A DNA stretch of 64,000 nucleotides from Magnetospirillum gryphiswaldense MSR-1 v2 (GTDB lineage Bacteria; Pseudomonadota; Alphaproteobacteria; Rhodospirillales; Magnetospirillaceae), in NCBI RefSeq assembly GCF_000513295.1, contig NC_023065.1, forward strand, positions 4,301,797 through 4,365,796. The letters are read 5' to 3'. Positions 1-64,000 of the stretch are shown one piece after another. The first letter of the stretch is position 1. Each line of letters begins with the position of its first letter. Under the pieces are notes generated by a model. The model saw only the letters and a list, made by a program, of their open reading frames with translations, was not told the origin of the DNA and searched no databases. Both the position numbers and the translations under genes were made by a program.

Positions 1-2
1 TG

Positions 3-104
3 CCCAACACGCTGCCGACGGCGAGTGTCCGCTTTTACCTGCATGGCGATGATCGCGGCACCGATCGCGCCCCCCCCCTGCAACCGCTGGCCGAGGAAGG
101 TTGA
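3..104 (+). CDS. C-terminal tail of an unidentified protein (partial)
   Basis: A frame open from the left edge runs 33 codons to a TGA at 102-104, ending 5 bp before the stop of the convergent galE-like gene. That spacing suits a real gene end, but 33 residues are too few to recognise a family. The tail is rich in Pro, Asp and Arg and contains a run of nine C (70-78), a possible slippage site, so the last residues may be out of frame. The neighbouring genes suggest a glycan-related protein, which is inference only. It could also be non-coding. Confidence 0.3.
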   Translation, partial: PNTLPTASVRFYLHGDDRGTDRAPPLQPLAEEG

Positions 105-109
105 CCCCC

Positions 110-1093
110 TCAGGGCTGCGTCATCCTGGCGGTTTGCCATTTCCATGTCGTGTCCAAGATGGTCGCCATGTCGGAAAACCGCGGCGTATAGCCCAGAAGG
201 CGGGGCAGGATTTCCGCCTCGGCCACCAGCACGGCGGGGTCGCCCCGGCGTCGTCCGGCGTCGTACCAGTCCAGGCTGATGCCCCGGCTGCCGGACATGG
301 CGGCGATCACGTCCAGGATGGACGCACCGCGCCCGTGGCCAAGGTCCAGGCTGGGGGCGAGGTTTTTCGCCGGCAGTCGCCGCAGCACCTCAACCTGTGC
401 GTGGGCCAGATCGGTCACGTGGATGTAGTCGCGGACGCAGGTGCCGTCGGCGGTAGGGTAATCGGTGCCGTAGACCGCCAATCGACCGCCGGTACGCGCC
501 AGCGTCACCACGTTGGGGATCAGGTGGGTCTCGGGGACGTGGTCCTCGCCGATGTCGCCATCGGGGTCGGCGCCGCAGACGTTGAAGTAACGCAAGGAAA
601 CGGCGTTGACCAATCCCTGGGCGCGCATGTCCTGCAAGACCCGCTCGACCGTCATCTTGGAATATCCATAGGGCGACAGGGGGGGCTGCGGGTCGGCGGT
701 GCCGGTCGGGAACGGCTGGCGGGCGCCATAGACGGCGGCGCTGCTGGCGAAGACGATGTTCCGGACGCCGTGGGCTTGCAGGCGATCCAGCAGGACCAGG
801 GTCTTGCCGACGTTGTTATGGTAATAGCGCAGGGGGTCGACGATGGAATCCTCGACGATGCTGCTGCCGGCGAAATGCAACGCGGCGACGGGATGGTACC
901 GGTTCAGGACGGCGTCCATGAAGCCGGCATCGCCGATGTCGCCGGCTTCAAACGGTCCCCAGCGCACGGCATCGGCATGGCCGGTGCTCAGGTCGTCCAC
1001 GGTCAGCGGACGAAAGCCGGCCTGGGCCAGCGCCTTGCATGTGTGGCTGCCGATATAGCCGGCTCCGCCGGTAACAAGCACGCAAGGTTCCAT
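110..1093 (-). CDS. galE: UDP-glucose 4-epimerase-like NAD-dependent epimerase
   Basis: Extended short-chain dehydrogenase expected to interconvert UDP-Glc and UDP-Gal (or the N-acetyl forms) in the cytoplasm. The N-terminus has the Rossmann motif VTGGAGYIGSH, followed by a FASSAAVYG strand, the catalytic Y-x3-K in SPYGYSKMTVER, and the RYFNVCGADP and VRDYIHVTDLA blocks typical of GalE. I place the start at the ATG at 1093 because GGACAGGGG lies just upstream and GalE proteins usually begin directly before this strand; an in-frame ATG at 1120 would add nine residues. About 327 aa, normal for the family. It heads the sugar-nucleotide genes of the glycan island. The exact substrate is not visible. 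Confidence 0.9.
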   Translation of the reverse strand: MEPCVLVTGGAGYIGSHTCKALAQAGFRPLTVDDLSTGHADAVRWGPFEAGDIGDAGFMDAVLNRYHPVAALHFAGSSIVEDSIVDPLRYYHNNVGKTLVLLDRLQAHGVRNIVFASSAAVYGARQPFPTGTADPQPPLSPYGYSKMTVERVLQDMRAQGLVNAVSLRYFNVCGADPDGDIGEDHVPETHLIPNVVTLARTGGRLAVYGTDYPTADGTCVRDYIHVTDLAHAQVEVLRRLPAKNLAPSLDLGHGRGASILDVIAAMSGSRGISLDWYDAGRRRGDPAVLVAEAEILPRLLGYTPRFSDMATILDTTWKWQTARMTQP

Positions 1094-1165
1094 CATCCCC
1101 TGTCCATTCCGGCGTTTCATGTGGTTAAGCGTAGAAGGGCAATCTTGAATCCTGGGTTAAGGGGC

Positions 1166-1927
1166 TCAGGGGATCAGTCCCTTGCGGCGCAACTTTTTCC
1201 TGCTGTGGTCGGCGCGGATGTGGTGGATCAGGCGCCACCAGGGGGAGCGCGGCAGCCAGGCCGCGCGGATCAGGCGGTCGTGCGCCATGTGGAGGTCGGA
1301 ATGGAGGTTGTCGCCCACATGCAGAATATCCACTGGGTCCAGTCCGGTCAGTCGGATCAGGTGGTCGTACAAACCGCCGTCGCGTTTGGTTTGCGCCCTG
1401 TCTGCGCTGGATAATATCCGATCGGGCGCCAGTTCGGGTGACAGCCGGGTCAAAAGCCAAGCCAGATCGACGCCGCGCAGCGGGGTGTCGCTGACGATCG
1501 CCCAGGACATGCCGGCCTGGGCCCAGCACCGGATTTCCCGAGCCAGCGCGCCGTTGACGGCCAGATGGCGGACTTCGTAATCCAGTTCCACCTGGCGCAA
1601 CCGCTCGATCCAGGCGGGATCCAAGACGAACTGGTGGCAAATCTCGGCCAGGATGGCATCGAAACGGACCTCGCCGCCGCCCGCAACCGCACGGGCGGCG
1701 GCGTAGGCATTGCGGGTATGGCGCAGGCGGGCTTCCAGCAGGCGGGGCGCACCGGGTGAGGCGGCGCCCAGGGCGCGGTGCTGGAGCAAGGCGACATCGC
1801 CGAAGCGGACGAACTCGGGTCGGGTTCCCCGTAACAGGACGGTGTCGAACAGATCGACGGACAGCAGGCGAGGCGGTGCCGCGTCCAGTAAGCGGCGCAA
1901 ATCTCGCAGGGAGACGGGTTTGACCAT
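1166..1927 (-). CDS. HAD-superfamily hydrolase of the glycan-cluster type
   Basis: 253 aa. Motif I is SVDLFDT (D25, with Phe replacing the second Asp of the usual DxD), motif II is the Ser/Thr region in VSDTPLRG, a Lys follows in RAQTKRDG, and motif IV is HVGDNLHSD. This FDxFDT-type signature is common in HAD domains of surface-polysaccharide clusters (COG5610-like). Phosphatase or phosphotransfer activity on a sugar intermediate is plausible but unproven. The start is 3 bp after the stop of the upstream frameshifted gene, so the two are co-transcribed. In COG5610-like proteins this domain is usually fused to the type of domain carried by that neighbour; here they are separate genes. Confidence 0.75.
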   Translation of the reverse strand: MVKPVSLRDLRRLLDAAPPRLLSVDLFDTVLLRGTRPEFVRFGDVALLQHRALGAASPGAPRLLEARLRHTRNAYAAARAVAGGGEVRFDAILAEICHQFVLDPAWIERLRQVELDYEVRHLAVNGALAREIRCWAQAGMSWAIVSDTPLRGVDLAWLLTRLSPELAPDRILSSADRAQTKRDGGLYDHLIRLTGLDPVDILHVGDNLHSDLHMAHDRLIRAAWLPRSPWWRLIHHIRADHSRKKLRRKGLIP

Positions 1928-1930
1928 GGA

Positions 1931-3096
1931 TCACGCCCGCATCATGGTGACGGCCTGTTTCAGCAATCGACGGTCGTCAGCCCCGCCCATCCGTGCCGCC
2001 GCGCCCGGCCAGGGCATGTCCGTCCGCCCCATTCGCCAAGGTGATCCGGTGACGGGACGGGCCAGGGCGACAGTGTTTCCGGTCAGGGTTTCCTCGTAGC
2101 GCCACTGTGCCAATGTGGCGCTTTCCGCCAGGGTCGGCAGGGCGAGAAAGCGGGCTAGGCGAATTCTGGCGCTGGCAACGTCAAGTGCCGGGGGGGGGCG
2201 TTGATGATGGCCTCCTGCACGGCCCGCATCTCCGCGCATTGTTCCGGCGGTAGCAAGGAGGGGGCGCAATGGGGCGTGCCATCCGGGTTCCAGTCCAGCA
2301 AGGGGCCCGTCTCGCTGGCGCACAGGGCCTCCAGCGGCTCGGGAGAGCGGGAGAACAGGCGGGTGAACCAGGCCGGCTCCCCCAGTTCGGCCAGGAATGC
2401 TCGCGTCTCGCCGCCGCGGACGCCGACCCAGCGCGCCCCCGGCGTGGTGAGCAAATAGAGGCCGATGGTACGGATCGTCCGGCCTTCATGACGCAATATT
2501 TTTTCCAGGGCGTTTTGGATGTTGGCCGCGTATCCAAGGTCGGTCAGGAATAGGTGGGGGGCGGATAATGCGCCCACGCGATCGAGATGGGCCACCAGCC
2601 GCCAGCGCAGTTCCCGCATGGTCCGCGCCAGCGGTGTCGCCTGGGCGGGGTGACGCAGCCAGGCCAAAAAACTCTCCAGGCTGTCGCTTCCGGCGGTCAG
2701 CGCCAAGCCCGGGGACGAAAGCGGCGGCGGTAGCCCCAGTTCGCAGGCGGCTTGCGCGGGGGAGAGCGGCAGGCGGCGACCGCGCACCAGAAAGTTCCGC
2801 AGCGCTTCGTCATCCTCGGCGGACAGGATCGCCGCCTTCATGCACAGGCGGCGGTTGAGCCAGATTTCGGCGGCGGTTCCGCCGTGTCGACGGTGCAGAC
2901 GGGCCAGCAGACGCCCCTCGCGCATGATCCCGTATAGCGGCGTGGCGGAAGCGGGCAATTGGCTTTGCAGCCAATGGGCGAAGGCGTGCAGGACCGATCC
3001 GATGACATCGGCGATGTCGCCACCGGCAAGAGGGGGCGGGGCGGAACTGTCGACGGTGGCGGCCAGGGCCGCCTCCAGTCGGGCGACGGGGGTCAC
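1931..3096 (-). CDS. COG5610-like glycan-cluster protein, apparently frameshifted at a G9 tract
   Basis: Starts at a GTG (3096) that overlaps the aminotransferase stop (GTGA). The first frame encodes about 313 aa and stops at 2155. It contains the blocks YGIMREGRLL, IWLNRRLCMKAA and LFLTDLGYAANIQNAL, which resemble the domain found next to HAD domains in COG5610-like proteins. Beyond a run of nine G on the + strand (2190-2198) a second frame continues for about 85 codons to a stop at 1931, exactly 3 bp before the HAD gene. Ten bases in the tract would give one 388-aa protein. So the gene is either phase-variable, broken, or affected by a homopolymer sequencing error. Function unknown; the family resemblance is from memory. 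Confidence 0.6.
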
Positions 3097-4181
3097 GGTG
3101 CCGGGTCCAAGCTTGCCCGGGCGGCGGCGGCGATCCGCTCCACCGCTTCCCCGTCCAGGTCGCAATGAAACGGCAGGCCAAGGGTTTGGGCGGCTCGACG
3201 GTCGGTTTCCGGCGTCGGCACTTGCGGACAATGGGCGAAAGCCGCCTGCTGGTGCAGGCCCGGCCCCCACCAGCGGCGGGTTTCGATGGCGGCGGCGGTG
3301 AAGCGGTGTTCCGCCGCCTGCCAGCCGCCGGGGAATTCCAGGTTCATGGTGTTGGCGGCGAAGGAGCGGGTCAATTCCGCCCGCCATCCCATCGACTGCG
3401 GCAGCATGTCGGCCAGCCTTGCGGTCAGGGCCAGGATTTCCCGACGGTTCTGGGGCCATTGGTCCAGCGCCGCCAGGGCGGTCGCTGCATGGTATTCGCT
3501 GAGCTTGGCGTTCATGCCGGCCATATGGGCGTGGCGGTCGCCGGAAAAGCCGAAATTGGTGATGGCGGCGCAGCGGCGCAGAAATTGGGTGTCGCGGCAC
3601 AGGATGAAGGCGCCTTCGCCGGCGCCCAGCACCTTGGTCGCATGCAGGCTGACCACCACGGGAACATCGCCGCCCATGGCGGTGTCGAACCCGGCGGCGG
3701 CGTCGACCGCCACGGCAATTTGGTGACGGCGGTGAAAGTCCTGCCAGCCGGACATGTCCACGGGGCGACCGAAGGCGGAAACCGGCATGACCGCGCCGAC
3801 CGGAGCGGGAGCCCGAGCGCAATAATCGGCGGCCATGTCGGGGCGGAGCATCCCGCTGGCTTCATCCACATCGACCAGAAAGGGAACCAGTCCGGCCAGG
3901 AGAATGGCGTGGGCCGAGGCGGCGAAGGTCCAGGCCGGTACCATGCACAAGCTGCCGGCCGGAAGGCCGAAGGCCATCAAGGTCGCCGCCAAGCCCAAGG
4001 TGGCGTTGGCCACCGGATGCGCCGGAGCGTTGAAACGGTCTTGCAGCCTGGCGGCCAGTTCGCAGGCCAACGGTCCCATGTTGGAATAAAGTCGTGTCTG
4101 GTCGATGCGGCGCAGATAGGGCAGCAGCGCGTCGGCGTCTGGCAAACGGGGGCGCATGACCGAGATGGCGGGCGTGTCCAT
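3093..4181 (-). CDS. DegT/DnrJ/EryC1/StrS-family sugar aminotransferase
   Basis: 362 aa, PLP-dependent fold type I enzyme of the group that transaminates nucleotide keto-sugars. Visible features are the substrate/cofactor loop LYSNMGPLACELAARL, the VPAWTFAASAHAI block, the Asp-bearing strand IAVAVDAAAGFD, and the PLP-binding lysine K183 in SLHATKVLGAGEGAF. It would make an amino sugar, or a related amino compound, for the glycan built by this island. First gene of the leftward unit, with its stop overlapping the next gene's GTG start. It is divergent from the rfbA-like gene, with about 80 bp between them. Product stereochemistry cannot be read from sequence. Confidence 0.85.
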   Translation of the reverse strand: MDTPAISVMRPRLPDADALLPYLRRIDQTRLYSNMGPLACELAARLQDRFNAPAHPVANATLGLAATLMAFGLPAGSLCMVPAWTFAASAHAILLAGLVPFLVDVDEASGMLRPDMAADYCARAPAPVGAVMPVSAFGRPVDMSGWQDFHRRHQIAVAVDAAAGFDTAMGGDVPVVVSLHATKVLGAGEGAFILCRDTQFLRRCAAITNFGFSGDRHAHMAGMNAKLSEYHAATALAALDQWPQNRREILALTARLADMLPQSMGWRAELTRSFAANTMNLEFPGGWQAAEHRFTAAAIETRRWWGPGLHQQAAFAHCPQVPTPETDRRAAQTLGLPFHCDLDGEAVERIAAAARASLDPAP

Positions 4182-4263
4182 GACCTTACCCTAGCATGGA
4201 AATCTTAACCCAATCTTGGTGAGATACGGCCAAAATGGCCGGGCATCCAGAAGGGAGCGCGTG

Positions 4264-5139
4264 ATGAAGGGGATCATCCTTGCCGGCGGGACGGGAAGTC
4301 GTCTGCGACCGGTGACCTTGGCGGTGTGCAAGCAATTGCTGCCGGTCTACGACAAGCCGATGGTGTTCTATCCGCTGTCGGTGCTGATGTTGGCCGGCAT
4401 CGACGACATCTTGCTGATTTCTACCCCACGCGATCAGCCTTTGTTTCAGCACCTGCTGGGCGACGGCAGCCATCTGGGTATCCGCATCGGCTATGCGGTG
4501 CAGGACCATCCCGGCGGTCTGCCCCAGGCCTTTACCATCGGTGCCGATCACATGGCGGGCGAACGGACCGCCATGATCCTGGGTGACAACGTGTTCTTTG
4601 GCGAAGGCATGGGGGCCCTGCTGACCTCGGCCATGCTGGGGCGCGGCGCCGTCGGCTTCTGCACCCGGGTCACCGACCCCCAGCGTTACGGCGTGGTGTC
4701 GTTCGGCGCCGACGGCAAGGTCGACAAGTTGCAGGAAAAGCCGGTGACTCCGCTGTCGGATTGGGCGATGACCGGGCTTTATGTGGTCGACGGCGATGCC
4801 GCCGCGCGCGGAGCCATGCTTAAGCCCTCGGCCCGAGGCGAGGTGGAGATGGTCGATCTGCTGGGCAGCTATCTCGCCCAGCAGCGGCTGTCCATGGTCA
4901 AGATCGGGCGCGGCTACGCCTGGTTCGACGCCGGCACCCACGACAGTCTGCTGGAAGCCTCGGAATTCGTCCGCACGGTGGAAGGCCGCCAGGGTCTGAA
5001 GGTGGCCTGCCTGGAAGAAATCGCGCTCAGGCGCGGCTTCATCGATCTGGACCGTTTCGCCGTCTTGGCCCACGATGCCGGCGACACGTCCTATGGGCGC
5101 TATTTGCGGGCGGTACTGGCCGAAATGCGGGAGGCATGA
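4264..5139 (+). CDS. rfbA: Glucose-1-phosphate thymidylyltransferase-like nucleotidyltransferase
   Basis: 291 aa from the ATG at 4264, preceded by AGAAGGGAG; longer upstream readings lack a ribosome site. It has the nucleotidyltransferase signature GGTGSRLRPVT, then KQLLPVYDKPMVFYPL, the metal-binding LGDNVFFGEGM, EKPVTP, and the AWFDAGTHDSLLEAS block characteristic of RfbA/RmlA. It would activate a sugar 1-phosphate as dTDP-sugar in the cytoplasm. No RmlB, C or D is present nearby, so the dTDP-sugar must be completed elsewhere or by the SDR and epimerase here. Its last four bases overlap the start of the following SDR. Confidence 0.9.
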   Translation: MKGIILAGGTGSRLRPVTLAVCKQLLPVYDKPMVFYPLSVLMLAGIDDILLISTPRDQPLFQHLLGDGSHLGIRIGYAVQDHPGGLPQAFTIGADHMAGERTAMILGDNVFFGEGMGALLTSAMLGRGAVGFCTRVTDPQRYGVVSFGADGKVDKLQEKPVTPLSDWAMTGLYVVDGDAAARGAMLKPSARGEVEMVDLLGSYLAQQRLSMVKIGRGYAWFDAGTHDSLLEASEFVRTVEGRQGLKVACLEEIALRRGFIDLDRFAVLAHDAGDTSYGRYLRAVLAEMREA

Positions 5140-5834
5140 TGGACGGCAAGGTGGCGGTGGTGACGGGAGCGGGGCGGGGCATCGGCTTGGCGACGGCGCG
5201 GCTGTTGACGATGCGCGGCGCCACCGTGCTGCGCGTCGGACTGGGCGGCGAAGAGGCGCCCGATTATCTGGCCGCCGATATGGGCGATCCGGCCCAGGTC
5301 ATCGATCTTTACCGTCAGGTGCACAAACGCTTCGGTCGTTTGGATATTCTGGTCAACAATGCCGGCATTCTGGGCGACGCCCGTTTGGGCATGATCGCCC
5401 AGGACATGATGCAACGGGTGCTGGCGGTCAATCTGATGGGGGTGGTCAACAACATCCAGGCGGCGTCCAAGCTGATGCGGCGATCGGGTGGCGGCGCCAT
5501 CGTCTCGCTGTCCTCCATCGTCGGTCTGCGCGGCAATGTCGGTCAGACCGTCTACGCCGCCTCGAAAGCCGGGGTGGTCGGTGCTACCTTGTCGGCAGCC
5601 AAGGAACTGGCCATCGATAACATCCGCGTCAACGCCGTGGCGCCCGGTTTCATCGACACCGACATGGTCGGCCATCTCGACGACGCCACCACCGCCGAGC
5701 GGCTGGCCGCCATTCCCCTGGGGCGGGCCGGCACGGCGGACGAGGTGGCCGAAATCATCGCCTTCTTGTGTTCCGACGCCGCCGGCTACGTCACCGGTCA
5801 GGTGATCGGCGTCGATGGCGGGATGGTGTTGTGA
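5136..5834 (+). CDS. Short-chain dehydrogenase/reductase, FabG-like
   Basis: 232 aa classical SDR: VVTGAGRGIGLA cofactor loop, NNAGILGDARL, the catalytic Ser in SLSSIVGLRG, Y-x3-K in QTVYAASKAG, and a C-terminal TGQVIGVDGGM. It is most like 3-oxoacyl-ACP reductases, but such proteins also reduce keto-sugars. Coupled by 4-bp overlaps to the rfbA-like gene before and the NeuD-like gene after (ATGA / GTGA). With ACP and AMP-ligase genes just downstream it could reduce a beta-ketoacyl-ACP for an acyl substituent; reduction of a sugar intermediate is equally possible. Confidence 0.8.
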   Translation: MMDGKVAVVTGAGRGIGLATARLLTMRGATVLRVGLGGEEAPDYLAADMGDPAQVIDLYRQVHKRFGRLDILVNNAGILGDARLGMIAQDMMQRVLAVNLMGVVNNIQAASKLMRRSGGGAIVSLSSIVGLRGNVGQTVYAASKAGVVGATLSAAKELAIDNIRVNAVAPGFIDTDMVGHLDDATTAERLAAIPLGRAGTADEVAEIIAFLCSDAAGYVTGQVIGVDGGMVL

Positions 5835-6484
5835 GCGGCGCCCCCTGTTTCGTCATCGCCGGCGCCGGCGGTCTGGGCCGCGAGATGGCGGTTTATGCCC
5901 GCGACGCCGGCTTGCGGGTGCGTGGCTTCCTCGACGATACCGACGCCGACCCGCGTGGTTTCGGCCTGGACGTGCCGGTGCTGTCGAGTGTGGATTCCTA
6001 TGTGCCGATGCCGCACGACGCCGTGCTGGTGGCGGTCGGCGATCCGGGCGACCGTGCCGCCATCGCCGCCCGTCTGGCGGTGCGCGGCGCCGATTTCGGC
6101 CAATTGATCCATCCGCTCGCCTATGTGGCCCGGCCTTCGGTGCTGGGGCCGGGCTGTGTCGTCGCTCCCTTCGCCAGCATCGGCCTCAATGTCCGGCTTG
6201 GTCCCCATTGCCTGATCAATACCCATGCCGGTATCGGCCACGATGTCGAATTGGGGGCGGCTTGCGTGATTTCCCCGCATGCGGTGATCAACGGTTTCGC
6301 CCGGCTCGGCGACGGCGTCATGATGGGGTCGGCGGCGGTGGTGGCGCCGCGCATTGTGGTGGGGGTGGCGGCCAAGCTGTCCGCCGGCACGGTGGTGTTG
6401 GCCGAGGTGGCCGCCGGGGCCACGATGTGGGGCAATCCGGCGCGCGCCTTGCCGCCGGCACCGTCAGGCACTAAACAGAACTGA
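5831..6484 (+). CDS. NeuD-like hexapeptide-repeat sugar O/N-acetyltransferase
   Basis: 217 aa from a GTG at 5831 overlapping the SDR stop; the longer upstream reading is in shadow of the SDR. The N-terminal half has a nucleotide-sugar-binding-like strand FVIAGAGGLGREMAVYARDAG. The C-terminal half is a left-handed beta helix of hexapeptide repeats (for example HVI/GVI-type turns through PFASIGLNVRLGPHCLINTHAGIGHDVELG) closing with MWGNPARALPP, typical of the NeuD/PglD family that uses acetyl-CoA on UDP-amino sugars. It most likely acetylates the amino sugar made by the DegT protein. Confidence 0.8.
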   Translation: MSGAPCFVIAGAGGLGREMAVYARDAGLRVRGFLDDTDADPRGFGLDVPVLSSVDSYVPMPHDAVLVAVGDPGDRAAIAARLAVRGADFGQLIHPLAYVARPSVLGPGCVVAPFASIGLNVRLGPHCLINTHAGIGHDVELGAACVISPHAVINGFARLGDGVMMGSAAVVAPRIVVGVAAKLSAGTVVLAEVAAGATMWGNPARALPPAPSGTKQN

Positions 6485-6506
6485 TTATTCGGGCAAGGGA
6501 GCCGTC

Positions 6507-8255
6507 ATGGACGTGCAGGCAAAGTTGGACGAGGGTCGTGACCATCACCGCGAAGGACGCTTCGGCGATGCCGCGCGGTGCTACAAGGCGGCGCTGGAGG
6601 CTGAACCCAACAACGTCGATGCCCTCAATCTGATGAGCGTGCTGGCGCAGATGGCCGGTGATAACCGGACGGCGGCGGTGCTGGCGGCGCAGGCTATCAG
6701 CGTGCAGCCGGATTGGTACGTGCCCTATGTCTCCCTGGGTAACGCCTTGCAGGCCGGGGGCGAGCCGGGGCGGGCGGTGGACGCCTTTCAGCAGGCGGTG
6801 ACGCTTTGTTCCGAGGCGCCCGAGCCCTATCTCAATCTGGCCAATGTGCTGAACGATCTGGGGCGTCACGCCGAGGCGGCCAAGATGGCGGTCGAGGCGG
6901 TGGTCATCGACGGTTCCATCCCCGAATCCCACAACGCCTTCGGTAACGCGCTGGCCGGCATGAACAGCCCGGAAGAGGCGGTCGAGGCCTATCAGAAAGC
7001 GGTTTATCTGCGCCCCGAATGGGACGTGCCGTGGTTCAATATCGGCGTCGCCCTGGCCACCCAGGGCAAGCACGACGAGGCCTTGGCCAGCTATCGCCAT
7101 TCCATCGGCTTGGTTGACGGGGCGGTCAAGCGGTACAATCTGGCCAATTCCCTGGTGGCCGAGGGCCGTCTGGACGAAGCGGTGGCGGAATATCGCGCGG
7201 CCTTGGCCCTGGATCCCGATTACGTCGACGCCCACAACAATCTGGGCGCCACCTTGAAGGACGTGGAACGCCTGGACGAGGCCGAAGCCTGTCTGGCGGC
7301 CGCTGTTTCGCGCGCTCCCGACAGTCCCGATCTGCATTGGAATCTGGCCTTGACCCAACTGATGAAGGGCGATTGGGCCAATGGCTGGCGTGAATACGAG
7401 TGGCGCTGGCGCATGCCCACCTTCACGCCGTTCAGGCGCGATTTCGCCTGTCCGGAGTGGCAAGGCGGCGACGTCGCCGGCAAGACCGTTCTGGTCAGCG
7501 CCGAGCAAGGTTTCGGCGACGCCATCGAGTTCTGCCGGTTGGCGAGTGTGCTGGCCGGACAGGGCGCCAAGGTGGTGCTGGAATGTCGCCAGGGATTGAA
7601 GCGACTGTTTTCCACCCTGGACGGCATTGACCGGGTGGTGTCGCCCGGCGACGATTACGGCGATTTCGACCTTTCGGTACCGCTGATGAGCCTGCCTCAT
7701 CGGCTAGGCCTGACCCTGGAGTCGGTGCCGGCGACGCTGCCTTATCTGGCGGTGCCCGAAGGCGCCGGTGATTTCGCCGATGTGGCTGCCGCCCCTGGCC
7801 TCAAGGTCGGGCTGGTGTGGGCCGGTGGCGCCACGCGGCGCGACAACAGCCAGCGCTCCTGCACCGCCGCCGATTTCCGCCCGCTGCTCGACATCCCCGG
7901 CTGCACCTTCTTTTCCCTCCAGGTCGGACCCGAGGCGGCGCAGGTGGCCGATCTGCCCGGTATCGTCGATCTGGCTCCGCGTCTGGATGACTTCGCCGAT
8001 ACCGCCGCCGCCGTTGTCGCCCTTGATCTGGTGGTGTCGGTGGATACCGGCGTGGTGCATCTGGCCGGCGCCCTGGCCAAGCCGGTGCGCGTGCTGCTGT
8101 CGCGTCCCAGCAACGGCTTTTTGTGGATGCTTGGACGCGAGGACAGCCCCTGGTATCCCGGTGACTTCCGTCTGTTGCGCCAGCGCCAAGGCGGCGCCTG
8201 GGACGAGGTGGTCGAGCGGGTGGCGGCGGAACTGCGCGCCAAGGTGGCGCCATGA
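6507..8255 (+). CDS. TPR protein with C-terminal GT9-like glycosyltransferase domain
   Basis: 582 aa from ATG 6507 (AAGGGAG upstream). Roughly the first 300 residues are tandem tetratricopeptide repeats (repeated A-x-x-x-x-x-A pattern with NLANVLNDLGRHAEAA, NIGVALATQGKHDEAL, NLGATLKDVERLDEAE). The rest resembles heptosyltransferase-like GT9 domains: VLVSAEQGFGDAIEFCR, a second half starting KVGLVWAGG, and the nucleotide-binding SVDTGVVHLAGALAKPV. Such proteins commonly accompany flagellin glycosylation genes. Its last 4 bp overlap the ACP gene. Acceptor and donor are unknown. Confidence 0.8.
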   Translation: MDVQAKLDEGRDHHREGRFGDAARCYKAALEAEPNNVDALNLMSVLAQMAGDNRTAAVLAAQAISVQPDWYVPYVSLGNALQAGGEPGRAVDAFQQAVTLCSEAPEPYLNLANVLNDLGRHAEAAKMAVEAVVIDGSIPESHNAFGNALAGMNSPEEAVEAYQKAVYLRPEWDVPWFNIGVALATQGKHDEALASYRHSIGLVDGAVKRYNLANSLVAEGRLDEAVAEYRAALALDPDYVDAHNNLGATLKDVERLDEAEACLAAAVSRAPDSPDLHWNLALTQLMKGDWANGWREYEWRWRMPTFTPFRRDFACPEWQGGDVAGKTVLVSAEQGFGDAIEFCRLASVLAGQGAKVVLECRQGLKRLFSTLDGIDRVVSPGDDYGDFDLSVPLMSLPHRLGLTLESVPATLPYLAVPEGAGDFADVAAAPGLKVGLVWAGGATRRDNSQRSCTAADFRPLLDIPGCTFFSLQVGPEAAQVADLPGIVDLAPRLDDFADTAAAVVALDLVVSVDTGVVHLAGALAKPVRVLLSRPSNGFLWMLGREDSPWYPGDFRLLRQRQGGAWDEVVERVAAELRAKVAP

Positions 8256-8497
8256 AACCCGAGCAACTGGAAAGCTTGCGCGCCGTGTTTCGCGATACTC
8301 TGGGCCTGGAGACAGGGGCGGCGGTGGACGATTTAGCCTATCGCGCCTTGCCGGCTTGGGATTCCATCGGCCATATGCGGCTGGTGGCGGCCATCGAGAC
8401 CGCCTTCGACGTCATGCTCGACACCGACGAGGTGATCGACCTGTCCTCTTTCGCCAAGGCGGCGGCCATCGTCGGTCGCCATCTGGGTGGGGCCTAA
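8252..8497 (+). CDS. Acyl carrier protein (first of two)
   Basis: 81 aa, acidic, with the 4'-phosphopantetheine attachment serine in PAWDSIGHM (S38) and ACP helix pattern afterwards (ETAFDVMLDTDEVIDLSSFAKAA). It should carry an acyl group as thioester. It overlaps the preceding TPR-GT9 gene by 4 bp and is followed 3 bp later by an AMP-ligase, the enzyme type that would load it. This is not the housekeeping fatty-acid AcpP, whose motif is normally GADSLD in a fab cluster. Inferred role: holding an acyl moiety for glycan decoration. Confidence 0.85.
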   Translation: MKPEQLESLRAVFRDTLGLETGAAVDDLAYRALPAWDSIGHMRLVAAIETAFDVMLDTDEVIDLSSFAKAAAIVGRHLGGA

Positions 8498-8500
8498 ACG

Positions 8501-9853
8501 GTGATTCCGAGGCTGGCGCCGGAATCGTCAGCGGATCGTCCGGCCTTGATCGACGCCATCGATGGACGCAGCCTCAGCCATGCCCGATTGGCCGAGCGGC
8601 TTGACCGCGAGGCGGCGTTGTGGCCGGCGCGCAAGGGCTTGGCACTGGTGGCCGCCGCGCCCCGGCTCGACCGGGTGTGCCGCTGGCTGTCATTGATGCG
8701 GGCCGGGCATGCCGTCATGTTGGTGCCGCCCGAACTGACGCCCGCCCGGCTCGACCGACTGGTCGAACGCTATCGCCCCGACTGGTTGCTGGGCTGGCCG
8801 TCCCGTCCCGGTTATGCTGACCTCGATGCCGAGGTGCAAGCGATCGAACGGCCAGACCCGCGCCCGTTGCATGACGATTTGTGTCTGCTGCTGTCGACCT
8901 CGGGCAGCAGCGGTGCGCCGCGCATGGTGCGGTTGTCGCGCCGCGCCGTCGCCGCCAATGCCACTTCCATCGCCCAAGCCTTGGCCCTGACCCCGCAGGA
9001 TTGCGTCGCCACCACCTTGCCGCTGTCTTATTCCTATGGGCTGTCGCTGTTGCATTCCCATCTGGCGGCGGGGGCGACAGTGGTATTGAGCGGGCAAAGC
9101 GTGCTGGAACGCGGCTTTTGGGACATGGCCGGGCAGTACGGCCTGACTTTTCTCGCCGGTGTGCCGTTCGTCTGGCAAAGCCTGCGCCGGCTTGACCTCG
9201 ACGCCCTGGCGCCGGCCTCTCTGCGCTTCGCCACTCAGGCCGGTGGCCGTCTCGATCCGCGTCTGATCGAGTATTTCCACACCCTGATGGCCCGACGCGG
9301 CGGCGGTCTGTTCACCATGTACGGCCAGACCGAGGCGACGGCACGGATGACCGTGTTGCCGCCCGACCAAGTGCCGGTCCGGCTGGGATCGGTGGGGCGG
9401 CCCATTCCCGGCGGTCGGATCACCATCCGCGACGGTGTGGTGGTCTATGGCGGCGACAACGTGATGATGGGGTATGGCGAAAGCCGCAACGACCTCGGCC
9501 GCGGCGACGAGTTGGCGGGGGTGCTCGACACCGGCGATTACGGTCGTCTCGATGGCGACGGCTATGTGTGGCTGGAAGGCCGCGCCGGTCGGGTGGTCAA
9601 GGTGATGGGGCTGCGTCTCGATCTCGACGAGGTGCAGGCCCGCGCCGCCTTGTTCGGTTCGGCGGCGGCGCTGGTGCGGGGGGATGATTTGCTGGTTCTG
9701 GTGGCCGGGCCGTTGCCCGATAGCACCGCCCGCGCGGCCTTCGCCGCCGAGCTTGGTCTGCCGCCGGTGGTGGTGCGCTGGCGGCAGGTGGCGGCCATCC
9801 CCTGGGCCGGCAACGGCAAGATCGATCTGGCTGCTCTCGAGGCGCTGGTCTGA
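8501..9853 (+). CDS. AMP-dependent acyl-CoA/acyl-ACP ligase (first of two)
   Basis: 450 aa from GTG 8501. ANL-superfamily motifs are present in order: P-loop STSGSSGAPR (about 132-141), MYGQTEATARMT (A5), TGDYGRLDGDGYVWLEGRAGRVVKVMG-type A7/A8 hinge, and a C-terminal WAGNGKIDL containing the catalytic A10 lysine. It activates a carboxylic acid as acyl-AMP and passes it to a thiol, most plausibly the pantetheine of the ACP encoded 3 bp upstream. At 450 aa it is short for a CoA ligase and close to stand-alone adenylating proteins that serve carrier proteins. The acid is unknown. Confidence 0.8.
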   Translation: MIPRLAPESSADRPALIDAIDGRSLSHARLAERLDREAALWPARKGLALVAAAPRLDRVCRWLSLMRAGHAVMLVPPELTPARLDRLVERYRPDWLLGWPSRPGYADLDAEVQAIERPDPRPLHDDLCLLLSTSGSSGAPRMVRLSRRAVAANATSIAQALALTPQDCVATTLPLSYSYGLSLLHSHLAAGATVVLSGQSVLERGFWDMAGQYGLTFLAGVPFVWQSLRRLDLDALAPASLRFATQAGGRLDPRLIEYFHTLMARRGGGLFTMYGQTEATARMTVLPPDQVPVRLGSVGRPIPGGRITIRDGVVVYGGDNVMMGYGESRNDLGRGDELAGVLDTGDYGRLDGDGYVWLEGRAGRVVKVMGLRLDLDEVQARAALFGSAAALVRGDDLLVLVAGPLPDSTARAAFAAELGLPPVVVRWRQVAAIPWAGNGKIDLAALEALV

Positions 9854-9858
9854 ACCGA

Positions 9859-10554
9859 TCAGTCGGATTTGGCCTGGGTTTCGGCGGCGCGCATCTCTTC
9901 CAGCACCTCGGCGCACAGGGCGATGTCCTTGTAGGGCAAATTTTTGATGGTGTCGGCCGGCAGGGTCCACCAGCGGGTTCTCAGCAGGCTTTCGATGATC
10001 TTCTCGGGGAAACGGAAGCGGATGACCTTGGCCGGGTTGCCGACGACGACGGCATAGGGGGGAACGTCGTGGGTGACCACCGCGCCGCCACCGATGCAGG
10101 CGCCGGTGCCTATGGTGCGACCGCGCAGCACCATGGCGTTGGCGCCGATCCACACGTCGCAGCCGATACGGGTGAAGGCGCTGGTGTCGCCGGCGGCGAA
10201 GCGGTCTTCGGCATCGGCATAATAACTGCGCTCTTCCCCCGCGCCGGGGATGTGGCCGGTGGTCAGGTATTCCATGGGATGGCGGCCACCCCCCAACACC
10301 ACGTTCTGCGAGATCGAGCAATGCCGTCCGATGGTCAGCATGGGCGAGATCATGCCGTTGCCCAACATGTGGGAGTGCCGACCGATATAAAGGGCGCTGC
10401 CCAGGCCGAAGAAACTGTCCTGATCGGTGAACTGGACGCCTTCTTCCACGTAAACCATGCGGGCGGGATGCTGGTAGGAGATGTCCGATGGTTCGGTGAA
10501 ATCCGACCAGTCGCAGGCAGAGCGAATCCATCGCAGACGGTCTTCCTCGGTCAT
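9859..10554 (-). CDS. Vat/CatB-like hexapeptide acyltransferase
   Basis: 231 aa when started at the ATG at 10554, which has GGAGG five bases upstream; an upstream in-frame ATG at 10656 has no such site. Left-handed beta-helix repeats are seen in [39 protein letters not shown] and [46 protein letters not shown], the last being the xenobiotic/sugar acetyltransferase signature. The histidine in LGGGRHP is the expected catalytic base. It converges on the ligase gene with a 5-bp gap. Likely O- or N-acetylates a sugar of the island. Confidence 0.8.
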
Positions 10555-10771
10555 GAACGCCTCCAGGGGGGTGATGCTGGCCAAGCCAAGTGTATCATGG
10601 TCGATACCGGTTATCCGGCATCGCCGCCAGGGCATTTTGGCCCGCAAAAAGTTCATTTCTTTTTAACGTGGTTCATGCCATGATGCCGGTGTGGAAAAGG
10701 AGTCTGGGTCAATTGCCTGGATGCCATTCTCTGATAGAGGGTGTGCTCTGATCCGGACCACGACAAGGGCA

Positions 10772-10807
10772 GTCGGCACCGAGGGTGCCAAAGGCACCGC
10801 CGCCGAC
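10772..10807 (+). promoter_or_regulatory. Structured flagellin 5' leader with competing hairpins
   Basis: Between the divergent acyltransferase and the flagellin start lies GTCGGC (10772-10777) matched by GCCGAC (10802-10807). Inside, GGTGCC (10784-10789) can pair with either GGCACC at 10775-10780 or GGCACC at 10793-10798. Two alternative folds are therefore possible just 40 nt before the start codon. Flagellin leaders of alphaproteobacteria are known targets of FlbT/FlaF post-transcriptional control (Caulobacter), so an RNA-level role is plausible but not demonstrated. Confidence 0.4.
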
Positions 10808-10845
10808 CGCCTCGCTTAACTAGGCCTTCCAGAAGGGGGTGTGCC

Positions 10846-11733
10846 ATGGCTGACAGTGTTACCCTATCCAACTCCATCCGTTCCAACCTGCTCTCGCTGA
10901 ACCAGACCTCGACGATGGTGCAACGCACCAACTCGCGTCTGTCGACCGGCTTGAAGGTGTCCAGCGCCATTGACGACGCGGTCGCCTACTTCCAGTCCAA
11001 GAGCTTGAACGACCGCGCTAGCGACTTGACCACCCGTAAGGACGGCATCGACCAGGGTATCTCGTCGCTGAAATCCGCTCTGACCTCCCTGGAATCCCAG
11101 GAAAAGATCATGGTCCAGATGAAGGGCCTGTTGCTCAGCGCCAAGTCTGCGACCAACACCGAGCGCGCTGATCTGGCGACCCAGTATCAGACCTTGGCCA
11201 AGCAGGTCACCAACCTGGTCAACGACGCCAACTATCAGGGTCTGAACCTGCTGAACTCCACCGTGGCTCAGCTGACGGTTCAGTTCTCGGACAAGACCGC
11301 CGCCCAGTTGCAGGTGCAGGGCGTCGACGTTCGTGTCACCCAGTTGGCCGGCTTCACCTATGGTGCCGCCACCGCCCTGGGCCGTAGCTTGTCGCTGGCT
11401 TCCGGCCTGACCGGTGCCGGTTCCGAATGGTCCGGCGTTTCCAACTCGGTGTCGGTGTTCGACGCGATCATCGAAAAGATGGACTCGGCGATCACCACCA
11501 TCCGGTCCAACGCCAAGACGATCGGTACCAACGTTGCCTTGCTGCAGACCCGTTCGGACTTCACCAAGTCCTACGTGAACGCTCTGAAGGAAGGTGCCGA
11601 CAAGCTGAGCTTGGCCGATTTGAACGAAGAAGGCGCCAACCTGGTTGCCTTGCAGACCCGCCAGCAGCTGGGCATTCAGGCCCTGTCGTTCGCCGGTCAG
11701 CAGGAACAGGGCGTGCTGTCGCTCTTCCGTTAA
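10846..11733 (+). CDS. Flagellin
   Basis: 295 aa from ATG 10846 preceded by AGAAGGGGG. Conserved flagellin ends are clear: N-terminal SIRSNLLSLNQTSTMVQRTNSRLSTG-type coiled region with SSAIDDAVAYFQSKSL, and C-terminal NEEGANLVALQTRQQLGIQALSFAG followed by the terminal VLSLFR. The central variable region is short and rich in Ser/Thr (for example the SGLTGAGSEWSGVSNS stretch), which offers O-glycan acceptor sites. Exported by the flagellar type III system and polymerised into the filament. It is followed by a strong terminator, and the genes downstream (FlaF, Maf, glycosyltransferases) fit its regulation and glycosylation. Confidence 0.95.
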   Translation: MADSVTLSNSIRSNLLSLNQTSTMVQRTNSRLSTGLKVSSAIDDAVAYFQSKSLNDRASDLTTRKDGIDQGISSLKSALTSLESQEKIMVQMKGLLLSAKSATNTERADLATQYQTLAKQVTNLVNDANYQGLNLLNSTVAQLTVQFSDKTAAQLQVQGVDVRVTQLAGFTYGAATALGRSLSLASGLTGAGSEWSGVSNSVSVFDAIIEKMDSAITTIRSNAKTIGTNVALLQTRSDFTKSYVNALKEGADKLSLADLNEEGANLVALQTRQQLGIQALSFAGQQEQGVLSLFR

Positions 11734-11750
11734 TCGGTAATGGTTTAAAG

Positions 11751-11784
11751 AATGGTGCGGAGGCGACTCCGCACCATTTTTTTT
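11751..11784 (+). terminator. Rho-independent terminator of the flagellin gene
   Basis: Perfect 11-bp stem AATGGTGCGGA / TCCGCACCATT (11751-11761 and 11768-11778) with a 6-nt loop, running into T8. It lies 18 bp after the flagellin stop, so the flagellin should be a monocistronic, highly expressed unit. Confidence 0.9.
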
Positions 11785-11820
11785 AGGTGCTGCGATCCGC
11801 TTCAGCTGAAACAGCTCCAG

Positions 11821-11935
11821 CCGGGTACGGAAGAACGCCTATTCTTATTTCGTCACTCCCGCGAAGGCGGGAATCCGAAAGGTGCGCCAACGTCATCTCC
11901 GCGACTCCTGGATACCCGCTTTCGTGGGTATGACG
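11821..11935 (+). repeat. Interspersed palindromic repeat, copy A
   Basis: Its first 56 bases match copy B at 22875-22930 in 49 positions. It ends with the degenerate inverted counterpart of its own left arm: CGTCACTCCCGCG (11851 onward) versus GGGTATGACG at 11926-11935. Each arm is itself a hairpin (CCCGCgaaGGCGGG and TACCCgctttcgtGGGTA). No ORF or transposase. This looks like a REP/MITE-type non-autonomous repeat sitting right behind the flagellin terminator and just before the next gene's start. Confidence 0.7.
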
Positions 11936-11980
11936 GCGTGGGCGGTTGGTTTGATGCTATATTTGAATGGGGCGTGGCGC

Positions 11981-13384
11981 ATGTTCCAGGCTAGACTTGT
12001 GGCTTCCTCCCCCTTGGATGCCCGGCTGCATGATCTGCTCTGGTCGCAGGAGCCGGCGGGGATCACCGCTGTTTTACCGTTGTTGCCCGAGGGCACTGGC
12101 CGCCTGTTGGCGACGGTTATCAGCGTAGGGCCGGCAGAGCGCCCGGCGCTGTGGGTGACCATTGCCCTGCATCTCGACCAATTAGGCCTGACATTGTCGC
12201 CGTGGGTGGCGTTCCGCCTGGCCTTGGATCTGCTGCCCTTGGCCGCCGATCGGGCGGTGGTATACCGCATGCGGGCCGAATGGCTGGCCCGGATCGGACA
12301 TGACGATCAGGCTGAGCGCGATCAAGGATTGGCAATGCGCATGGTTCGGCAACAACCGCGCCGCACTGTGATGGAATTGGCCGATGCCTCCGGTGCGGTG
12401 GTGTGTGTGCAATCCTCGCCGGAGGAGTTCAAGCACCTGATCCAGGGGTTCCGGTCGCCGTTGCTTTGCGACCCCTTGCGTGATCCGTCCCAGACCAAGC
12501 TGTCCTTTCTGGCGGCTGATGTGCCGGAATACGGCTTGCCCGTGGATTTGTCGTTCCTCATCGTCGATGTGGAGGGGCGGCCCTTGCTTCAGGTCGAATG
12601 CGACGTTCTGCAAGACAGTCACTTGGGCTGCCGAAGTTCCGCCATTGAAATCATCGGGCTGAGCCCGGCGGGCGAGGCGGCTGTCCCCCTGGCCCTGCGG
12701 CAGTTGGAGCATTTGGCCCAATGGGCGGGGGTTGACGATATCCGCCTGCAGCTCTGGGACGACCAGCCAAGGCCGGCGCTGGCTCAGTGGATTGCCGGTT
12801 TTCCGCACGTCAGCCGGCGCATGCGTCGGGCGACGATCGACCTCGCCGAGGGTATGGATGGCATCTTGGCGAATTTTCGCCAGACGAGCCGGAATCTTGC
12901 CCGTTGGGGTCAACGGGCGCTTGAGTTCACGTCGTCATGGCAGGGGGGGGAGACCGAACTGGCCCATGTCTATCGGACCATGGTGGCGGACAGCGGCAGG
13001 CGCTCAGCCGAGGGCGAGGACGATCTTTTGGCCCATGTCGGCCGGGGTGAGTTCGCCCTTTATGGCTGCCGTGATGCCCAGCGATGGCTTGCCGTGGTGA
13101 TGGTTTCGTTTCATGCGGATGTGGTCAATTACGGCGGTTCGGCCCGAGCGGCGGATCAGGTTAAATCGGCTCTTCCGGCGTTGATGTATCATGTCGTCGC
13201 CGACGCCAAACAGCGTGGTTTTCGACAATTCTGCCTGGGTGACCTGCACGAAGACCCGTCCTTCAGTTCCAAGTTGCGCTCCATCGCCGCGTTCAAGGCG
13301 GGCTTCACCCAAGCGTTTCGGTGCGGCCAGTGGTGCGACGTGGCGGCGGGATGGCCGCATCGCTCGGTTCGGCTGGGGGGCTGA
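11981..13384 (+). CDS. Unidentified protein with GNAT/FemAB-like C-terminal domain
   Basis: 467 aa from ATG 11981; a longer reading would cross the repeat upstream. The first 300 residues match nothing I recognise (helical segment after residue 60, then beta-rich). The C-terminal 150 residues resemble FemAB/BioF2-type GNAT acyltransferases: NFRQTSRNLARWGQRAL, LAHVGRGEFALYGC, and the ending HVVADAKQRGFRQFCLGD followed by SSKLRSIAAFKAGFTQ. Its position between flagellin and flaF suggests a role in modifying the filament protein or its glycan. A G8 run at 12943-12950 lies in frame. The ribosome site is weak, so the start is uncertain. Confidence 0.55.
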   Translation: MFQARLVASSPLDARLHDLLWSQEPAGITAVLPLLPEGTGRLLATVISVGPAERPALWVTIALHLDQLGLTLSPWVAFRLALDLLPLAADRAVVYRMRAEWLARIGHDDQAERDQGLAMRMVRQQPRRTVMELADASGAVVCVQSSPEEFKHLIQGFRSPLLCDPLRDPSQTKLSFLAADVPEYGLPVDLSFLIVDVEGRPLLQVECDVLQDSHLGCRSSAIEIIGLSPAGEAAVPLALRQLEHLAQWAGVDDIRLQLWDDQPRPALAQWIAGFPHVSRRMRRATIDLAEGMDGILANFRQTSRNLARWGQRALEFTSSWQGGETELAHVYRTMVADSGRRSAEGEDDLLAHVGRGEFALYGCRDAQRWLAVVMVSFHADVVNYGGSARAADQVKSALPALMYHVVADAKQRGFRQFCLGDLHEDPSFSSKLRSIAAFKAGFTQAFRCGQWCDVAAGWPHRSVRLGG

Positions 13385-13462
13385 GAAGCCTCTTCACCGA
13401 TATTTAATCGTTTGTACCAGACAATTACGGGTGTTTCGCGCCCCTCCGGGAGAAGATGTGTC

Positions 13463-13900
13463 ATGGCTTATCCCAATTACGGTCAAACCCCGTACAATTC
13501 AGTGCCTCAGCCGGGCAATCCGCGCCAGACCGAGGCCTGGGCGCTGACCGAAGCGGCTCGCCGCATGTCTTTGGCGCAGAAAGAGGGCGTGGCAACCGAG
13601 GATCTTCTGGTCGCCGTCCGCCTGAATTGGCGGCTGTGGACGATCTTTCAGGCCGAATTATCGGGTGAGGAATCGGCGCTGCCCGATCAGATGCGCATGG
13701 ATATGCTGTCCTTGTGCAATTTCATCGACAAGCGCTCGGTCGACATCATCGCCGACCCGTTGCCGGAAAAGCTGGACGTGCTGATCAACATCAACCGGCA
13801 GATCGCCGCGGGCCTGTTCACCTCGCCGACGGAAGGTGCCGCGACTGGGGAAAGCGAAACCAACCCGACCACGGTCACCGGCACCAACGACGTGGTTTGA
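13463..13900 (+). CDS. flaF: Flagellin synthesis regulator FlaF
   Basis: 145 aa from ATG 13463. It has the FlaF layout: a Tyr/Pro/Asn-rich start, TEAWALTEAARRMSLAQ, then LLVAVRLNWRLWTIFQAEL and the FIDKRSVDIIADPLPEKLDVLININRQIAAGL block. In Caulobacter FlaF is needed for flagellin translation or secretion and acts opposite FlbT. The last 25 residues are a Thr/Asn/Gly-rich tail not seen in the second FlaF copy at 49549. It lies between a GNAT-like protein and a TPR glycosyltransferase-like protein rather than next to flbT. Confidence 0.85.
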   Translation: MAYPNYGQTPYNSVPQPGNPRQTEAWALTEAARRMSLAQKEGVATEDLLVAVRLNWRLWTIFQAELSGEESALPDQMRMDMLSLCNFIDKRSVDIIADPLPEKLDVLININRQIAAGLFTSPTEGAATGESETNPTTVTGTNDVV

Positions 13901-13931
13901 CATTTAGCGTTAGAAAATCTGGGGGCCCAGC

Positions 13932-15824
13932 ATGACAGAAGTCACCGGACAGATGTCCGAAAGCGCGTTCTATGCCAAGATCAAGACGCTTCTCGATCAA
14001 AACCAGGACCAAGAAGCGCTTGAAGTGGCGGAAATGGCCATGGCGCGCGGTGAAAACCATCCATCCGCCGTTTGTGCTTTGGCCGCTGTCGCCTATCGCT
14101 CCAACATGCTCGGCAACGCCATTCAACTGATGTCCGAGCTGCTGGAGACGCGCCAAGCCCCCGCCGATACCCAGGAATTGCTGGCTGTTCTTTATTGTTT
14201 GGCCGGCGTGCTGCCCAAGGCGCTGTATCACGGCAAGGAAGCGACCATCTCGCTTCCGGACGGACAGATGATCGCCTTGTTCGGGCCTTCGCTGCCGTCT
14301 TTCGCCACCGCCTTGAGCACCGTCAGCCACCGTCCGCTGATGCGGGCCGGTCTGGCGGCGCTGGATGCCATGGATACGGTCGGCGCCATCCGGTACTTTG
14401 AACAACATTTGATGATCGAGCCCAACAGCGTCGAGACCATCGACCATTATGCCCGTGCCCTGGCCATGAATGGCCAAGCCGGCAAGGCGTTGGGCATGTT
14501 GCGCAGCCTGGTTACCCTGGGCGGCGCGAAGCCGACCCTGTTGTCGCGTATCGGCGCCTGCCTGACGTCGTTGGGACGCCTTGACGAAGGCTTGGCCGCT
14601 CATCGCGCCGCCGTCGCTCAGGCCGCCAGTGCCATTCCGCTGTGGGGGACCATGGTGGCCGATCTCGTTCACATCCCCGCCGGACGGTCCGATGCCGTGG
14701 CCGATACGGCGCGATGGGCCGAGGCGGTGGACCGCAACTGTGTCAAATCGCCCCGCCCGGCGCCGCAATTGGGCAGTCTCGACCATGTGACCATCGGTGT
14801 CCTGTGCTCGGCCCTGCATCCGCCGGAGCGGGCGGATATGCTCAGCCGTTTCGTCGGCGCCCTCGACAAGAGCCGTTTCACCGTCATCGGTCTGGGTAAC
14901 GGTGAATTGTCGGCGCCGCGCAATGTCATGTATCGCGGAATGTTCGCCCGCTGGCGCAACATCGCCGAACTTGACGTGCTGACCCTGGGTGCCCTGATCC
15001 GGGGTGAGGGCGTGGCGGTTCTGCTCGACATGGATGGCTTGGCCCTGCCCGAACGGGCCGGGTTGTTCCTGCGCAATTCGGCCCCCATCCAGGCGGCGTG
15101 GCTAAATGCCCCGTCCCATGGCTCCATGCCCGGTGCCAACATGCATCTGGTTGGCGGCCCCAGTGATTTGCCCGGTGCCTTGGTGCTTCCTGGCGGTCGT
15201 GTGCTGATCGGCGAGGGCTTCGATGCCGGGCCACTGCCCTGTCTTCAGGGCCAGGGGGTCACCTTCGGTGCCGAGGCGTCGTTGGCCGAGATCACCGCCG
15301 AGACGGCGGCGCTGTGGTCGGCGGTGTTGACCATGGTCCCCGGCAGTGTGCTGGCGATCCGTGACAGCGGCCAGTTCGACGAGCAGCAAAGCATCGACCA
15401 CATCATCGAGTTGTTCGGCAATTTCGGCGTCGCCCACCGCATCGACGTCATCAAGGCCGATCTGGTCCAGTTCGCCCATCAGGTGGATGTGGTGCTGGCG
15501 CCGACACCGCATCTGAACGTGATGACCTTGGGGCGTCTGGCCCGGTCCGGCGTGCCGGTCATCGTTCTTGCCGGCGGCAGCGCCGCCGCCGCCGATCTGG
15601 CCGCCGCCTTCGCCGATGTCGATTGGGCTGGCGATTTGGTGGCCGCCGACCTGCAAGCCTATGTCGGCTTGGCCGAAACCTGGGCCGGCAATGTGGAGAA
15701 ATTGACCGCTTTCCGCACTCAGGCGGCGATGCAGGCGGCGAACGGCGTGGCGTTCAACGCCGCTCGTTTCGCCGAGGCGTTCAGCCGCGCCTTGCTTGAT
15801 CACCTTGCCGCCCGGGTCAACTGA
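13932..15824 (+). CDS. TPR/OGT-like (SPINDLY-type) putative protein glycosyltransferase
   Basis: 630 aa. The N-terminal half is TPR-like (LDQNQDQEALEVAEMAMARG, LLETRQAPADTQELLAVLY, ALAMNGQAGKALGMLRSL, SRIGACLTSLGRLDEGLAAHRAAV). The C-terminal half has the two-lobe layout of GT41-like proteins (DHVTIGVLCSALHPPERADML ... IRDSGQFDEQQSIDHIIELFGNFGVAHRIDVI ... VVLAPTPHLNVMTLGRLARSGVPVIVLAG), but the classic OGT catalytic His is not obvious. A comparable TPR protein, FlbA, sits with flagellin genes in Caulobacter. It is 4 bp upstream of maf, so likely one flagellin-glycosylation unit. Confidence 0.6.
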   Translation: MTEVTGQMSESAFYAKIKTLLDQNQDQEALEVAEMAMARGENHPSAVCALAAVAYRSNMLGNAIQLMSELLETRQAPADTQELLAVLYCLAGVLPKALYHGKEATISLPDGQMIALFGPSLPSFATALSTVSHRPLMRAGLAALDAMDTVGAIRYFEQHLMIEPNSVETIDHYARALAMNGQAGKALGMLRSLVTLGGAKPTLLSRIGACLTSLGRLDEGLAAHRAAVAQAASAIPLWGTMVADLVHIPAGRSDAVADTARWAEAVDRNCVKSPRPAPQLGSLDHVTIGVLCSALHPPERADMLSRFVGALDKSRFTVIGLGNGELSAPRNVMYRGMFARWRNIAELDVLTLGALIRGEGVAVLLDMDGLALPERAGLFLRNSAPIQAAWLNAPSHGSMPGANMHLVGGPSDLPGALVLPGGRVLIGEGFDAGPLPCLQGQGVTFGAEASLAEITAETAALWSAVLTMVPGSVLAIRDSGQFDEQQSIDHIIELFGNFGVAHRIDVIKADLVQFAHQVDVVLAPTPHLNVMTLGRLARSGVPVIVLAGGSAAAADLAAAFADVDWAGDLVAADLQAYVGLAETWAGNVEKLTAFRTQAAMQAANGVAFNAARFAEAFSRALLDHLAARVN

Positions 15825-15828
15825 AGCC

Positions 15829-17835
15829 ATGGTCAACCAGACGCTGTTCGAGACGAACCTGCGTTTCATCGAGCGGGAATATCCGGTCGCTCACGCGCGC
15901 TTGGCCGCCTTGGGCCGCCTTTTGGCGGTGCCGGTGATCGAGGATGGCGCCATCCTCGACATCGACCTTGGCGACGGCCGGCTCTACAAGGACGATGGAC
16001 GCCGTCTGGCCAAGGAACAGGTGGATTTCTTCGAGGTGGCGCCCTCTCGGACCGGCTACAGCTCGGTCGAGGGCGTGACCGGCGACAGCATGGTCTCGCG
16101 TCGGTTCTATGATGGTATGGTCAAGGGATTGGCTGAGCTTGGCGTCGATGGACTGACCCGTCTGCCGCCGCCCGAGACCTGCTATATGTTCATTTTCGGC
16201 ATCGGCTTGGGCTATCACCTGCCGCTTTTGGCCGAGCGTTTCGACCTTGATCACATGATCGTGTGCGAAGCGGTGGACGAGTTCTTTTTCCTATCGTTGC
16301 GGACCATTGACTGGGCGGCCCTGCACCAGACCCTGAGCGAGCGGGGCTGCCAGTTGCATCTGGTGGTGTCGCCCGAGCCGACGGCGTTGAGTGCCGGCAT
16401 TTCCGCCGTGATCGACCGGGTCGGCGAAATCTTTATCGATGGCGCCTATCTGTACCGTCATTACCCGTTCTGGCCGCTGGATCAGGCCTATCAGCGCCTG
16501 CTCGACGATATCCCGATCAAGATGGTCGGGCGCGGCTATTACGAGGACGAGCGCAAGATGGTGCGCAATGGCGCCGCCAACTTGTACAAATACGACCACT
16601 ATCTGCTGCGCGGCACCTTCCGCCGCCGGTACGACGTACCCGCCTTCATCGTCGCCGCCGGTCCGTCGTTGGACGAGAGCATCGAGTATATCCGGCAGTG
16701 GAAGGATCACGCCGTCATCTTCTCGTCGGGGACGACATTGCAGGCGCTGATCGCCAACGACATCATCCCCGATTATCACATCGAGCTCGAGAACACGCCG
16801 CACACCTACAAGCTGTGCAAGCATATCATGGAGAAGCGCCCGGACCTGTTTCCCGACGGGCGGCTGACCGGGATCAAGATGCTGGGGTCGGTGTCGGTCA
16901 ACCCCATGGTGCCGGAACTGTTCGACGAGAATTATTTCTTCTACCGCGACACGGTGACCTCGACCTCGTGCTTCGGCGAGGGCATCCAGGTGATGAACGG
17001 GGTGGGGCCGTCCATCTCCAATACCAGTATCGCTGTTGCCGCCCGGCTGGGCTTCGAGACCATGTATCTGTTCGGCTGTGATTGCGGCTGGCGGGATGCC
17101 AAGAACCATCATTCCAAGAACACCATCTATTACACGCTCGATGAGTTCGTGGTCGAAAGCTACGACGGACAGTTCTCCTGTCCGGGCAATTTCGGCGGTA
17201 CCATCCATTCCAATCTGATTTTCACCTGGACGCGGGAGATGATCGAACAGAAAATCGATCGCTTCCAGTTGAAGCTGTTCAACTGCTCGGATGGCGCCTT
17301 CATCAAGGGATCGACGCCGAAGCTGCCGGAATCCCTTGATTTTACCGGTGCGCCGGTGGACAAGGCCGAGATTTTCAAGCGCATCCGTGACGCGTCCGAG
17401 TTCTTCAAGGCGCGTGATTTCCTGGCCAACCAGGACATCGACCGTTTCGTCACTCAGGTTCAGCGCTTGCGTCAGGATCTGGTCGACCTCATCGATCAAT
17501 GCGAAGCCGAGGGGGTGGATTTCCGCACCTTCATCGCCCGCATCACCGATTTCGACCGCGAGGGCTATCTGGGCTTCTACAAGAACGTCTATCCGTTCTT
17601 CCAAGGTCCGATCGTCGGCTTCACCAAGGCCGCCTGCTTTTTCCTCAACCGGATCGGCGAAGAGAGCGCGCGGGCACCGGCTTTCAAGCGGTTCCTCACT
17701 CTTTATCGGGAGCTGCACCTGGAAATGCTGCAAGAGGGTGAAGACACCTTCGGCGAAATCAAGGCCATGCTGGAAACCGGGGAAGAGCCGTGGTGGGCCG
17801 ATGGCCGCTCGGTGGTGCCCGGCACCACCTATTAG
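15829..17835 (+). CDS. maf: Motility accessory factor (Maf) flagellin glycosyltransferase
   Basis: 668 aa from ATG 15829. The diagnostic DUF115/MAF motif is at about 273-282 (FIVAAGPSLD), followed by VIFSSGTTLQALIANDIIPDYHIELEN and CFGEGIQVMNGVGPSISNTSIAVAARLGF, the nucleotide-sugar-binding block shared with sialyltransferase-like folds. Maf proteins transfer nonulosonic acids or related sugars to flagellin before export; a Maf from Magnetospirillum magneticum encoded beside flagellin is known. The C-terminal third (from about 520) is helical, as in that family. This identifies flagellin as a target of the island. The donor sugar is not evident: no PseI/LegI/NeuB gene is visible here. Confidence 0.9.
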   Translation: MVNQTLFETNLRFIEREYPVAHARLAALGRLLAVPVIEDGAILDIDLGDGRLYKDDGRRLAKEQVDFFEVAPSRTGYSSVEGVTGDSMVSRRFYDGMVKGLAELGVDGLTRLPPPETCYMFIFGIGLGYHLPLLAERFDLDHMIVCEAVDEFFFLSLRTIDWAALHQTLSERGCQLHLVVSPEPTALSAGISAVIDRVGEIFIDGAYLYRHYPFWPLDQAYQRLLDDIPIKMVGRGYYEDERKMVRNGAANLYKYDHYLLRGTFRRRYDVPAFIVAAGPSLDESIEYIRQWKDHAVIFSSGTTLQALIANDIIPDYHIELENTPHTYKLCKHIMEKRPDLFPDGRLTGIKMLGSVSVNPMVPELFDENYFFYRDTVTSTSCFGEGIQVMNGVGPSISNTSIAVAARLGFETMYLFGCDCGWRDAKNHHSKNTIYYTLDEFVVESYDGQFSCPGNFGGTIHSNLIFTWTREMIEQKIDRFQLKLFNCSDGAFIKGSTPKLPESLDFTGAPVDKAEIFKRIRDASEFFKARDFLANQDIDRFVTQVQRLRQDLVDLIDQCEAEGVDFRTFIARITDFDREGYLGFYKNVYPFFQGPIVGFTKAACFFLNRIGEESARAPAFKRFLTLYRELHLEMLQEGEDTFGEIKAMLETGEEPWWADGRSVVPGTTY

Positions 17836-17851
17836 AGCGGGGAGGGGCGGA

Positions 17852-18112
17852 GTGTCGGACAAGGCGTCCATCGTACAATTTCTCATCGCCGCGCTGGAAA
17901 AGAAGCGTGGCCCGGTGCCCGGTGCCGATGCCGTCGAGCAGGAGCGCTACCGCTATCTTGACGGAGGCCATGTGGATTCGTTCGCTCTGCTTCATTTCAT
18001 CATGGAGATCGAGGCGGAATACGGCATCACCCTGACCGCCGAAGATACCCAATCCGATGAGTTTCGTTGGATCGGCGGTTTGGCCGGGCTGATCGCCGGC
18101 AAATTGGGATGA
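17852..18112 (+). CDS. Acyl carrier protein (second of two)
   Basis: 86 aa from GTG 17852 with GGGGAGGGGCGG upstream. Phosphopantetheine site at S43 in GGHVDSFALLHFIMEIE; the downstream helix ITLTAEDTQSDEFRWIGGLAGLI is ACP-like. Its stop overlaps the ATG of the AAC(3)-like fusion gene (ATGA), so the two proteins are made in step, which suggests physical cooperation. It differs clearly from the first ACP at 8252. With the AMP ligase at 19948 it forms a carrier / ligase / acyltransferase set. Confidence 0.85.
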   Translation: MSDKASIVQFLIAALEKKRGPVPGADAVEQERYRYLDGGHVDSFALLHFIMEIEAEYGITLTAEDTQSDEFRWIGGLAGLIAGKLG

Positions 18113-19935
18113 ACGGCTACGACCGCGACGATCTGGTCGCGGCCTTGCGTGCCGCCGGCCTGAAGGCGGGCGATTGCGCCTTCGTTTCCACCAGCCTGGG
18201 TATGCTGGGTGCCGCCCCCGGGATCACCAGCATGGATGGTTTGTGCGCCTTGGCCCTGTCCGCCCTGCAAGAGGTGGTGGGCGCGAGCGGTTCTATCCTG
18301 GCCCCGGCCTATTCCTACACCATCAGTCGCAGCCGGGCGAGCGAGCCGGCCTTGTTCGATCCGGGCGCCACCCCGGGGGAAGTGGGGCCGTTTCCCGAAT
18401 ATCTGCGCCGTCAGCCCGGTGCGCTGCGCTCGTGCGATCCGATGATTTCGGTGGTCGGGCTGGGGCCGTCCTGCGCGCCGCTGTTCGCCGCTCTGCCGCC
18501 CACCTCCTATGGCGAGGATTGCCTGTTCGCCCGCATGGCCCGCTGGCCTGCGATGAAATGCGTCAGCATCGGCCTGGGCTCGAACTGGACCGCCTTCATC
18601 CATCATGCCGATTGGCTGGCGCGGGTGCCGTTCCGCTATGACAAGCTATTCCACGGTCTTATCCGCGACGATCAGGGCGAGCACGCTGTGTGGTGGATGT
18701 ACGCGGTGCCGGTGCGCCTGGATTGCGCCTTCGCCAATGCCCACCGCCTGGGCCGCATGGCCGAGGAAGCCGGTATCTGGCGCCATGCCCCGGTGGGGCG
18801 CGCCCGGGTCTATGTCGCCGATTACGCCGATTATTTCCGCTTCGCCCTCGACGCCCTGGCCGCCGATCCGTGGCTGTTGGCCCAAGGCCCGACCTGCGAC
18901 GTGTTGGCCGAGGAAGAAGCGCGTGCCGGGCATCCGGCCATCACGATCGACAGCATCGCCGACCTGTGGCCGTTGCCGCGGGCCAGCGTCAGCCCGCAGA
19001 TGGATGCGGCGATGGCGCTGTTGGCGCGTGACCACGGCATGAAGCTCAGCCATTACCGCACCGGCCACAACGCCTTCGACTGGGTGGTGCCGGAGAAGTG
19101 GCATTGCGCCGGTGTCAGCCTGCGCTGTGTGGACAGCGGGCGTGAGGTCGAGGATGTGGCCGTGGGCCTGTCGTCGCTGGCGGTGGACGAAGAGGTGGAG
19201 ATCGACCGGCTGAACCGCCATCTCCGGGTCGCCGACGACCCGCCCTGGCGCGAGGATTTCAATAACCGCGACTGGACCTTGACCCTGTCGGCGGCGAAGC
19301 GGGCCGGACTGACGGGGCAACGCTATCACGTGCGAATCGATGCCCGTTCGAGCATGGGCGCCATGGCGGTGGGCGAAAGCGTCGTGCCGGGCGGGAAAGA
19401 TGGTGTGGTGGTCGTCGCCGCCACCCTGGCCGGTCAATGGGGCGGGGCCGAGATGCTGTCGGGGGTGGAAACCCTGCTGGCGATGATCCGCCAAGCCCGC
19501 GAGGGCGGCTGGGACGGGCCGGAATTACGCTTTTTGGTCCTGCCCGGCCCGGTGGGGTTTGCCGCCTGGCTGGCCGACCATGCCCATCTGCCCATCCGCG
19601 CAGCAATGCATCTGCGCAATCTGTCGGGGGCGGGCGGCTATTTTCTGCACAATCTGGCTCCGGCTCATCCTCTGGCGGTGGCGGCGGCACAGGCGGGGGC
19701 GGCGGTGGAGGCCGCCTCGCCGTGGTTCGATCCGCTCGCCCCCGGCCATAACCCGGTGGCCAAGGCGCGTCTGGCCGATCTGCCCTTCGTCAATCCGGTG
19801 TTCGGTCGGGCTGAGAACGATGTCCGTGCCCCGTCCCCCTTCCCCGGCTGGGGCACCCGCGTCGATACTCCGGTCGACAAAGCCGTCTCTCTCCAGGCGG
19901 CGGCGTTTTTGCTGCCGCTGTTGCGCCACGCCTGA
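18109..19935 (+). CDS. AAC(3)-like N-acyltransferase fused to an inactive COG4310/DUF4910-like domain
   Basis: 608 aa from ATG 18109, overlapping the ACP stop. Residues 1-270 look like the aminoglycoside 3-N-acetyltransferase family (LRAAGLKAGDCAFVSTSLGMLG, GASGSILAPAYSYT, PGEVGPFPEYLR), which N-acylates amino sugars from a thioester. The rest parallels the aminopeptidase-like protein at 25355-26629: DWVVPEKWHCAG versus [12 protein letters not shown]. At the metal site, however, [13 protein letters not shown] is replaced by ATLAGQWGGAEMLSG, and the later [11 protein letters not shown] and EYHTSADD regions are also degenerate. So the C-terminal half is probably a non-catalytic binding domain. 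I infer that it uses the coupled ACP as acyl donor. Confidence 0.65.
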   Translation: MNGYDRDDLVAALRAAGLKAGDCAFVSTSLGMLGAAPGITSMDGLCALALSALQEVVGASGSILAPAYSYTISRSRASEPALFDPGATPGEVGPFPEYLRRQPGALRSCDPMISVVGLGPSCAPLFAALPPTSYGEDCLFARMARWPAMKCVSIGLGSNWTAFIHHADWLARVPFRYDKLFHGLIRDDQGEHAVWWMYAVPVRLDCAFANAHRLGRMAEEAGIWRHAPVGRARVYVADYADYFRFALDALAADPWLLAQGPTCDVLAEEEARAGHPAITIDSIADLWPLPRASVSPQMDAAMALLARDHGMKLSHYRTGHNAFDWVVPEKWHCAGVSLRCVDSGREVEDVAVGLSSLAVDEEVEIDRLNRHLRVADDPPWREDFNNRDWTLTLSAAKRAGLTGQRYHVRIDARSSMGAMAVGESVVPGGKDGVVVVAATLAGQWGGAEMLSGVETLLAMIRQAREGGWDGPELRFLVLPGPVGFAAWLADHAHLPIRAAMHLRNLSGAGGYFLHNLAPAHPLAVAAAQAGAAVEAASPWFDPLAPGHNPVAKARLADLPFVNPVFGRAENDVRAPSPFPGWGTRVDTPVDKAVSLQAAAFLLPLLRHA

Positions 19936-19947
19936 GCAGGAGCGCTT

Positions 19948-21495
19948 ATGCCCACCATCATTCAGCGTTTCCTCGCCCATGTCCGGGCGACGCCCGACAA
20001 GACCGCCCTGGTGTTTTCCGACCAGCCGGTGAGCTATGCCGATTTGGCCGAGGAGGTGCGCCGTCTCGCCGCCGGCCTGGCCGGCCTGGGTGTCGGTCGC
20101 GGCAGCCGCGTGCTGGTGCTGCTGAAGAATTGCCGGGCCTTCGCCGCCCTGATGCTGGCCGCCGCCGAGCGCGGCGCGGTGATCGTCCCGGTCAGTGCCG
20201 GTCTACGCGGCGAGGCGCTGGTCACCGCCTTCACCGCCACCGAATGTCAATTCGTCGTCGGCCACGGGCCGCTTCTGGCGCCGTTCGCCGGGCTGGTCGC
20301 GGCGGGCAAGTGCGTCAGCGTCGACGGTGCCGCGCCCGGAAGCTGTCTTTATGACGACTTGTTGGCCCGGGCACCCGATGATCATGCCTTGGGGCAAGGC
20401 GACGACGGGGACGACCTGCCCTATATCCTGACCATGACCTCGGGCTCGACCGGGGCGCCCAAGCCGATCATCTTCTCGCAGGCCACCAAGATCGCCCGCG
20501 CCCAAAGCGCCGTCGATTGCTATGGCCTGACGGCCAACGACGTGGTGCTGGCCGCCACTCCGCTTTACCATTCCCTGGCCCAACGTCTGGTGCTGATGCC
20601 GTTGATGTTCGGCATGAGCGCGGTGGTGCTGGAGCCCTTCACCCCGGCGGGCTGGATGGCGGCGGTGGAACGCTGGCGGGTCAGCTTCACCATCCCGGTG
20701 TCGTCGCAACTGAGCGCCTTGTTGCCGCATTTCCTGGCCGAGCCGGCGCGTCTGGCCAGCCTGCGCGTGCTGGTGTCGTCGTCGGCGCAGATCGCCGAAG
20801 AGCTGAAACGCCGCCTCGCCGCCTTGCTGGCCTGCCAGTTCCACGAAATCTACGGGGCGTCGGAAGTCGGCGTGATCTCCAACCTGTCGCCCGACCATCC
20901 CGCCGCCAAGATGGCCAGCGTCGGCCTGCCGCTGCCCGGCATCGATCTGCGCATCCTGGGCGATGACGGCGCGGTGCTGCCTGTGGGGGAGATCGGCGAG
21001 ATCGCTTGCCGCACCCCCACCGCCTTTCTCGGCTATTACAACCGTCCCGACGCCACCATTGCCGCCTGGTGCGACGGCTATTTCCGCACCGGCGACCTGG
21101 GCTGGGTCGATGCCGACGGGTTTTTGTATTTTTCGGGGCGCAAGAAGGACTTGGTGATCAGCGGCGGCATCAACATATATCCTATCGATATCGAACGGGT
21201 GCTGATGGGGACCGGTTTGCTGGCCGATTGCGCCGCCATCGGCTTGCCCGACAGCTATCTGGGCGAGGCGGTGCTGGCGGTGGTGGTGCCGAAGGAGACA
21301 GCGGGTTTCGATCTCAGGCCGCTGCGCCGGGCCTGTGTGGACAAGCTGGCCGATTACCAGCAGCCGCTGGATTTCGAGGTAGTGGCGGCCTTGCCCAAGA
21401 ACGCGCTGGGCAAGACGGTCAAGCCCGATTTACAGGAACGGTTCAAGGGCAAGGATCTGTCGGCACGGCTGCGCGGCTTGCTGGGATTGAGTTAA
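19948..21495 (+). CDS. AMP-dependent acyl-CoA/acyl-ACP ligase (second of two)
   Basis: 515 aa, class I adenylate-forming enzyme. Motifs: MTSGSTGAPKP P-loop, YHSLAQRLVL, EIYGASEVGVISN (A5), YFRTGDLGWVDADGFLYFSGRKKDLVISGG (A7/A8) and PKNALGKTVKPDL with the A10 lysine. Full-length enzyme of the fatty-acid/aryl-acid ligase type. It sits 12 bp after the AAC(3)-like gene, hence in the same transcript as the second ACP. It probably charges that ACP (or CoA) with a carboxylic acid for transfer to a sugar amine. The acid cannot be predicted from sequence alone. Confidence 0.8.
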   Translation: MPTIIQRFLAHVRATPDKTALVFSDQPVSYADLAEEVRRLAAGLAGLGVGRGSRVLVLLKNCRAFAALMLAAAERGAVIVPVSAGLRGEALVTAFTATECQFVVGHGPLLAPFAGLVAAGKCVSVDGAAPGSCLYDDLLARAPDDHALGQGDDGDDLPYILTMTSGSTGAPKPIIFSQATKIARAQSAVDCYGLTANDVVLAATPLYHSLAQRLVLMPLMFGMSAVVLEPFTPAGWMAAVERWRVSFTIPVSSQLSALLPHFLAEPARLASLRVLVSSSAQIAEELKRRLAALLACQFHEIYGASEVGVISNLSPDHPAAKMASVGLPLPGIDLRILGDDGAVLPVGEIGEIACRTPTAFLGYYNRPDATIAAWCDGYFRTGDLGWVDADGFLYFSGRKKDLVISGGINIYPIDIERVLMGTGLLADCAAIGLPDSYLGEAVLAVVVPKETAGFDLRPLRRACVDKLADYQQPLDFEVVAALPKNALGKTVKPDLQERFKGKDLSARLRGLLGLS

Positions 21496-21567
21496 CGGTT
21501 TCGACGGAAGTAAACATCTAAACTGGGGCCACCGGCAGAAGCGCCGGGATGAACATGGGTGAACGCC

Positions 21568-22869
21568 ATGACCAAGACATTGAGCTGCCGCTACATCCAC
21601 CACGCCCTCTATCTGGGGCCGGACCAGTTCCGTCATTGCTGCAAGCGTTTCCACGTGGATGGCGAGATGCGCGGCGACGCGGTGGTGTTCAGCGTCGATA
21701 GCGACGACGATGTCGGTCCCGACAAGGTGCTGGCGGCCAAGCGCGAATTGTGGCGGGCCATCAATGCCGGCGAGACGACCCAATGCAGTGGCTGCCCCTA
21801 TCTGTCCGAGGCCGAATGGCCGGAACTGGACCGCCTGAGCCTGGACCTGATCTCGGTCGAGGCCCATTCCCGCTGCAACATGCGCTGTTCCTATTGCAGC
21901 GACATCTATTACGGCAACGTCCTGCCCAAATACGACGTCATGGCCCTGTTCGACCGCTATGCCGAGGCCGGTTCCATCGGCGATGAGGTGGTGCTGGCCT
22001 GGGGCGGCGGCGAGCCGCTGATGCTGGACGGGTTCGAGAAGATTTTCGCCACCGTGTCGCGGCGGCTGAAGCCGCTTTACAATCGGGTGTTCTCCAATGC
22101 CATCCTCTATAGCCAGGAACTGGCCGATCATCTGAAGGACGGTCGCGCCATCCTCACCACCAGCATCGACGCCGGCACGGTGGAAACCTTCCGTCAGGTG
22201 CGCGGCGTCAATCAGCTGTACAAGGTGTTGGGCAATCTGCGCCGTTATGTGGAATTCGCCGGCACCGCCAATATCGCGCTCAAATACATCTTCACCGACG
22301 GCAATTCGACGGTGGCCGAGGTCGAGGAATTCCTTGCCCGGATTCAGGAACACGGCCTGTCGCACTGCGCCTTCCAGATCAGCGCCGATTATAAATCGGC
22401 CGAGATCGGGGCCGAGCAGGTGAAAAGCGCCGTACGCTTGTACGAGGGGTTGTTGCAGGGTGGCACCGCGTCGTGCCATTTCGACGACCATTTGCGCCCG
22501 CGCATCAACCATGCCATCCGCCTTATTCGTGCCAGCGACCCGGCGGCTTTGGCCGATCTCTCCATTCTCGCCAATAACGACCGCTTCCGCGGTCAGCCGG
22601 TGGTGGTGTGGGGCAGCGGCGAATATGCCGACGGGCTGATCCGCGAAAGCCTGTTCTTCGAGGAAAGCCCCATCGCCTTCTTCGTCGATTCCGATCCGGC
22701 CAAGCAAGGTGGGACGTTCCACAATGCCCCGATCAAAGCCCCCGATGCCGTGCTGGCGGTGGATCACCCGGTGGTGATCGGCTCGTCCTACGCCTATCAG
22801 GACATCCGCCGCGCCCTGCACGCCATGGGCGTGGCCGACCAGCGCATCGTCGACAGCATGATTTTTTAG
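21568..22869 (+). CDS. Radical SAM protein with C-terminal Rossmann-like domain
   Basis: 433 aa from ATG 21568 (a GTG at 21559 is possible). The radical SAM cluster motif C103-N-M-R-C107-S-Y-C110 is intact, with GGGEP-like LAWGGGEPLMLDGF after it for SAM binding. Extra N-terminal cysteines (C24-C25, and C73/C76 in QCSGCPY) could hold a second cluster. The last 100 residues start with PVVVWGSGEYADGLIRES, the beginning of a nucleotide- or sugar-binding Rossmann fold like that seen in glycan-cluster enzymes. Likely role: radical modification (epimerisation, dehydration or methylation) of a sugar or of a peptide in flagellin. Function open. Confidence 0.75.
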   Translation: MTKTLSCRYIHHALYLGPDQFRHCCKRFHVDGEMRGDAVVFSVDSDDDVGPDKVLAAKRELWRAINAGETTQCSGCPYLSEAEWPELDRLSLDLISVEAHSRCNMRCSYCSDIYYGNVLPKYDVMALFDRYAEAGSIGDEVVLAWGGGEPLMLDGFEKIFATVSRRLKPLYNRVFSNAILYSQELADHLKDGRAILTTSIDAGTVETFRQVRGVNQLYKVLGNLRRYVEFAGTANIALKYIFTDGNSTVAEVEEFLARIQEHGLSHCAFQISADYKSAEIGAEQVKSAVRLYEGLLQGGTASCHFDDHLRPRINHAIRLIRASDPAALADLSILANNDRFRGQPVVVWGSGEYADGLIRESLFFEESPIAFFVDSDPAKQGGTFHNAPIKAPDAVLAVDHPVVIGSSYAYQDIRRALHAMGVADQRIVDSMIF

Positions 22870-22874
22870 GTTAC

Positions 22875-23007
22875 CCGGGTGCGGAAGAATGCCTGTTTTT
22901 CTTTCGTCATTCCCGCGTAGGCGGGAATCCATGCCTCAGCACAGCATATCTTGCGACTGGATCGTGACATTGCCCCAGCATGGACCCCCGCCTGCGCGGG
23001 GGTGACG
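22875..23007 (+). repeat. Interspersed palindromic repeat, copy B
   Basis: The left arm (22875-22930) is 49/56 identical to copy A. The right arm GGACCCCCGCCTGCGCGGGGGTGACG (22982-23007) is an inverted version of CGTCATTCCCGCG. It starts 5 bp after the radical SAM stop and ends 57 bp before the GT2 gene, so it fills the only sizeable gap in this part of the island. Both arms fold into GC hairpins and could also serve as a transcript 3' end. No coding potential. Confidence 0.7.
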
Positions 23008-23064
23008 GATCAAAGAGAGGCAAAGCTAGCGGACTTTTTCACGATCGACTTTTGAGGATTCGTC

Positions 23065-24141
23065 ATGAGCCGTCCCGACATCAGCGTCATCGTTCCCGTC
23101 TACAAGGCCGCCGGCTATGTGGGCAAGGGCCTGCAAAGCCTGGCGGCGCAGAGTCTGGCTGCCGACCGGTTCGAGGTCATTTGTGTCGATGATGGCTCGC
23201 CCGACGACACCTTGGCGGTGCTGCAAGCCCATGCCGCCGCCCACGGCAATGTCACCGCCCTGGGGCGCGCCGCCAATGGCGGCCCCGGTCCGGCCCGCAA
23301 CAGCGGGCTGGAGCGGGCGCAAGGCGAGTATCTGTTCTTTCTCGATGCCGATGATTATCTGGTGCCGCACGCGCTGGAAACCGTGCTCACCCACGCCCGC
23401 GCCCAGGATGCGGATGCGGTGTTCTATTCCTACGTCCTGGTGCAAGGGGCGGATGATGCCGCCTATGCCCGGCGCAAGGACATGGATTTCCTGGTCGCTG
23501 ACCGCGACCAGCGGGTCGCCAACTTCCTGGCCGGCGAGTTGGATGGCTCGGTGATCTTCTCGCTGGTGCGCCGCAGTTTGTTCACCGATCACGCCATCAC
23601 CTTCCCCCCCGGCCTGCACGAGGATATTCCGGTGATCTATCGCGTGCATTGGCACGCCGCCCGCATATTCGTCCTGGCCGAGGATCTGTATTTCAAGCGC
23701 TATCGCCCCGATTCCATCATCAATTCGCTCGGGCACGAGCAGATCGACGGGCTGTTGTCCGCGCTGCGCGACGTCTGGGCCTTCACCCGCGCTCAGGCCC
23801 CCGCCGATCTGGTCGCCAGCTTGCTGCCGCGCTATCGCCGTGGTCTGGTCGGGGCGGTGGTGTCGCTGATCGAGAAGGCCTTGGTCTACTTTCCCACCGA
23901 TGCCGAGCGGCGGCTGCAATATTATTCCTATATTCTCGACAACATCGTCGGCCATGGCGATTTCGCCGGCATGGAGCTGCCGGTCCAGTCGAAGAAGGAC
24001 CGCATCTTCACCCGCTTCATGCAGGCATTCCAAGGCGAGGCCGACAGCACCCAGGCCCTGCGCCGCTTCGAGGACATCGTCGGGGACGGTCCGGTGGTGG
24101 ACAGCGCTTCGTTCACCCGCAACGCCGGCTCGTTCGCTTAA
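23065..24141 (+). CDS. Family 2 glycosyltransferase
   Basis: 358 aa. GT-A fold signature at the N-terminus: ISVIVPVYKAAGYV, then VICVDDGSPDDTLAVL, a PGPARNSGLERAQGEYLFFLDADD block with the metal-binding DAD, and the acceptor-side RRSLFTDHAITFPPGLHEDIPVI region (ED base). No membrane helices, so it acts in the cytosol on a lipid- or protein-linked acceptor. It lies between the repeat and a Gfo/Idh oxidoreductase in the same direction. Donor and acceptor are unknown. Confidence 0.85.
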   Translation: MSRPDISVIVPVYKAAGYVGKGLQSLAAQSLAADRFEVICVDDGSPDDTLAVLQAHAAAHGNVTALGRAANGGPGPARNSGLERAQGEYLFFLDADDYLVPHALETVLTHARAQDADAVFYSYVLVQGADDAAYARRKDMDFLVADRDQRVANFLAGELDGSVIFSLVRRSLFTDHAITFPPGLHEDIPVIYRVHWHAARIFVLAEDLYFKRYRPDSIINSLGHEQIDGLLSALRDVWAFTRAQAPADLVASLLPRYRRGLVGAVVSLIEKALVYFPTDAERRLQYYSYILDNIVGHGDFAGMELPVQSKKDRIFTRFMQAFQGEADSTQALRRFEDIVGDGPVVDSASFTRNAGSFA

Positions 24142-24231
24142 GATTAGGTTCAGTCTTGGCGGGTACAGTAAGAGCAAGGCTTGACTGGCCCAGAATCGGG
24201 CAGGCCGCACCAGAATGGGAAGGCGAGGATC

Positions 24232-25365
24232 ATGGCAGGCAACGACGTAGTGGAGGTGGCCTTCATCGGCGGCGGTCTGTCGTCGGCGGTGGGCATGACC
24301 CATTTCTCCGCCACCAGCATGGATGGGCGGATGAAGCTGGTGGCCGGGGTGTTTTCCCGCAATGAGGAAACCAACGCCCGCACCGCCGCCCTATGGCACG
24401 TGCCGCCCGAACGCACCTATGCCGATTACCGCCAACTGATCAATGCCGAGGCCGGCCGCGTCGGCGCCGTCTGCGTGCTGACACCGTCGCCCGACCACGT
24501 CACCCAGGTGTGCGATCTGCTGGATGCCGGCATCCCGGTGATCTGTGAAAAGCCGCTGGCCCTCGATCTCGCCGGTATCGCCCATATCCGCCAGCATTAC
24601 GATCCGGCCCGCCATTATCTGGCGGTGACCTTCAACTACACCGGCAACGTCATGCTGCGCGAGTTGAAGGCGCGGATGGAGCGTGGTGATTTCGGTCGCA
24701 TCCATCAGATCATGGTGGAGATGCCGCAAGACGCCTTCGCCCGTCCGCCGGATATCGCTGGCCTCAACAAGGGTATCCAGTCGTGGCGGTTGACCGATGG
24801 CGTGGTGCCGATGATCTGCCTGGATCTGGGCATCCATATGCACTCGATGATCAGCTTCCTCACCGGCGAGGAAGCCGGCGAGGTGATGGGGCAGTTCGCC
24901 TATACCGACGGCTATCCGGTGGTCAGCTCGGTGCAGGCGCTGGGCCGTTATCCCAGCGGCATGGCGGCGCATTTCTGGTTCTCCAAGGCCGCCATCGGCC
25001 ACAAGAACGGCCTGCGCATCCGCGTCTATGGCGACAAGGGCAGCGCCGAGTGGTACCAGATGGAGCCGGAAACCATCCACGTCGCCTTCAAGACCGGCGA
25101 GCGCATGATCATCGATCGCGCCGCCAACGGGCTGGTGTCCAACCTGTTCCGTTATAACCGCATGAAGCCGGGTCATCCCGCCGGTTATATCGAGGCCTTC
25201 GCCAATTATTATTACGACATCGTCGACGATCTGCGCGCTGGCCCCGAGGCGCCGCGCAACCCTTATGTGTTCGGTATCGACGATGCCGAGAACGGGCTGG
25301 CCCTGTTCGAGGCGGTGGCGCGTTCGCACCGCTCGGGCCAGTGGGAAAAGGTGGTTAAGTGGTAA
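24232..25365 (+). CDS. Gfo/Idh/MocA-family oxidoreductase
   Basis: 377 aa from ATG 24232 with GGCGAGG upstream (the longer frame from 24181 lacks a site). N-terminal NAD(P) Rossmann fold [15 protein letters not shown], the conserved EKP in [12 protein letters not shown], and the second-half [15 protein letters not shown] motif, where the H of the family's catalytic region lies. The family oxidises or reduces sugars and nucleotide sugars at C2-C5. Last rightward gene of the island. Its 3' end overlaps the convergent COG4310-like gene by 11 bp. Confidence 0.85.
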
Positions 25366-26629
25366 TTTCCTCCACCAGTCCGGCGGCGGCGAGACGGTCC
25401 AGGATGGCGGCGCAGTCCAGCGCATCGGCGCCGATGATTTCGGCCAGTCCGATCAGGTCGCGCTGGCCATCGGCATAGGCCAGCACGTCCACCATGGTCT
25501 GCGCCTGCAAATAGCTCTGCGCGGTGCTGACGGTCGGATAGAGCCCGCGCTTGCCCAATTGCGGCTCGCACAAGGTGATGCCTCGCCACACCCGGTTGGC
25601 CTCCAGCACCTGTAGGCAGCGTTGCAGCAGGGTGAAGCCGCCTTCCAGCCCGGCTTGGCTGATCAGGTCCAGATCGTCGGCCGAGGTATGGTATTCCGGG
25701 TAGGTGGCGTATTTCGACCGCATCACCGACACCACCGGCAGATCAATTCCGGGGCTGCAATACTGGCGTTCGTCGCTGCCGCGGGTGAGGAAGCTGTAGG
25801 CCGTGAAGTCAGGAGCGTGGCGCGCCAGCACGTGCAAGGCGGCGCGGTCGGCCAAGGTGCCGCCCAGGCGCGACGGCAGGAAGGAATAGGCGCGGTCGTC
25901 GCCCAGGCAGGTCAGGACGAAGCCGGCGCGGGTCTTGGCCTTCATGGCCTCGAGGTGGCGCGACAGATAGACGATGGCGCCCAAGGTTTCGGGGACGAAG
26001 ACGATGCGATAGGTGAAGCGGCGCTTGGGCTGGGTCATCAGCCAGCGGGCCAGCGCCGTGGTCACTACCGGGCCCGACAATTCGTTGTTGGCCATGGACG
26101 GGTGACAGACATAGGTGGACAGCAAAATCTCGTCCGCCGTCTCGCCGGGTAGGATCAGTTCACCATAGCTGAGCGCGCCGGGGGCCAGGGTCGAGCGGAT
26201 CACCACCCGATACTCGCCCGGTTGCAACTGCCGACGCCGGTTCTCGCTCAGGCAGAAGCCCCAATGGCGGCGATAATACGAGGTGACATAGGGGATCCAG
26301 TCGGGGGTCTCGGGCAGGGAATAAAGGTGGTCCTGTAATTCGTCGAGGCCAAGAACCATGTCCACCGGCTCGGAATAGCCGACCACGTGCAGAGTGCTGT
26401 CGGCGAAGTCGACCACCTTGGTGCCGTCGGGACCAAGGATATAGGCGTCGGTGATGTTCCACTCGTCGGGCACGGTCCAGTCGAAGGCCTGGGTGCCGCT
26501 GGGAACCTCGTGAATCTCCAAGCCGGGCAGCAGATCGGCCAGATAGGACAGCGTCCGGCGCACGCCGTCACCGGTCAGGGAGCGGCACAGCGGAAACAGG
26601 TCGCGCGCCCAATCATACATAGGGTCCAT
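25355..26629 (-). CDS. COG4310/DUF4910 aminopeptidase-like protein with C-terminal winged helix
   Basis: 424 aa from the ATG at 26629 ([20 protein letters not shown]); a start at 26686 would add a Pro-rich stub. Zn-peptidase-like (M28-type) landmarks are intact: [17 protein letters not shown], a late [15 protein letters not shown], and [10 protein letters not shown]. The last 70 residues form a winged-helix-like tail. Members of COG4310 occur in surface-glycan and lipopolysaccharide clusters. The substrate is unknown; removal of an aminoacyl or acyl group from an amino sugar is one possibility. The AAC(3) fusion at 18109 carries a degenerate copy of the same fold, so the two probably belong to one pathway. 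Confidence 0.75.
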
Positions 26630-26695
26630 GGTCGGTTCCGGCGGTGGTGACGGCGTCAGCTTGGCCCATGCCCCGGTTTCTGGCAAGGCCGAGCC

Positions 26696-26724
26696 TTGAC
26701 CGGGGCTGACGCGCTGGTTAGGTT
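26696..26724 (+). promoter_or_regulatory. Predicted sigma70-type promoter of glyQS
   Basis: TTGACC (26696-26701), 17-bp spacer, TAGGTT (26719-26724), about 45 bp before the glyQ start. Good -35 box and ideal spacing; the -10 is moderate. Not tested. Confidence 0.45.
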
Positions 26725-26768
26725 TGCCATCCGATCTCTTTCACACACTCAAAAGACGGCGGAAATCC

Positions 26769-27650
26769 ATGGGCCATACCGGCGCCAAGAAGCCCAGCTT
26801 CCAGCAATTGATCCTGACCTTGCAGAATTTCTGGGCGGAACAGGGCTGTGTCATCCTGCAACCCTATGACATGGAAGTGGGGGCGGGCACCTTCCACCCG
26901 GCCACCACCTTGCGCGCCCTGGGGCCGGACCCGTGGAAATGCGCCTATGTGCAGCCGTCGCGCCGGCCCAAGGATGGCCGCTATGGCGAAAATCCCAACC
27001 GCCTGCAACATTATTACCAGTTCCAGGTGCTGCTGAAGCCGAGCCCGGCCAATTCGCAGGAATTGTATCTGGAAAGCCTGCGCCGCCTGGGCGTCGATCC
27101 CATGGCCCACGACATCCGCTTCGTCGAGGACGATTGGGAAAGCCCGACCCTGGGCGCCTGGGGCCTGGGCTGGGAAGTGTGGTGCGACGGCATGGAGGTG
27201 ACCCAGTTCACCTATTTCCAGCAGGTCGGCGGCATCGAATGCGACCCCGTCGCGGTCGAGCTGACCTATGGCCTGGAACGTCTGGCCATGTATATCCAGG
27301 GCGTGGAAAACGTCTATGACCTGGATTTCAACGGCGAGGGCGTCAAGTATGGTGACGTCTTCCTGCAAGCCGAGCAGGAATATTCCGCCCATAATTTCGA
27401 GCATGCCGACACCGAGATGCTGTACCGGCATTTCGTCGACGCCGAAAAGGAATGTCAGAACCTGCTGGCAGCCGGTCTGGCCTTGCCGGCTTATGACCAG
27501 TGCATCAAGGCGTCGCACCGTTTCAATCTGCTTGATGCGCGCGGCGTCATTTCGGTGACCGAACGGCAAAGCTATATCGGGCGCGTGCGCGCCCTGGCCA
27601 AGGCGTGCTGCGAAGGCTGGCTGGCCAGCAGTGCCAAAAAGGGGGCGTGA
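26769..27650 (+). CDS. glyQ: Glycyl-tRNA synthetase alpha subunit
   Basis: 293 aa from ATG 26769. It carries the bacterial alpha-subunit landmarks [62 protein letters not shown] and [24 protein letters not shown], the class II catalytic domain. With GlyS it forms the alpha2beta2 enzyme that charges tRNA-Gly. The gap to glyS is 3 bp. Normal length for the family (about 290-300 aa). A likely promoter lies at 26696. Confidence 0.98.
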
Positions 27651-27653
27651 TCC

Positions 27654-29726
27654 ATGGCCGAGTTGCTGCTTGAAATCTTCTCGGAAGAGATTCCCGCCCG
27701 CATGCAGGCCCGCGCCGCCGAGGATTTGCTGCGCATGGTCAGCGAAGGCCTGGGCAAGAATGGCCTGACCTTCGATGGCGCCCGCTCTTATGTCACGCCG
27801 CGCCGTCTGGTGCTGGTGATCGAAGGCTTGCCCACAGCCGGCCCCGACGTGTCGGAAGAAAAGCGTGGCCCTCGCGTCGGCGCCCCCGAACAGGCCATGG
27901 CCGGCTTCCTGTCGTCCACCGGCATGGCGCTGGAGCAGTTGGAAAAGCGCGATACCGGCAAGGGCGAATTCTATTTCGCCATCATCAACAAAAAGGGCCG
28001 CCCGACGGTGGACGCCGCCAAGGAGGTCATCGAGGCCGCCATGGCCGATTTCCCCTGGCCCAAGTCGCAGCGTTGGGGGGCCGAGACGGTGCGCTGGGTG
28101 CGCCCGCTGCAATCCATCTTGTGCCTGTTCGCGGGTGCCGTGGTGCCGGTGAGCTTCGGCCCCATCACCGCCGGCAACGTGTCGCGCGGCCATCGCTTCC
28201 TCGCCCCCGCCGACTTCACCGTTACCGATTTCGCCGATTATTCCACCAAGCTGGCTGCCGCCAAGGTGGTTCTCGACCCGGTGGAACGTCGCCATGCCAT
28301 CCTGCGTCAGGCCGAGGAAGCCGCCGCCGCCGCCGGCTTCGCCTTGCGCGCCGATGACGGGCTGCTGGCCGAGGTCACCGGGCTGGTGGAATATCCCAAT
28401 GTCATGATCGGCGTCATCGACGACAAGTTCATGGCGGTGCCGCAAGAGGTGCTGATCACCTCCATGCGTTCGCACCAGAAGTATTTTTCGCTGTTGAAGG
28501 CCGATGGTTCGCTGGCGCCCCGCTTCCTGGTGGTGTCCAACATGGAAACCACCGACAACGGCGCCGCCATCACCGCCGGCAACCAGCGGGTCTTGCGGGC
28601 GCGATTGTCCGATGCCGCCTTCTTCTGGGACACCGACCGCAAGCAGCGGCTGGACTCGCGCCTGCCCAAGCTGGCCGAGCGTCTGTTCTATGCCAAGCTC
28701 GGCACCATGGCCGACAAGGTCGAGCGCATGGCCATCCTGGCCCGCCACCTGACCGCCTTCGTCGAGGCCGCCCATGCCGACGAGGCCGAGCGCGCCGCCC
28801 GCTTGGCCAAGGCCGATCTGTCCACCGAAATGGTCGGCGAGTTCCCCGAATTGCAGGGGATCATGGGCCGCTATTACGCCCTGAACGACGGCGAGACTCC
28901 GGCGGTGGCCGATGCCATCGCCGGCCATTACGCCCCGCAAGGGCCGTCGGATTCGGTCCCCACCGCGCCGCTCACCATCTGCGCCGCCTTGGCCGACAAG
29001 ATCGATTCCCTGGTCGGTTTCTTCGCCATCGACGAAAAGCCGACCGGTTCCAAGGACCCGTTCGCGCTGCGCCGGGCCGCCTTGGGCGTCATCCGGCTGG
29101 TGGTGGAAAACAATCTGCGCCTGCCGTTGTTCGCCGTGCTCCAGTTCGCCCATTCGCTTTACAAGCCGGGTGTGTTGTCGGCGGACCCCAGGATGGTCGC
29201 CAATGATTTGCTGGACTTTTTCGCCGACCGCATGAAGGTGCATCTGAAGGAAAAGGGCGTGCGCCACGATCTGGTCAACGCCATCTTCGCCCTGGGCGAC
29301 GAGGATGATCTGGTCCGCCTGCTGGCCCGCGTCGATGCCTTGGCCGACTTCCTCTCTTCGGATGACGGCTCTAATCTTCTGATCGCATATCGCCGGGCGG
29401 CGAATATTGTTAAGATTGAGGAAAAGAAGGACGGCACCAGCTTTGCCGGCCCCGCCGACGTCTCGCGCTTGAAAGAGCCCGAGGAACAGGCCCTGGGGCA
29501 GGCCTTGGCGCCGGCGCGCGATGCCCTGGCCCATGCGTTGAAGGCGGAGGATTTCGCCGATGCCATGGCCGCCCTGGCCCAGTTGCGCCGACCGGTGGAT
29601 GCCTTCTTCGACAAGGTGACGGTCAATGCCGACCAGGCTGAGTTGCGTGTGAACCGCCTGAAATTGTTGGCAGAAATCGGGGCCGCCATGGGCGAGGTCG
29701 CCGATTTCTCCAAGGTCGAAGGCTAA
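27654..29726 (+). CDS. glyS: Glycyl-tRNA synthetase beta subunit
   Basis: 690 aa, usual length for the beta subunit. Opens with [14 protein letters not shown], then [16 protein letters not shown], the HD-like region [16 protein letters not shown]...[30 protein letters not shown], and a C-terminal tRNA anticodon-binding helical part with [14 protein letters not shown]. Works with GlyQ. The 84 bp after it, before ppdK, contain GC-rich inverted stretches but no clear terminator, so some readthrough into ppdK is possible. Confidence 0.97.
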
Positions 29727-29810
29727 CAATCGGTCAAGGGCGGGGGCATACCCCTGCCGCAAGCGAGCGATCGCCCCCTGGGGGCCGGAAGCGTTGAAAA
29801 GGACAATGCC

Positions 29811-32495
29811 ATGAGCAAATGGGTCTACAGCTTCGGTGGTGGCCGTGCCGAGGGGCGCGCCGACATGAAGAACCTGCTGGGGGGCAAAGGCGCCAATCTG
29901 GCGGAAATGGCCAATCTGGGCATTCCGGTACCGCCCGGCTTCACCATCCCGACCGAGGTGTGCACCTATTACTACGCCAACGGCAATGCCTATCCGGCGG
30001 AACTGACCGAACAGGTGACCGAAGCCCTGGTCCGGGTGGAAGAAATCATGGACGCCAAGTTCGGCGATGCCGCCAACCCGCTGTTGGTGTCGGTGCGCTC
30101 GGGCGCGCGGGCCTCCATGCCCGGCATGATGGACACCATCTTGAACCTGGGTCTCAACGACGTGTCGGTCGAGGGTCTGGCCAAGCGCTCGGGCGATGCC
30201 CGTTTCGCCTACGATTCCTATCGCCGCTTCATCCAGATGTATTCCGACGTGGTGCTGGGGGTCGAGCACCATCACTTCGAGGACATCCTGGAAGAGGCCA
30301 AGAGCGATCGCGATATCACCTTGGACACCGAACTGACCGCCGACGACTGGAAGAAGGTGGTGGGCAAGTACAAGGACAAGGTACTGGCCGAATTGGGCAC
30401 GCCCTTCCCGCAGGACGTCCACGACCAGTTGTGGGGCGCCGTCGGCGCCGTGTTCGGCTCGTGGATGAACCAGCGCGCCATCACCTATCGCCGTCTGCAC
30501 GACATCCCGGAAATCTGGGGCACCGCCGTCAACGTTCAGGCCATGGTGTTCGGCAACATGGGCGACGATTGCTGTACCGGCGTCTGTTTCACCCGTGATC
30601 CCAGCAACGGCGACAACGATTTCTATGGCGAGTTCCTGGTCAACGCCCAGGGCGAGGACGTGGTCGCCGGCATCCGCACCCCGCAGCAGCTGACCAAGCA
30701 TGGCCGCGAGTTGCAGCACTCGGACCTGCCCAGCATGGAAGAGGTGATGCCCGAGGTGTTCCGCGAGCTGAACGCCATCCGTCATAAGCTGGAAGCCCAT
30801 TACAAAGACATGCAGGACATGGAATTCACGGTGCAGCAAAAGCGCCTGTGGATGCTGCAAACCCGCACCGGCAAGCGGACCACCAATGCCGCCTTGAAGA
30901 TCGCCGTCGATATGGCGCGTGAAGGCCTGATCACCCGCAAGGAAGCCATCGGTCGTATCGACCCGGCGGCCTTGGACCAGTTGCTGCACCCGACCCTCGA
31001 CCCCAAGGCCGCCCGCGACCTGCTGGCCCGTGGCCTGCCGGCCAGCCCCGGCGCCGCCTCGGGCAAGGTGGTGTTCTCGGCCGAAGACGCCGAAATCTGG
31101 GTCAAGGACAAGAAAGAGCAGGTCATCCTGGTCCGCATCGAGACCAGCCCGGAAGACATCGGCGGCATGCACGTGTCGGAAGGCATCCTGACCACCCGCG
31201 GCGGCATGACCAGCCACGCGGCGGTGGTGGCTCGCGGCATGGGTACGCCCTGCGTCGCCGGTTGCGGTGAAATCCGCGTCGATTACGCCGCCAAGACCCT
31301 GAAGGTGGCAGGCCGCGTGGTGCGCGAAGGCGAGATCATCACCATCGACGGCGGTACCGGCGAGGTGTTCGCCGGCGCCGTCCCGACCATTCAGCCGGAA
31401 CTGACCGGCGATTTCGCCACCTTGATGGAATGGGTCGACACCATCCGGACCCTGAAGGTGCGCGCCAATGCCGAAACCCCGGTGGACGCGGCCACCGCCC
31501 GCAAGTTCGGCGCCGAAGGCATCGGCCTGTGCCGGACCGAGCACATGTTCTTCGACCCCGAACGCATCTTGGTGGTGCGCGAGATGATCCTGGCCGAGAC
31601 GGAAAAGGGCCGGCGCGCTGCCCTGGCCAAGCTGCTGCCGTTCCAGCGCCAGGATTTCGTCGATCTGTTCAACATCATGCAGGGCCTGCCGGTGACCATC
31701 CGCCTGCTCGACCCGCCGCTGCATGAATTCCTGCCCCACACCGATGCCGAAATCGCCGAGGTGGCCCAGGCCGCCGGGGTCGAGGCCAGCGTCGTCGCCG
31801 CCCGCAATGCCAGTTTGCATGAAAGCAACCCCATGCTCGGCCATCGCGGCTGCCGCCTGGGCATCACCTACCCGGAAATCTACGAGATGCAGGCCCGTGC
31901 CATTTTCGAGGCGGCGGTGCAGGTGTCGCGCGAGACCGGGCGCACGGTGACCCCGGAAATCATGATCCCGCTGGTCGGCGCCAAGAAGGAACTGGACCTG
32001 ATGAAGGCGGCCATCGACAAGGTGGCGGGCGAGGTCTTCGCCGAGGCCAGCTATCAGCTCAAATACATGGTCGGCACCATGATCGAGCTGCCCCGTGCCG
32101 CCCTGCTGGCCGGCCAGATCGCTGAAAGCGCCGAGTTCTTCTCGTTCGGCACCAACGATCTGACCCAAACCACCTTCGGCATGAGCCGCGACGATTCCGG
32201 CCCGTTCCTGGAAGTCTACCGGGCCAAGGGCATCTATGAGCACGACCCCTTCGCCCAGCTCGATCAGCAAGGCGTGGGCGAGTTGGTCAAGATCGCCTCT
32301 GAACGCGGTCGCGCCGCCCGTCCCGGCCTGAAGCTGGGCATTTGCGGCGAACATGGCGGCGACCCCAGCTCCATCGCCTTCTGCCAATCGGTCGGCCTGG
32401 ATTACGTGTCGTGCTCGCCCTACCGCGTGCCTATCGCCCGTCTGGCCGCGGCGCAAGCCGCCCTGGGCGACAGCAAGGGCAGCGGCATGCATTGA
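29811..32495 (+). CDS. ppdK: Pyruvate, phosphate dikinase
   Basis: 894 aa. Converts pyruvate + ATP + Pi to PEP + AMP + PPi and back. N-terminal ATP-grasp part begins with LLGGKGANLAEMANLGIPVPPGF and has SVRSGARASMPGMMDTILNLGL. The central phosphohistidine domain carries the catalytic His in TTRGGMTSHAAVVARGMGTPCV. The C-terminal TIM barrel has GLCRTEHMFF, SNPMLGHRGCRLG and the FGTNDLTQTTFGMSRDD and KLGICGEHGG active-site strands. Full length. Common behind glyQS in alphaproteobacteria, as I recall. Followed by a strong terminator. Confidence 0.98.
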   Translation: MSKWVYSFGGGRAEGRADMKNLLGGKGANLAEMANLGIPVPPGFTIPTEVCTYYYANGNAYPAELTEQVTEALVRVEEIMDAKFGDAANPLLVSVRSGARASMPGMMDTILNLGLNDVSVEGLAKRSGDARFAYDSYRRFIQMYSDVVLGVEHHHFEDILEEAKSDRDITLDTELTADDWKKVVGKYKDKVLAELGTPFPQDVHDQLWGAVGAVFGSWMNQRAITYRRLHDIPEIWGTAVNVQAMVFGNMGDDCCTGVCFTRDPSNGDNDFYGEFLVNAQGEDVVAGIRTPQQLTKHGRELQHSDLPSMEEVMPEVFRELNAIRHKLEAHYKDMQDMEFTVQQKRLWMLQTRTGKRTTNAALKIAVDMAREGLITRKEAIGRIDPAALDQLLHPTLDPKAARDLLARGLPASPGAASGKVVFSAEDAEIWVKDKKEQVILVRIETSPEDIGGMHVSEGILTTRGGMTSHAAVVARGMGTPCVAGCGEIRVDYAAKTLKVAGRVVREGEIITIDGGTGEVFAGAVPTIQPELTGDFATLMEWVDTIRTLKVRANAETPVDAATARKFGAEGIGLCRTEHMFFDPERILVVREMILAETEKGRRAALAKLLPFQRQDFVDLFNIMQGLPVTIRLLDPPLHEFLPHTDAEIAEVAQAAGVEASVVAARNASLHESNPMLGHRGCRLGITYPEIYEMQARAIFEAAVQVSRETGRTVTPEIMIPLVGAKKELDLMKAAIDKVAGEVFAEASYQLKYMVGTMIELPRAALLAGQIAESAEFFSFGTNDLTQTTFGMSRDDSGPFLEVYRAKGIYEHDPFAQLDQQGVGELVKIASERGRAARPGLKLGICGEHGGDPSSIAFCQSVGLDYVSCSPYRVPIARLAAAQAALGDSKGSGMH

Positions 32496-32520
32496 TCTGC
32501 CGTTTGAGTGGTGATGTGGA

Positions 32521-32549
32521 AACCCCGGTCGGAAACGACCGGGGTTTTT
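32521..32549 (+). terminator. Rho-independent terminator of ppdK
   Basis: 11-bp perfect stem AACCCCGGTCG / CGACCGGGGTT closed by a GAAA tetraloop (32532-32535) and followed by T3-T5. Starts 25 bp after the ppdK stop. Confidence 0.9.
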
Positions 32550-32565
32550 CATTGACTGCCGTGTC

Positions 32566-32599
32566 GTAACCATATAGGTTACGTAACCAATAAGGTTGC
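32566..32599. promoter_or_regulatory. Tandem palindromic operator of the HigBA-like module
   Basis: GTAACC-N5-GGTTAC (32566-32582) is followed directly by GTAACC-N5-GGTTGC (32583-32599), so the junction also forms the perfect 12-bp palindrome GGTTACGTAACC (32577-32588). Four evenly spaced half-sites, 60 bp upstream of the toxin gene, fit cooperative binding by the XRE-type antitoxin, which autoregulates in this family. Confidence 0.65.
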
Positions 32600-32659
32600 A
32601 CAGACAGCCGCCCTGGGAGGAACTTCAAATAGCCGGAGACGGTTCTGGAGATTCCGAGA

Positions 32660-32935
32660 ATGATAATTCGTATCCGCCATAAGGGTCTTAGAGAGCTCTT
32701 TGAAACAGGCCGCAGCAAGCGTATCGACGTCCGTTTTCACAACAAGATCATCGACCTGCTGGATATGTTGGACGCAGCCACTGGGCCGAAGGATTTGGTC
32801 AGGGTGGCCGACTTCCATGGCTTGATCGGCGACCGTCAGGGGCAATATTCCATGCATGTGAACGGCAATTGGGTGCTGACCTTCCGTTTCGACGATGGTG
32901 GCGTGGTGGATGTGGATTTCGAGGACTACCATTAG
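32660..32935 (+). CDS. higB: HigB/RelE-like toxin
   Basis: 91 aa. Matches the plasmid-maintenance killer (HigB) subgroup: IIRIRHKGLRELFETGRSKRI near the start and a C-terminal GQYSMHVNGNWVLTFRFDDGGVVDVDFEDYH with the beta strands and terminal acidic-Tyr-His tail of that family. Members are ribosome-dependent mRNA interferases. Toxin before antitoxin is the usual higBA order. The antitoxin starts 12 bp downstream. Confidence 0.9.
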   Translation: MIIRIRHKGLRELFETGRSKRIDVRFHNKIIDLLDMLDAATGPKDLVRVADFHGLIGDRQGQYSMHVNGNWVLTFRFDDGGVVDVDFEDYH

Positions 32936-32947
32936 GTGGACAATGTC

Positions 32948-33274
32948 ATGACCGACCAGATTCCCCTTGTCCGCAATCGCCGCCCGCGCGAGCCCGGTTA
33001 TCTGCTGGCGACCTATTATCTGGAGCCGCGCGGCATCAGTGTCACCCGTTTCGCCCAGGCCGCCGGTCTGACCCGCAAGCATGTCAGCAATATCATCCAT
33101 GGCCACGCCTCGGTGACGCCGGAAACGGCGGTGCGCTTCGCCCTGGTGCTGGGGACCGAGCCGCACTATTGGTTGAACCTGCAAAATGCCGTCGATCTGT
33201 TCGATGCCCGGCAGCGGGTGCAAAGCAACCCGACGCTTGAGGTTGGGGCATTCGCCCTGCCGGCGGCTGAGTAA
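32948..33274 (+). CDS. higA: HigA/VapI-like XRE antitoxin
   Basis: 108 aa from ATG 32948, with AGGTGG eight bases upstream; a GTG at 32936 would add four residues. Helix-turn-helix of the addiction-module type: ISVTRFAQAAGLTRKHVSNIIHGHASVTPETAVRFALVLGTEPHYWLNLQNAVDL. Neutralises HigB and should bind the tandem palindromes at 32566-32599. The Ala/Pro-rich C-terminal tail (after residue 90) may wrap the toxin. Confidence 0.9.
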   Translation: MTDQIPLVRNRRPREPGYLLATYYLEPRGISVTRFAQAAGLTRKHVSNIIHGHASVTPETAVRFALVLGTEPHYWLNLQNAVDLFDARQRVQSNPTLEVGAFALPAAE

Positions 33275-33316
33275 GACTCTTCCCAGCCTCGGGGCAACTC
33301 GTTACCTTGCCGCGCC

Positions 33317-34045
33317 ATGATCGCTGCCCCATCCTTTGAGCCCCTGACCCGCGTGCAATCACAGCCGTCGCGCTGGCGCCATCTGGCGCCGGTGCTGTCG
33401 GTGCTGCTGCATGTGCTGCTGGCCTTGGTGTGGATGGGCTTTCCGCTGCCCGATCTGCCCGAAACCGCGCCCGAGCCGCAGGCGGTCACCGTCGATCTGG
33501 TGCCGCCACCACCACCACCCGCCGCCGCCAAGGATGGCGGCGCCCCGGCGGCCAAGCCGGGGACCGAGGGCAAGCCCATTCCGCAACTGGCGGAAGGCGA
33601 TCTGGCGGAAAAATCGACGCCGGTATCGGAAAGCCAAAGCCCCAAGCCGGCTCAGCCCGACCCGGTGGCCGCCGTGCCGGCGCCCAAGCAAAAAAAGCCG
33701 GCGCCGGTCAATCAGAACGAACGTGACTGGGTGTTGTCGCGGGTGTTGCGGCACTGGCGACCGCCGGCGGGGCTGTCGGCCTATGACAAGGCTGATATCA
33801 GCCTGCGGGTCAAGGTTTTGGCTGACGGCCATTTTTCCGACATCTATGATTCAAGGCGGCGCTGGAATCCGGTCGAGGTGTTCGACGGCTATCAGACCTT
33901 GCCGGCCAACGCCATCCAGCGCCGCATCATCGATGCCATCTACACGGCTATTCGCAAGGCGCAGCCGCTGCCGTTGCCGGAAGCCCTGAGACAGAAGGCG
34001 CCGTTTGATCTAAGGTTGGATTTCCGTTTCAAGGATGCGCGCTGA
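33317..34045 (+). CDS. TonB/TolA-like energy-transducer protein
   Basis: 242 aa. One N-terminal membrane helix (about 24-42, LAPVLSVLLHVLLALVWMGF), then a periplasmic Pro/Ala/Lys-rich linker with P6 near residue 63, and a folded C-terminal 110 residues starting NERDWVLSRVLRHWRPP, the TolA/TonB_C pattern (a short helix, then ISLRVKVLADG and AIQRRIIDAIYTAIRKAQPLPLP). That ending resembles TolA more than TonB. No exbBD/tolQR or receptor lies nearby, so the partner is elsewhere. It is 12 bp before the receiver-domain gene and possibly co-transcribed. Confidence 0.65.
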   Translation: MIAAPSFEPLTRVQSQPSRWRHLAPVLSVLLHVLLALVWMGFPLPDLPETAPEPQAVTVDLVPPPPPPAAAKDGGAPAAKPGTEGKPIPQLAEGDLAEKSTPVSESQSPKPAQPDPVAAVPAPKQKKPAPVNQNERDWVLSRVLRHWRPPAGLSAYDKADISLRVKVLADGHFSDIYDSRRRWNPVEVFDGYQTLPANAIQRRIIDAIYTAIRKAQPLPLPEALRQKAPFDLRLDFRFKDAR

Positions 34046-34057
34046 AGGGGGAGGGGA

Positions 34058-34555
34058 ATGAGCTCGGCACCGAAACTTGAACGCTTCAGCACCGACGGCA
34101 TCACCGTTCTGGTGGTCGAGGATGACGAAACCACCCGATCCTTGCTGGTGCGCATGTTGAAAACCATGGGGGCAAGCCAGGTCTATGAGGCCAGCCATGG
34201 CGGCGATGGTTTGCGACTGGCCTGGGAAATGAAGCCGACCATCGCCGTCTGTGACATCGACATGGCGCCGGTGGATGGTCTGTCGTTTCTGGGTGGCGTC
34301 AGGGGGGCGCTCGAGCCCAAGGTTTCGGCACTGCCGGTGGTGATGTTTACCGCCACCAAGGACAGCGCCGCCATGGAGAAGGCCAAGGCGCTGGGGGTCC
34401 AGGGCTATCTGTTGAAGCCGTTCAATCCCAAGGGCTTCGCCACCTATATGTGCGACATCGTCGCCAAGCACCATAAAACCGACTGGGGCGGCATGGGCGC
34501 GCCGCAGGCGGCGGGGGAAGAAAAAGAAAAAGAAAAAGAAAAAGAAAAAACCTAG
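34058..34555 (+). CDS. Single-domain response regulator with a Lys-Glu repeat tail
   Basis: 165 aa. CheY-like receiver: acidic pair in VLVVEDDETT, phosphoacceptor Asp in IAVCDIDMAPVDGL, Thr in VVMFTATKD, Lys in GYLLKPFNPKGF. There is no output domain; the last 15 residues are an EKEKEKEKEK run created by a hexanucleotide repeat. Such CheY-like proteins act on motors or in phosphorelays. No kinase is adjacent. Its TAG overlaps the convergent hemerythrin stop, both using the same CTAG. Confidence 0.85.
   Translation: MSSAPKLERFSTDGITVLVVEDDETTRSLLVRMLKTMGASQVYEASHGGDGLRLAWEMKPTIAVCDIDMAPVDGLSFLGGVRGALEPKVSALPVVMFTATKDSAAMEKAKALGVQGYLLKPFNPKGFATYMCDIVAKHHKTDWGGMGAPQAAGEEKEKEKEKEKT
34520..34549 (+). 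repeat. (GAAAAA)5 hexanucleotide microsatellite
   Basis: Five tandem GAAAAA units within the 3' end of the receiver gene, coding alternating Glu and Lys. Being a multiple of three, unit number changes would lengthen or shorten the charged tail without a frameshift. Strikingly A-rich against GC-rich surroundings. Confidence 0.9.
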
Positions 34556-34977
34556 CGGCCGTTGCGGTTCAGCAGATGGCTTTTGAACCCCAGATCATGG
34601 CGGATGATGTGTTCCACCAAACCCGTACGCACCTTCAGCAGCGACTGGGCGAAGCCGTTATCGTGGGCTGAGACATAAAGCGGTGTGATCAGCCAGCGCA
34701 GGTGGTTGTGCTCCTGCCTGTGGCCATGGGTTTCGGGGTAGCCGATCTCGTCGAACACCCGTTCCTCGGTGTTGAAGTGGTGGGTCATCATCGCCACCAC
34801 GTCCTCATCCAGCAGGCGCCGGCGGGCCGAGGCACTGTCGAAGGCGGTCAGGCAGCACAACTCGTTGCACAAATCGATCATGGAACGATGCTCGGAATCG
34901 ATGTCGGCGTCGTCGATGGCGAAAGACGCCAACCACGGAACCGGCCGCAATAGGCTGTCGCGGTATACGGCGGACAC
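34552..34977 (-). CDS. Bacteriohemerythrin
   Basis: 141 aa from a GTG at 34977 (GGGGAGAAATTCCA before it); an ATG at 35046 would add 23 unlike-family residues. Di-iron ligand pattern of hemerythrins: H in DIDSEHRSMIDLCNEL, HHFNTEERVFDEIGYP (H and E), the HGHRQEHNHL histidines, and HIIRHDLGFKSHL (H and D). Binds O2 at a non-heme di-iron centre; in motile microaerophiles such proteins sense or store oxygen. The two cysteines in ELCCL are unusual. Convergent with the receiver gene, sharing stop-codon bases. Confidence 0.8.
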   Translation of the reverse strand: MSAVYRDSLLRPVPWLASFAIDDADIDSEHRSMIDLCNELCCLTAFDSASARRRLLDEDVVAMMTHHFNTEERVFDEIGYPETHGHRQEHNHLRWLITPLYVSAHDNGFAQSLLKVRTGLVEHIIRHDLGFKSHLLNRNGR

Positions 34978-35104
34978 TGGAATTTCTCCCCACTGCTGCG
35001 GGTGCGAATAAAAGACAGTGTAAAAGAGTCCTGGCGACAACGGCAAAGGAAAATATGCGTTTCTCGGGTATGTCTTTGGTTGTTGGTGATTCTACCTCCG
35101 GCGT

Positions 35105-35314
35105 TCATTCCTCCCATCCCGGCTTGCTGCTTTCCCGCTCGGCCTGGGTCCGGCACAGGCCGATATCGGCCAGCAGCCGGTCGTCCAGCCGAGCCAGGGC
35201 ACGGCGCTGCTGCGTCCGTTCAATCCAGGTCATGATAAGGTCAATCCGGTCGGCAAGCGTGTATCCAGCCGATGCTATGGGGATTATTGAACCCATCCAA
35301 TTTAGAAAAGCCAT
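35105..35314 (-). CDS. DUF1127 (YjiS-like) small protein
   Basis: 69 aa. The DUF1127 core is plain: ERTQQRRALARLDDRLLADIGLCRTQAERESSKPGW. These Arg-rich small proteins are common in alphaproteobacteria; in some species they bind RNA and affect RNA turnover or phosphate/C1 metabolism. The first 25 residues are a hydrophobic segment (MAFLNWMGSIIPIASAGYTL). Divergent from the MocR gene, with a GGAG ribosome site that is also one arm of an inverted repeat. Confidence 0.8.
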   Translation of the reverse strand: MAFLNWMGSIIPIASAGYTLADRIDLIMTWIERTQQRRALARLDDRLLADIGLCRTQAERESSKPGWEE

Positions 35315-35318
35315 GATA

Positions 35319-35372
35319 TTGACTCCGTGTCATGTGACATTGAATCAATGATTGACGGGGGTGTGGAGTCAA
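35319..35372. promoter_or_regulatory. Inverted repeat in the DUF1127 / MocR divergent region
   Basis: TTGACTCC (35319-35326) and GGAGTCAA (35365-35372) form an 8-bp perfect inverted repeat 38 bp apart, within a 74-bp AT-richer gap between two divergent genes. MocR-type regulators usually bind repeats in their own divergent promoter region, so this is a candidate site. One arm covers the DUF1127 ribosome site. Confidence 0.4.
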
Positions 35373-35388
35373 TTGCATTATTGCCACC

Positions 35389-36774
35389 ATGTCAAATTGG
35401 CTCCCTGATCTGTCGGTTCATGCCGGCCCCAAATACCGTGCCATCGTCGATGCCATCGCCGCCGACGTGGATGCCCGCCGGCTGTTGCCCGGCACCCGCA
35501 TGCCCACCCATCGTGATCTGGCCTGGCGGCTGAAGGTGACGGTGGGCACCGTCGCCCGCGCCTATACCGAGGCCGAGCGTCTGGGTCTGTTGTCGGGGGA
35601 AGTGGGGCGCGGCACCTTCGTCACCGATCCCGAACGTCAGGATAGCGGCCTGGGGCAATATCTGGCGGTGGCCTGGGCGCCCCATCCCGGCATCATCAAC
35701 ATGGCGGTCAACCGCCCGTCGGGCGATCAGGGCGCCTGGGCGGTGGGGCCGGTGCTGGCGCAATTGGCACGACGGCCCGATTTGCCGCAATTGCTGTCCT
35801 ACAATCTCGAAGTGGTGGCCCAGCGTCACCGTACCGCCGGACAGAAATGGCTGAAACTGGAAGGGGCCGAGGTGCCGGTCGAGCAGGTGTCGGTTACCGC
35901 CGGCAGTCAGCAGGCCCTGGTCGCCGCCATCGCCACCCTGACCCGTCCCGGCGACACCATCCTGGCCGAGGAATACACCTATCCCGGTTTCAAATCGGCG
36001 GTGTCCATGCTGGGCCGCTCCCTGGCCGGGGTGATGATGGATGATGGCGGCCTGATCCCCGACGAAGTCGAGCGCGGCTTCGCCCGTGGTGCCCGCCTGC
36101 TGTACACCACCGCCACGGTGCAGAACCCGACCACCGCCACCTTGTCGGAAGACCGCCGCCGGGCCATCGCCGAGGCGGCACGGCGCCACGACGCCTTCAT
36201 CCTGGAAGACGGGGTGCATCGTTTTCTCGATCCCCTTGCCCCCCAGCCCATTCTGGTCCATGCGCCGGAACGCACCCTTTATCTGACCACCTTGTCGAAA
36301 AGCGTGACGCCGGGCTTGCGCTGTTCGTTCTCGGCCTTGCCGCTGGCGGTCAAGCCGCGCTTCGACGCCGCCATCGGCGCCTTGTCCCTGGCCTTGCCGG
36401 TGCCGCTGTTGGAAGCCGCCTGCATGCTGATCGACGACGGCACCGCCCAGGAGGCGGCGGAGCGTCAGCGCCGCGATGCCCTGGCCCGCATCGCTTTGGC
36501 CGGCCAAATCCTGGGGATCGATAATCCGCGTCCAGCTTTCAATGTCTGGCTGCCCATGACCCTGCCGTGGACATCGTCGGCCTTCGTCGCCGAGGCGGCG
36601 CGACGGGCGGTCAGCCTGCCGCCCACCGATTCCTTCGCCATCGGGCGCCCGCACATGGATGGCGTGCGGGCCTCGGTCACCGCGCCGCCAGACCTGGAGA
36701 CCCTGGCCCAGGCCTTGCGCATCCTGGCGGAATTGTTGGCCTGCGGCAGTGCCCCCTTGGCGATGACGGTATAA
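35389..36774 (+). CDS. MocR-family (GntR-HTH + aminotransferase) regulator
   Basis: 461 aa. Residues 1-80 form a GntR winged helix (PKYRAIVDAIAADVDARRLLPGTRMPTHRDLAWRLKVTVGTVARAYTEAERLGLL). The rest is a fold-type I aminotransferase domain with VTAGSQQALVAAIATL, EEYTYPGFKSAV, and the PLP-binding Lys in LTTLSKSVTPGLRCSF. MocR proteins sense PLP or PLP-amino-acid adducts and control nearby genes. The chromate-transporter gene follows 41 bp later on the same strand and DUF1127 is divergent; either could be a target. Confidence 0.9.
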   Translation: MSNWLPDLSVHAGPKYRAIVDAIAADVDARRLLPGTRMPTHRDLAWRLKVTVGTVARAYTEAERLGLLSGEVGRGTFVTDPERQDSGLGQYLAVAWAPHPGIINMAVNRPSGDQGAWAVGPVLAQLARRPDLPQLLSYNLEVVAQRHRTAGQKWLKLEGAEVPVEQVSVTAGSQQALVAAIATLTRPGDTILAEEYTYPGFKSAVSMLGRSLAGVMMDDGGLIPDEVERGFARGARLLYTTATVQNPTTATLSEDRRRAIAEAARRHDAFILEDGVHRFLDPLAPQPILVHAPERTLYLTTLSKSVTPGLRCSFSALPLAVKPRFDAAIGALSLALPVPLLEAACMLIDDGTAQEAAERQRRDALARIALAGQILGIDNPRPAFNVWLPMTLPWTSSAFVAEAARRAVSLPPTDSFAIGRPHMDGVRASVTAPPDLETLAQALRILAELLACGSAPLAMTV

Positions 36775-36815
36775 TGTCACTGGCCTTCGTCAGGGGCTGA
36801 TGCCACCTTGGGCGG

Positions 36816-38048
36816 ATGAATCCAAGCTACGCGGAAACCCTGCGCACCTTTCTGCGCATCGGCCTGTTGTCGTTCGGCGGTCCCGCCGGTCAGATCGCCA
36901 CCATGCATCGCATTCTGGTGGATGAAAAACGCTGGCTGGACGAGCCGCGTTTTCTTCATGCCCTTAATTTCTGCATGTTGTTGCCGGGGCCGGAAGCGCA
37001 GCAATTGGCCACCTATTCCGGCTGGCTGCTGCACGGCACCCGGGGTGGGCTGGCGGCGGGCATTCTGTTCGTGCTGCCCGGCTTCCTGGTCATGCTGGCC
37101 TTGGCGTCGCTTTATGCCGGCTTCACCCATGTGCAGGTGGTCCAGGGCCTGTTCCTGGGCCTGAAGCCAGCGGTGCTGGCGGTGGTGGTGCAGGCGGGTT
37201 TGCGTATCGGCAAACGGGCGCTTTTGGACACTTGGGCGCGCGGGTTGGCCTTGGTTTCGTTCCTGGCTATCTTCGCATTTGGCGTACCCTTTCCGCTGAT
37301 CGTGCTGGCCGCCGGGCTGGCCGGCTGGCTGCGCGGGCAGGGCGGCGCGGTACCGCCGCCGGCACCCAAGGCTGGCAACACCCTGGGCACGGCCTTGTTG
37401 TGGCTGCTGCTGTGGCTGGCCCCGGTGGCGCTGGCCTGGGCCTATGGTCAGGGCGCCTTCGCCACCATCGGGCTGTTTTTCGCCAAGCTGGCGGTAGTGA
37501 CCTTCGGCGGCGCCTATGCGGCGCTGTCTTACGTGGCGCAGCAGGCGGTGGAACATCACGGTTGGGTCAGTGCCGGCGAAATGCTGGACGGTTTGGGGTT
37601 GGCGGAAACCACGCCCGGTCCGCTGGTGCTGGTCAACCAGTTCGTCGGTTTCCTCGCCGGCTATCGCCAGCCCGGCGGCCTCAATCCATGGCTGGGCGGG
37701 GTGTTGGCGGCCAGCCTGACCGTGTGGGTGACCTTCGTCCCCAGTTTCCTATGGATCTTCGCCGGCGCCCCCCATGTGGAACGCCTGCGCGGTCATGCTG
37801 CCCTGTCGTCGGCGCTGTCGGCGATCACCGCCGCCGTGGTCGGCGTCATCTTCAATCTGGCGTTGTGGTTCGCCCTGCATGTGGCCTTCGCCCGTTTCGA
37901 CGGCAATTGGCCGGTGTGGGGCAGCGCCCAGCCGCTGCAACTGGCCTTGGCGGCGGGGGCCATGATCGCCATGCTGCGTTTCAAGCTGGGCATGCTGCCG
38001 GTGTTGGGGGTTTGCGCCGCTGTCGGCGCGGTGGCCAGTCTGGTTTAA
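36816..38048 (+). CDS. chrA: Chromate/anion transporter, two-CHR-domain type
   Basis: 410 aa, the usual size of long-chain ChrA. The duplicated CHR motif appears in both halves: RIGLLSFGGPAGQIATMH near the start and KLAVVTFGGAYAALSYVAQQAV after residue 220. About ten to twelve hydrophobic segments. LGLAETTPGPLVLVNQFVGFLAGY is also a family hallmark. Exports chromate or a related oxyanion from the cytoplasm. Last 4 bp overlap the convergent MFS gene. Confidence 0.92.
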   Translation: MNPSYAETLRTFLRIGLLSFGGPAGQIATMHRILVDEKRWLDEPRFLHALNFCMLLPGPEAQQLATYSGWLLHGTRGGLAAGILFVLPGFLVMLALASLYAGFTHVQVVQGLFLGLKPAVLAVVVQAGLRIGKRALLDTWARGLALVSFLAIFAFGVPFPLIVLAAGLAGWLRGQGGAVPPPAPKAGNTLGTALLWLLLWLAPVALAWAYGQGAFATIGLFFAKLAVVTFGGAYAALSYVAQQAVEHHGWVSAGEMLDGLGLAETTPGPLVLVNQFVGFLAGYRQPGGLNPWLGGVLAASLTVWVTFVPSFLWIFAGAPHVERLRGHAALSSALSAITAAVVGVIFNLALWFALHVAFARFDGNWPVWGSAQPLQLALAAGAMIAMLRFKLGMLPVLGVCAAVGAVASLV

Positions 38049-39205
38049 ACCAGCGGCTTGCCGTCCCAACGCTTGGCCAGCAGCAGGGCCAGGGCGAAAC
38101 CGGCCACCGACAAGGCGGACATGACCAGGAAGGCGCCGCCGCCCATGCCGTCGTACAGGCGTCCGGCCAGCGGGCTCATCAAGCCCGGTGCCGCCCCCAT
38201 GGCCACCGCCGACAGCATGCCCTGAGCCCGGGCCGACAGGCTGTGCGGAACGGCGCGGGTAATGAAATGCATGGCCCCCAGATGGGCGCAGCCGAAGGTG
38301 GCGGCATGCAGAAGCTGGGCGATGGCCAGGGCCGGCACGGCGGTGACGCTGCCCAGGGCCAGCCAGCGAAGGATGCCGGCGGCGGTGGCGATGATCAACA
38401 ATTTGCCCGGCCCCAATTTACCCACCACCCAGCCGGAGAAGGCGAACAGCAGCACCTCGGCGATAACCCCTTCCGCCCACAGCAGGCCGATGGTATTGCC
38501 GTCGATGCCCGCCGCCTGCCAATGGATGGTGGCGAAGGCGTAATAGACGGTGTGCGAGGCGCTGCCCAGACTGGCGACGGCGAGAAAGGCGAGAAAGGCC
38601 GGATGTTTCAGCAACGGCCAGATCGGCGTGCGGCGGTCGCTTCTGGCCGAGATGGCGGTCGAGGCCGGCAGCGACCAGCACGACAAGGTGGTCAAGGCCA
38701 GGGCGGCGGCCACCACCCACACCAGCACCGGCGGCGGCTGGCTGGTCATCAACGCCCCGGTGGCGATGGCGCTGGCGATGAAGCTGAGCGACCCCCACAG
38801 GCGCAGTCGGCCATAATCCAGGCGTTGGCGCTGGCTTTCCATCATGGACAGGCTTTCGCCCAGGGGGAAGATGCCCGACCACAGCCCCACCGCCAGCACC
38901 GTCACCGCCAGGATCGGCCAAAAGCCGTCGGTCAGGGTGAACAGCAGCCAGATGGCGGTCGCCGCCCCGGCCAGGATCAGCATGGGCTTGCGGCGGTCGC
39001 CGTGGCGGTCGACCAGATGGCCGACGCTGGGACTGACCATGATCTTGGTCAGATAGGTCGCCGCCATGATCAGACCGATATCGGTCGGCCCCAATCCCTT
39101 GTCCTTCAGCCACAGGGGCCAGAACGGCATGTGGGCGCCCACCGCCGTGAACAGGGCGGCGTAATAGAACGACAGACGCAGGGCGGTACCGGTGCGCTGG
39201 TTCAT
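38045..39205 (-). CDS. MFS permease, HcaT/LacY-like (MFS_1_like)
   Basis: 386 aa from ATG 39205. Twelve hydrophobic helices; opening RLSFYYAALFTAVGAHMPFWPLWLKDKGL and the loop-2 motif GHLVDRHGDRRKP are typical of the phenylpropionate-permease-like (HcaT) branch. The substrate cannot be assigned; annotations in this branch are often nominal. Its ATG overlaps the 3' end of the YdjC-like gene by 4 bp, so these two leftward genes form one transcript. Confidence 0.85.
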   Translation of the reverse strand: MNQRTGTALRLSFYYAALFTAVGAHMPFWPLWLKDKGLGPTDIGLIMAATYLTKIMVSPSVGHLVDRHGDRRKPMLILAGAATAIWLLFTLTDGFWPILAVTVLAVGLWSGIFPLGESLSMMESQRQRLDYGRLRLWGSLSFIASAIATGALMTSQPPPVLVWVVAAALALTTLSCWSLPASTAISARSDRRTPIWPLLKHPAFLAFLAVASLGSASHTVYYAFATIHWQAAGIDGNTIGLLWAEGVIAEVLLFAFSGWVVGKLGPGKLLIIATAAGILRWLALGSVTAVPALAIAQLLHAATFGCAHLGAMHFITRAVPHSLSARAQGMLSAVAMGAAPGLMSPLAGRLYDGMGGGAFLVMSALSVAGFALALLLAKRWDGKPLV

Positions 39206-40086
39206 GGTGACGGCGGGAACAAGGGCGACAGGGCGATGCGGCGCTCGGCCAGATCCAGCACGCATTCATCCGAGGCGAGGAAGCGGTATTCCACCTCGCG
39301 CTGATGGGTCAGGCTGTCGGCGGCGACCAGTTCGGCATCCACCAGACCGGGATGCACCATCATCAGGCAACGCGGGCCGGGATGGCTGGTGAAACGGCTG
39401 AACAGGCGGGCGAAGGCGATACGCCCGGAAAAGTCATAGACTCCCCGGAACGACTGGTTGTGCGGAATGCCCATCCGTTCCAGCCGGCGGCGGAAGCCGC
39501 GGCCCAGTTCGGAAATGACCAGGGCGCGCACCGGCGACACCCCACGGGCCAGGATCGACAGGGGCGCCTCGGCGCAGGACCGCACCCACCCCTTGCCGCC
39601 CAGGCGCCGGCGCCACAGGTCGACCACCACATCGGCGATGATCGGCAATTGATGCACGTGGTGGTGACCGTCGAGGAAATCGGGGGCGCGACCGAAATGT
39701 GCTTCAAAGGCATCGAGCTGGCGGGTGATCTCTGCGGCGATTTCCGCTCGGTCCAGCCGCCGGGCCAAGGCCCGCTTCAACAGCGTGCCCAAGGCCGGCA
39801 ATTTACCATGCGGGGCCAGATCGGGCATGGCCCCCAGGGGCGTCTGATCGGTCAAGGTGATGTGCAGGCCGATCTCGGCCATGCCGTCCAGCGGTTTCAA
39901 GGCGGCGGCGGCCTCGGGCCAATGGCGGCTGCTGGTCATGCAGCCGGTGGCCTGCAACCGCCCCAGGGCGATCAGGTGACGGATGGCGGCGCTGACCCCC
40001 GGGGCCAGACCGTAATCATCGGCGCACAAGGTGATGCGGTGGCCGAGATTGACCGCCTGACCGCTTTTGTCCACAGTACCGCCCAT
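39202..40086 (-). CDS. ChbG/YdjC/HpnK-like carbohydrate deacetylase
   Basis: 294 aa from ATG 40086; the longer frame from 40170 would overlap the divergent gene. Metal site ITLCADDYGLAPGVSAAI (Asp pair), HITLTDQTPLG (His), DGHHHVHQLP (His cluster), and late MMVHPGLVDAEL. The family deacetylates N-acetylated amino sugars; HpnK in hopanoid biosynthesis also belongs here. The neighbour GtrB/ArnC-like transferase, divergent with a 22-bp gap, supports an undecaprenyl- or hopanoid-linked sugar modification pathway. Confidence 0.85.
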   Translation of the reverse strand: MGGTVDKSGQAVNLGHRITLCADDYGLAPGVSAAIRHLIALGRLQATGCMTSSRHWPEAAAALKPLDGMAEIGLHITLTDQTPLGAMPDLAPHGKLPALGTLLKRALARRLDRAEIAAEITRQLDAFEAHFGRAPDFLDGHHHVHQLPIIADVVVDLWRRRLGGKGWVRSCAEAPLSILARGVSPVRALVISELGRGFRRRLERMGIPHNQSFRGVYDFSGRIAFARLFSRFTSHPGPRCLMMVHPGLVDAELVAADSLTHQREVEYRFLASDECVLDLAERRIALSPLFPPSP

Positions 40087-40108
40087 CCTTGATCCTTCGT
40101 GGTGTGCC

Positions 40109-41083
40109 ATGACCGAAAGCGCCGAAAAGCCCGTTGCCCCGGTTCTGTCCCTGGTGGTGCCCATGTTCAACGAGGCGGGTAACCTGGACAGATTGTTCGA
40201 CCGGTTGGCCCAGGTGATGGCCGATCTGGGCGAAAGTTACGAAATCGTCTGTGTCGATGACGGCAGCCGCGACGACACCGTCGCCCGGGCGCTGGAGCAT
40301 CGCCGCCGCGACCCTAGGATAAAGGTGGTGGAACTGTCGCGCAACTTCGGCAAGGAACTGGCCCTGACCGCCGGGCTGCGCCACACCAGCGGTCAGGCGG
40401 TGGTGATGATCGACGCCGATTTGCAGCATCCGCCGGAAGTCATCAAGGACATGATGCGGGAATGGCGCCAGGGCTTTGAAATGGTCATCGCCGTGCGCCG
40501 CGACCGCGACGACGAAAGTGCGGTCAAACGGCTGGCGGCCAAGGTCTTCTACGAGGTGTTCGGGCGGGTGTCGGAAGTGCGGCTGCCGCCGGGGGCCGGC
40601 GATTTCCGCCTGCTCGACCGCAAGGTGGTCAAGGTGCTGAACGCCATGCCGGAACATGCCCGTTTCATGAAGGGGCTTTATGCCTGGGTTGGCTTCCGTC
40701 AGACCATCATCCCCTTCGACGTGGCCGAGCGCGCCCATGGCGAAACCAAGTTCAACCTGTTCCGGCTGTGGCGGCTGGCCGTCGACGGGATTACCTCGTT
40801 CACCTCGCTGCCGCTCAAGGTGTGGACCTTCATGGGTATGCTGGTGGCCAGCTTCGCCTTGTTGTACGGCCTGTTGTTCATCGTCAAGACACTGATTTTA
40901 GGCATCGACGTACCCGGCTATCCGTCGCTGATCGTTGCCATCACCTTCTTCTCCGGCGTGCAATTGATCAGTCTGGGGGTGATCGGCGAATATCTGGGCC
41001 GCGTCTTCGCCGAGGTGAAGAACCGCCCGTTGTTCGTGGTGCGCGAGGCCCATGGTTGTGGTGACGATGTTGACAAGGAATAG
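40109..41083 (+). CDS. GtrB/ArnC/DPM1-like polyprenyl-phosphate glycosyltransferase
   Basis: 324 aa from ATG 40109. GT2 domain: LSLVVPMFNEAGNL, EIVCVDDGSRDDT, GLRHTSGQAVVMIDADLQHPPEVI (DAD metal site), then two C-terminal transmembrane helices (about 235-255 and 270-295, ending GVIGEYLGRVFAEVKNRP), the GtrB arrangement. Transfers a sugar from nucleotide to undecaprenyl phosphate at the inner membrane. Paired divergently with the deacetylase, which could remove the acetyl of that lipid-linked sugar (ArnC/ArnD-like logic). Confidence 0.9.
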   Translation: MTESAEKPVAPVLSLVVPMFNEAGNLDRLFDRLAQVMADLGESYEIVCVDDGSRDDTVARALEHRRRDPRIKVVELSRNFGKELALTAGLRHTSGQAVVMIDADLQHPPEVIKDMMREWRQGFEMVIAVRRDRDDESAVKRLAAKVFYEVFGRVSEVRLPPGAGDFRLLDRKVVKVLNAMPEHARFMKGLYAWVGFRQTIIPFDVAERAHGETKFNLFRLWRLAVDGITSFTSLPLKVWTFMGMLVASFALLYGLLFIVKTLILGIDVPGYPSLIVAITFFSGVQLISLGVIGEYLGRVFAEVKNRPLFVVREAHGCGDDVDKE

Positions 41084-41126
41084 CTAAAAGCCCATATCCA
41101 CCTAAAGCTTATGGAAAGGTGGGGAA

Positions 41127-41573
41127 ATGCTGTCCAGCAAAGCCAAATACGGCCTGAAGGCCATGGTCTATCTGGCGCGCCACGCCGATGACGGCTCGGT
41201 GCTAATCGCCGACATCGCCGAGGCCGAATCCATCCCCAAGAAGTTCCTGGATGCGATCCTGCTGGAACTGAAGAACCGCGGCTATCTGTCGTCGAAAAAG
41301 GGCAAGGGCGGCGGCTATACCCTGGCCAAGCCGGCCCAGCAGATCATGGTCGGCGACATCGTCCGCGTGCTCGATGGCCCGTTGGCGCCGGTGCAATGCG
41401 TGTCGCGCACCGCCTATCGCCGCTGTGACGATTGCCGCGACGAAGCCGGATGCGCGGTACGCGCGGTGATGGGCGAGGTGCGCGACGCCATCGCCGCCAT
41501 CTTGGACAACACCACCTTGGCCGACATGGCCTTCAGCAAGAAGGCCGAGCCGGTGCTGATGTACGATATCTGA
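41127..41573 (+). CDS. Rrf2-family transcriptional regulator, probably Fe-S
   Basis: 148 aa. Winged helix MLSSKAKYGLKAMVYLARHADDG with SIPKKFLDAILLELKNRGYLSSKKGKGGGYTLAKP, as in IscR/RirA/NsrR. Cysteines C92, C101, C104 and C110 (VQCVS..YRRCDDCRDEAGC) resemble the cluster-binding region of RirA/IscR. It probably senses iron, Fe-S status or NO. It stands alone between the GtrB-like and YihY genes, so targets are not local. Confidence 0.85.
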   Translation: MLSSKAKYGLKAMVYLARHADDGSVLIADIAEAESIPKKFLDAILLELKNRGYLSSKKGKGGGYTLAKPAQQIMVGDIVRVLDGPLAPVQCVSRTAYRRCDDCRDEAGCAVRAVMGEVRDAIAAILDNTTLADMAFSKKAEPVLMYDI

Positions 41574-41579
41574 TCACCT

Positions 41580-42803
41580 CTATCCGCCGGCCAGGATATC
41601 GCGCAGCTTGACCGTCAGGATCGCCCGACTTTGGCTTTGCACCTGTTGGATCAGCCCGTCCACCGTGGCGCGCCACGGCGCCAGGGCGGTCGAGGCATCG
41701 AGGTCGAGATCCAGGTCCAGGGCATTGATCAGATCGGCCAGGGTGGTGACGTCGAGGTCGCGGGTCAGCACCACCTTGCGGCGGATGGTCGGCGCGGTGA
41801 AGCCGGCGGCGTGTAATTGCACCAACAGCCGTATCATTTCCCGTTCGTTGGCCGAGGTCCGCGCCAGCAACTCGCGCCGGCTGGCGCCGCCGCTGCCCTG
41901 ACGGGCGCGGGCATAAAGAACATCCAGAATTTCCAGGGCCAGGGCCAGGCGTCGTCCGGGGCGCGACGGCCCGCTGCCGAGATGCTGGCCGCTGCGCCAT
42001 TCGGGCAGGGCGGCGGTGATCTCGGCCCCGATCAGGATGGCCAGCCAGGACAGATAGGTCCACAGCAGGAAGACCGGCAGCACCGCCACCGCCCCGTACA
42101 GGCTGGCATAGGTGCGCGACGAGGTGATGTAGAGGCCGAAGCCCCAGCGAAGTGCGGCGAACAGCAAGGCGGCGGCCAATGCCCCCCACAGGGCGTCGCG
42201 CACCGCCACCCGGCGGTTGGGCACGGCGGCGAACATGACGGCGAAGGCCAAGGCGGTCAGGATGGTGGGCAAGGGCAGGGCCAGCACCGGGGTCAGCGCC
42301 TTGCTCACCGACCAGCGCGACCAGGCGGTGACATAGCCTTGCAGCGACAGGGCCGCGCCCATCAGCAGCGGCCCCAGGGTCAGGGCGGTCCAATAGACCA
42401 GCAGCTTGGACAGGGGCGAGCGCGCCTTGGCGACGCGGAAGATGGCGTTCATGGTGCCTTCGATGGTCACCAGCAGCATGATGGCGGTGACCACCAGCGA
42501 CAGGATGCCCACCGCCGACAGCCGCCCGGCATTGTCGATGAAGCGGTTGATCTGCAACTGCACCACGTCGCCGATGGTCGGCGCGAAAGTGCGGAACGAC
42601 CAGCTCACCAGATCCTGGCGCACCGAATCGAAGGCGGGAAAGGCGGCCAACATGGCCAAAGCGATGGCGAACAGGGGCACCAACGACAACAGCGAGGTGA
42701 AGGCCAACGACCCGGCCATGCGTGAAACGCCGTCGTCGCGTCCGCGCCGGACGGCGAAACGCAGAAATTCCCACACCTGCCATGCCGTGGCCTGGGCTTC
42801 CAT
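41580..42803 (-). CDS. YihY/BrkB-family inner-membrane protein
   Basis: 407 aa from ATG 42803. YihY pattern: [30 protein letters not shown], six hydrophobic helices to about residue 285, and [32 protein letters not shown]. The last 120 residues are a soluble, winged-helix-like tail ([16 protein letters not shown]) usual in the longer members. Its function is not settled in the literature; old 'ribonuclease BN' names are wrong. Confidence 0.85.
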
Positions 42804-42902
42804 TCTCCCGCTTCCCCCTTTTGCCGATGACCTTACTTCGTGTAGGATGCCCGCCGCCTTCGCAGGCCACAAGACAACTTTGCGATTCTAGAGAGGACCA
42901 GT

Positions 42903-43721
42903 ATGACCGCTCCCACTCCGTTGATGGCCGGCAAAAAGGGCTTGATCATGGGCGTCGCCAACGACCGCTCCATCGCCTGGGGCATCGCCCAGGCCGCCCG
43001 TGCCCAGGGGGCCGAGCTGGCCTTCACCTTCCAGGGCGAGGCGCTGGAAAAGCGCGTGCGTCCCCTGGCCGAATCGGTGGGGTCGGACATCGTCCTGCCC
43101 TGCGACGTGTCGGACGAGGCGTCCATCGACGCGGTCTTCGATACCTTGAAGGCCAAGTGGGGCAAGCTGGACTTCGTCGTCCACGCCATCGGCTATTCCG
43201 ACAAGGAACAACTGCGCGGTCGTTACGCCGACACCACCTTGGACAATTTCCTGAAGACCATGCACATCTCGGTCTTCTCGTTCACCTCGGTCGCCCGTCG
43301 TGCCGCCGACATGATGCCCGATGGCGGTTCGCTGCTGACCCTGACCTATTACGGCGCCGAGCGGGTGATGCCGCACTACAACGTCATGGGCGTGGCCAAG
43401 TCGGCGCTGGAAGCAAGCGTGCGCTATCTCGCCGTCGACCTGGGCAAGCAGAACATCCGCGTCAATTCCCTGTCCGCCGGTCCGATCAAGACCCTGGCGG
43501 CCTCGGGCATCGGCGATTTCCGCTATATCCTCAAGTGGAACGAATACAACAGCCCGTTGAAGCGCAACGTCACCTTGGAAGACATCGGCGGTTCGGGCCT
43601 GTACCTGCTGTCCGATCTGTCGTCGGGCGTGTCGGGCGAATGCCATCACGTCGATTGCGGCTATCATGTCGTCGGCATGAAGGCGGTGGACGCCCCCGAC
43701 ATCACCGTTTCCAAGGACTGA
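42903..43721 (+). CDS. fabI: Enoyl-[acyl-carrier-protein] reductase FabI
   Basis: 272 aa. Reduces trans-2-enoyl-ACP with NADH in the last step of each fatty-acid elongation cycle. FabI landmarks: [33 protein letters not shown], the Y-x6-K catalytic pair in [22 protein letters not shown], and [13 protein letters not shown]. The gap to aroC is 5 bp. Target enzyme of triclosan-like inhibitors in this family. Probably a housekeeping copy, unrelated to the glycan-island ACPs. Confidence 0.97.
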
Positions 43722-43726
43722 CACCC

Positions 43727-44821
43727 ATGTCGGGAAACGGTTTCGGCCACACTTTCCGCTTCACCACCTTCGGCGAGTCGCATGGCCCCGCCATCGGCTG
43801 CGTCATCGACGGCGTACCGCCGTTGCTGGCGTTGTCGGAAGCGGATATCCAGCCCTGGCTGGATCAACGGAAGCCCGGCCAGAACCGTTTCACCACCCAA
43901 CGGCAAGAGGCGGACCAAGTCCGCATCCTGTCCGGGGTGTTCGATGGCGTCACCACCGGTACCTCCATCGGCCTGTTGATCGAAAACACCGACCAGCGGT
44001 CCAAGGATTACGGCGACATCAAGGACACCTATCGTCCCGGTCATGCCGACTGGGTCTATGAGCAGAAATACGGTATCCGCGATTATCGCGGCGGCGGACG
44101 CTCAAGCGCGCGGGAAACCGCCATGCGGGTGGCCGCCGGCGCGGTGGCGCGGGTGATCCTGGATTCCTTGGCCCCGGGCATCGCCATTCGTGGCGCCATG
44201 GTGCAGATGGGGCCGCATGCCATCGATCCTGGTCGCTGGGACTGGGACCAGCGTCAGGCCAATCCGTTCTGGTGCCCCGATGCCGAAACCGTGCCGGTGT
44301 GGGAAAAGTTCCTCGACGGCGTGCGCAAGGCCGGCTCAAGCACCGGCGGTGTGGTCGAGGTCACCGCCTCGGGCGTGCCCGTCGGGCTGGGGGCGCCGGT
44401 CTATGACAAGCTGGATGCCGATCTGGCCAAGGCGATGATGAGCATCAATGCCGTCAAGGGCGTGGAAATCGGCGCCGGTTTCCTGGCGGCGTCGCTGTCG
44501 GGCGAGGACAACGCCGACGAGATGCGCATGGGGCCGGATGGCCGTGTGCAGTTTCTGTCCAACAATGCCGGCGGTATCCTGGGCGGCCTCTCCACCGGTC
44601 AGGACGTGGTGTTGCGCCTGGCGGTCAAGCCGACCAGTTCGATCCTGATCCCCAAGAAAAGCGTCGACCGTCACGGCAACGACATCGAGGTCATCACCAA
44701 GGGCCGCCATGATCCTTGCGTCGCCATCCGTGCCGTGCCGGTGGCGGAAGCGATGATGGCGGTGACCCTGGCCGACCATCTGTTGCGCCATCGCGCGCAA
44801 TGCGGACTTTCCTTGACCTAG
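43727..44821 (+). CDS. aroC: Chorismate synthase
   Basis: 364 aa. Converts EPSP to chorismate with reduced FMN. Signatures [31 protein letters not shown]-like [26 protein letters not shown], and C-terminal [17 protein letters not shown]. Full length. It follows fabI at 5 bp, an arrangement seen in other alphaproteobacteria as I recall it. Confidence 0.97.
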
Positions 44822-44871
44822 CGTACAGCCCAAAGGATCATACTGATCCCTTGGTCAATTCACAGGTCATC

Positions 44872-47800
44872 GTGTCTCCCCAGACAGCGCCCGCCTTCAT
44901 GATCGTTGTGCGGCGTCTGGTGCGGCCGGTGCCGTTGGCTGCCCTGATGCTGGCGCTGTGCCTGTGCGGCTTGCTGACGTTGCATCTGTGGCGCAGCCAT
45001 CTCAAGGCCGAGGCCGATGCCCGCCTGATCACCAGCACCCTGGGCCAAGCCATCGAACAGCATGTGGTCGGCCAGATGCGCGGCATCGCCACGCTGTTGG
45101 ATGAAGTCGCCGCCATGGTGGCGGCGCAGACCCACCAGCCCCCCGATCTGGTGGGGCATCTGGGTGAACGGCTGGCGGTGTTTCCAGAAATCACCGGCTT
45201 GGTGCTGATGCATGCCAATGGCGACTGGGTCGATTTGGGCAGCGACGAACATCTGGCGCCGTCACAGGCGCAGTGGTTGCACGACCGTCTGACCGGTGGT
45301 GCCGGTCTGGTCATCGGCCCGCCCCATATCCAGGCCGGCGATGGCCGGCGGGTGCAGGTGGTGGCATGGCTGTTCCCCCATGACGGCGGCACCGCCGCCA
45401 TCGCCACCAAGTTGGACGTGGTCAGCCTGTCGGCCTTTCTGCAAACGGTGCTGGTGCCGGAAACCGAGATGGTGGCGGTTGTGCACCGCTCTTCCGCCAA
45501 GATGGTGGCTTCGGTTCCCGAGCACCATGGCGGCTTCGCCCAGGATTTTTCCCGTCCGCAAGCGGCCATCGGCACGGTGTTGCCGGTGGAGGGATTGGAT
45601 CTGGACGTCTGGGTGATGGCTGAAAGCGGCGGCGCCTTTGCCCTGTGGCAGGGGAACGCCGTTTTGGGCGGGGTGTTGCTGGTTTTGCTGTGTGCGGCCA
45701 TCCTGCTGTGGGCGCGGCGCGGCGATGCCGCCTGGTGTCATCTGACCCAGGCCCGCGATGGCCTGGAAAATCTGGTGATCAGCCGCGGCGAGGAATTGCG
45801 CCGGGCCCGCGCCTTGCTGGAACAAAAGGTCCGTCAGGTCAGTGCCGCCAACCGTGAAATGCGGCGCCTCTCCATGGTCACCGCCCACCATTTACAGGAG
45901 CCCTTGCGCCCGCTGGTCAGCTATAGCCAGATCCTGTTGCGCCGCTTGCCGATGGAACGGCCCGAGGCGCGCGCGCGGCTTGAACGGTTGGTCCAAGGCG
46001 GCAAGGATTTAAAAACCCTGCTGCGCGGCTTTCAGCAACGCGTCGCCGCCTTAGGCATCGACGCTCCGACCGAGACCGTCGATGTGCGCCAGTTGGTGCA
46101 ACGCGCCATGGTTGATGCCGGCATTGACGCCCCCATTCGTCTGGGGACTTTGCCTGTCCTGGACGTGGTTGGCGACGGCATTCCCGAGGTTCTGATCCAG
46201 GTGTTGAAGACTCTGGACGGTTGGCGGGTGGCGAGCATCGACGTCGAGGCCGAGCTTCAAGGCCAGGGCTGGGTCTTGTGCCTCTCGGGCGACGGCGTCG
46301 CCGATGAGGCGGCGGTGGCGGTGCGGGTCTGCCAATCCCTTGCCGGCCTCAATGGTTTGGAGCTGTCCTATGGCGAGGGCCGCTTCACACTGGCTTTACC
46401 GTCGTCGGAGCCGTCGGTGGTCGATGCACCGACAGAAGATCCGCCGCCCTTGCCCCGGCAATTTACCGCCCGTCTCCAGGCCTTGGCCTTGATCGGCGCC
46501 TTGCTGGTGGCCATGGGCTGGCAGATGGTGCGCGAGCGCGACAGCGCCATTCATGCCGCCCAGGTGCTGACCCTGGCGGTAGCCAATTCCATCGATCAGC
46601 AGATATCGGGCTCGTTGCGCGGTATCGACACGGTTCTGTCCGAGGCCGCCGCCATGGTCACCCGGGGTGAATATCTCAACCGCACCTTTTCGGTGCGCAT
46701 GGAAGGGATATTGCGGGCCTATCCGGAAATCCGCCATATCAGCCTGGCCGACGCCTCGGGCAGGATGTCGACGGCGGTGTGGCCACCGCGCCTGGTGCCG
46801 GGGGGCGGTATCGATATCAGCGACCGCACCTATTTCCTGGCGGCTCGGGCCAGTGCGCGGGAACGCCAGCAGATGGTGGTGGGTGATCCGGCGTTGGGGC
46901 GTATCAACAGTGAACGCTCGCTGCACGTGGCCCGCCCCCTGGTGGATGACAAGGGTGACTTCGCCGGTATCGTCTATGCCAGTTTAGATCCCGACATCTA
47001 TGCCCATTTTCTTGATCGCGTCTTGTTGGACCGCGACGGCGGCACCGCGCTGATCGGCGCCAATGGCCGCATGATCGCCCGCGCACCGGCCCATGTGGAA
47101 AAGTTCGGGATCGACATTTCCAGCAGTGATCTGTTTACCCGATGGTTGCCCCGGGCCCCCATGGGCACCGCCCATCTGATATCGAAGGCCGACGGCAACG
47201 ACAAATTCCTGGCCTATCGTCTGCTGTCGCCCTATCCGCTGGTGGTGACTTCGGCGGTGTCGCGCAATCGGGCTCTGGCCCAGTGGCAGAGCGGTGTGAA
47301 CGGGGCGGTTCTGTCGGTGGCGGTGTTGTCGGTGGCGCTGTTCCTGCTGGCCTGGACGGCTGATCGCGGCATGGCCCGCATTCGCCGCCGCCAGGGCGAA
47401 TTGGCGGTCGAAGTGGCGCACCGCACCCACGGACTGGAAGTGGCGCGAGCGCTGTCGGATGTTCGTGCCGCCAGCCTGGACCGGCTGAATGGCCAGTTGC
47501 GCGACTTGCTGGGGGTCATCACCCGCGATCTGCAAGAACCATTGACCGTCTTGCAGGACGAGGCGGGGCGGTTGGCCACCGATCTTGGTGCCCAAGGCGG
47601 GGCCAATCCGGAAGAGTTGGATTATGTTGTGGCGGCCATTACCCGCCTGTCGGCATTGCTGCGCGACTTTCAGCACTTCGTCGCCATCACCAGCATGTCG
47701 GCCAATGCGCAAAAGGTCGATCTCGGCGGTTTGGTGCGGCTGGCCGTCGACGACATGGAACGGCGCTTCGGTCCGGCGGTATTGTTGGTCGAAGCCGATG

Positions 47801-48153
47801 CCTTGCCGATCGTTTGTGTCGATGGCGGCATGATGCTGGAATTGCTGGCGCAGGTTTTCTCCAACGCGGTCACCTATCGGCGGCGATCGCAGGCAGCGTT
47901 GGTGCGGATTCACGCTCAGGCCGCGGCGGGTGGCTGGCGGCTGGAAATCGCTGATGACGGGCCGGGCTTTTCATCCGAACAACTCAGCCACGACCCCCAG
48001 GTGTTCGATACCGGGCTTGGCCAGACGGCGGATTCCACCGGCATCGGTCTGGCCATCTGCCGGGTTATCGCCCAGGCCCATGGCGGAGAATTGTGGTTGA
48101 GCAACGGCGCGCAGGGCGGCGCCGTGGTCAGTATCAGTCTGCCGGAGACTTAG
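44872..48153 (+). CDS. Tandem-duplicated membrane sensor histidine kinase (two complementary half-kinases)
   Basis: About 1093 aa from a GTG at 44872 (ATG at 44899 is an alternative). The layout is repeated twice: TM helix, periplasmic sensor, TM helix, DHp, ATPase. Unit 1 has DHp TAHHLQEPLRPL with the phosphoacceptor H339, but its ATPase remnant (VLIQVLKTLDG, LSGDGVAD, GLELSYGEGRFTLALP) lacks proper N and G boxes. Unit 2 has TRDLQEPLTVL, with R885 where the His should be, but intact ATP motifs: VFSNAVTYRR, IADDGPGFSS at about 1027, GIGLAICRVI. Unit 2's sensor is dCache-like (VGDPALGRINSERSLHVARPL). Each half appears to keep what the other lost. No response regulator is adjacent. Confidence 0.8.
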   Translation: MSPQTAPAFMIVVRRLVRPVPLAALMLALCLCGLLTLHLWRSHLKAEADARLITSTLGQAIEQHVVGQMRGIATLLDEVAAMVAAQTHQPPDLVGHLGERLAVFPEITGLVLMHANGDWVDLGSDEHLAPSQAQWLHDRLTGGAGLVIGPPHIQAGDGRRVQVVAWLFPHDGGTAAIATKLDVVSLSAFLQTVLVPETEMVAVVHRSSAKMVASVPEHHGGFAQDFSRPQAAIGTVLPVEGLDLDVWVMAESGGAFALWQGNAVLGGVLLVLLCAAILLWARRGDAAWCHLTQARDGLENLVISRGEELRRARALLEQKVRQVSAANREMRRLSMVTAHHLQEPLRPLVSYSQILLRRLPMERPEARARLERLVQGGKDLKTLLRGFQQRVAALGIDAPTETVDVRQLVQRAMVDAGIDAPIRLGTLPVLDVVGDGIPEVLIQVLKTLDGWRVASIDVEAELQGQGWVLCLSGDGVADEAAVAVRVCQSLAGLNGLELSYGEGRFTLALPSSEPSVVDAPTEDPPPLPRQFTARLQALALIGALLVAMGWQMVRERDSAIHAAQVLTLAVANSIDQQISGSLRGIDTVLSEAAAMVTRGEYLNRTFSVRMEGILRAYPEIRHISLADASGRMSTAVWPPRLVPGGGIDISDRTYFLAARASARERQQMVVGDPALGRINSERSLHVARPLVDDKGDFAGIVYASLDPDIYAHFLDRVLLDRDGGTALIGANGRMIARAPAHVEKFGIDISSSDLFTRWLPRAPMGTAHLISKADGNDKFLAYRLLSPYPLVVTSAVSRNRALAQWQSGVNGAVLSVAVLSVALFLLAWTADRGMARIRRRQGELAVEVAHRTHGLEVARALSDVRAASLDRLNGQLRDLLGVITRDLQEPLTVLQDEAGRLATDLGAQGGANPEELDYVVAAITRLSALLRDFQHFVAITSMSANAQKVDLGGLVRLAVDDMERRFGPAVLLVEADALPIVCVDGGMMLELLAQVFSNAVTYRRRSQAALVRIHAQAAAGGWRLEIADDGPGFSSEQLSHDPQVFDTGLGQTADSTGIGLAICRVIAQAHGGELWLSNGAQGGAVVSISLPET

Positions 48154-48623
48154 TTTTTCTCGACCCGGCCATATAGGCCGCGATCCCAACGCAGGTATTG
48201 GGTGCCGGTATCGATGGTGCGCCAATTGCCGATGATCTGGTCGGTGGCGAAGACGGTGTCTTCGTCGCCCCATGACCAGCCGATGGCGCTCCAGCCCTTG
48301 TCAGTCCAGGCGGCAACCACCAGGGGAAAGCCCTTCTCGGCTTCCCAGCCGGTCTTGGTGACCATCACCACCAACTCGGCGCGACCGTCATGATCCAGGT
48401 CGAAACGCCCGGCACGGACGGAATCGCGATCAAAGGCCAGCGGATCCTGGGTCTGGAAATAAGGCCGCCAATGGGTCTTGACCAATCCGACAATGTCTTC
48501 GCGACCACTGTCGCCGATGGGCAGCAAGGCGATCTGACCGACCGGACGCAGCAGGTCCTCCTGCGCCAGGGCAGGGGGGGAAAGCAGCAAGGTCAGGGCG
48601 ATCAGGGCGTGTGCGTGGCGCAT
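48150..48623 (-). CDS. Hypothetical periplasmic protein
   Basis: 157 aa with a clear Sec signal peptide (MRHAHALIALTLLLSPPALAQ, cleavage after ALA). The mature part has DLDHDGRAELVVMV, an FG-GAP/EF-hand-like calcium loop, and several Trp residues (GWSAIGWSWGDED). No family name recognised. Converges on the tandem kinase with a 4-bp overlap, so it is a separate transcript whose promoter region lies next to that of the second flagellin. Confidence 0.6.
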   Translation of the reverse strand: MRHAHALIALTLLLSPPALAQEDLLRPVGQIALLPIGDSGREDIVGLVKTHWRPYFQTQDPLAFDRDSVRAGRFDLDHDGRAELVVMVTKTGWEAEKGFPLVVAAWTDKGWSAIGWSWGDEDTVFATDQIIGNWRTIDTGTQYLRWDRGLYGRVEKN

Positions 48624-48665
48624 GGTTGGTCTGAAACATAGGAAGGGTGCAGTGCAACGTCAACG

Positions 48666-48681
48666 TGGCAATTTGCTGGCC
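48666..48681 (+). promoter_or_regulatory. Possible sigma54-type promoter of the second flagellin
   Basis: TGGCAATTTGCTGGCC keeps GG and GC at the -24/-12 spacing and the TGGCA part of the consensus; the -12 box has TGGC rather than TTGC. A sigma70-like reading (TTGCTG, 18-bp spacer, TATGCT) overlaps it, so the assignment is uncertain. Located about 50 bp before the start codon. Confidence 0.3.
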
Positions 48682-48733
48682 TGTCCGCATTTGTGCTATG
48701 CTTCCTCTGGGCGCTTATGACGGGATCAGAAAG

Positions 48734-49549
48734 ATGCCGGTTGATCAGATCAACCTGACCGCTTCGGCGCGGGATGTTTTGGTGACGCAGCAAAGCTTGG
48801 CCGCCAGCGCGGCGCAGCGTTCGCAGAACCTGTCCACGGGCAAGAAAGTCAGCCGGGTCACCGATGACGCGGTGGCCTTTGCCGCTGCCCGTGCCTTGAC
48901 CGAACGGGCAAGCGATCTGTCGGCGGTCAAGGATTCGGTTGGCCAAGGGGTTTCCACCATCAATGCCGCCCTGGCCGGGGCCGAGGGGGTGAATTCCCTG
49001 CTCGACCAGATGAAGGGCATCGCCACCGCCGCCATCGCCAGCGGTGATTCCGCCGAGCGGAGTGCGCTGGCCACCCAGTACAATCAACTGCGCGGGCAGG
49101 TGGATTCCCTGGCCGCCGATTCCGGCTATAACGGGGTCAACCTGCTGTCGGCCTCATCTTCGGCGTTGAACGTGGCGTTCGGTACTCAGGCTGGTGACAG
49201 TCTGACCGTCAATGGCCAAAACGTCAGTTCCGCTGGCCTGGGGGTGACGGCGGTGGCCGCCGATGGCAGCGATTTTTCCGCCGCCACCCTGGCCCAGTTG
49301 GACAGTGCGGGCGCCACCGTCAATGCCGTTCAATCCAGCCTGGGCAGCAATCTGACCGCGCTGGGCATCCGGGGCGAGGCGGCGGCCAGTCAGGCCGTCA
49401 TCGCCCAAGCCGGCGCATCCAGGCTGACCGAGGCCGATTTGAATGAAGAGGCGGCCCTGCTGGTGGCGACCCAGACCCGGCAGCAATTGGCCCGTGCCGG
49501 CCAAGGGGTGTCGCAGCGGGCACAGGAATCGCTGTTGACCCTGTTCTGA
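48734..49549 (+). CDS. Second, divergent flagellin
   Basis: 271 aa from ATG 48734. N-terminal coiled region with RSQNLSTGKKVSRVTDDAVAFAAARALTERASDL and C-terminal ADLNEEAALLVATQTRQQLARAGQGVSQRAQESLLTLF, both flagellin-type. The centre is short, about 80 residues, and rich in Ala, Ser and Gly. Compared with the 295-aa flagellin at 10846 it is clearly diverged (different first 15 residues, Ala-rich). Its stop overlaps the start of a flaF paralogue (TGATG). Could be a minor filament component or an alternative flagellin. Confidence 0.85.
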   Translation: MPVDQINLTASARDVLVTQQSLAASAAQRSQNLSTGKKVSRVTDDAVAFAAARALTERASDLSAVKDSVGQGVSTINAALAGAEGVNSLLDQMKGIATAAIASGDSAERSALATQYNQLRGQVDSLAADSGYNGVNLLSASSSALNVAFGTQAGDSLTVNGQNVSSAGLGVTAVAADGSDFSAATLAQLDSAGATVNAVQSSLGSNLTALGIRGEAAASQAVIAQAGASRLTEADLNEEAALLVATQTRQQLARAGQGVSQRAQESLLTLF

Positions 49550-49917
49550 TGCCACGTCCGCCTCCGGTCAATCCCTTCGCCGCCTATGGCCGTGCCCAAG
49601 GCTCGGTCCTGCCCTTGCGGCAGGCTGATGCCCTGGCCTTCACCCAGGCGGCCAATCTGCTGGAAGACTGTCTGCGCAGCGCCGACCGCACCCAGCGTGA
49701 GGCGGCGCTGAAGCGCAATCAGCGCCTGTGGACCCAGGTCCAGCGTTTGCTGTCGCGGTCGGATCATCCCTTGCCGGCGGATGTGCGGGCCAATCTGCTG
49801 GACCTGTCCCACTTCATCGATCGTCAGACCGTGAAGGCGCTGATCAGCGGCGCCGCCGATGATCTGCGCCCGCTGGTCAAGATCAACCGCGAAGTGGCGG
49901 CGGGGTTGGTCGACTGA
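49549..49917 (+). CDS. FlaF paralogue
   Basis: 122 aa. Retains the FlaF order: NPFAAYGRAQG, ALAFTQAANLLEDCL, LKRNQRLWTQVQRLL, LDLSHFIDRQTVKALI, LRPLVKINREVAAGL. Lacks the Thr/Asn-rich tail of the 13463 copy. Translationally coupled to the second flagellin (TGATG), strongly suggesting that each FlaF serves its own flagellin. Confidence 0.8.
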   Translation: MPRPPPVNPFAAYGRAQGSVLPLRQADALAFTQAANLLEDCLRSADRTQREAALKRNQRLWTQVQRLLSRSDHPLPADVRANLLDLSHFIDRQTVKALISGAADDLRPLVKINREVAAGLVD

Positions 49918-49992
49918 TATTTTTTTGTCGAAAAACAACACTGCGGATATGTATATTGTGTCAGCAATAATGTAAGTTCCGTATTTTTTGTG

Positions 49993-50022
49993 TTGAAAGT
50001 GCCTTCGGCGATGCGATATAGA
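49993..50022 (+). promoter_or_regulatory. Predicted promoter of the rhodanese gene
   Basis: TTGAAA (49993-49998), 18-bp spacer, TATAGA (50017-50022), in a markedly AT-rich 130-bp gap. About 32 bp before the start codon. Confidence 0.45.
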
Positions 50023-50053
50023 ATATCAACACTGTGAAACCTGCGAGTTCGCC

Positions 50054-50386
50054 ATGAGCATCCTCAATTCCGCCCTGATCGAATTGGACCCCGCCACCGT
50101 CAACACCCTGCTGCAAAGCGGCGAGGCCGTTTTGGTGGATGTGCGCGAGGACGAAGAATTCGCCGAGGAACACATCGCCGGGTCGCAGCTTTATCCCATG
50201 AGTGATTTCGAGGTGGACAAGTGGCCGTCCTATCCCGGCAAGAAGGTGATCATCTCGTGCCTGGGGGGCGTGCGTTCCGCCGCCATCGGCAACAAGCTGA
50301 TCTCGGCCGGCCATGGCTGGGTCACCCACATGAAGGGCGGCCTCAACGCCTGGAAAGATGCCGGCCTGCCTACCATTACCCCCTAA
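50054..50386 (+). CDS. Single-domain rhodanese-like protein
   Basis: 110 aa, cytoplasmic, no signal. Cdc25/rhodanese fold: AVLVDVREDEEFAEEHIAGSQLYPM, active-site loop with C69 in ISCLGGVRSAAIGNKL, and MKGGLNAWKDAGLP. Carries persulfide sulfur, as GlpE-type proteins do. The downstream sppA starts 75 bp later and may be separate. It might link to sulfur oxidation (soxYZ at 59.9 kb), but that is only a guess. Confidence 0.9.
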   Translation: MSILNSALIELDPATVNTLLQSGEAVLVDVREDEEFAEEHIAGSQLYPMSDFEVDKWPSYPGKKVIISCLGGVRSAAIGNKLISAGHGWVTHMKGGLNAWKDAGLPTITP

Positions 50387-50460
50387 TGGTTCCATCACCT
50401 TGACCTGGGAGGGGGGCGCGCTTACACCAGTAAGGCCCTTTCTCCTGCAAGGTGGTTTTC

Positions 50461-52215
50461 ATGCGCCGCATCGGCCGTATCATCGTCGCCATATTGGCCG
50501 CCATCGGCCTGACGGTCCTGTTGCTGACCGGTGGCGGCATCTGGGCCGCCATCGCCTTCAAGGACAGTACCGAACCCCGCCTGCCCAAGGACATGATCCT
50601 GTCCCTGGACCTGGAGGCGAAGTTCCGTGAAACCCCCTCGGGCGATCCCTTCGCTGCCTTGGCGGGCGAACGCGCCTATGTGATGCGCCAAGTGATCGCC
50701 GCCATCGACCATGCGGCCACCGATCCTAAGGTCAAGGGATTGTTCGCCACCTTGGGCAGCGGCCAGCTCAGTCTGGCTTCGGCCCAGGAAATCCGCGATG
50801 CCATCGTCCGTTTCCGCTCGTCCGGCAAGCCCAGTGTGGCCTTCGCCGAGACCCTGGGCGAGGGCAGCAACGGCACGGTGGATTATTTCCTCGCCAGCGG
50901 CTTCTCCCAAGTATGGGTGCAGCCCTCGGGCGAGGTGGGGCTGGTCGGCTTCGCCGCCGAATCCCCCTTCCTGAAAGGCACGCTCGATCTGTTGGGCATC
51001 CAGCCGCAACTGGCCGGGCGCAAGGAATACAAATCGGCCATCGAGACCTTCACCGAGACCGGTTATAGCCAGCCGCACCGCCAGTCGCTGGAAGCGATCC
51101 TCGACGCGTGGTCGGGGCAGGTCATCGCTGGCATCGCCCAAGGCCGGCGCCTGGGCCAGGACAAGGTCAGCGCCCTGTTCGGCAAGGGGCCGTTCCTGGC
51201 GGCGGAAGCCCTGTCGGCGGGGCTGGTCGATCATCTGGGCTATCGTGATCAGGCGCTGGCCGCCGCCGGGGCCACCGGCAAGAAGGGCGAAGAGGTGGAT
51301 ATGGCCGCCTATGCCGCCCATCTGCCCAAGGGCAGCGGTCCGCGTATCGCCATCATCACCGGTAGCGGCGCTATCAGCCGGGGCGGCGACGACAGTCCGT
51401 TCGCCGACGATGACGGCTTCGGCGCTGGCGTTATCGCCGCCGCTTTCCGCGACGCCGTCGATGATCCGGCGGTCAAGGCCATCGTGTTCCGCATCGACAG
51501 CCCTGGCGGTTCCTATGTGGCGTCGGACACCATCTGGCATGAAGTGGGCCGCGCCCGTGCCGCCGGCAAGCCGGTGGTCGCCTCCATGGCCGGGGTGGCG
51601 GCGTCGGGCGGCTATTTCGTTGCCATGGGCGCCGACCGGGTGGTGGCGCAGCCGGGCACCATCACCGGCTCCATCGGCGTGTTTTCCGGCAAGATGGTGC
51701 TGGCCGATTTCTGGCCCAAGCTGGGGGTGAGCTGGGATGGCGTCAAACGCGGTGACAATGCCGATATGATGAGCGCCAACCATAAATTCAGCCCGCAGGC
51801 GTGGGAGCGGCTGAACCGCAGCTTGGACGCCATCTACGCCGACTTCACCGGCAAGGCGGCCAAGGGCCGCAATCTGGCGCCGGATCGCATGGAGGAACTG
51901 GCCAAGGGCCGCATCTGGGCCGGTTCCGACGCCCAGGCGCGTGGACTGGTGGATGCTTTGGGCGGCTGGGACGTGGCTCAGGCGCAGGTGCGTGAGCTGC
52001 TGAAACTGGCCCCCGATGCTGATTTGGATCTGGTTGCCTACCCCAAGCCCAAGGCGCCGTGGCAGAAACTGGCCAAGATGATGGGGGGCGGGGGCGGTCT
52101 GGCCGAGGATGAGGGCATGCGCGCCCTGCTGCGTCTAGCCCGCGTCCTGGCCCCGGTGGCGGCGCAGTTGGAAAACGGCGGGACCTTGCGTTTGCCGGCG
52201 GGGGCGGTGCCATGA
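50461..52215 (+). CDS. sppA: Signal peptide peptidase SppA (protease IV)
   Basis: 584 aa from ATG 50461 (AGGTGG before it). N-terminal membrane anchor (about 6-32), then the duplicated long-form SppA: the first half supplies the catalytic lysine region AGRKEYKSAIETFTETG (188-191), the second the nucleophile S382 in AGVAASGGYFVAMGADR, with RIDSPGGSYVASD before it. Degrades cleaved signal peptides at the inner membrane. Overlaps the next SDR gene by 4 bp. Confidence 0.95.
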   Translation: MRRIGRIIVAILAAIGLTVLLLTGGGIWAAIAFKDSTEPRLPKDMILSLDLEAKFRETPSGDPFAALAGERAYVMRQVIAAIDHAATDPKVKGLFATLGSGQLSLASAQEIRDAIVRFRSSGKPSVAFAETLGEGSNGTVDYFLASGFSQVWVQPSGEVGLVGFAAESPFLKGTLDLLGIQPQLAGRKEYKSAIETFTETGYSQPHRQSLEAILDAWSGQVIAGIAQGRRLGQDKVSALFGKGPFLAAEALSAGLVDHLGYRDQALAAAGATGKKGEEVDMAAYAAHLPKGSGPRIAIITGSGAISRGGDDSPFADDDGFGAGVIAAAFRDAVDDPAVKAIVFRIDSPGGSYVASDTIWHEVGRARAAGKPVVASMAGVAASGGYFVAMGADRVVAQPGTITGSIGVFSGKMVLADFWPKLGVSWDGVKRGDNADMMSANHKFSPQAWERLNRSLDAIYADFTGKAAKGRNLAPDRMEELAKGRIWAGSDAQARGLVDALGGWDVAQAQVRELLKLAPDADLDLVAYPKPKAPWQKLAKMMGGGGGLAEDEGMRALLRLARVLAPVAAQLENGGTLRLPAGAVP

Positions 52216-52955
52216 CCGGGGCGGCGCCCAAGACGGTGGTGATCACCGGTGCCAGCCGCGGCATCGGTCATGCCATCGCCCGCCGCTTTCTGGCCGAAGG
52301 CTGGCGCATCATCACCTGCGCTCGGGCCGAGGCGCCGCCGGAATGCCGCCGCGATCCCAATTGGGTGCATCATATCCCCACCGATCTGGCCGATCCGGCC
52401 AGCACCCAGGCCTTCATCGCCGAGGCCAACGTCCTGTTGGACGGTCAGCCGTTGCATGCTTTGGTCAACAATGCCGGCATCAGCCCCAAGACCCCGTACA
52501 AGGAACGCCTCGGCGTGCTCAACGGCTCCATCGACGGCTGGAAAGAGGTGTTTGAGCTGAATTTCTTCGCTCCCCTGCGGCTGGCCCGTGGCTTCGCCAG
52601 CGCCCTGCACAAGGGCAAGGGGGCGGTGGTCAACATCACCTCCATCGCCGGCCATTTCGTCCATCCCTTCGCCGGCTCGGCCTATTCGACGTCAAAGGCG
52701 GCGCTGTCGGGGCTGACGCGGGAAATGGCGGTGGAATTGGCCCAATTAGGGGTGCGGGTCAACGCCGTTGCCCCGGGTGAGATCAGCACGGCGATGATTT
52801 CCGCCGAATACGAAGCGCTGGTGCCGCGCATCCCGCTCGACCGCATGGGCAGCCCCGAGGACGTGGCCGGCACCGTGTTCCGGCTGTGCGGCGACGATTT
52901 CGCCTATGTCACCGGTACCGAGGTTTTCGTCACCGGCGGTCAGCACCTTTATTGA
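52212..52955 (+). CDS. Short-chain dehydrogenase/reductase
   Basis: 247 aa classical SDR: VVITGASRGIGHAIARRFL, NNAGISPKTPYKERL, Ser in NITSIAGHFVHPF, Y-x3-K in SAYSTSKAALSGL, TGTEVFVTGGQHLY at the end. Substrate unknown. Translationally coupled to sppA (ATGA), and its 3' end overlaps oxyR by 7 bp convergently. Confidence 0.85.
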   Translation: MTGAAPKTVVITGASRGIGHAIARRFLAEGWRIITCARAEAPPECRRDPNWVHHIPTDLADPASTQAFIAEANVLLDGQPLHALVNNAGISPKTPYKERLGVLNGSIDGWKEVFELNFFAPLRLARGFASALHKGKGAVVNITSIAGHFVHPFAGSAYSTSKAALSGLTREMAVELAQLGVRVNAVAPGEISTAMISAEYEALVPRIPLDRMGSPEDVAGTVFRLCGDDFAYVTGTEVFVTGGQHLY

Positions 52956-53845
52956 AACCCTGCCTTCAGGGCCTCACCCAGCAGGCGGAATTCGGCCTTG
53001 CGCGGGCTGGACGGGCGCCAGGCCAGGCCGATCCCGCGTGAGCCGGCGCCCCGTAGCGGACGGGTGACCACGTCGGTGCCGGCGAGCACGCCGCTTTTCA
53101 CCGCCATTTCCGGCAACAGCGTCACCCCCAATCCGTTGGCGACCATCTGCACCAAGGTGGCGAGCGAGGTGCCCAAAACTCCTTCGCCCTTGGCCGGGCC
53201 GGGTAGGTGGCAGGCCGACAAGGCGTGGTCGCGCAGGCAATGACCTTCCTCCAGCAACAGCAGGTCCTGGTCGATCAGGTCGGCGGCAGACAAATCCGGG
53301 CGTAAGGCCAACGGGTGATCCGGCGGACAGGCCAGCATGAAGCCGTCATCGGCAATATGCATGGTCTCGATTTCCGGCGAGGGCCAGGGCAGGGCGATCA
53401 GGGCGGCATCCAGGTCGCCGGTGGCCAGACGGTCCAGCAGCCGCGCCGTCAGATCCTCGCGCAGGAACAGACGCAGGGCGGGATAACGCTGGCGCAGGCT
53501 GGGCAGGGCATGGGGCAGCAAATAAGGCGCGATAGTCGGAATTACCCCCAGGCGCAGCGGCCCTGACAGCACCTCGGTCGAGGCGGCGGCCAGATCGGCG
53601 ATGTCCTCGGCCCCGCGCAGCACGACACGGGCGCGAGTCACCACCTGTTCGCCCAGGGGGGTCAGCATCACCTTGCGTTTGGTCCGCTCCACCAAGGTGA
53701 CCCCCAGGATGGTTTCCAATTCCTGCAAGCCCGCCGACAAGGTGGATTGAGTGGCCAGACAGGCCTCGGCGGCGCGACCGAAATGCAGGTGCTCGGCCAG
53801 GGCAGTCAGATACCGTAATTGGCGTAAGGTGGGCAGCGGGCGCAT
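52949..53845 (-). CDS. oxyR: LysR-type peroxide sensor OxyR
   Basis: 298 aa from ATG 53845 (GGAGAC upstream). LysR helix-turn-helix LRQLRYLTALAEHLHFGRAAEACLATQSTLSAGLQELE. The redox cysteines are C203 and C212 in EEGHCLRDHALSAC, the OxyR signature (Cys199/Cys208 in E. coli). H2O2 forms the disulfide that activates DNA binding. It is divergent from dps, a known member of OxyR regulons, with an OxyR-like site between them. Confidence 0.92.
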   Translation of the reverse strand: MRPLPTLRQLRYLTALAEHLHFGRAAEACLATQSTLSAGLQELETILGVTLVERTKRKVMLTPLGEQVVTRARVVLRGAEDIADLAAASTEVLSGPLRLGVIPTIAPYLLPHALPSLRQRYPALRLFLREDLTARLLDRLATGDLDAALIALPWPSPEIETMHIADDGFMLACPPDHPLALRPDLSAADLIDQDLLLLEEGHCLRDHALSACHLPGPAKGEGVLGTSLATLVQMVANGLGVTLLPEMAVKSGVLAGTDVVTRPLRGAGSRGIGLAWRPSSPRKAEFRLLGEALKAGFQ

Positions 53846-53865
53846 ATCATTGTCTCCGTCGATTT

Positions 53866-53911
53866 CTATTAACAAAATAACTCATTGGATCGATGAATAG
53901 AAGGCGCCTAT
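53866..53911. promoter_or_regulatory. OxyR-like binding sites between oxyR and dps
   Basis: ATAG-N7-CTAT at 53897-53911 is an exact pair of OxyR tetranucleotide half-sites. A second pair, CTAT-N7-ATAA (53866-53880), lies just upstream, closer to the oxyR start, but is out of the ideal 11-bp phase by 2 bp. The rest of the gap (to 54066) holds a CCTCC / GGAGG-rich hairpin (about 53936-53986). Confidence 0.5.
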
Positions 53912-54078
53912 GGTCTGTTTGTCGCCAAGCGACGGCCTCCTCCTCTAGCCCTCCCCCATCCCTACCCCCAGGGCGGGGGAGGAGGCTCGACACTTTTAAG
54001 TAATTCTAATATGTGCCCATGGATTGTATGAACCTTTGGGCGTAGGCTCCGGATATCAACCCGTGAAAGGAGATGATC

Positions 54079-54573
54079 ATGGCCAAGAACAAAGCCGCTA
54101 AAATCGAGCAGATCGACATCGGCATCGAGGAAAAGACCCGCCAGAAAATCGGCGAGGGGCTGTCGCGGCTGCTGGCGGATACCTACACGCTGTATCTGAA
54201 GACCCATAACTTCCACTGGAACGTTACCGGTCCCATGTTCAACACCCTGCACCTGATGTTCGAGGCGCAGTACACCGAGCTGTCGCTGGCCGTCGACCTG
54301 ATCGCCGAGCGCATCCGCGCCCTGGGCCTGCCGGCGCCCGGTACCTATAGCGCCTTCGCCAGCCTGACCAGCCTGAAGGAAGAAGACGGCGTCCCCACCG
54401 CCGATGAGATGATCCGTATCCTGGTCAAGGATCAGGAAGCGGTGGTGCGGACCGCGCGCTCCATCTTCCCGCTGGTGGACGAAGCTCATGACGAACCCAG
54501 CGCCGATCTGCTGACCCAACGCATGCAGGTGCATGAAAAGACCGCCTGGATGCTGCGCGCCCTGCTGGGCTGA
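54079..54573 (+). CDS. dps: Dps-like DNA-binding ferritin
   Basis: 164 aa from ATG 54079 with GAAAGGAG six bases upstream. Ferroxidase ligands of Dps: [29 protein letters not shown] (the H, H, D/E pattern shared across subunits), [21 protein letters not shown], and [30 protein letters not shown]. Lys-rich N-terminus ([11 protein letters not shown]) for DNA contact. Detoxifies Fe and H2O2 in a 12-mer. Expected to be induced by OxyR. Confidence 0.95.
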
Positions 54574-54577
54574 TACG

Positions 54578-54612
54578 AAAAGGGCGGGGCGCTTGCGCGT
54601 CCCGCCCTTTTT
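54578..54612 (+). terminator. Terminator of dps
   Basis: AAAAGGGCGGG (54578-54588) pairs with CCCGCCCTTTT (54601-54611), extended inside by four more pairs with one G-U, closed by a 4-nt loop and ending in T5. It sits 5 bp after the dps stop and also separates the convergent hypothetical gene. Confidence 0.9.
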
Positions 54613-54627
54613 CATGGCGACGCCCCT

Positions 54628-55512
54628 TCAGCGAATGGGCTGAAGCACGTCCATCTTCAACTTCATGGTGCCCTCGGGGTGCAGCTTGCCGCCCTCGCGC
54701 ACGATCAGCAGGGCGTGACGAGGATCGTCGGCCCGTTGCATGCTGGTGGCCAGCAGGATTTCCGCCACCTTGGCCGCCTGACTGGCGCGGGCTTGCGGCG
54801 TCAAGGCGATGTCGTTGCCGGCTTCGTTCAAGGCGGGGGCGGCGATTTTCTGCAAGTCACCGCCCACATCCAGCACCATGGGTCGACCGTTACCGGTCAG
54901 GCTGTCGCTCATGCTGGGGTTGATGGTGGTGATGGCCACCCGCTCCAGCTCCACATCCACGGTTTTGCCCTTTTGCACGGTGACCGACAGCCCTTCCAGG
55001 TAAAGCGCGGCGGTCGAGCCCGATTGCTCGGCCTGAAGGATGACGCTGGAAACCGGCGGGCTGACACCGACGCCGTCATGGGCGGCGCGGTTGGCGACCT
55101 TCTCGGCGACGCGGCTGACATCGAATTTACCGACGCCAAGGGCGTCGATCAGCCAGGAAATGTCGTTCATGGCGGTGTTGAAGGCCTGCTTCAGCGAGCG
55201 TTGACCAGCCTTGTCGTCGTCTTTTTCGTTGCCATTGCTGATCTCGTCGAACAGGTTGCGTTTGGCGCGCAGGCTGTCGGGATCGGTCAGGTCGGGGGTC
55301 TTGATCTTCTGTTGCAGCCACGCCTCGGCGATGGTCTTGCTTTCGCTCATCTCGGCGACGATGTTGCGCGCCGGCTCGGACAGATCGACGGCATCGGCGA
55401 CGGCGGCGGCGCCGCTGCTGGCCTGGACCGGTTGAACCAGAAAGGTGGCGGCCTGCGTCGAAGCGGCGATGGCGGCTTGGGTGCGCTTGGCAATCTCGAG
55501 ATCGTCGACCAT
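54628..55512 (-). CDS. Hypothetical protein
   Basis: 294 aa from ATG 55512 (MVDDLEIAKRTQ); an ATG at 55572 adds 20 Arg-rich residues with no ribosome site. No signal peptide or membrane helix. The N-terminal 70 residues are Ala/Thr/Ser-rich and low complexity, with ADAVDLSEPARNIVAEM; the middle is charged (NGNEKDDDKAGQRSL); the C-terminal half is beta-rich (YLEGLSVTVQKGKTVDVELERVAI) and ends KLHPEGTMKLKMDVLQPIR. No family recognised. Stands alone between the dps terminator and the signalling operon; lies 103 bp after the PP2C gene. Confidence 0.65.
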   Translation of the reverse strand: MVDDLEIAKRTQAAIAASTQAATFLVQPVQASSGAAAVADAVDLSEPARNIVAEMSESKTIAEAWLQQKIKTPDLTDPDSLRAKRNLFDEISNGNEKDDDKAGQRSLKQAFNTAMNDISWLIDALGVGKFDVSRVAEKVANRAAHDGVGVSPPVSSVILQAEQSGSTAALYLEGLSVTVQKGKTVDVELERVAITTINPSMSDSLTGNGRPMVLDVGGDLQKIAAPALNEAGNDIALTPQARASQAAKVAEILLATSMQRADDPRHALLIVREGGKLHPEGTMKLKMDVLQPIR

Positions 55513-55615
55513 GGACGTGACCCTTCTTGTCAGTCTGCCGAAAGTATAGTCCCGCGCCATTCTGCGCGGCACTGTATTTTGACCAAAACCCAGAAAAAAT
55601 GCAATGAAAAGGACT

Positions 55616-57328
55616 CTAGGGGATGGTGGCGCACAGGACCGTCAGGTCGTCGCGCAGGGGCCGCTTGACCCGCGCCAGGAAGGGGGCCAGCACGCTATCG
55701 GCGCTGTTGGGCGTCGTCGTCTCGGTCTGCGCCAGCAAGGTTTCCATGCCGGAATTGCCCAGGCGCGTGCCATCGGTCATGGGGTTGTCGGTCAGGCCGT
55801 CCGAGGCCAGGACCAAGATGCCGCCGGCGGTCAGCCGCATATTCCTTTCCACATAGGTGGCGCCTTGGGTCAGGCCCAGGGGCAGGCCGCTGCCGTCGCC
55901 GCGTTCCACGCCGCTTCTGGCCATTCCGCCACCGGCATGCCTGAACAGCGGCGCCGGCATGGCGGCGGCGGCATAGACGAAGGCATCGGCTCCCAGATCG
56001 ATGACGCCATAGGTCATGGCCGCATATTGGCCCTGGGGCAGCAATCCGGTGAGGCGGCGGTTGATTTCCGCCAGGAAGGCGCCGGGCATGTCGGCCAGCG
56101 GCGTGCATTGCGCCACCAGGGTGTGCAGGCGAAAGGTGTTGAGCGCCGCCCCCAGGCCATGGCCGGAAAAATCGGCCAGCCACAGGGCCAGACGGTTGTC
56201 GTCGATCACATGCATGCCCCACAGATCGCCGCCCAGGCTGGACGAGGGCTCAAAATGGGCGGAAACCTGTATTCCCAGCCGTCGTGCCGCCTCGGCCAGG
56301 ACTTGCGGATTGGGCAGCAGTTCCATCTGCATGGATCGCGCCAGCCGGGTTTCCTCGGCCTCGGCGGCCGGGCGGTCGGGGGTGATGGCCGGTGCTTCGG
56401 CGCAGATGACGTAAGCCGGTTCCTCGGGATTGGGGCCGGTGACGATGCAGGTCACCTCGTTGCCCATGTCGTTGTATTCCACCGAGGTAAAGGCCAGTCG
56501 GCGGGCCAGGGCGATGCCGCGGCCATGGGTGGCGAAGGCGCGCTCGGGCGAGATGTCGTCATAGGCGCGCCAGTCGAAGCCCTTGCCCTGATCGCGGATG
56601 ACGAAGCGGATGGCATCGGGGTGACGGTCGACCAACACCTCGACGCTGCGGCTGCGGCCCAGGGGGGTGTCCAACCGCGCCTCGATTTCCTGGCGCCAGC
56701 GTTTGGCCGCCACCAACTCCGCCTTGAGGTCGAAATCAATGCCCAGATTGCCGTGTTCCACCGCGTTGGTGAACATCTCCGACAGGCCGGCGGCCAGATG
56801 GCGGGCCTGCGGACACGACCGCGCCAGCGCCACCGCCAGGGTATGGCCTTCCTCCAGGGTACGAAAGCGGAAGCGGCCCTGTTCCAGCAGCAAGATGGCG
56901 GTGGTACGTTTGTCCAGGTCGTCGGCCAGCCGCTGGCGGCGCTGGTGGTCGGCGATGGCCGCCTCGGTCACCGACAACAGCAGGCGGCGATCCAGCGGCT
57001 TGGCCAGATAATAATAGGCGCCGGCCTTGATGCCCTCGCTGACATCCTCGGTCTCGGCATAGGCGGTTTGCATGATCACCGGGATGTGGGCCAGCTTGTC
57101 GTCGGCTTTCAGGCGGGTCAGCAATTCCATGCCGTTCATGCGCGGCATGCGGCGATCCAGCAAGATGACGTCGAACGAGCCGGGATGGGCCTGCAAAATG
57201 CCCCAGGCCTGCACCCCGTCCTCGGCCATCACCGTCTCGAAACCGGCGGCGCGCAGATTGGCGACGATGACCTCGCGGTTCATGCGCTCGTCGTCGACCA
57301 CCAGGGCGCGGGCCGGTGCGTCGCTCAC
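55616..57328 (-). CDS. RsbU-like regulator: receiver + HATPase + PP2C phosphatase
   Basis: 570 aa from GTG 57328. Domains in order: receiver (1-125; VVDDERMNRE, phospho-Asp in ILLDRRMPRMNG, Lys in YLAKPLD), RsbW-type ATPase (about 175-300; MFTNAVEHGNLG, RDQGKGFDW, THGRGIALARRL), then PPM/SpoIIE phosphatase (about 330-570; GGDLWGMHVIDDNRLALWLADFSGHGLGAALNT, LASDGLTDNPM, LRDDLTVLCA). It may both phosphorylate and dephosphorylate a STAS antagonist, under receiver control. The STAS gene lies 4 bp upstream, after the chemoreceptor. Confidence 0.9.
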   Translation of the reverse strand: MSDAPARALVVDDERMNREVIVANLRAAGFETVMAEDGVQAWGILQAHPGSFDVILLDRRMPRMNGMELLTRLKADDKLAHIPVIMQTAYAETEDVSEGIKAGAYYYLAKPLDRRLLLSVTEAAIADHQRRQRLADDLDKRTTAILLLEQGRFRFRTLEEGHTLAVALARSCPQARHLAAGLSEMFTNAVEHGNLGIDFDLKAELVAAKRWRQEIEARLDTPLGRSRSVEVLVDRHPDAIRFVIRDQGKGFDWRAYDDISPERAFATHGRGIALARRLAFTSVEYNDMGNEVTCIVTGPNPEEPAYVICAEAPAITPDRPAAEAEETRLARSMQMELLPNPQVLAEAARRLGIQVSAHFEPSSSLGGDLWGMHVIDDNRLALWLADFSGHGLGAALNTFRLHTLVAQCTPLADMPGAFLAEINRRLTGLLPQGQYAAMTYGVIDLGADAFVYAAAAMPAPLFRHAGGGMARSGVERGDGSGLPLGLTQGATYVERNMRLTAGGILVLASDGLTDNPMTDGTRLGNSGMETLLAQTETTTPNSADSVLAPFLARVKRPLRDDLTVLCATIP

Positions 57329-57332
57329 GCTT

Positions 57333-57641
57333 TCACGCCTGTTCGATGGCGAACAGCGATTCGAAGCAGGCCAGCCGCAGCAACTCGGCCACATCGATGC
57401 CGGGATTGCGCAGGCAGACCAACGCCCCCGCCCGGGTGGCGCGGTCGCGCAAGGTCAGCAGCATGCCCAGACCGGCGGAATCCATGTAATCCAGTCCGGC
57501 CATGTCCACCACCACCTTGGTCGGCTGACGGGCCAGAAGCTTGTCGATGGCGCCTTCGAACAGGTCGCGGTGATCGAACAAGAGTTGGTCGGAAAGAACC
57601 AGTGTCGGGCCGGAAGGGCCATCGATGATGCGGTATTTCAT
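57333..57641 (-). CDS. STAS-domain anti-sigma-factor antagonist-like protein
   Basis: 102 aa from ATG 57641, overlapping the chemoreceptor stop (ATGA). SpoIIAA/RsbV fold: [27 protein letters not shown], with the phosphorylatable Ser in DSAG. The ATPase and PP2C domains of the next gene would switch it on and off. No sigma factor lies nearby, so the output could be protein-protein, as in motility switches of other bacteria. Confidence 0.9.
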
Positions 57642-59650
57642 GTTTGGCCCACCCGTTTGGCGATGAACTCTTCTAGCTGCGCGCTTTGCTGTTCGTCCAG
57701 ATCGAAGCGGACATGGGTGTTCTGGTCGGTGATGGCGACCAAGCTGCCTTTCCACTGACCAAGCGGCGGCAGGTCGCAGGTGAATTCGCTGCCGCGCGGG
57801 GCGGCGAAGGGACGATCGAGCACGCCGGTGCCGATCAGGGCGATTTCCTGCAACAGGCAGGTGCGGGATTCGCCGCCCAAGCTGACGGTGGCGGCGACGT
57901 TGAGGGTGTGGCGTTGGTTGGCCGCACGGTTTTCGTCGGCGCCGGCGCTGACGATATGGTCGATGGCTGCCTTCATGGCGCCCAGGCGGTCGCGCATGGC
58001 CAAGGCCGAAAGGCGCACTTCGGCGGCACGGCTGCCGGTTTCCTCGGTGGCATCGGCGACGTCGCTGATATTGGCCGCCGCCTGCTGGGTGCCCTGGGCG
58101 GCGCTGTGGGCGGCCTGGGCGATTTCCTGGGTGGCGGCGCTTTGCTGATCCATGGCGTCGGAAATGGCGGCGGAAATGGCGGAGATCTGGCCGATGGTTT
58201 CGGCGATGGCGCGCAAGGCGCCGACCGCGTCCTTGGTGGCGTGCTGGATCGACGACACCTGACCGGCGATTTGTTCGGTGGCCCGGCTGGTCTGGTTGGC
58301 CAGGGATTTGACTTCGCCGGCGACCACGGCGAAGCCTTTGCCGGCATCACCGGCGCGCGCCGCCTCGATGGTGGCGTTGAGCGCCAACAGGTTGGTCTGA
58401 CTGGCGATGTCGTTGATCAGGCCGACCACCTCGCCGATGGCCGCCGCCTCGCGCGTCAGGCCGGTGACGATTTCCCCGACCTTGCCGGCCTCTTCCACCG
58501 CTTCGCCGGCGATGGTGGTGGACTGGCCGACCTGACGGCTGATCTCCGCCACCGAAGCCGACAATTCCTCGGCCGCTGCCGCCACCGAATCGACGTTGCC
58601 GGTGGCGGTCTCGGCGGCGCCGGCGGCGGCGTGGCTTTGGCCGCGCACCTTGTCGACGGTACCGTCCATGGCGGCCGAGGCATCCAGCATGGCATCGGCC
58701 TGGGTCATCACCATGCCGATGGCACCCGACACTTCTTCATCGATGGCGTTGGTGAGCGCCAGAATCTCGCTTTGCAGCTTGCGGCGGTTGCGGCGATGCT
58801 CGGCCTCTTGTTGGGCGGCGCCCTGGCGCACCTTGAGCGCGTTGCCGCGAAACACCTCGACCGCGTGGGCCAGTTTGCCGATCTCGTCGCGGCGATGCAG
58901 GCCGGGAATGTCCACCGCCAGTTCGCCATCGGCCATGCGGGCGGTGATCTCGGTCATCTCGGCCATGGGTTCGATCATCTGGCGGTCGATCAGCACCAGC
59001 ACGACGATGACCAGCCCCAGGGACAGCATGGCCGAGGCGCCTTGCAGCAGCGCCTGACGGCGCACCGCCTCTTCCAGTTCCGAGCGGTCCTCCATCAAGG
59101 TGGTGGCCGATTGGGCCACGCCGACTTGCAGCGACTCGACCAGGGATTCGGTCAGGGTGCGCAAGCCCAGGGCGGCGGCGTCGAAATCATCCTTGAGCGG
59201 GCGCCCCATGGCCTCGCCCTGGCGGGCATAGGCGGTGGCCATGGCCCGGCCCGAATCGGCGAAGGGCTCGAAGGCCAGGGCGATGCCTTCCAAGGTGCGC
59301 GCCGCATCGTCCAATCCCAAGCTACGGGTGGCGTCCAGGCTGGCGCCATGGTGGTAGCGGAAGTTGGCGATGGCATCCTCGGCCTGGGTCAGGCTATCGG
59401 CCAGCAGGGCGGGGTCGCGGGTGGCGGCGATATCGACCAGGATGCCCTGCACCCGTAAAATATCGATCTCGATATTCTTGATTTGCTCGATCAGCGGCAG
59501 ATATTGCTCGCTGACGGCGCTGGTCGTCGCTTCCATCTGATGATTGAGGCGGAACAGCTTCAGCGCCATCAGGCCGTTGGCTGTCATGCCGGCCAGACTG
59601 GCCACCAGGATGACGGCGAAAGCCAGGAAGAATTTGCGGCGCATGGACAT
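57638..59650 (-). CDS. Methyl-accepting chemotaxis protein with C-terminal PilZ-like domain
   Basis: 670 aa. Membrane helices at about 7-28 and 204-222 enclose a helical four-helix-bundle sensor with no cache motif. A HAMP domain (about 223-275) and the MCP signalling hairpin follow; the latter has [56 protein letters not shown]. The final 90 residues (from [14 protein letters not shown] through [17 protein letters not shown] to the end) resemble PilZ, though the RxxxR / (D/N)xSxxG c-di-GMP motif is weak. Operon with STAS and RsbU-like genes. Confidence 0.9.
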
Positions 59651-59877
59651 GGGGTGACCCGATCAATAACTCGACCGGGCGATGGTGCGGCAATGTGCGT
59701 TGCGACGCAACTGCCTGGACCGGGCATAGTTTATAAGCAATCTAAAGTTTGTGCGTAATGCTGTTTTATCTAATGTAGCATTTGCTTTTTCAGTGTGGAT
59801 TCCGTTAGCTTTTTTTGCGGCCTGTAACAGAAGCATACCAACGGAGGGTGCCCCGGGCCGGAACAGGGAGTGGAACA

Positions 59878-60357
59878 ATGACGATCACGCAAAAGCTTGG
59901 CACGCAAAAGCCTGGCTGGTCGCGGCGTGGCGTGCTGGCTGCGGCCGGCGCCGGCGCGGTGGCCGTGGCCTTGCCGCGAGGCGCACGGGCGACGGCGCAG
60001 GAAGCCGATGATTTCGCCAAGAAGCTGCTGGGCGGCGCCCAGGCCAAGGCCGGCAAGGTGCAGCTTATCATCAAGGACGTGGCGGAAAGCGGTGCCAACG
60101 AACCGGTGCGGGTGCTGGTGGATAGCCCCATGAGCGCCACCGACCACGTCAAGGCCATCCACGTGGTGGCCGACGGCAATCCGTTTCCCGGGGTGTCGTC
60201 GTGGTTTTTCACGCCTAAATCGGGCAAGGCCGAGGTGGCCTTCCGCATGCGTCTGGCCAAAACCCAGAACGTGCGGGCCTATGCGGTGATGTCGGACGGT
60301 TCGGTCTGGCAGGCGGCGCAAGAGGTCAAGGTCACCATCGGCGGCTGCGGCGGCTGA
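59878..60357 (+). CDS. soxY: Sulfur carrier subunit SoxY
   Basis: 159 aa from ATG 59878 (AGGGAG upstream). A Tat signal peptide is plain (SRRGVLAAAGAGAVAVALP, cleaved near RATA). The C-terminus is the canonical GGCGG with C157, which carries the thiosulfate-derived sulfane during periplasmic Sox oxidation. Forms SoxYZ with the next gene. The upstream 227-bp gap is AT-rich and holds its promoter and the chemoreceptor's. Confidence 0.96.
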   Translation: MTITQKLGTQKPGWSRRGVLAAAGAGAVAVALPRGARATAQEADDFAKKLLGGAQAKAGKVQLIIKDVAESGANEPVRVLVDSPMSATDHVKAIHVVADGNPFPGVSSWFFTPKSGKAEVAFRMRLAKTQNVRAYAVMSDGSVWQAAQEVKVTIGGCGG

Positions 60358-60374
60358 GGACGGGGGGAACGGAT

Positions 60375-60701
60375 ATGAGCACACCGACCATCAAGACCCG
60401 CCTTCCGGCCAAGGCGAAAAAGGGCGAGATCATCGAGATCAAGGCCCAGATCACCCATGACATGGAAACCGGGCAGCGCAAGGATGCCGGCGGCATGCCG
60501 CTGGCTCGGCGCATCATCAAGAAATTCGTCTGCACCTGGAATGGCGAGGTGGTGATCAGCGCCGACTGGCATACCGCCATGTCGGCCAATCCCTTCATCA
60601 CCTTTTTCGCTTTGGCGGAAAAGACCGGCCCGCTGAAGCTGGCCTTTCACGACGACAATGGCGAAATCTACGAATCCGTCACCGACATCGTGGTGGAATA
60701 G
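60375..60701 (+). CDS. soxZ: SoxZ, partner of SoxY
   Basis: 108 aa, no signal peptide (co-exported with SoxY through Tat, as known). PTIKTRLPAKAKKGEIIEIKAQITHDMETGQRKDA and FVCTWNGEVVISADWHTAMSANPFITFFALAEKTG match SoxZ. 17 bp after soxY. No soxA, B, C, D or X lies in the window. Followed by a very stable hairpin. Confidence 0.96.
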   Translation: MSTPTIKTRLPAKAKKGEIIEIKAQITHDMETGQRKDAGGMPLARRIIKKFVCTWNGEVVISADWHTAMSANPFITFFALAEKTGPLKLAFHDDNGEIYESVTDIVVE

Positions 60702-60702
60702 G

Positions 60703-60740
60703 CCAATCCCGGCCCCGGTCGAAACCGGGGCCGGGATTGG
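60703..60740. terminator. Bidirectional hairpin between soxZ and asd
   Basis: 17-bp perfect stem CCAATCCCGGCCCCGGT / ACCGGGGCCGGGATTGG with a CGAA loop (60720-60723), between convergent genes. There is no T run on either side, so it may stall or protect the 3' ends rather than act as a classic intrinsic terminator. Confidence 0.7.
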
Positions 60741-60749
60741 ATGGGGTAC

Positions 60750-61769
60750 TTATTTCTTCAGATAATCCTTGATCAGGACTTCGGCGATCTGAACGGCGTT
60801 CAGCGCCGCGCCCTTGCGCAGGTTGTCGGACACGCACCAGAACGACAGGCCGTTGGCGATGGTCGGATCCTTGCGGATGCGGCTGACATAGACCGCGTCC
60901 TCACCCACGCATTCCACCGGGGTGACGTATCCGCCCGGCTCGTGCTTGTCGACGACGATCACGCCCGGCGCCTTGGACAGGGCGCGGGTGGCGGCTTCGA
61001 CCGAGACCGGGTTCTCGAACTCGACATTGACGCATTCGGAATGGCCGACGAAGACCGGCACGCGCACGCAGGTGGCGTGGACGTCGATGGTGGAGTCCAG
61101 GATCTTCTTGGTCTCCACCGTCATCTTCCATTCTTCCTTGGTCGAGCCGTCTTCCATGAAGACGTCGATCTGCGGGATCAGGTTGAAGGCGATGGGCTTG
61201 GGGAACTTCTGCGGATCGCGGGCGTCGTTGACGAAGACGCCGCGGGTCTGCTCGAACAATTCGTCCATGCCTTCCTTGCCGGCGCCCGACACCGATTGAT
61301 AGGTGCTGACGACCACGCGCTTGATCTTGCCCAGGGTGTGCAGGGGCTTCAAGGCGACGACCATCTGGATGGTCGAGCAATTGGGATTGGCGATGATGCC
61401 GGACTTGGTGTACTCGGCGATGGCTTCCGGGTTCACCTCGGGGACCACCAGCGGCACGTTGGGGTCCATGCGGAAATGCGAGGTGTTGTCGATGACGACG
61501 CAGCCGGCGGCGGCGGCACGCGGGCTGTGAATCGACGAGACCTTGGCGCCGGGCGACGACAGGGCGATATCGGTGCCCTTGAAGTCATAGGTTTCAAGAT
61601 CCTTGACCTTCAGAATCTTGTCTTCGCCGAAGGACACTTCCTTGCCGACCGAGCGGGCCGAGGCCAAAGCGACCACTTCGCTGACCGGGAAATTCCGTTC
61701 GGCCAGGGTCTGCAGAATTTCGCGGCCCACATTGCCCGTGGCTCCGATCACAGCAACCTTGTAACCCAT
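60750..61769 (-). CDS. asd: Aspartate-semialdehyde dehydrogenase
   Basis: 339 aa from ATG 61769 (AACGGAGAA upstream). NADPH fold MGYKVAVIGATGNVGREIL; nucleophile C131 in GIIANPNCSTIQMVVAL; EGxx-type STYQSVSGAGKEGMDELFEQ; catalytic His in VHATCVRVPVFVGHSE. Reduces aspartyl phosphate in the common branch leading to Lys, Met, Thr and diaminopimelate. Its mRNA begins with a Thr/Lys-rich leader peptide and attenuator (61833-61999), so expression is predicted to follow charged tRNA-Thr/Lys. Confidence 0.97.
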   Translation of the reverse strand: MGYKVAVIGATGNVGREILQTLAERNFPVSEVVALASARSVGKEVSFGEDKILKVKDLETYDFKGTDIALSSPGAKVSSIHSPRAAAAGCVVIDNTSHFRMDPNVPLVVPEVNPEAIAEYTKSGIIANPNCSTIQMVVALKPLHTLGKIKRVVVSTYQSVSGAGKEGMDELFEQTRGVFVNDARDPQKFPKPIAFNLIPQIDVFMEDGSTKEEWKMTVETKKILDSTIDVHATCVRVPVFVGHSECVNVEFENPVSVEAATRALSKAPGVIVVDKHEPGGYVTPVECVGEDAVYVSRIRKDPTIANGLSFWCVSDNLRKGAALNAVQIAEVLIKDYLKK

Positions 61770-61832
61770 GCTTTTATTCTCCGTTCCGATGTGGAAGCCC
61801 GAAGCCTTACCCGGGGGACGCTTTATCATGCG

Positions 61833-61860
61833 AAAAAGCCCGCGGGAGCGTCCGCGGGCC
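61833..61860 (-). terminator. Attenuator terminator (segments 3:4) upstream of asd
   Basis: In the asd sense, CCGCGGGC (61838-61845 on the + strand) pairs with GCCCGCGG (61852-61859), loop of 6 nt, followed by U5 (61833-61837). It sits 63 bp before the asd start and after the leader peptide stop, so it can only serve asd as an attenuator. Segment 3 also pairs with segment 2 upstream, which would prevent this hairpin. Confidence 0.8.
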
Positions 61861-61880
61861 TTTTTCGTGCGAATACGACG

Positions 61881-61916
61881 AACCGGCCCGCTTACGCGGT
61901 GGTCTTAGTGCCGGTT
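61881..61916 (-). promoter_or_regulatory. Antiterminator / anti-antiterminator segments of the asd attenuator
   Basis: Read on the asd strand: segment 1 AACCGGC (61910-61916, inside the Lys-Thr-Gly codons of the leader) pairs with GCCGGTT (61881-61887). Segment 2 GCGGGCC (61885-61891, starting right at the leader stop) pairs with GGCCCGC (61854-61860). The two pairings share bases and are mutually exclusive; the second excludes the terminator. This is the standard ribosome-position attenuator layout. Confidence 0.7.
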
Positions 61917-61999
61917 TTAGTAGTGGCGACGAAGAACGCCGCCCGGACCATCTGGTCCGGGACGCCAGGGAACGCAGCAAGGCAATGCCGGTTACGCAT
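61892..61999 (-). CDS. asd leader peptide (Thr/Lys attenuation)
   Basis: 35 codons from ATG 61999 with GGAG six bases upstream. The peptide ends VATTKTGTKTTA: six Thr and two Lys within its last ten residues before TAA, encoded by ACT, ACC, AAA and AAG. The first 25 residues are unremarkable, but their DNA contains an 8-bp hairpin (CCCGGACC / GGTCCGGG, 61942-61961) that could pause polymerase. Stalling at Thr or Lys codons would cover segment 1 and favour antitermination of asd, whose pathway makes both amino acids. Confidence 0.75.
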   Translation of the reverse strand: MRNRHCLAAFPGVPDQMVRAAFFVATTKTGTKTTA

Positions 62000-62021
62000 G
62001 GGGTTCTCCATCAACCGGGCA

Positions 62022-62051
62022 TCTTTAGCGCAAGGCGGATGGTGATTGCAA
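62022..62051 (-). promoter_or_regulatory. Predicted promoter of the asd leader
   Basis: On the asd strand: TTGCAA (62046-62051), 18-bp spacer, TAAAGA (62022-62027). It would start RNA near 62015, just before the leader ribosome site. Moderate match to sigma70. Confidence 0.35.
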
Positions 62052-62082
62052 GGGCGATGCTCGCGGGCGTGGCCTTCGGCCC

Positions 62083-62119
62083 AACCTTTTGATTGGCGCC
62101 TTGCGCCAATCAAAAGGTT
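62083..62119 (-). terminator. 17-bp perfect inverted repeat at the end of the 62110 gene
   Basis: AACCTTTTGATTGGCGC (62083-62099) and its exact complement (62103-62119), with a 3-nt loop. It overlaps the last codons and stop of the upstream leftward gene. No U tract follows, so it may be an RNA 3'-end stabiliser or a weak terminator; it insulates the asd leader. Confidence 0.6.
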
Positions 62120-62463
62120 TCCGAATTGGTGACCTCGACCGCCTGCCAGACCATGCCGAGCACGCGGTCGATTTCCTCAAGGGTGGCGTCGTCGGCCAGG
62201 GCCGGGATGGGCATGTCGATGCCTTCCTCTTCCAGCAGGTCGCGGGCGCGACCGACATAAAAGTCACGGTATTCGGCGGTGGTGCGGAAACGGGCATTGA
62301 AGGCGCGGTCGGCCTCTTGCCGCAGCGCCAGCAATTCGGCCTGCTCGGCTTCGGTCAAGATGCCTTCGCGGCGCAGCAGTTCGGCCTGGCGGGCTTTCGC
62401 ACTCTCCAGCCGTTCGCGCCAATGGGGGTCGTGATTGGGCATCAGCCGGACGGTGGCGCCCAT
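62110..62463 (-). CDS. Hypothetical small coiled-coil-like protein
   Basis: 117 aa from ATG 62463 (AGGGAGA upstream). Charged, mostly helical: WRERLESAKARQAELLRREGILTEAEQAELLALRQEADRAF, then TAEYRDFYVGRARDLLEEEGIDMPIPAL and EIDRVLGMVWQAVEV. No signal or membrane segment. No family recognised. Its last codons are part of a perfect inverted repeat. The next gene upstream starts at 63033 on the same strand with a 75-bp gap, so they may form an operon. Confidence 0.6.
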   Translation of the reverse strand: MGATVRLMPNHDPHWRERLESAKARQAELLRREGILTEAEQAELLALRQEADRAFNARFRTTAEYRDFYVGRARDLLEEEGIDMPIPALADDATLEEIDRVLGMVWQAVEVTNSETF

Positions 62464-62538
62464 GATGCTCTCCCTTCGCTTGTCCTTGCGGTCAGGATAA
62501 GCCGGGGCGGGCGTCGTGTCACCCCTTGGGTTTCGTCC

Positions 62539-63033
62539 CTATTCGTCGTCGTCGTCGTCGCGACCGCCGCGATCGATGACGCCGATCAGCCGCCCCGCCC
62601 CCAGTTTGTCGCCGCTATCGAGCTCCATGGCCTTGGCCAGGGCGGCGCGGCCTTCCTCCAGCCGGCCCAGCCGGGCCAGACAATAGCCATAGGCGATCAA
62701 CGCCTGCAGAAACAGCCGCGGCCACGGCTCGATCTGGTCGAAATCGGCGTGATGGCCCTGCACCAGCCGCCAGTCATGGGGCAGTTGCAGGCGTTTGGCC
62801 GCCATTTCCAGCACCGAGAAGGCGTGGGGCAGGGCTTCTTGCAGGCGATGGCGGTAGAAATAGAACTTATAGGCGCCGATGCGGGTGGCCAGCGCCTCGG
62901 GCGCCAGCATCAGGGCGTGGGTGACATGGGCTTCGGCCACCCGTTCGTCATGCCAGTCGATGCCGGCGGCGATCAGGGCCTTTTGGGCGGGGTGGGGCAG
63001 GTCCAGCGGCAAACCAGCTACGTTCTCGAACAT
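62539..63033 (-). CDS. Hypothetical TPR-like protein with Asp tail
   Basis: 164 aa from ATG 63033 (MFENVAGLPLDLP); the frame is open further upstream but that part is antisense to rpsT. Helical pairs AEAHVTHALMLAPEALATRIGAYKFYFYRHRLQEALPHAF and ALIAYGYCLARLGRLEEGRAALAKAMELD are TPR-like. I recall similar proteins annotated near nitrogen-fixation genes, but nothing nif-like is here. Ends in DDDDDE, made by a (TCG)n repeat on the + strand. Confidence 0.6.
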   Translation of the reverse strand: MFENVAGLPLDLPHPAQKALIAAGIDWHDERVAEAHVTHALMLAPEALATRIGAYKFYFYRHRLQEALPHAFSVLEMAAKRLQLPHDWRLVQGHHADFDQIEPWPRLFLQALIAYGYCLARLGRLEEGRAALAKAMELDSGDKLGAGRLIGVIDRGGRDDDDDE

Positions 63034-63107
63034 GGGCTCGAGTTCTCCAAGAGGGCGCGGCGGACCGGAATGTTTTAGCGTGTTTTTTTGATGGCGTCGA
63101 TTCTTGC

Positions 63108-63137
63108 TTGACGGGGCTGGTGACTCATCCCTATAAA
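63108..63137 (+). promoter_or_regulatory. Promoter of rpsT
   Basis: TTGACG (63108-63113), 18-bp spacer, TATAAA (63132-63137); about 50 bp before the start. Near-consensus and suited to a ribosomal-protein gene. Confidence 0.65.
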
Positions 63138-63186
63138 CGCGCCTTCCAATTCTGTACTTGAACTCTTGATCTGACAGGTTTGATCC

Positions 63187-63459
63187 ATGGCCCATCATCA
63201 GTCGGCTAAGAAGCGCATTCGCCAGACCGAGCGTCGCACCGAAGTCAACGGCGCTCGCGTTAGCCGTATCCGCACCTTCGTCAAGAAGGTCGAGCTCGCC
63301 ATCGCCGGCGGCAATGCCGAGGAGGCTAAGGCCGCCCTCGCCGCCGCCCAGCCCGAACTGATCAAGGGCGCTCAGGCCGGCGTGCTGCACAAGAACACCG
63401 CTTCGCGCAAGGTCAGCCGTCTGGCTGCCCGCGTCAAGAGCATGCTGCCGCTGGCCTAA
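63187..63459 (+). CDS. rpsT: 30S ribosomal protein S20
   Basis: 90 aa, basic, [36 protein letters not shown] and [24 protein letters not shown] ending (here [16 protein letters not shown]). Binds 16S rRNA early in 30S assembly. Monocistronic: its own promoter and terminator. In many alphaproteobacteria dnaA comes next, which would lie beyond the right edge. Confidence 0.97.
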
Positions 63460-63491
63460 GCCAGCGCCATCAAGGCTCTTTGCCGGTTTTG

Positions 63492-63523
63492 AAAGACCGC
63501 GTCCCCCAGGGACGCGGTCTTTT
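63492..63523 (+). terminator. Terminator of rpsT
   Basis: AAAGACCGCGTCCC (63492-63505) pairs with GGGACGCGGTCTTT (63509-63522), loop CCA, then T. Located 32 bp after the rpsT stop. Confidence 0.9.
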
Positions 63524-64000
63524 GCCGTTGCCTGATCGAATGTTTGGTGCGGATTCCGGTCAACGATGAAATGCAAGGGAAAAATTTTCAGCGTTCTTGT
63601 TCCGGTCCGGTTGTGTTGAATCGAGGGCGTCGTTAGAGTCCGTCCCTCTCAGCCGTATTCCAAGAATAGCTGGGAAATCTAGTTAAAATTTGATCTGTTT
63701 TTGCTGTCGATTGTGGCGGCAATTATTTAATTGGGCATCGCTTTGTCTAAAGAAGTTATCAAAAATACTATTTCTTTGCCGATTGTGTCGGCGATGGTTT
63801 GTGAATATGCTGATGGGTGGAAGGTGTGCCAAGCGCCAGTCGCAGCTTTGGGGGCTGTTGGCGTCGAGGCATGTTGTCGGGCGAATCGCGGCAGAAGCTG
63901 TGGTGTGTTCCGGTTGGGGAAGGGGAGCAAGGTGCTGTCATTGGACGCGCGCGGGTCGCGTGGCGGGATGGTTGCGCCAAGTCTTCACCGGGCGGCCATT
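63524..64000 (+). other. Right-edge region without a recognisable gene
   Basis: About 480 bp after the rpsT terminator. The part from about 63580 to 63780 is clearly AT-richer than the rest of the window (runs such as TTAAAATTTGATC and AATTATTTAATTGGG). From 63794 several + strand frames are open to the edge, but none gives a familiar sequence and the short minus-strand ORF at 63727-63930 has no support. It may be the upstream regulatory region of dnaA; I see no convincing DnaA-box cluster. Confidence 0.4.

Follow-up and report, generated by a model that had tools for sequence, protein, structure and literature searches.

A predicted threonine/lysine transcription attenuator upstream of asd in Magnetospirillum gryphiswaldense, with counterparts in related alphaproteobacteria

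We analyzed a 64,000-nucleotide stretch of the Magnetospirillum gryphiswaldense MSR-1 v2 genome (assembly GCF_000513295.1, contig NC_023065.1, positions 4,301,797 to 4,365,796; hereafter the window, whose own numbering is used throughout). Its minus strand, to which all features below belong unless stated otherwise, carries between 62009 and 61769 a Shine-Dalgarno sequence, a 35-codon open reading frame (ORF) ending in VATTKTGTKTTA and a stop codon, three RNA segments (2, 3, and 4) with a U5 tail, and asd, in that order. The gene predicted to be controlled, asd (61769-60750), encodes a 339-aa aspartate-semialdehyde dehydrogenase (Asd), based on domain matches to the NCBIfam equivalogs NF011456 (517.7 bits, cut-off 223) and TIGR01296 (461.7 bits, cut-off 324.2) and to two Pfam domains. 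Among the named relatives fetched, the closest Asd was that of Magnetospirillum sp. UT-4 (L001), with 87% identity. Asd makes the common precursor of lysine, threonine, methionine, isoleucine, and cell-wall diaminopimelate, and threonine and lysine are the end products of two branches leaving aspartate semialdehyde.

The Shine-Dalgarno tetramer GGAG (62009-62006) stands 6 nt before the leader ATG. The leader ORF itself (61999-61892; MRNRHCLAAFPGVPDQMVRAAFFVATTKTGTKTTA), delimited by sequence and conservation, runs from the ATG at 61999 through 35 codons to a TAA ending at 61892, and it forms part of a longer ORF in a mechanical ORF list. Within its Lys-Thr-Gly codons lies segment 1, AACCGGC (61916-61910). 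Segment 2, GCGGGCCGGTT (61891-61881), adjoins the stop codon without a gap and consists of two overlapping parts: GCGGGCC (61891-61885), the partner of segment 3, and GCCGGTT (61887-61881), the partner of segment 1. Segment 3, GGCCCGCGG (61860-61852), serves both as antiterminator partner and as terminator 5' arm, while segment 4, CCGCGGGC (61845-61838), forms the terminator 3' arm and is followed by the U5 tail (61837-61833). Beyond the sequence, these assignments draw on codon choice in relatives for segment 1, on pairing tests for segments 2 to 4, and on folding for segment 3. The RNA from 61828 to 62000 folds with a z score of -3.89, and none of 200 dinucleotide shuffles folded as well. 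A preliminary description of this DNA had claimed a ribosome site, a leader, four pairing segments, and U5 in this order before asd; all are present at the right positions, and its claim of Thr/Lys control codons suited to the regulated gene is borne out by a Thr/Lys run preceding a gene that NCBIfam confirms as Asd.

Upstream of the leader, a 117-aa ORF (62110-62463) has no Pfam or NCBIfam match. A near-perfect inverted repeat at 62083-62119, AACCTTTTGATTGGCGC and its complement around a 3-nt loop, overlaps the 3' end of this ORF and looks like a gene-end hairpin. Reading by hand against the cTTGcc/TATaaT consensus, as given in the available part of PMC9549626, yielded one possible, weak leader promoter, CTTGCA (62052-62047) with TAAAGAT (62027-62021). 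A scan of 61700-62500 found no sigma-70-like promoter on either side of the 3:4 hairpin, and so neither places nor excludes one behind it. This result suits a reading in which the hairpin merely ends a short upstream transcript, the Thr/Lys ORF is an unrelated small gene, and asd has its own downstream promoter, unregulated by the leader. The same reading gains from the hairpin being terminator-like on the plus strand too; a consensus scanner in fact listed it as a terminator on that strand only, in our reading probably because A5/U5 extend the stem so that it absorbs the U-tract. The comparative data given below nevertheless make it improbable.

To compare the locus among relatives, we took asd upstream regions from named genomes, from the window's family, order, and class, and from the Bosea order (Hyphomicrobiales). 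The family sample comprised 48 regions from 55 genomes searched; the other samples were selections, namely 61 of 188 (other families of the order), 87 of 197 (other orders), and 50 of 146 (Hyphomicrobiales) genomes with an asd match. Two rows without upstream sequence (L068 and L069) were left out. From 282 oriented regions we removed six duplicates (L131, L132, L134, L136, L137, and L087) and three truncated or shifted regions (L222, L097, and L059), giving 273, in which L010/L203 and L019/L210 were kept although they seem to be the same genomes counted twice.

At least 8 Thr/Lys codons in 12 occurred in 55 of the 273 regions but in none of their 273 antisense counterparts and in none of 2730 shuffled sequences. 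Thr plus Lys gave the top count of all 190 amino-acid pairs, the next being Ala plus Thr with 37. These shuffle, antisense, and amino-acid-pair controls rule out a chance ORF.

For a count by lineage, we asked for at least 6 Thr/Lys in 12 codons and a stop codon 55-200 nt before asd. Such a leader preceded asd in 40/48 regions of the window's family, 22/61 of the other families of the order, 8/87 of other orders, and 35/50 of Hyphomicrobiales (L285-L334), as well as in 10/66 of the named rows L001-L067 and 0/11 of L070-L080, whose labels include no alphaproteobacterium. The antisense control gave 1/246 over the four lineage samples and 1/323 over all rows. Of the family misses, seven of the 48 fell below the Thr/Lys threshold and the other, L085, failed solely through the position limit, its leader lying 237 nt upstream. 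In L085, 179 nt separate the end of the attenuator from asd, and this interval contains a long inverted repeat, as if an element had inserted. Two family members, L119 and L121, retain the terminator hairpin before asd, but their Thr/Lys run is gone (scores 5 and 1).

Of 72 leaders, 60 have a Shine-Dalgarno-like tetramer ahead of an in-frame start codon that lies 12 or more codons before the stop. Over the last 14 leader codons we saw no purifying selection on the peptide: 27 codon changes were synonymous and 59 were not, a synonymous share of 31% against 31% expected. Within genera, the last 10 leader codons vary most at third positions (12 columns versus 5 and 6).

Our own terminator finder reported a terminator in 167 of the 273 regions. 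Where a terminator was present, we compared regions with at least 6 Thr/Lys among the last 15 codons to those with at most 4. With the leader, the strand pairing with the terminator 5' arm begins directly behind the stop codon in 60/66 regions, at a distance of 2-7 nt (median 3) counted from the stop's first base; with at most 4 Thr/Lys codons, it takes this position in 1/60. The terminator follows the stop by 25-39 nt (median 34) and ends 42-179 nt (median 60) before asd. Because segment 2 sits right behind the stop, a terminating ribosome can hide it.

We aligned 43 dereplicated loci out of the 63 that passed the geometry filter (alignment A1). In the terminator helix, 91.0% of cells were paired and 7 of 12 pairs had changed on both sides in at least one sequence, and none of 500 shuffles reached as high on four of five measures. 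The antiterminator helix 2:3 was paired in 93.4% of cells, compared with 20.9-46.8% when one strand was slid. Covariation in 2:3 did not exceed that in shuffles of the 43 loci, because its strands hardly vary; this is expected, as segment 3 has to stay complementary to segments 2 and 4 alike. Three divergent loci (L138, L141, and L146) follow the same logic in other letters, GCGGCC with GGCCGC. Shuffling segment 2 weakened 2:3 in 37 of the 43 loci at p <=0.05, a count that is partly circular since the loci were chosen partly for this pairing, whereas the 60/66 geometry count is unfiltered; for the window's own 2:3 helix, p = 0.037. Antiterminator 2:3 and U-tract terminator 3:4 are mutually exclusive, the arrangement by which ribosome-mediated attenuators are recognized.

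The proposed protector helix 1:2, which overlaps the control codons, has weaker support. On its own, the window's 1:2 helix is no better than with a shuffled segment 2 (p = 0.11); 1:2 beats shuffles in 6/43 loci, and 21-34 of the 43 rows pair at each position. Codon choice speaks in favor of 1:2. In leaders with Lys-Thr-Gly, the Lys is AAA in 30/31 loci, while other Lys codons in the same leaders are AAG in 28/29 (p about 1e-14), and the Thr is ACC in 30/31 as opposed to 108/154 elsewhere (p = 0.001), although these p-values overstate independence because the loci are related. The third base of AAA is the outer base of segment 1, where it pairs A-U. An AAG codon would still permit G-U, so codon choice supports 1:2 without proving it. 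One locus, L129, has changed both sides of one 1:2 pair (AACTGGC with GCCAGTT). The compensatory changes that the preliminary description had proposed looking for in segments 1 to 4 are therefore clear in 3:4, scarce in 2:3, and limited in 1:2 to one double change plus codon choice; relatives keep the leader and its Thr/Lys codons, together with both the 2:3 and the 3:4 pairing.

We searched genomes with a covariance model of the element. In the window's own genome, the model scored 110.3 bits at asd and 41.3 bits at the next-best place; 54 matches had E <=1, those after asd scoring 41.3, 34.4, 31.5, and 29.9 bits. We read these next four places as candidate further copies, and in none is a stop codon preceded by a Thr/Lys run like that of the asd leader, though the 41-bit place contains a frame rich in Thr. 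Across 198 genomes of the order, 64 of the 65 matches scoring 50 bits or higher are found no more than 320 nt upstream of asd and on its strand, and the remaining one (in G073), likewise on the asd strand, is 549 nt upstream. With a cut-off of 37 bits, 97 matches were listed, of which 76, spread over 75 genomes, are linked to asd; three of the 21 others lack an asd position in our asd list. Matches at E <=1e-6, whether linked to asd or not, occur in 85/198 genomes of the order and in 13/241 of the class sample, and since the model is fitted to relatives of the window, a lack of matches in other orders carries little information. One genome (G078; contigs C87 and C1) has two asd copies, each with an upstream leader match, of 80.8 and 49.3 bits.

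These results bear on the reading of an unrelated small gene with a separate asd promoter. Thr/Lys content, a segment 2 placed behind the stop, and 2:3 complementarity travel together before asd, strong model matches are almost confined to asd, and an unregulated small gene would need none of these features.

We modeled the proposed attenuation by folding the nascent RNA while a ribosome footprint occupied one codon position at a time. At the stage where segment 3 exists but segment 4 has yet to be transcribed, the probability of 2:3 was 1.00 for P-sites on codons 24-32, 0.57 on codon 33, 0.06 on codon 34, and 0 on codons 35-36; three footprint sizes shifted these borders by a codon or two. 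The 43 loci gave 7.2 expected 2:3 pairs with the ribosome stalled on Thr/Lys and 0.6 with the ribosome at the stop; in 41 loci, all but L019 and L127, the two values were 3 or more apart. In the folding simulation, then, ribosome position is predicted to decide which helix forms.

The model also suggests how the timing would have to work. Before segment 3 is made, 1:2 has a probability of 0.86 without a ribosome, 0.19 with one on codon 10, and 0.39 with one on codon 20. Once segment 3 is made, equilibrium gives 2:3 (1.00) rather than 1:2, both without a ribosome and with one on codon 19, so a no-translation (super-attenuated) state must rest on 1:2 having formed earlier. In the complete RNA at equilibrium, the terminator is favored at every ribosome position tested (0.59-1.00), and the switch must therefore be kinetic, as it is in classical attenuators.

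The Hyphomicrobiales leaders have a different downstream part. A U-tract terminator-like hairpin was found in 3 of the 35, whereas among 36 chosen loci of the window's type, 34 have one. The C-rich post-stop RNA of the Hyphomicrobiales leaders can base-pair with a G-rich stretch immediately ahead of the asd start. Pairing of the post-stop RNA with the last 45 nt before asd beats shuffles in 13/35 Hyphomicrobiales loci versus 2/36 of the window's type. The persistence of the leader with so few terminators, together with this pairing, speaks for an action on translation, by post-stop RNA masking the asd ribosome site, or for Rho acting on an untranslated leader, with the hairpin secondary in either case. 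For the window we give this only a very slight chance, as its type has the U-tract terminator in nearly every chosen locus and long-range pairing near chance. Even among the 35 Hyphomicrobiales loci, the accessibility of the asd start predicted by folding did not depend on where the ribosome stood (p = 0.66), and we set aside occlusion of the ribosome site there as unsupported by folding.

We compared the leader with known RNA elements. No Rfam family reached its gathering threshold in the window. The leader gave a weak full-length match to RF00506 Thr_leader (25 bits, E = 0.012 in a 371-base search), far below that family's gathering score of 55 bits. The thrL leader of gammaproteobacteria is short and combines end-product control codons, Thr and Ile, with alternative antiterminator and terminator helices. 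The window's element has in common with it the use of end-product control codons and the antiterminator/terminator alternative, but the codons of thrL are Thr/Ile before thrABC, in contrast to Thr/Lys before asd here. Lysine riboswitches and T-boxes control such genes elsewhere, which lends some plausibility to a metabolite-binding riboswitch or T-box in place of a translated leader; we rejected this, as neither matched at threshold or was among the 11 weak Rfam matches (E <=10) around the leader and the conserved feature is the Thr/Lys ORF, and we accord it practically no weight.

Ribosome-position attenuators are described in alphaproteobacteria for the Caulobacter ilv leader (PMC4117421) and for trpL/rnTrpL of Sinorhizobium meliloti (PMC10117765), in the parts of these papers available; they belong to the same mechanism class as the predicted asd attenuator, with other control codons and other genes. 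The asd motif of Lactobacillales, RF01732, listed in the available part of PMC2864571, is named after the same gene, comes from other bacteria, and is not among the window's Rfam matches. Table 1 of PMC9549626, the Rfam-based elements of M. gryphiswaldense, includes no asd leader in its available part.

The nearest precedent is SEP5 of S. meliloti, a translated small ORF carrying six Thr codons and three Lys codons toward its 3' end. The available part of a 2023 paper (PMC10117765) assigns it to the 5'-UTR of a gene under the name 'aspartate dehydrogenase', calls it possibly a leader peptide, and describes it as conserved in Sinorhizobium only, giving no RNA structure there. In our reading this gene is probably asd. 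Compared by description, not by sequence, SEP5 and the window's leader share a Thr/Lys cluster near the 3' end of a small ORF in the asd 5'-UTR; the Hyphomicrobiales leaders related to SEP5, unlike that of the window, mostly have no U-tract terminator. The preliminary description knew of no Thr/Lys attenuator at asd in alphaproteobacteria. Beyond the SEP5 remark, none is described in Rfam or in the available parts of the open-licence literature, and as far as these sources show, the asd attenuator was undescribed as an RNA element; the idea of a leader peptide, however, is not wholly new, having been anticipated by that remark. Our comparison, drawn from sequences and from the available text on SEP5, indicates that the same kind of leader is much more widespread and supplies an attenuator anatomy for it, while the first hint belongs to PMC10117765.

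Judged by its sequence, the asd leader is a real, conserved, and well-formed Thr/Lys attenuator of the classical mechanism class, from which we infer its action in the cell. We estimate a probability of about 0.87 that it is a ribosome-position transcription attenuator, predicted to control asd by the supply of charged Thr and Lys tRNAs. A ribosome waiting on the Thr/Lys run would cover segment 1 and free segment 2, which would then pair with segment 3 before segment 4 is made, and transcription would be expected to read through into asd. A ribosome at the stop would cover segment 2, so that 3:4 could form and the RNA would end near 61833. Without a ribosome, 1:2 would be favored up to the synthesis of segment 3, and 3:4 could follow only if 1:2 then persisted kinetically. 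Shortage of Thr or Lys should thus raise asd expression, and one leader would report on both amino acids because they are end products of two branches from aspartate semialdehyde.

The two leader forms suggest a longer history, which we offer tentatively, as somewhat less than an even bet. One Thr/Lys-sensing leader may have stood before asd since early in alphaproteobacterial history, with lineages replacing the output part while keeping the sensor: in the window's order the output is an intrinsic terminator and, in Hyphomicrobiales, a mostly terminator-less RNA pairing toward the asd start. Such a leader, responding to end products of two branches at once, would act as a gate with two inputs at the point where the pathway divides, aspartate semialdehyde.

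M. gryphiswaldense has long 5'-UTRs whose regulators are mostly unidentified according to the available part of PMC9549626, and the asd leader is a concrete candidate among them. More broadly, a conserved attenuator at asd would explain how many alphaproteobacteria tune this node.
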